Under the pieces are notes generated by a model. It saw only the letters and a program-made list of their open reading frames with translations. It had not been told where the DNA came from and made no database searches. The position numbers and the translations under genes were made by a program. DNA of 9,677 bases from Nitrospinota bacterium. GTDB lineage: Bacteria; Nitrospinota; Nitrospinia; JACRGO01. Where the stretch lies: the NCBI GenBank assembly GCA_016212295.1, contig JACRGO010000031.1:1-9677 (forward strand), written 5' to 3'. Below, one piece after another: positions 1-9,677 of this stretch (position 1 is the stretch's first letter; the number at the start of each line of letters is the position of its first letter).

Positions 1-209
1 ACACTTACCGATACCGCTATGTTTCGCGTGCTCAATTACTTTCACACGCCATAGCGCAGCTAATTGGCGAATAAACAATTACCAATTTCAATACGTTTCA
101 ATTGAATAGAACAATCCAGCAGAGCTGGAGCAAACCGAATGGCACGAAAAAGAAAAAAGGCGAGGGATTATGTATGGGGGAGAAGCGGATTTTTTGCGAG
201 AAATGGATT
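1..209. other. AT-rich leading segment without a recognised gene
   Basis: I see no convincing gene here. The short open frames on both strands have no family resemblance. The stretch 61-110 is rich in CAATT/AATTG words: TAATTG at 61-66 with CAATTA at 76-81, CAATTAC followed by CAATTTC at 76-89, and the palindrome TTCAATTGAA at 97-106. This could be a decayed member of the short-period repeat arrays seen in other gaps of the window, but the period is not clean enough to claim that. Confidence 0.4.
115..129 (-). terminator. possible weak terminator hairpin after the zinc-finger gene
   Basis: TCCAGC (115-120) and GCTGGA (124-129) form a perfect 6-bp stem with a 3-nt loop. Read on the minus strand the stem is followed by ATTGTTCTATT, which is T-rich but not a clean U-tract. 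It lies 80 nt beyond the stop codon of the YgiT-type zinc-finger gene, the last gene of the minus-strand toxin-antitoxin cluster. Its role as a terminator is inferred from position only. Confidence 0.3.
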
Positions 210-440
210 TTATGCGAATGTAAATACGCCCATGGAAACGGATTTTTCCGGAGTCGCTTCTCCATGCACCATTTTTCGAATTCTTTCCATGGTTTCGCGG
301 CTGAAGGTTTCTTCGCCGCAGTGAGCGCATTTCATGGCAGGGACGTGCTCAACAAGAACGGGTTTCCCGTCGATCTGAAAAACTTCATTTTCAAATACCT
401 CTTTCGCCTGTGTTGAACCGCATACATGACAACGGAACAT
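210..440 (-). CDS. YgiT-type zinc-finger protein, likely antitoxin
   Basis: This 76-residue protein carries two CxxC pairs, C4-x2-C7 (CHVCG) and C38-x2-C41 (CAHCGEE), separated by a short beta-rich stretch with the VPAMKC signature of the YgiT/MqsA zinc-binding domain. The helix-turn-helix half of full-length MqsA (about 131 residues) is absent, as in many stand-alone YgiT-type proteins paired with small toxins. The ATG at 440 is preferred over an in-frame ATG at 482 because AAGGAG lies 8 nt upstream and the family begins just before the first CxxC. The start is 4 nt past the stop of the DUF4258 gene, so the two are translated from one message, with the toxin-like partner first as in mqsRA. 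The C-terminal 20 residues carry no recognisable domain. DNA binding by this short form is not evident, so neutralisation by direct binding is the likely mode. That function is inferred from family and context. Confidence 0.8.
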   Translation of the reverse strand: MFRCHVCGSTQAKEVFENEVFQIDGKPVLVEHVPAMKCAHCGEETFSRETMERIRKMVHGEATPEKSVSMGVFTFA

Positions 441-444
441 GGCG

Positions 445-753
445 TTATCTCCTTTTTGAAAAGCTGACCCACTCCATTTCATCAGGTTCGTAAAGGGTTA
501 TGATTTTTAAAGGCCCTGGTTGTCCGATGGACGCCTGAATGTGCAAAGGTCTTCCGGCTTCGGTAAATCCCATGAGCAAAACGCTGGGAAAGTATTTATC
601 ATCAGGGTAATTTTCAATAATCTCCGCTTGCGTTCCCGCCTCTTCAATCTCCCTCTCACTGATATTGCGCTCAATCGCTCTCCTGAAGGCATGCCGCGTG
701 AATTCAAAATCTCCCGAACATAATTTTCTCCTGATTTTTTCAAGCGGCTTCAT
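445..753 (-). CDS. DUF4258 protein, putative toxin partner
   Basis: This 102-residue protein matches the DUF4258 pattern. A basic N-terminal helix leads to FEFTRHAFRRAIERNIS (residues 16-32) with the conserved His21 and Arg/Glu positions. A central EIIENYPDD (44-52) is followed by beta-strands, GRPLHI (67-72) and IITLYEPDEMEW (84-95). DUF4258 proteins are small RelE/BrnT-like folds often encoded directly before YgiT-type zinc-finger proteins, as here, and the pair is widely treated as a candidate type II toxin-antitoxin module. Toxicity has not been shown by anything in the sequence. There is no Shine-Dalgarno sequence before the ATG at 753, and an extended -10 promoter sits only 8 nt upstream, so the message may be leaderless. 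The downstream antitoxin gene has a good ribosome site, which would favour antitoxin excess. Confidence 0.75.
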   Translation of the reverse strand: MKPLEKIRRKLCSGDFEFTRHAFRRAIERNISEREIEEAGTQAEIIENYPDDKYFPSVLLMGFTEAGRPLHIQASIGQPGPLKIITLYEPDEMEWVSFSKRR

Positions 754-761
754 CCAAAAAA

Positions 762-788
762 ATTATAACACAAAACCAAAAAATTCAA
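762..788 (-). promoter_or_regulatory. extended -10 promoter of the DUF4258/zinc-finger pair
   Basis: On the minus strand TGTTATAAT (770-762) is a perfect extended -10 element (TGnTATAAT). TTGAAT at 788-783 is a moderate -35 with a 15-bp spacer, tolerable for an extended -10 promoter. The predicted start of transcription, about 7 nt after the -10, falls within 1-2 nt of the ATG at 753. Confidence 0.55.
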
Positions 789-816
789 CATAGAGAAGGA
801 GAGAAAGGCGGGAAAT

Positions 817-1086
817 TCAGTAATGATACCGCGCCTGCAAAAAGTCAATCCGGTCGTCCCGGACAAGGTAGACAATCCGGTGCTCCTGGGTCAACCGGCG
901 CGACCATGTTCCAGGGGAGAGATATTTGAGGGGTTCCGGCTTGCCGATGCCCGTGAAAGGGTCGCGAATAATAGCTTCCACCAAATCAAAGACGCGCAAT
1001 GCGATTTTCCGGTTGTTTTCAACCCAGTGGCGAAGGTCGTCCCGGAATTCCCGCTGAAACACCACTTCGTGGCGCTTAACCTTCAA
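817..1086 (-). CDS. yoeB: YoeB family mRNA interferase toxin
   Basis: This 89-residue protein is a clear YoeB/Txe toxin, a ribosome-dependent endoribonuclease that cuts mRNA in the A site. The signature runs GIGKPEPLK (46-54), GTWSRRLTQEHRIVY (59-73) and the C-terminal RYHY (86-89). By alignment with the 84-residue E. coli YoeB, the catalytic Glu46, Arg65 and His83 correspond to Glu51, Arg70 and His88, and the terminal Tyr is kept, so the enzyme looks intact. The frame opens with TTG at 1086. GAGG lies 9 nt upstream and the start overlaps the antitoxin gene by 11 nt, which is typical translational coupling. GTG codons 7 and 8 positions later are possible alternatives that would fit the family N-terminus more tightly but lack a ribosome site. 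YefM, encoded just upstream, is the partner. Confidence 0.93.
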   Translation of the reverse strand: MKVKRHEVVFQREFRDDLRHWVENNRKIALRVFDLVEAIIRDPFTGIGKPEPLKYLSPGTWSRRLTQEHRIVYLVRDDRIDFLQARYHY

Positions 1087-1354
1087 GTCCGGCTTCCTCG
1101 CGCAACGCTTCGACGGTCGAAGGCCGTCCTTCGCGTTTCAGCGCCCGTTCAAGGGCGGCCAGCAATCTCTCGGCATTCCTGGGGGAGCGGAGAAGATGGG
1201 CTGTTTCCACAAGCCCTCCAAGCTCTTCAGCCGCGATCATGGCGACGTCTCCGCCTTTCCGGCGTTGGATAATGACAATTTCCCTGTTCGCGGTGACTTT
1301 ATCGCAGAGTCCCGCGAAGTTGGCGCGTGCATTGGTGTAGGTTGTTTGCAGCAT
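1076..1354 (-). CDS. yefM: YefM family antitoxin (Phd/YefM)
   Basis: This 92-residue protein begins MLQTTYTNARANFAGL, matching the Phd/YefM DNA-binding N-terminal fold. The centre has IIQRRKGGDVAMIAAEE (28-44), and ETAHLLRSPRNAERLLAALE (50-69) is almost the same as the ETAYLLRSPANARRLM segment of E. coli YefM that leads into the toxin-binding tail. It neutralises YoeB and represses its own operon. Of the adjacent ATG codons at 1357 and 1354 (with another in-frame ATG at 1384), 1354 is chosen. It stands 6 nt after AGGAG, against 3 nt for 1357, and it gives the usual family N-terminus. The gene overlaps the toxin gene by 11 nt. The operator directly upstream contains the TGTACA core typical for YefM. 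Confidence 0.92.
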   Translation of the reverse strand: MLQTTYTNARANFAGLCDKVTANREIVIIQRRKGGDVAMIAAEELGGLVETAHLLRSPRNAERLLAALERALKREGRPSTVEALREEAGLEG

Positions 1355-1370
1355 CATATTCTCCTGAAAT

Positions 1371-1393
1371 ATTATGTACAGCAATACTGTACT
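1371..1393 (-). promoter_or_regulatory. yefM-yoeB operator/promoter with TGTACA core
   Basis: A perfect inverted repeat, GTACAG (1376-1381) and CTGTAC (1387-1392), is separated by 5 bp. It includes one full TGTACA (1375-1380) and one near copy, TGTACT (1388-1393), 13 bp apart centre to centre. YefM of E. coli recognises paired palindromes with a TGTACA core about one helical turn apart. On the minus strand CATAAT (1376-1371) is a plausible -10 inside the repeat, so bound YefM-YoeB would block RNA polymerase. No strong -35 is visible. Confidence 0.65.
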
Positions 1394-1432
1394 TTAAAGG
1401 GGGCCGATAATCAACTCCTTCATCAAAGAAAA

Positions 1433-1498
1433 TAGCCGCGAAGTTCGCGAAGAAACGCCGATAAAAAACTTCGCGGCCCTTGGCGTTCTTGGCGGCTA
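1433..1498. repeat. nonamer inverted array A, likely terminator of the SNF2 operon
   Basis: Left units of 9 nt (CCGCGAAGT, TCGCGAAGA, AACGCCGAT from 1437) are mirrored on the right by CTTCGCGGC, CCTTGGCGT, TCTTGGCGG. Several pairings compete. TAGCCGC (1433-1439) pairs with GCGGCTA (1492-1498). GCCGCGAAGTT (1435-1445) pairs perfectly over 11 bp with AACTTCGCGGC (1467-1477). AACGCC (1454-1459) pairs with GGCGTT (1482-1487). It lies 7 nt beyond the SNF2 stop codon. On the minus strand it is followed by TATTTTCTTT, so a terminator role is plausible. Confidence 0.7.
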
Positions 1499-1505
1499 AA
1501 ACCCT

Positions 1506-4175
1506 TTACAACCCCAGCCGGAAAAGGTCCAGCAGCTCCTTGTTGTCCATTTCCGTGATCCACGCCTCGCCCGCGTCCTGGATAACGTCCGCGGACAATT
1601 TGGCCTTCGATTCCAGCATGGCGTCGATCCTCTCCTCCACCGTGCCCTTGGTGAGGAATTTATGCGCGATCACTTTTTTCGTCTGCCCGATGCGGAAGGC
1701 GCGGTCCGTGGCCTGGTTTTCCACGGCGGGGTTCCACCACCGGTCGAAGTGGACCACATGGTTGGCGGCGGTAAGATTCAGGCCCACGCCTCCGGCCTTG
1801 AGCGACAACACCATGAAGGGGACATAGCCTTCCCCCTGGAATTCCTCCACGATCATTTTCCTTTTTCCCACGGGCACGCTTCCGTGCAGGACCAGGCCCC
1901 TTTGCCCGAATATTCCGGCCAGGAAACCGGCCAGGGGCTCCGTCATTTCCTTGAACTGGGTAAAGACGAGCGCCCTTTCCCTTTTTTCGTGGATGGTCTC
2001 GCAGATTTCCCGCAGCCTGCCGAATTTTCCGCTGTTTTCCTCGTGGAAGTCCCCGGCCCCCAGGTACTGGTCCGGATGGTTGCAGAGCTGCTTGAATTTC
2101 ATCAGGTAGCTCAGGACCATCCCCTTTCTTTGAATCCCTTCCGTATTTTCCAGATTTTTCCTGAGTTCTTCCACCATCTTCCCGTAGAGCAGGACCTGCT
2201 TCTTGCTTAAAGGGGCGTAGGTTTTCATCTCCACCTTGTCCGGCAGGTCGGAAATGACCGATTTGTCGGTTTTAAGACGCCTCAGGATATAGGGCTGGAT
2301 GACCCTCCGCAGCCGGGAATAGCCCTCGGGGTCGTCCTTCAACCTTTTTGAAAAGCGGGTAAACTCGCTGGCGTTCCCCAGCAGACCCGGATTGATGAAG
2401 TCAAAGAGGGACCACAGATCGGTGAGCCGGTTTTCAATGGGCGTGCCGGTGAGGACAAGCCGGTTCCGCGCCGGAAGGTTTTTTATGGCCCTGGTCTGTT
2501 TCGCCCCTGGATTCTTGATGGCCTGGGCCTCGTCAAGAATGACATAATTCCAGGAATAGCCGCTAAGCCATTCATATTTCTGGACCAAGGCATAGGTGGT
2601 GATCACCAGGTCCAGCCCGTCCAGCCATTTTTCTCCCTTGCTCTCCACCTTTTTTCCCGGATGGGCCTCGGGGTGGGCCATGTAATACCTGATATGGGGG
2701 GCGAAGCGGTCCGCTTCCCGGCTCCAGTTGGCGATAAGCGACGCGGGAATGACCAGGAGACTGGCCTTGCCGGGCCTTTGGGATTTCATGGAGTTCAGGA
2801 AGGCCAGGACCTGAATGGTCTTGCCCAGGCCCATGTCGTCGGCCAGACAGGCCCCGAATCCCAGGGAATTTAAAAACGCAAGCCAGTTCAGTCCCTTTTG
2901 CTGATAGGGCCGGAGATTCGCCGTGAACCCGTGGCCCGGTTCCACGGAAGAAATCAACTCCGGGCAGCGCAATTTCCGGACAACGGATTCCAGCCACTGG
3001 CCGTGGGAGGTCTCCACGATTCCGGCCTGCTCCGGCAGGTTCAGAAAGCCTTGGGGACTGAGCTGCAGGCGCAGGGCCTCTCCCAGGCTGAGGCCGTTTT
3101 GCGTCAGTTTCTTCGCCTGTTCATAGGCGTCCAGGGCCTGCCGGAGCTTTTCCGGGTCCACGGCCACCCACCGGTTCTTGATAAAGGCGAGACCCTCGGA
3201 CTCCCGCAAAAGCCGCTTGGCCTCCTCCTCGGTTATGGGCGCATCGCCCAGGAAAAGGCGGGGACTGAAATCCAGGAGGGCGTCCATTCCCACAAAGGAG
3301 GGCTGCGAATCTCCGAGGCTGATATTCACCGTGAGGCGCGAGCCGCCCTTTTTCCACCAGTCGGGGATTCGGCACAGGACGCCGGAGTTCTCGTACACGG
3401 GGACCTCTTTCAAAAAGGCGAATGCCTCCTTGGCCGTCCATGCCAGGGGATGAAAGAGTTCTCCGTTTTCCAGGAGGGCGGCGAGGAAGGGGCTATCCTT
3501 CGCGGCCAGGTGGACCGTGGCAAGGAGCTCCAGCAGCTTGGCGCTGTTTTTCCCGTATTGTTGCAGGGCGGCCTTCAGGGGAAGGTGTTTGGATTTTCCC
3601 GCTTGGTCCAGGTCCGCGGAATAGGTGGCGAGAAAGGCGAAGGCGCCCTCCTCCTTCCGGTTCTCCACCATGTGAAAAAAGACGCGGCCCGCGAGGTGGA
3701 CCTTGGGGCTTAAAGCATGGATAAACTCCTCGACCGTCCCCTTGTATTTTTTTATTGCCTCGGAAAATCCCCGGTTCAGATGCGACCAGAAGGTTTCCAG
3801 CATTTCCCTGTTGAGATATTCCGCCCCCGTCATGATCGGGGCGCTCTCCAGGAACAGGTCCAGTTCCTCCTGGGCCAGTTCCATCACGGCCCGATGGCGC
3901 AGGTCTTCCAGGTCCGGGGTCTTCCTCAGCTTTTCATCGAAGAGACCCGAAAAGTTTCTCCAGTATTCCAGGGAGGCGGAGAGGGGGACCTTCCTGTCGC
4001 TGAAACCGAGAAATAAAAGAAAGGAGGAAAGGCCGGAAAGGAAACGGCGGTGAATTTCCTGTTGAAGAAGGTTTTGGCTTTTGCCGACGGGCTCTTCCGC
4101 CGGACTCCATTCCAGGCGGAGGGAGTGGTCCGGCATGGCCACGGCGCATAATTCCAGGTTCATTGTATTGTGCAT
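1506..4175 (-). CDS. SNF2-family DEAD/DEAH-box helicase (Swi2/Snf2 ATPase)
   Basis: This protein of about 890 residues has all motifs of a Swi2/Snf2 ATPase in its C-terminal half. Motif I is DDMGLGKT (about 447-454), then LLVIPASLIANW (Ia, 474-485), DEAQ (549-552), LTGTPIENRLTDLWSL (III, 576-591), LVFTQF (737-742), GVGLNLTAANHVVHFDRWWNP (V, 797-817) and QATDRAFRIGQ (VI, 822-832). Such enzymes translocate on double-stranded DNA and remodel bound proteins. Bacterial relatives act in transcription recycling (RapA/HepA) and in some defence systems. The N-terminal 420 residues are helical, unlike RapA, and show no SWIM zinc cluster. The preferred start is ATG at 4175, whose A is shared with the stop of the upstream gene (TGATG). 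A TTG at 4178 and an ATG at 4163 are alternatives, and none has a clear Shine-Dalgarno sequence. Translation is probably coupled to the upstream membrane-protein gene. Substrate and process are unknown. Confidence 0.93.
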   Translation of the reverse strand: MHNTMNLELCAVAMPDHSLRLEWSPAEEPVGKSQNLLQQEIHRRFLSGLSSFLLFLGFSDRKVPLSASLEYWRNFSGLFDEKLRKTPDLEDLRHRAVMELAQEELDLFLESAPIMTGAEYLNREMLETFWSHLNRGFSEAIKKYKGTVEEFIHALSPKVHLAGRVFFHMVENRKEEGAFAFLATYSADLDQAGKSKHLPLKAALQQYGKNSAKLLELLATVHLAAKDSPFLAALLENGELFHPLAWTAKEAFAFLKEVPVYENSGVLCRIPDWWKKGGSRLTVNISLGDSQPSFVGMDALLDFSPRLFLGDAPITEEEAKRLLRESEGLAFIKNRWVAVDPEKLRQALDAYEQAKKLTQNGLSLGEALRLQLSPQGFLNLPEQAGIVETSHGQWLESVVRKLRCPELISSVEPGHGFTANLRPYQQKGLNWLAFLNSLGFGACLADDMGLGKTIQVLAFLNSMKSQRPGKASLLVIPASLIANWSREADRFAPHIRYYMAHPEAHPGKKVESKGEKWLDGLDLVITTYALVQKYEWLSGYSWNYVILDEAQAIKNPGAKQTRAIKNLPARNRLVLTGTPIENRLTDLWSLFDFINPGLLGNASEFTRFSKRLKDDPEGYSRLRRVIQPYILRRLKTDKSVISDLPDKVEMKTYAPLSKKQVLLYGKMVEELRKNLENTEGIQRKGMVLSYLMKFKQLCNHPDQYLGAGDFHEENSGKFGRLREICETIHEKRERALVFTQFKEMTEPLAGFLAGIFGQRGLVLHGSVPVGKRKMIVEEFQGEGYVPFMVLSLKAGGVGLNLTAANHVVHFDRWWNPAVENQATDRAFRIGQTKKVIAHKFLTKGTVEERIDAMLESKAKLSADVIQDAGEAWITEMDNKELLDLFRLGL

Positions 4176-5089
4176 CAAGATTTCGGCTGCTGGCTGTCCG
4201 GCTCTCTCCCCGAATTGCCGCCGTTTTTCCTTTCTGAATAAGATGGCTCCCTGCCGGGGTTCAAGCGGTCCATGAGTTCATATACCAGGAATTCATCCAC
4301 CTCGAAAATCGCGGTTTCCTTTTTCAATCCGCTTTCAAGCTCGTAGCCTATACGTATCCAGCCGGACCTGGATATCTCGGAAATCCCCACTCTCTTCAAT
4401 CCGCTTCCCCATCGCAGGAACCTGGATGTATCCTGAAAAATCCTGCTCCTTGAGTGCTCCTCCATTCCCTGGAGTCCCGAAAAAAATTTGGCGACCGTAT
4501 AAATCCTGTTTCTGAATTCATCGATTTCGTCCAGGGACCTCTCCACGGTCTCCCCCATGCCCTTTATAAGATTTATTTGTTCCCTGTCCAACGCTGTTTT
4601 CTTGAGGACCCTGTTCTCGGAGTCCACCAGAAGGACCTCCACTTCCATGTCCCCCTTGATGAAAAAGGTCCTGTCCCAATGAGAGCCGTGGAAAAGGTAC
4701 AGGATAAAAAAGGGGGGGAAAAGGATTTCAGATATCTCGGAAGGCAGGTTGTTCTGGAGCGCCATGAACTGGTTCTTGGAAATGGCGAGATCGCCTTCCT
4801 TTTCCACCAGGGCGAAAAGTTCGCGAAAGGTTGAGACATCCATGGCCTGGGATTTTATTTCCCTCAGGTTGGCCGCGACCTCTTCAATCCGTCCCAGGGC
4901 CGCGCTGTTTTTGTCCTTGAATTCCCACATCCGCCCGATCATTTTCCGGCCGTCATTTTGGCGGAAGAGATTGTAGCCTATCAGCCTCTCCAAAAAATCG
5001 GACCGCGCCTCCAGAAAACAAAGGAGCGTTATCAGCAGCAAAACACAGAGGAAATTCAAATACTTATAAAGGAAAAGGTATATTCTCAT
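4175..5089 (-). CDS. unrecognised membrane-anchored protein, operon partner of SNF2
   Basis: I do not recognise this 304-residue protein. Residues 4-26 form one strong transmembrane helix or signal anchor (LNFLCVLLLITLLCFLE region), preceded by Arg and Lys, so the bulk probably lies outside the cytoplasm or is tethered to the membrane. A second short hydrophobic stretch, ILFPPFFILYLF (122-133), is too short for a sure membrane span. Residues 55-115 and 165-215 are charged and helical. Residues 230-270 look beta-rich, with an IFEVDEFLVYELM end. The last 25 residues are polar and low in complexity (Gly, Ser, Pro, Lys, Glu). No cysteine pairs or catalytic motif stand out. The stop codon overlaps the start of the SNF2 gene, so the two are co-expressed. 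An anchored protein with a DNA translocase is an unusual pair. The ATG at 5089 lacks a clear ribosome site. Confidence 0.7.
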   Translation of the reverse strand: MRIYLFLYKYLNFLCVLLLITLLCFLEARSDFLERLIGYNLFRQNDGRKMIGRMWEFKDKNSAALGRIEEVAANLREIKSQAMDVSTFRELFALVEKEGDLAISKNQFMALQNNLPSEISEILFPPFFILYLFHGSHWDRTFFIKGDMEVEVLLVDSENRVLKKTALDREQINLIKGMGETVERSLDEIDEFRNRIYTVAKFFSGLQGMEEHSRSRIFQDTSRFLRWGSGLKRVGISEISRSGWIRIGYELESGLKKETAIFEVDEFLVYELMDRLNPGREPSYSERKNGGNSGREPDSQQPKS

Positions 5090-5101
5090 TTTTAGAGCGC
5101 C

Positions 5102-5128
5102 GTTTCTTGAAACAAGGATGATTTCATC
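5102..5128. promoter_or_regulatory. two adjacent small palindromes in the divergent gap
   Basis: GTTTC-TT-GAAAC (5102-5113) and GATGA-TT-TCATC (5117-5128) are both perfect 5-bp arms around TT, with centres 15 bp apart. They lie 13-40 nt upstream of the membrane-protein gene start, where a repressor or activator would act. No known regulator is recognised, and the match could be chance. Confidence 0.3.
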
Positions 5129-5167
5129 GTAAGATTGATTTTAGAATAACCGGACATAAAGTGCAAA

Positions 5168-5185
5168 GCAGGCATGTGTGCCTGC
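5168..5185. promoter_or_regulatory. perfect 7-bp palindrome/hairpin between divergent genes
   Basis: GCAGGCA (5168-5174) and TGCCTGC (5179-5185) are perfect inverted arms around TGTG. The site sits in the 218-bp gap between the divergent membrane-protein/SNF2 operon and the AAA+ ATPase gene. It could be an operator that serves both, or a stem in the leader of the ATPase message. There is no T-tract, so it is not a classical terminator. Confidence 0.4.
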
Positions 5186-5204
5186 GCTGCGTTGAATCAA
5201 TAAA

Positions 5205-5307
5205 ATTGGTTCTACTGGTTCTATTAGTTTTATTGGTTATATTGGTTATACCGTTCAACCAATCGAACTAACCGAACCAATCAAACTAATAAAACCAACC
5301 AAACTAC
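5205..5307. repeat. nonamer inverted array B (5 + 6 units)
   Basis: Five 9-nt units read ATTGGTTCT, ACTGGTTCT, ATTAGTTTT, ATTGGTTAT, ATTGGTTAT (5205-5249). A 7-nt centre (5250-5256) follows, and then AACCAATCG, AACTAACCG, AACCAATCA, AACTAATAA, AACCAACCA (5257-5301). A sixth unit, AACTACATG, carries the start codon of the next gene at 5308. The right units are the reverse complement of the left ones at most positions, so an imperfect stem of about 45 bp with a tiny loop can form. Confidence 0.85.
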
Positions 5308-6936
5308 ATGAAAGTTGAAGTATCAAAGGAAAACGTTGAGCGAATCGCGAAGGACCACCACTGCTCTCTTGATGACGCGGCAAGGGCCCATTTAACGGCG
5401 CAGGAGGAGTCCGCCAGGGCCTACAAGGAAACCCTTGCATCCTTGCTGGGAAGGCCCAAGGATGGAGGTCCCGGCGTTCAGATCAAGACCTTCACGCCCA
5501 GGGAAATAAAAAAACATCTCGACAAATTCATCATCGGGCAGGAGGACTACAAAAAGCGGCTCTCCATCGCCGCGGCGTATCACTTCGCCATGCTGAAACG
5601 TCTGCGGGAAAACGGCTCGGAAAAGAAAATCAACCGGTTCCGCAAGAAAAACACCATCATCGCCGGCCCCTCCGGGTCAGGAAAAACCTATTGCGTGGAA
5701 GTCCTGGCCGACCTCCTGCAAGTGCCCACCAATATAGTGGACGCCACGGATTACACCGAGGCTGGATATGTGGGAAAGAACGCCGAGGACATGGTACGGG
5801 AACTAATCGACATGGCCCCGGGAGAAACAAAGGCCGATAGGACGAACTTCATTTCCAGGTTCGGCGGACTGATCTTCATCGACGAGATGGACAAGAAGGC
5901 CAAGGAGTCGGGTCTCATCGGACACGACATCTCCAGGGAAGGCTTCCAGCGGGCGGTCCTTAAGCTGATCGAGCGTAAACACGTGCCCGTTGAAAACCCT
6001 TACAGCCCCATTTCCATGCTGCAGGAGGGACTCGACCAGCGCTCCGGGAAAAAGACGCCCCGGAAAGGGACCATGATCAACACGGAAAACATCCTCTTCA
6101 TTCTTGGCGGGTCCTTCCAAAGGCTTAACGAAGGACTGGAGAGCATAGTGAAGAAGAGGCTGGCCGCGGGGGAAGGCCGGTCCAAGGAAGACGGGAGCAT
6201 AACGGTCCTCGGGTTTAGTTCAACGGAAAAAAAAGAAAAGGAAAAATACAAGAATTACTTCAAGGAGGCTAATTCAGAGGACTTCATCCGCTTCGGCATG
6301 ATACCGGAGCTGGTGGGACGCGCGCCCATAAAGACCTACGTGAATCCGCTTTCCAAGAATGACCTGATCCGGATCATGACCGAGACCGAGGACTCCATAC
6401 TGGACCAATACAAATTTGAATTTTCCCTTTTCGGCATCAAGGTCGAGTTCACGCCCGAGGCGATAGAATACATCGCGGAGAAGGCGGAAAACCAAAAGAC
6501 CGGCGCCAGGGCCCTGGTGAGCGTGATGGAAAACTTCCTGACGGAGTTTCAGTATGAAATCCCGGGCACGAATTTCAAGGAACTGCTCTTCACAAGAGAG
6601 GTGTGCGAAAGGCCCAAGGACGCCATTTTGGAGATGCTGGAGAAATCCCCCTTCGTGGATTACGTGGAATTCTTCAAAACTGAGTGCGGGATCAACCTGA
6701 TCATGGAGCCGGAAGCCCAAGCTTTCGCGGAGGAGTACGCAAGAAAAAACAACTTACAGGTCTTCGAGGCCCTGAAGAAACTCCTTGGCTCCGCCTCGGC
6801 CTTGAATTACATGAATGTGAAAGGCGACTTCACGATCACGCGGGAGATGATAGAAGACCCTCGGTACTTCGACAAACTGTACGTAAAGTGGCACGAAGGG
6901 CAAATCGCGGCGGAGAAGCACGTCGCGCATGGATGA
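5308..6936 (+). CDS. ClpX-like AAA+ ATPase without zinc-binding domain
   Basis: This 542-residue protein is built on the ClpX/HslU AAA+ core. FTPREIKKHLDKFIIGQE (62-79) opens it, followed by Walker A GPSGSGKT (120-127), pore-loop GYVG (153-156), Walker B LIFIDEMD (188-195), sensor-1 ILFILGGSF (262-270), the arginine-finger segment FGMIPELVGRAP (329-340) and sensor-2 TGARALVSVMENF (398-410). These closely track ClpX. It differs in four ways. The N-terminal C4 zinc domain is replaced by about 60 helical residues without cysteine pairs. LGF (301-303) stands where ClpX has the ClpP-binding IGF. RKH (223-225) is followed by an unusual insertion. A C-terminal extension of about 110 residues follows sensor-2. 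An unfoldase role is likely, but the partner peptidase and substrates are unknown. The ATG at 5308 has no Shine-Dalgarno sequence because a repeat array runs up to it. The first confident homology begins near residue 61, so the start is not certain. Confidence 0.9.
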   Translation: MKVEVSKENVERIAKDHHCSLDDAARAHLTAQEESARAYKETLASLLGRPKDGGPGVQIKTFTPREIKKHLDKFIIGQEDYKKRLSIAAAYHFAMLKRLRENGSEKKINRFRKKNTIIAGPSGSGKTYCVEVLADLLQVPTNIVDATDYTEAGYVGKNAEDMVRELIDMAPGETKADRTNFISRFGGLIFIDEMDKKAKESGLIGHDISREGFQRAVLKLIERKHVPVENPYSPISMLQEGLDQRSGKKTPRKGTMINTENILFILGGSFQRLNEGLESIVKKRLAAGEGRSKEDGSITVLGFSSTEKKEKEKYKNYFKEANSEDFIRFGMIPELVGRAPIKTYVNPLSKNDLIRIMTETEDSILDQYKFEFSLFGIKVEFTPEAIEYIAEKAENQKTGARALVSVMENFLTEFQYEIPGTNFKELLFTREVCERPKDAILEMLEKSPFVDYVEFFKTECGINLIMEPEAQAFAEEYARKNNLQVFEALKKLLGSASALNYMNVKGDFTITREMIEDPRYFDKLYVKWHEGQIAAEKHVAHG

Positions 6937-6940
6937 AGCG

Positions 6941-7038
6941 TCATGAGCCATGTGTCATGAGTCATGAGCCATGTGTCATGAGTCATGGGTCATGAGCGCA
7001 CGCCTCACCACACATGACTCATGACACACAACACATGA
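6941..7038. repeat. heptamer inverted array C (8 + 4 units)
   Basis: Eight contiguous 7-nt units run from 6941 to 6996: TCATGAG, CCATGTG, TCATGAG, TCATGAG, CCATGTG, TCATGAG, TCATGGG, TCATGAG. A 14-nt centre follows (6997-7010), then four reverse-complement units: CACATGA, CTCATGA, CACACAA, CACATGA (7011-7038). Positions 6972-6987 and 7013-7028 are a perfect 16-bp inverted repeat with a 25-nt loop. The array begins 4 nt after the ATPase stop and ends just before the coaD ribosome site. It may act as a terminator or message-stabilising hairpin. Confidence 0.88.
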
Positions 7039-7550
7039 CGCTATATAACGGAGACAACATTGCCAGAAAAAAACGTGTGGCCGTATACCCCGGCACCTTT
7101 GATCCAGTGACAAACGGCCACCTGGATATAATGCGGCGCAGCTTGAAGATGTTCGATAAGCTTATAGTCGCCGTTGCCCACAATCCGGGCAAGGACCCGG
7201 TTTTCTCCGTTGAGGAACGGGTGGCGCTTATAAAAAAGGCCACGAAGGGATGGGAAAACCTGCAGGTGGACCATTTTGGAAATCTCCTGACGGATTATAT
7301 GAAGTCAGTGGACGGCCGGGTGATAGTGAGGGGACTAAGGGCCGTGACAGATTATGAATTCGAGCTGCAAATGGGACTCATGAACAGGGCGCTGGACCCC
7401 TCCATTGAAACTATTTTCCTGATCCCTAGCGAGGTGTACTCCTTCCTGAGTTCCCGGATCATCAAGGAAATCGCCCGGCTTAAGGGGAACGTGAAAGGGA
7501 TGGTGCCGGAGGCGGTGGAGTCCCTTTTGAAAAGGAAATTCGGGAAATGA
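7035..7550 (+). CDS. coaD: phosphopantetheine adenylyltransferase (start uncertain)
   Basis: CoaD transfers AMP from ATP to 4'-phosphopantetheine, the fourth step of coenzyme A synthesis, in the cytoplasm. All hallmarks are present. Numbered from ATG 7035, these are YPGTFDP (18-24), the nucleotidyltransferase TNGH (26-29), VRGLRAVTDYEFE (98-110) and the SSRIIKE nucleotide-binding helix (139-145). Length fits the family at about 160 residues. The N-terminus is the odd part. In-frame ATGs at 7014 and 7035 both lie inside the heptamer repeat units and have no ribosome site. A good GGAG (7050-7053) points instead to 7059-7060. There, in-frame ATT (7059) is a very rare start, while the natural TTG (7060) is out of frame by one base across a run of seven A. 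A GTG at 7077 would give MAVYPGTF. The product is sure, but the start is not. Confidence 0.95.
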   Translation: MTLYNGDNIARKKRVAVYPGTFDPVTNGHLDIMRRSLKMFDKLIVAVAHNPGKDPVFSVEERVALIKKATKGWENLQVDHFGNLLTDYMKSVDGRVIVRGLRAVTDYEFELQMGLMNRALDPSIETIFLIPSEVYSFLSSRIIKEIARLKGNVKGMVPEAVESLLKRKFGK

Positions 7551-7570
7551 ATTAACGCGCGTGGAGCGAG

Positions 7571-7612
7571 GTCAATTGACAATTTTCAATTGACAATCGA
7601 CAATTGTAAATG
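7571..7612. repeat. heptamer array D between coaD and the diadenylate cyclase gene
   Basis: Six 7-nt units run without a break: GTCAATT, GACAATT, TTCAATT, GACAATC, GACAATT, GTAAATG. Because CAATTG is its own reverse complement the array folds on itself; for example GTCAATTGAC (7571-7580) is a perfect palindrome, and TCAATTG (7572-7578) pairs with CAATTGA (7587-7593). It lies 20 nt after coaD and ends 9 nt before the GGAG ribosome site of the next gene. Confidence 0.8.
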
Positions 7613-7632
7613 TTTTTTACCGGAGACCGGCC

Positions 7633-8517
7633 TTGCCGCCAAAGGAAAAAGACCTGAAAAAAATCATCATCACCTCGGCCATCTCAATAGCCACGAAACT
7701 GAAGGCCGCCTCCATTCTGGTGTGCTCCGACACCCTGGAAGACCTGGATGTCTTCAAGGAGGTCGTTAAAAAACATAAACTAATTTTCGCGACGCGCGAC
7801 ACAGGAGCTCCGCTGAAGGGATCGGATTTCATAAAGAACGTCCTGTTGCTGCCCAACATGAGTTTCAACCGGATAGGAAGGATCAAGCTGGCCATTATAA
7901 AGGGAATATCAGCTGGCCTGGTCAAGAACGGGGACAAGATGGTTTGCGTCTCGGGCGTGCCTAAATCGAGCCATCTTGACAACATCCTCGTCCTTGACAT
8001 AGGGAAGGAGTCAGAGGTCTTCACCTCGGCTGAAGCCATGATGGGCATGGGAAAGACCAATCCAATGGTCTTCGAGGCCGCCTTGAACCTGGCCTTGGAT
8101 CTGTCGCACCAGGGCAGGGAGGGGAAGCCGGTTGGGACCATTTTCGTGATAGGGGACCATGAGAAGGTGACACAGCTCTCCCGTCAAATGATCATTAATC
8201 CCTTTAGAGGCTACTCCGATGAGGAGCGCAATATCCTGGACCAGAACCTCAGGGAAACCATAAAGGAATTTTCAGCCATTGACGGGGCCTTCATAATCCG
8301 GGAGGACGGCACATTGATCGCCGCCGGACGCCATCTAAGCGCCGCGTTGGAGTCGGAGGACTTTCCCAGGGGCCTTGGAAGCCGCCATCTGGCCGCCGCG
8401 GGGATTACCTCCGTTACCGAGGCTGTCGCCATAGTTATTTCAGAGAGCACCGGCTCGGTGCGGATTTTCAAGGGCGGACGGATTTTCATGGAGTTGGAGA
8501 AGTCAACGAAACAATAG
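7633..8517 (+). CDS. diadenylate cyclase, DacZ-like domain layout
   Basis: This 294-residue protein ends in a DisA_N/DAC domain, which joins two ATP into cyclic di-AMP. The DGA motif is at 217-219 (AIDGAFIIREDGTLIAAG) and GSRH-L at 249-253 stands for the usual TRHR, followed by an alternating hydrophobic/Glu core (TEAVAIVISESTG, 262-274). Residues 1-130 form an alpha/beta domain (IATKLKAASILVCSDT, GLVKNGDKMVCVSGVP) that resembles the pyruvate-kinase C-terminal-like domain of archaeal DacZ. There are no membrane helices as in CdaA and no DNA-binding tail as in DisA. Leu for the second Arg of RHR is a deviation that may affect ATP binding. The start is TTG at 7633, with GGAG 7 nt upstream. The gene follows coaD and precedes a two-CBS-domain protein, a possible sensor of its product. 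The DAC assignment is firm; the N-terminal domain match is an inference. Confidence 0.85.
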   Translation: MPPKEKDLKKIIITSAISIATKLKAASILVCSDTLEDLDVFKEVVKKHKLIFATRDTGAPLKGSDFIKNVLLLPNMSFNRIGRIKLAIIKGISAGLVKNGDKMVCVSGVPKSSHLDNILVLDIGKESEVFTSAEAMMGMGKTNPMVFEAALNLALDLSHQGREGKPVGTIFVIGDHEKVTQLSRQMIINPFRGYSDEERNILDQNLRETIKEFSAIDGAFIIREDGTLIAAGRHLSAALESEDFPRGLGSRHLAAAGITSVTEAVAIVISESTGSVRIFKGGRIFMELEKSTKQ

Positions 8518-8532
8518 ACGGGGAGAACTTAT

Positions 8533-8545
8533 CGCCCTTCGGGCG
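8533..8545 (+). terminator. small GC hairpin after the diadenylate cyclase gene
   Basis: CGCCC (8533-8537) pairs with GGGCG (8541-8545) around a TTC loop, 15 nt after the stop codon. ACTTTAAAG follows, not a clean T-tract. This may be a weak terminator or a 3' end stabiliser. Confidence 0.35.
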
Positions 8546-8555
8546 GACTTTAAAG

Positions 8556-8611
8556 AGTCATTGGTCATTAGGGTGTCTTCCTGCTTATAAATGACTATTG
8601 GCCAAATGACT
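8556..8611. repeat. short heptamer inverted array E
   Basis: AGTCATT and GGTCATT (8556-8569) are mirrored by AATGACT (8590-8596), ATTGGCC (8597-8603) and AATGACT (8605-8611). The spacing on the right is broken by one extra A at 8604. AGTCATTGG and CCAAATGACT can pair apart from one bulge. This is the most degenerate of the six arrays, but it shows the same plan of forward heptamers, a centre (about 20 nt) and reverse heptamers. It lies in the gap between the cyclase and CBS genes, upstream of the CBS promoter. Confidence 0.6.
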
Positions 8612-8727
8612 ATCACCTGATATCGCTAACATGTAACCGCTTGATTCATAAACGAAAAAAATGGAAATTCCTATACTATAATCCAAAATAAAAAAAGAGT
8701 ACCCGGCCCAGGTTTGCCCTGGTATTG

Positions 8728-8756
8728 TTGACAAAAGCGGACAATTCCTCTAAAAT
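8728..8756 (+). promoter_or_regulatory. strong sigma-70-type promoter of the CBS gene
   Basis: A consensus -35, TTGACA (8728-8733), is followed by a 17-bp spacer and -10 TAAAAT (8751-8756, 5 of 6). Transcription would start near 8763, leaving a leader of about 43 nt. The ribosome site AAAAGGA (8791-8797) is 8 nt before the ATG. This is the best promoter in the window and indicates that the CBS gene has its own transcript although it follows the cyclase gene. Confidence 0.8.
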
Positions 8757-8805
8757 TTCGCTTTCCAACTGATTAATTTATCTCACCTTTAAAAGGATTG
8801 CCGCG

Positions 8806-9192
8806 ATGACAGATTTTAAGACTCTTTTGAGCGTAAAGAAGTTCGTCAGCACCAAGTTCGCCAAGGCCAAGGAGTCGGACACCATTACCCTGGGCGCTAA
8901 AAAAATGGACAAGGAGAATGTGACCTGCCTCCTGGTCCACAAGGGAAGCAAGTTGAACGGGATCATAACGGAGAGCGACATTGTCCGAAAGGTGATCGCG
9001 GCCGGCCATGACCCAAAAAAAACTGAATTAAAATCAGTCATGACTCAGAGCATTATTTACGTGGAAGCCGACGAGTCCCTCTTTGACGCCAAGAAGAAAA
9101 TGGAGGAGCACGGCGTGAGGCATCTGGTGGTCAAGGAAGGTGACAATATAATCGGCACGGTTTCGGTGCGTGAGCTGGCGGGCAATCTATAG
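8806..9192 (+). CDS. two-CBS-domain protein
   Basis: This 128-residue protein consists only of a tandem CBS pair (a Bateman module). CBS1 covers about residues 13-68 with the GIITESDIVRKVIAAG motif (52-67). CBS2 covers about 76-127, with VMTQ (78-81), MEEHGVRHLVVKEGDNIIGT (99-118) and VSVRELAG (119-126). Such modules bind adenine nucleotides, and stand-alone examples in Gram-positive bacteria (DarB/CbpB) bind cyclic di-AMP. The gene lies next to a diadenylate cyclase gene, so a sensor role is an attractive inference, but the sequence alone cannot tell c-di-AMP from AMP, ATP or other ligands. ATG 8806 has a good ribosome site and its own strong promoter. No output domain is attached, so it must act on a partner protein. 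Confidence 0.92.
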   Translation: MTDFKTLLSVKKFVSTKFAKAKESDTITLGAKKMDKENVTCLLVHKGSKLNGIITESDIVRKVIAAGHDPKKTELKSVMTQSIIYVEADESLFDAKKKMEEHGVRHLVVKEGDNIIGTVSVRELAGNL

Positions 9193-9204
9193 TTCGTCGG
9201 CGTC

Positions 9205-9237
9205 ACCGGGCGCGGTTATCAGGAAATACCCGGTTTT
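9205..9237 (+). terminator. possible terminator after the CBS gene
   Basis: ACCGGG (9205-9210) pairs with CCCGGT (9229-9234) and TTT continues to 9237. The loop of 18 nt is long and the T-tract short, so termination would be weak. The position, 13 nt after the stop codon, is right. Confidence 0.35.
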
Positions 9238-9247
9238 ACCTCATTAA

Positions 9248-9306
9248 GCGCCATGCGCGGCGCGCCATGCGTTGTGCGCTCAAAACACATGACTCATGAC
9301 ACATGA
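9248..9306. repeat. compound heptamer array F
   Basis: Five 7-nt units beginning with GCG run from 9248 to 9282: GCGCCAT, GCGCGGC, GCGCCAT, GCGTTGT, GCGCTCA. After AAA, three more units follow, CACATGA, CTCATGA, CACATGA (9286-9306). The second part with its flanks (ACACATGACTCATGACAC... to ATGACGC) matches the right half of array C at 7010-7041, except that array C has one additional heptamer, CACACAA. GCGCTCA is also the reverse complement of TGAGCGC in the centre of array C (6993-6999). So F and C are related copies. Confidence 0.75.
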
Positions 9307-9390
9307 CGCAATCCTCTTTTCCCCTGCCCCCTGGCAACCGACCCTCTGAGTTATCACGATTTTCCCCTTCGCTATCTTCGTGTCAGTATA

Positions 9391-9528
9391 ATGGAAAAAA
9401 ACAGCCGTTTAACACTCCCGCAAGCATTACAAAATACCGCAAACCGTGCCCCCGAAGCCGGAATAGGCTATATCCAGGGCGATGGCGCGGTGATATTTCA
9501 AACCTACCCTCAGCTTCACTGCCATTAA
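9391..9528 (+). pseudogene. 5' remnant of an adenylate-forming (AMP-binding) enzyme gene
   Basis: An open frame of 45 codons starting at ATG 9391 encodes TLPQALQNTANRAPEAG (residues 8-24), GIGYIQGDGAVIF (24-36) and QTYPQL (37-42), then HCH and a stop. This is the typical N-terminal beginning of fatty-acyl-AMP ligases and NRPS/PKS starter AMP-binding domains, where the frame would go on for 500 or more residues. Here it ends exactly where the sequence turns AT-rich, at about 9517, which suggests insertion of a mobile element. Leucine TTA, ATA and CAA codons are more common than in the neighbouring genes, hinting at a foreign origin. There is no clear ribosome site, and a TATAAT (9387-9392) overlaps the ATG. 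The family assignment rests on about 35 residues and is tentative. Confidence 0.45.
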
Positions 9529-9677
9529 GTTAAGGGAAAAAGCCTTTGTTTTCAATTAGTTAGGCGGTCTAGATTTTACATTAACTATATGGTAATATGT
9601 ATTTATTATGTATTAATTATTAAATTTATAGTAAAAAAAGGATGATATAATGGCTCAAAAAACTCCTTGAGCGAATA
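9517..9677 (+). mobile_element. possible left end of an insertion sequence
   Basis: From CACTGCCATTAAGTTAAGGG (9517-9536) the sequence becomes strongly AT-rich up to the window edge, in contrast to the GC-rich genes before it. It breaks the reading frame of the AMP-binding enzyme remnant after residue 42. The first bases look like the terminal repeats of IS4-type elements as I remember them; I could not confirm this. The right end and the target duplication lie outside the window. Confidence 0.4.
9650..9677 (+). pseudogene. possible transposase start with a frame break
   Basis: A good ribosome site (AAAGGA, GGA at 9640-9642) stands 7 nt before ATG 9650, inside the suspected insertion sequence. 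The frame reads MAQKTP and stops at 9668. With one more A in the run 9657-9662 it would read MAQKNSLSE and stay open to the window edge, which looks like a transposase N-terminus. Only 28 nt are visible, so this is speculative. Confidence 0.22.

Follow-up and report, generated by a model that had tools for sequence, protein, structure and literature searches.

Why should six intergenic gaps of one short contig each hold an array of short repeated units, and why should several of these arrays be mirrored into inverted halves? The window analysed here is the whole of contig C210, 9,677 nt of a Nitrospinota draft genome (3.74 Mb in 237 contigs), a fragmented MAG whose contigs frequently terminate in the repeats described below. 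It carries genes for an MqsA-like protein, a DUF4258 protein, YefM/YoeB, an SNF2 helicase, a hypothetical protein, a ClpX-like AAA protein, coaD, a DacZ-type DisA and a CBS protein. The top match of the DisA, at 76%, is in 'Nitrospinia bacterium OFTM173' (L029), and the next matches are also to Nitrospinota. Both ends of the window lie in dispersed repeats, and the assembly broke at these places: positions 1-101 are identical to the start of contig C4, and positions 9509-9656, at the 3' end, match the first bases of C11 and C224 at 96-98% identity.

To assess the periodicity of the six arrays we used autocorrelation at lags 3-15 against 2000 dinucleotide shuffles. The exact or near-exact unit period that a preliminary description of this DNA had given to all six held for four of them, with none of the 2000 shuffles reaching the observed values: the mirrored 9-nt array B (about 5205-5304; lag 9, 0.70), which stops immediately ahead of the ClpX-like gene and its ATG 5308; array C (6940-7038; lag 7, 0.68), a mirrored GTCATGA-type hairpin with apex GAGCGCA in the gap between the ClpX-like gene and coaD; array D (7571-7612; lags 7 and 14, 0.71 and 0.75), a GTCAATT-type 7-nt array in the coaD/disA gap; and array F (9248-9306; lag 7, 0.62). 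It did not hold for array A (1433-1498), an imperfect CGCSAAG hairpin with 9-10 nt spacing whose best lag was within chance (lag 10, 0.38; 411/2000 shuffles), nor for the periodicity of array E taken by itself (lag 7, 0.41; 185/2000 shuffles). The mirrored halves described for A, B, C and E were confirmed by folding, the fold energies of all four lying below those of shuffles (z -3.5, -6.9, -3.6 and -2.6, respectively); array D was borderline (z -2.4, 8/300 shuffles) and array F was not significant by itself (z -0.9). No Rfam family was matched in the window. Array B reaches within a few bases of the ClpX-like ATG, and no ribosome-binding site is evident in between. The longest coaD frame begins at an ATG inside array C (window positions 7014-7059); a TTG near 7059 that follows GGAGA is more likely to be the start, which would place array C just upstream of the ribosome site.

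Array E lies within a dispersed element of 155 nt on the plus strand (8525-8679; GAACTTAT + CGCCCTTCGGGCGGACTTTAAAGA ... AAAAATGGAAATTCCTATACTAT), here called M1-M2 after its two conserved modules. The left module M1 (8533-8556) forms a perfect hairpin, CGCCCTTCGGGCG, and the right module M2 occupies 8657-8679, both with 0 mismatches. Between them stand a left arm of two units, GTCATTG GTCATT (8557-8569), one unit shorter than in the consensus copy L086, and a right arm, AATGACTATTGGCCAAATGAC (8590-8610), with one unit fewer and one extra base relative to L086. The limits of the window copy follow from the conservation profile of the element, which begins GAACTTAW and stops CTATACTAT, and from copies that may stand head to tail (L106/L107). 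The left module CGCCCTTCGGGCGGACTTTAAAGA has 75 copies in its own genome and the right module 92, with 0 for either reversed pattern, and the left module was found 0 times in 59 related genomes, the same-genus one included.

We read 70 copies of the element, with M1 and M2 no more than 420 nt apart, and followed the flanks of M2 as far as 1.5 kb. All 70 have one left end in common, and at least three different hairpins follow it: the arms are of GAACATC type in 35 copies, of GTCATTG type in 19 (including window E), of a non-heptameric CCCCC type in 12 and of other types in 4. Hairpins also nest, since a GTCATGA hairpin of the type of arrays C and F sits within the loop of the GAACATC copies L100, L103, L111, L118, L139, L141 and L148. 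Two M1-M2 copies, L084 and L105, have a GGGCACGAYGCATCGTGCCC palindrome in place of about ten left-arm bases, at the same position.

Arrays A, B, C and F belong to dispersed families as well, those of A and B being smaller. The apex GAGCGCA, matched on the minus strand at 6982-7002 in array C and at 9264-9284 in array F, defines a hairpin family with 26 pattern matches (some of them palindromic sites matched on both strands) against 0 for the reversed pattern; F lies in the orientation opposite to C and aligns with the gap of C by BLASTN at 90.6% over 32 nt. Arrays related to B, with 9-nt units, occur on about eight other contigs, several with plus and minus arms, and here the pattern control is weaker (49 matches vs 11 for the reversed pattern). 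For array A, 13 related double-unit sites were found genome-wide, and none with the pattern reversed. In place of unrelated arrays that are not copies of one element, the window thus shows members of dispersed families: C and F are one hairpin family, E is one of 75 copies, and B and A each have further copies.

To ask how general the architecture is, we used samples covering about 15% of the genome. A first sample of 570 kb and 390 gaps, which included six contigs picked for a heptamer, gave 101 tandem matches vs 1.0 in shuffles; in it BLASTN connects 208/390 gaps, and dispersed repeats make up 34% of gap bases. The final tally was confined to 34 unselected contigs (452 kb, 81 kb of gaps), with the window and the six heptamer-picked contigs excluded, and the excess of short tandem arrays over shuffled gaps was borne out there, with 79 arrays vs 1.9 in dinucleotide shuffles. 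Their periods are not evenly spread: 55 of the 79 fall at 7/14/21 nt, followed by 10/20 (6), 8/16 (4), 9/18 (3) and 11/22 (3), so that the proposed rule of 7 or 9 nt does not hold, and what stands out is a strong excess of 7. Inverted halves likewise proved to be a genome-wide trait. In the full sample, a reverse-complement partner lies no more than 200 nt away for 37/71 lag-7 arrays, compared with 0 when the surroundings are shuffled and 2 when a random other gap is used. In the whole genome, a stretch of two and a half GTCATTG units, with at most 2 mismatches allowed, is matched at 188 sites, and its reverse at 0. Lag-7 arrays are rarer in divergent gaps (3/43 vs 46/186, Fisher p 0.012) and not significantly enriched in convergent ones (p 0.13), gap orientation being taken from simple longest-ORF gene calls.

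Related genomes were compared in gene order and in array content. In L029 the hypothetical gene, coaD and disA are adjacent without arrays, and the spacing between coaD and disA is 4 nt (GATC; G001/L029) vs 82 nt in the window, where array D lies between them. The ClpX-like gene, which lies between B and C in the window, is absent at the corresponding place in L029, and the CBS gene, between E and F in the window, is about 7 kb away. The arrays thus mark sites of gene-order difference, in a comparison with one distant relative that implies no direction. Arrays are sparser in the same-genus genome G001 (21 over 34 kb of gaps), and some of them are 8-nt arrays with opposed arms; in G008, G013 and G015, which represent another family, arrays of 7 and 8 nt are numerous, differ in unit sequence and are in several cases mirrored; and samples of four other relatives contained no arrays. 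The mirrored-array architecture extends beyond the M1-M2 element family, and the mirrored 8-nt arrays of G001, G008, G013 and G015 exclude the suggested selection for odd-length units.

How the arms change was read from dispersed copies within one genome, the set holding no close strain. Among the GTCATTG copies, 10/16 indels are of 7 or 14 nt, and arm lengths are congruent modulo 7 in 14/14 copies for the left arm and 12/14 for the right. Copies with the CCCCC hairpin have only indels of 1, 50 and 61 nt; because these copies share the same frame and have no 7-nt step, such steps belong to the repeats and not to the element as a whole. The two arms change independently: left and right arm lengths correlate at r -0.43 over 14 GTCATTG copies and at r -0.18 over 15 GAACATC copies, for which arm lengths rather than gap lengths were compared because pairwise alignment gave many small gaps where loops were replaced by another hairpin. 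Single-arm changes are common (L091, L115, L119, L125), and the changed copies other than window E mostly differ in a single arm. These changes are accounted for by slippage of whole units within each arm, and not by arm-to-arm copying.

The units themselves drift with the period kept. At L065:2621-2720 and L051:11185-11270, unit identity falls from 0.75-0.84 at a distance of one unit to 0.19-0.35 at nine, nearing chance over eight or nine units, and the period holds throughout, so that a period can be inherited beyond the sequence that carried it. The first of these loci is an unmirrored 7-nt array in which the unit moves stepwise from CCTCCGT to CCTGATA in constant phase. We also considered whether unit change is dominated by transitions; the comparison of arms gave 85 transitions vs 112 transversions, a weak excess only, and this idea was dropped.

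Dispersed hairpins with heptamer arms explain most of the mirrored arrays of the preliminary description, and the explanation that we consider probable is unit-wise slippage in the arms of small hairpin elements that are likely to be mobile. On this explanation, the arrays would form the stems of small hairpin elements, non-coding and scattered over the gaps, and each stem arm would be a minisatellite with units mostly 7 nt long. Each arm would gain or lose whole units singly, through replication slippage or unequal recombination; point mutations would let the unit sequence drift as the period stays. The elements would spread as dispersed copies, probably mobilised in trans; identical element ends can enclose different hairpins, and hairpins can nest in the loops of others. 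The sequences themselves show the dispersal, the shared ends around different inner hairpins, the 7-nt steps, the independence of the arms, the drift and the nesting; from these we infer active mobility, slippage as the step of change and the absence of a cellular function. That no terminal inverted repeat was recognised and no mobilising gene found speaks against this explanation. The scarcity of arrays in divergent gaps is what would be expected of insertions tolerated away from promoters.

An unlikely alternative, and the one that fares best, is that a dedicated enzyme or a polymerase footprint fixes the unit at about 7-8 nt and builds the arrays in hairpin arms. The dominance of period 7 across many unit sequences (36 different heptamers in 71 arrays) fits such a footprint, as does the lead of 7 and 8 nt in the three genomes from another family. 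Mrazek et al. (2007; as cited in PMC4679880) also proposed slippage where the polymerase contacts 7 nt, which we count in its favour. Against it, however, drift within single arrays means that the period may be inherited, 58/71 arrays chain together at one mismatch, so that independent origins may be few, and the mirror is not bound to 7, since 13/30 arrays with other periods are mirrored too, a similar proportion. We doubt that a constraint of hairpin replication, through the footprint of a polymerase or hairpin-processing enzyme, sets the 7-8 nt units in mobile hairpin arms; if it did, same-period arrays of unrelated sequence would arise repeatedly across Nitrospinota and other phyla. It is quite improbable that the arrays are selected RNA or DNA hairpins, such as transcription terminators or mRNA-stability elements, with the repeats a by-product: the low fold energies of A, B, C and E and the shortage of arrays in divergent gaps would suit this reading, but the arms carry 197 mismatches in 28 hairpins and change length independently, the window holds no Rfam family, and convergent gaps lack a significant enrichment. 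Hairpin-templated copying, the slippage first suggested for these arrays, in which one arm templates the other by template switching or gene conversion and both grow together, is very unlikely, since arm lengths are un- or negatively correlated and single-arm changes are common, even though many arms are similar in register (0.81 vs 0.71 with units permuted, the register being picked as the best one), which makes some coupling possible, window E lost one unit in each arm relative to L086, and both arms of L049:2122-2195 carry a variant in the same unit.

Slippage within dispersed hairpins can be set beside several known systems. According to Mrazek et al. (2007), as cited in PMC4679880, heptanucleotides are the commonest long simple repeat class in many repeat-rich bacteria. 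The TAACTGA repeats of Beggiatoaceae are direct and immediately precede start codons, one case in 170 being inverted; on how heptamer arrays come to lie in many gaps, that work states that 'no mechanism is evident' (PMC4679880). Like these LSSRs and the cyanobacterial STRRs, the arrays described here are intergenic tandem heptamers beyond chance expectation with 7 nt as the commonest period, and TAACTGA-type units occur here too (L066:194-231). Unlike the TAACTGA sets, about half are mirrored, unit types are many, units drift and arrays sit in dispersed elements; the pattern of direct repeats upstream of start codons is not seen, with 37/71 arrays mirrored and divergent gaps array-poor.

The BrickBuilt MITE of Porphyromonas gingivalis, with 23-nt units in one direct array, terminal inverted repeats and 19 copies (PMC4596501), is likewise a species-limited, dispersed, small intergenic element with a tandem repeat between a conserved leader and tail, but the element described here has 7-nt units in two opposed arms and one frame with different hairpins. 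The M1-M2 element shares with MITEs that it is short, non-coding and present in numerous dispersed intergenic copies. Terminal inverted repeats were not recognised (GAACTTAWCGCC vs the reverse complement ATAGTATAGGAA gives 7/14 matches at best), and no constant target duplication was seen among the flank pairs listed. We call the M1-M2 elements MITE-like, and not MITEs, because their heptamer arms are opposed, their hairpins are interchangeable and they have no recognisable terminal inverted repeats. REP/REPIN sequences with RAYT transposases (PMC3116915, PMC3733652) are also small dispersed gap hairpins, possibly moved in trans, but the M1 hairpin is without a GTAG or CGTC tag. A search for a mobilising gene found none, nor did a RAYT link emerge: M1, M2 and the C apex are absent within 1.5 kb of the two Y1 transposase genes. 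At L240 (G000:C211 near 14616-14861), a RAYT-like Y1 transposase gene has many GCGGATTTGCAATCCGC-type palindromes on both sides, in a REP-RAYT-like arrangement.

That bacteria favour heptamers and that bacterial MITEs can contain minisatellites has already been published; interchangeable heptamer-armed hairpins in one frame look like a new variation, and in the open-access literature we found no paper describing these elements, none on Nitrospina repeats and nothing under BOX. With dozens of one-frame copies that carry different heptamer arms, the genome offers a natural replicate experiment for measuring how units are gained and lost, how they drift and how the two arms are coupled, and spread inside mobile hairpins is a possible route by which heptamer arrays may have come into so many gaps.
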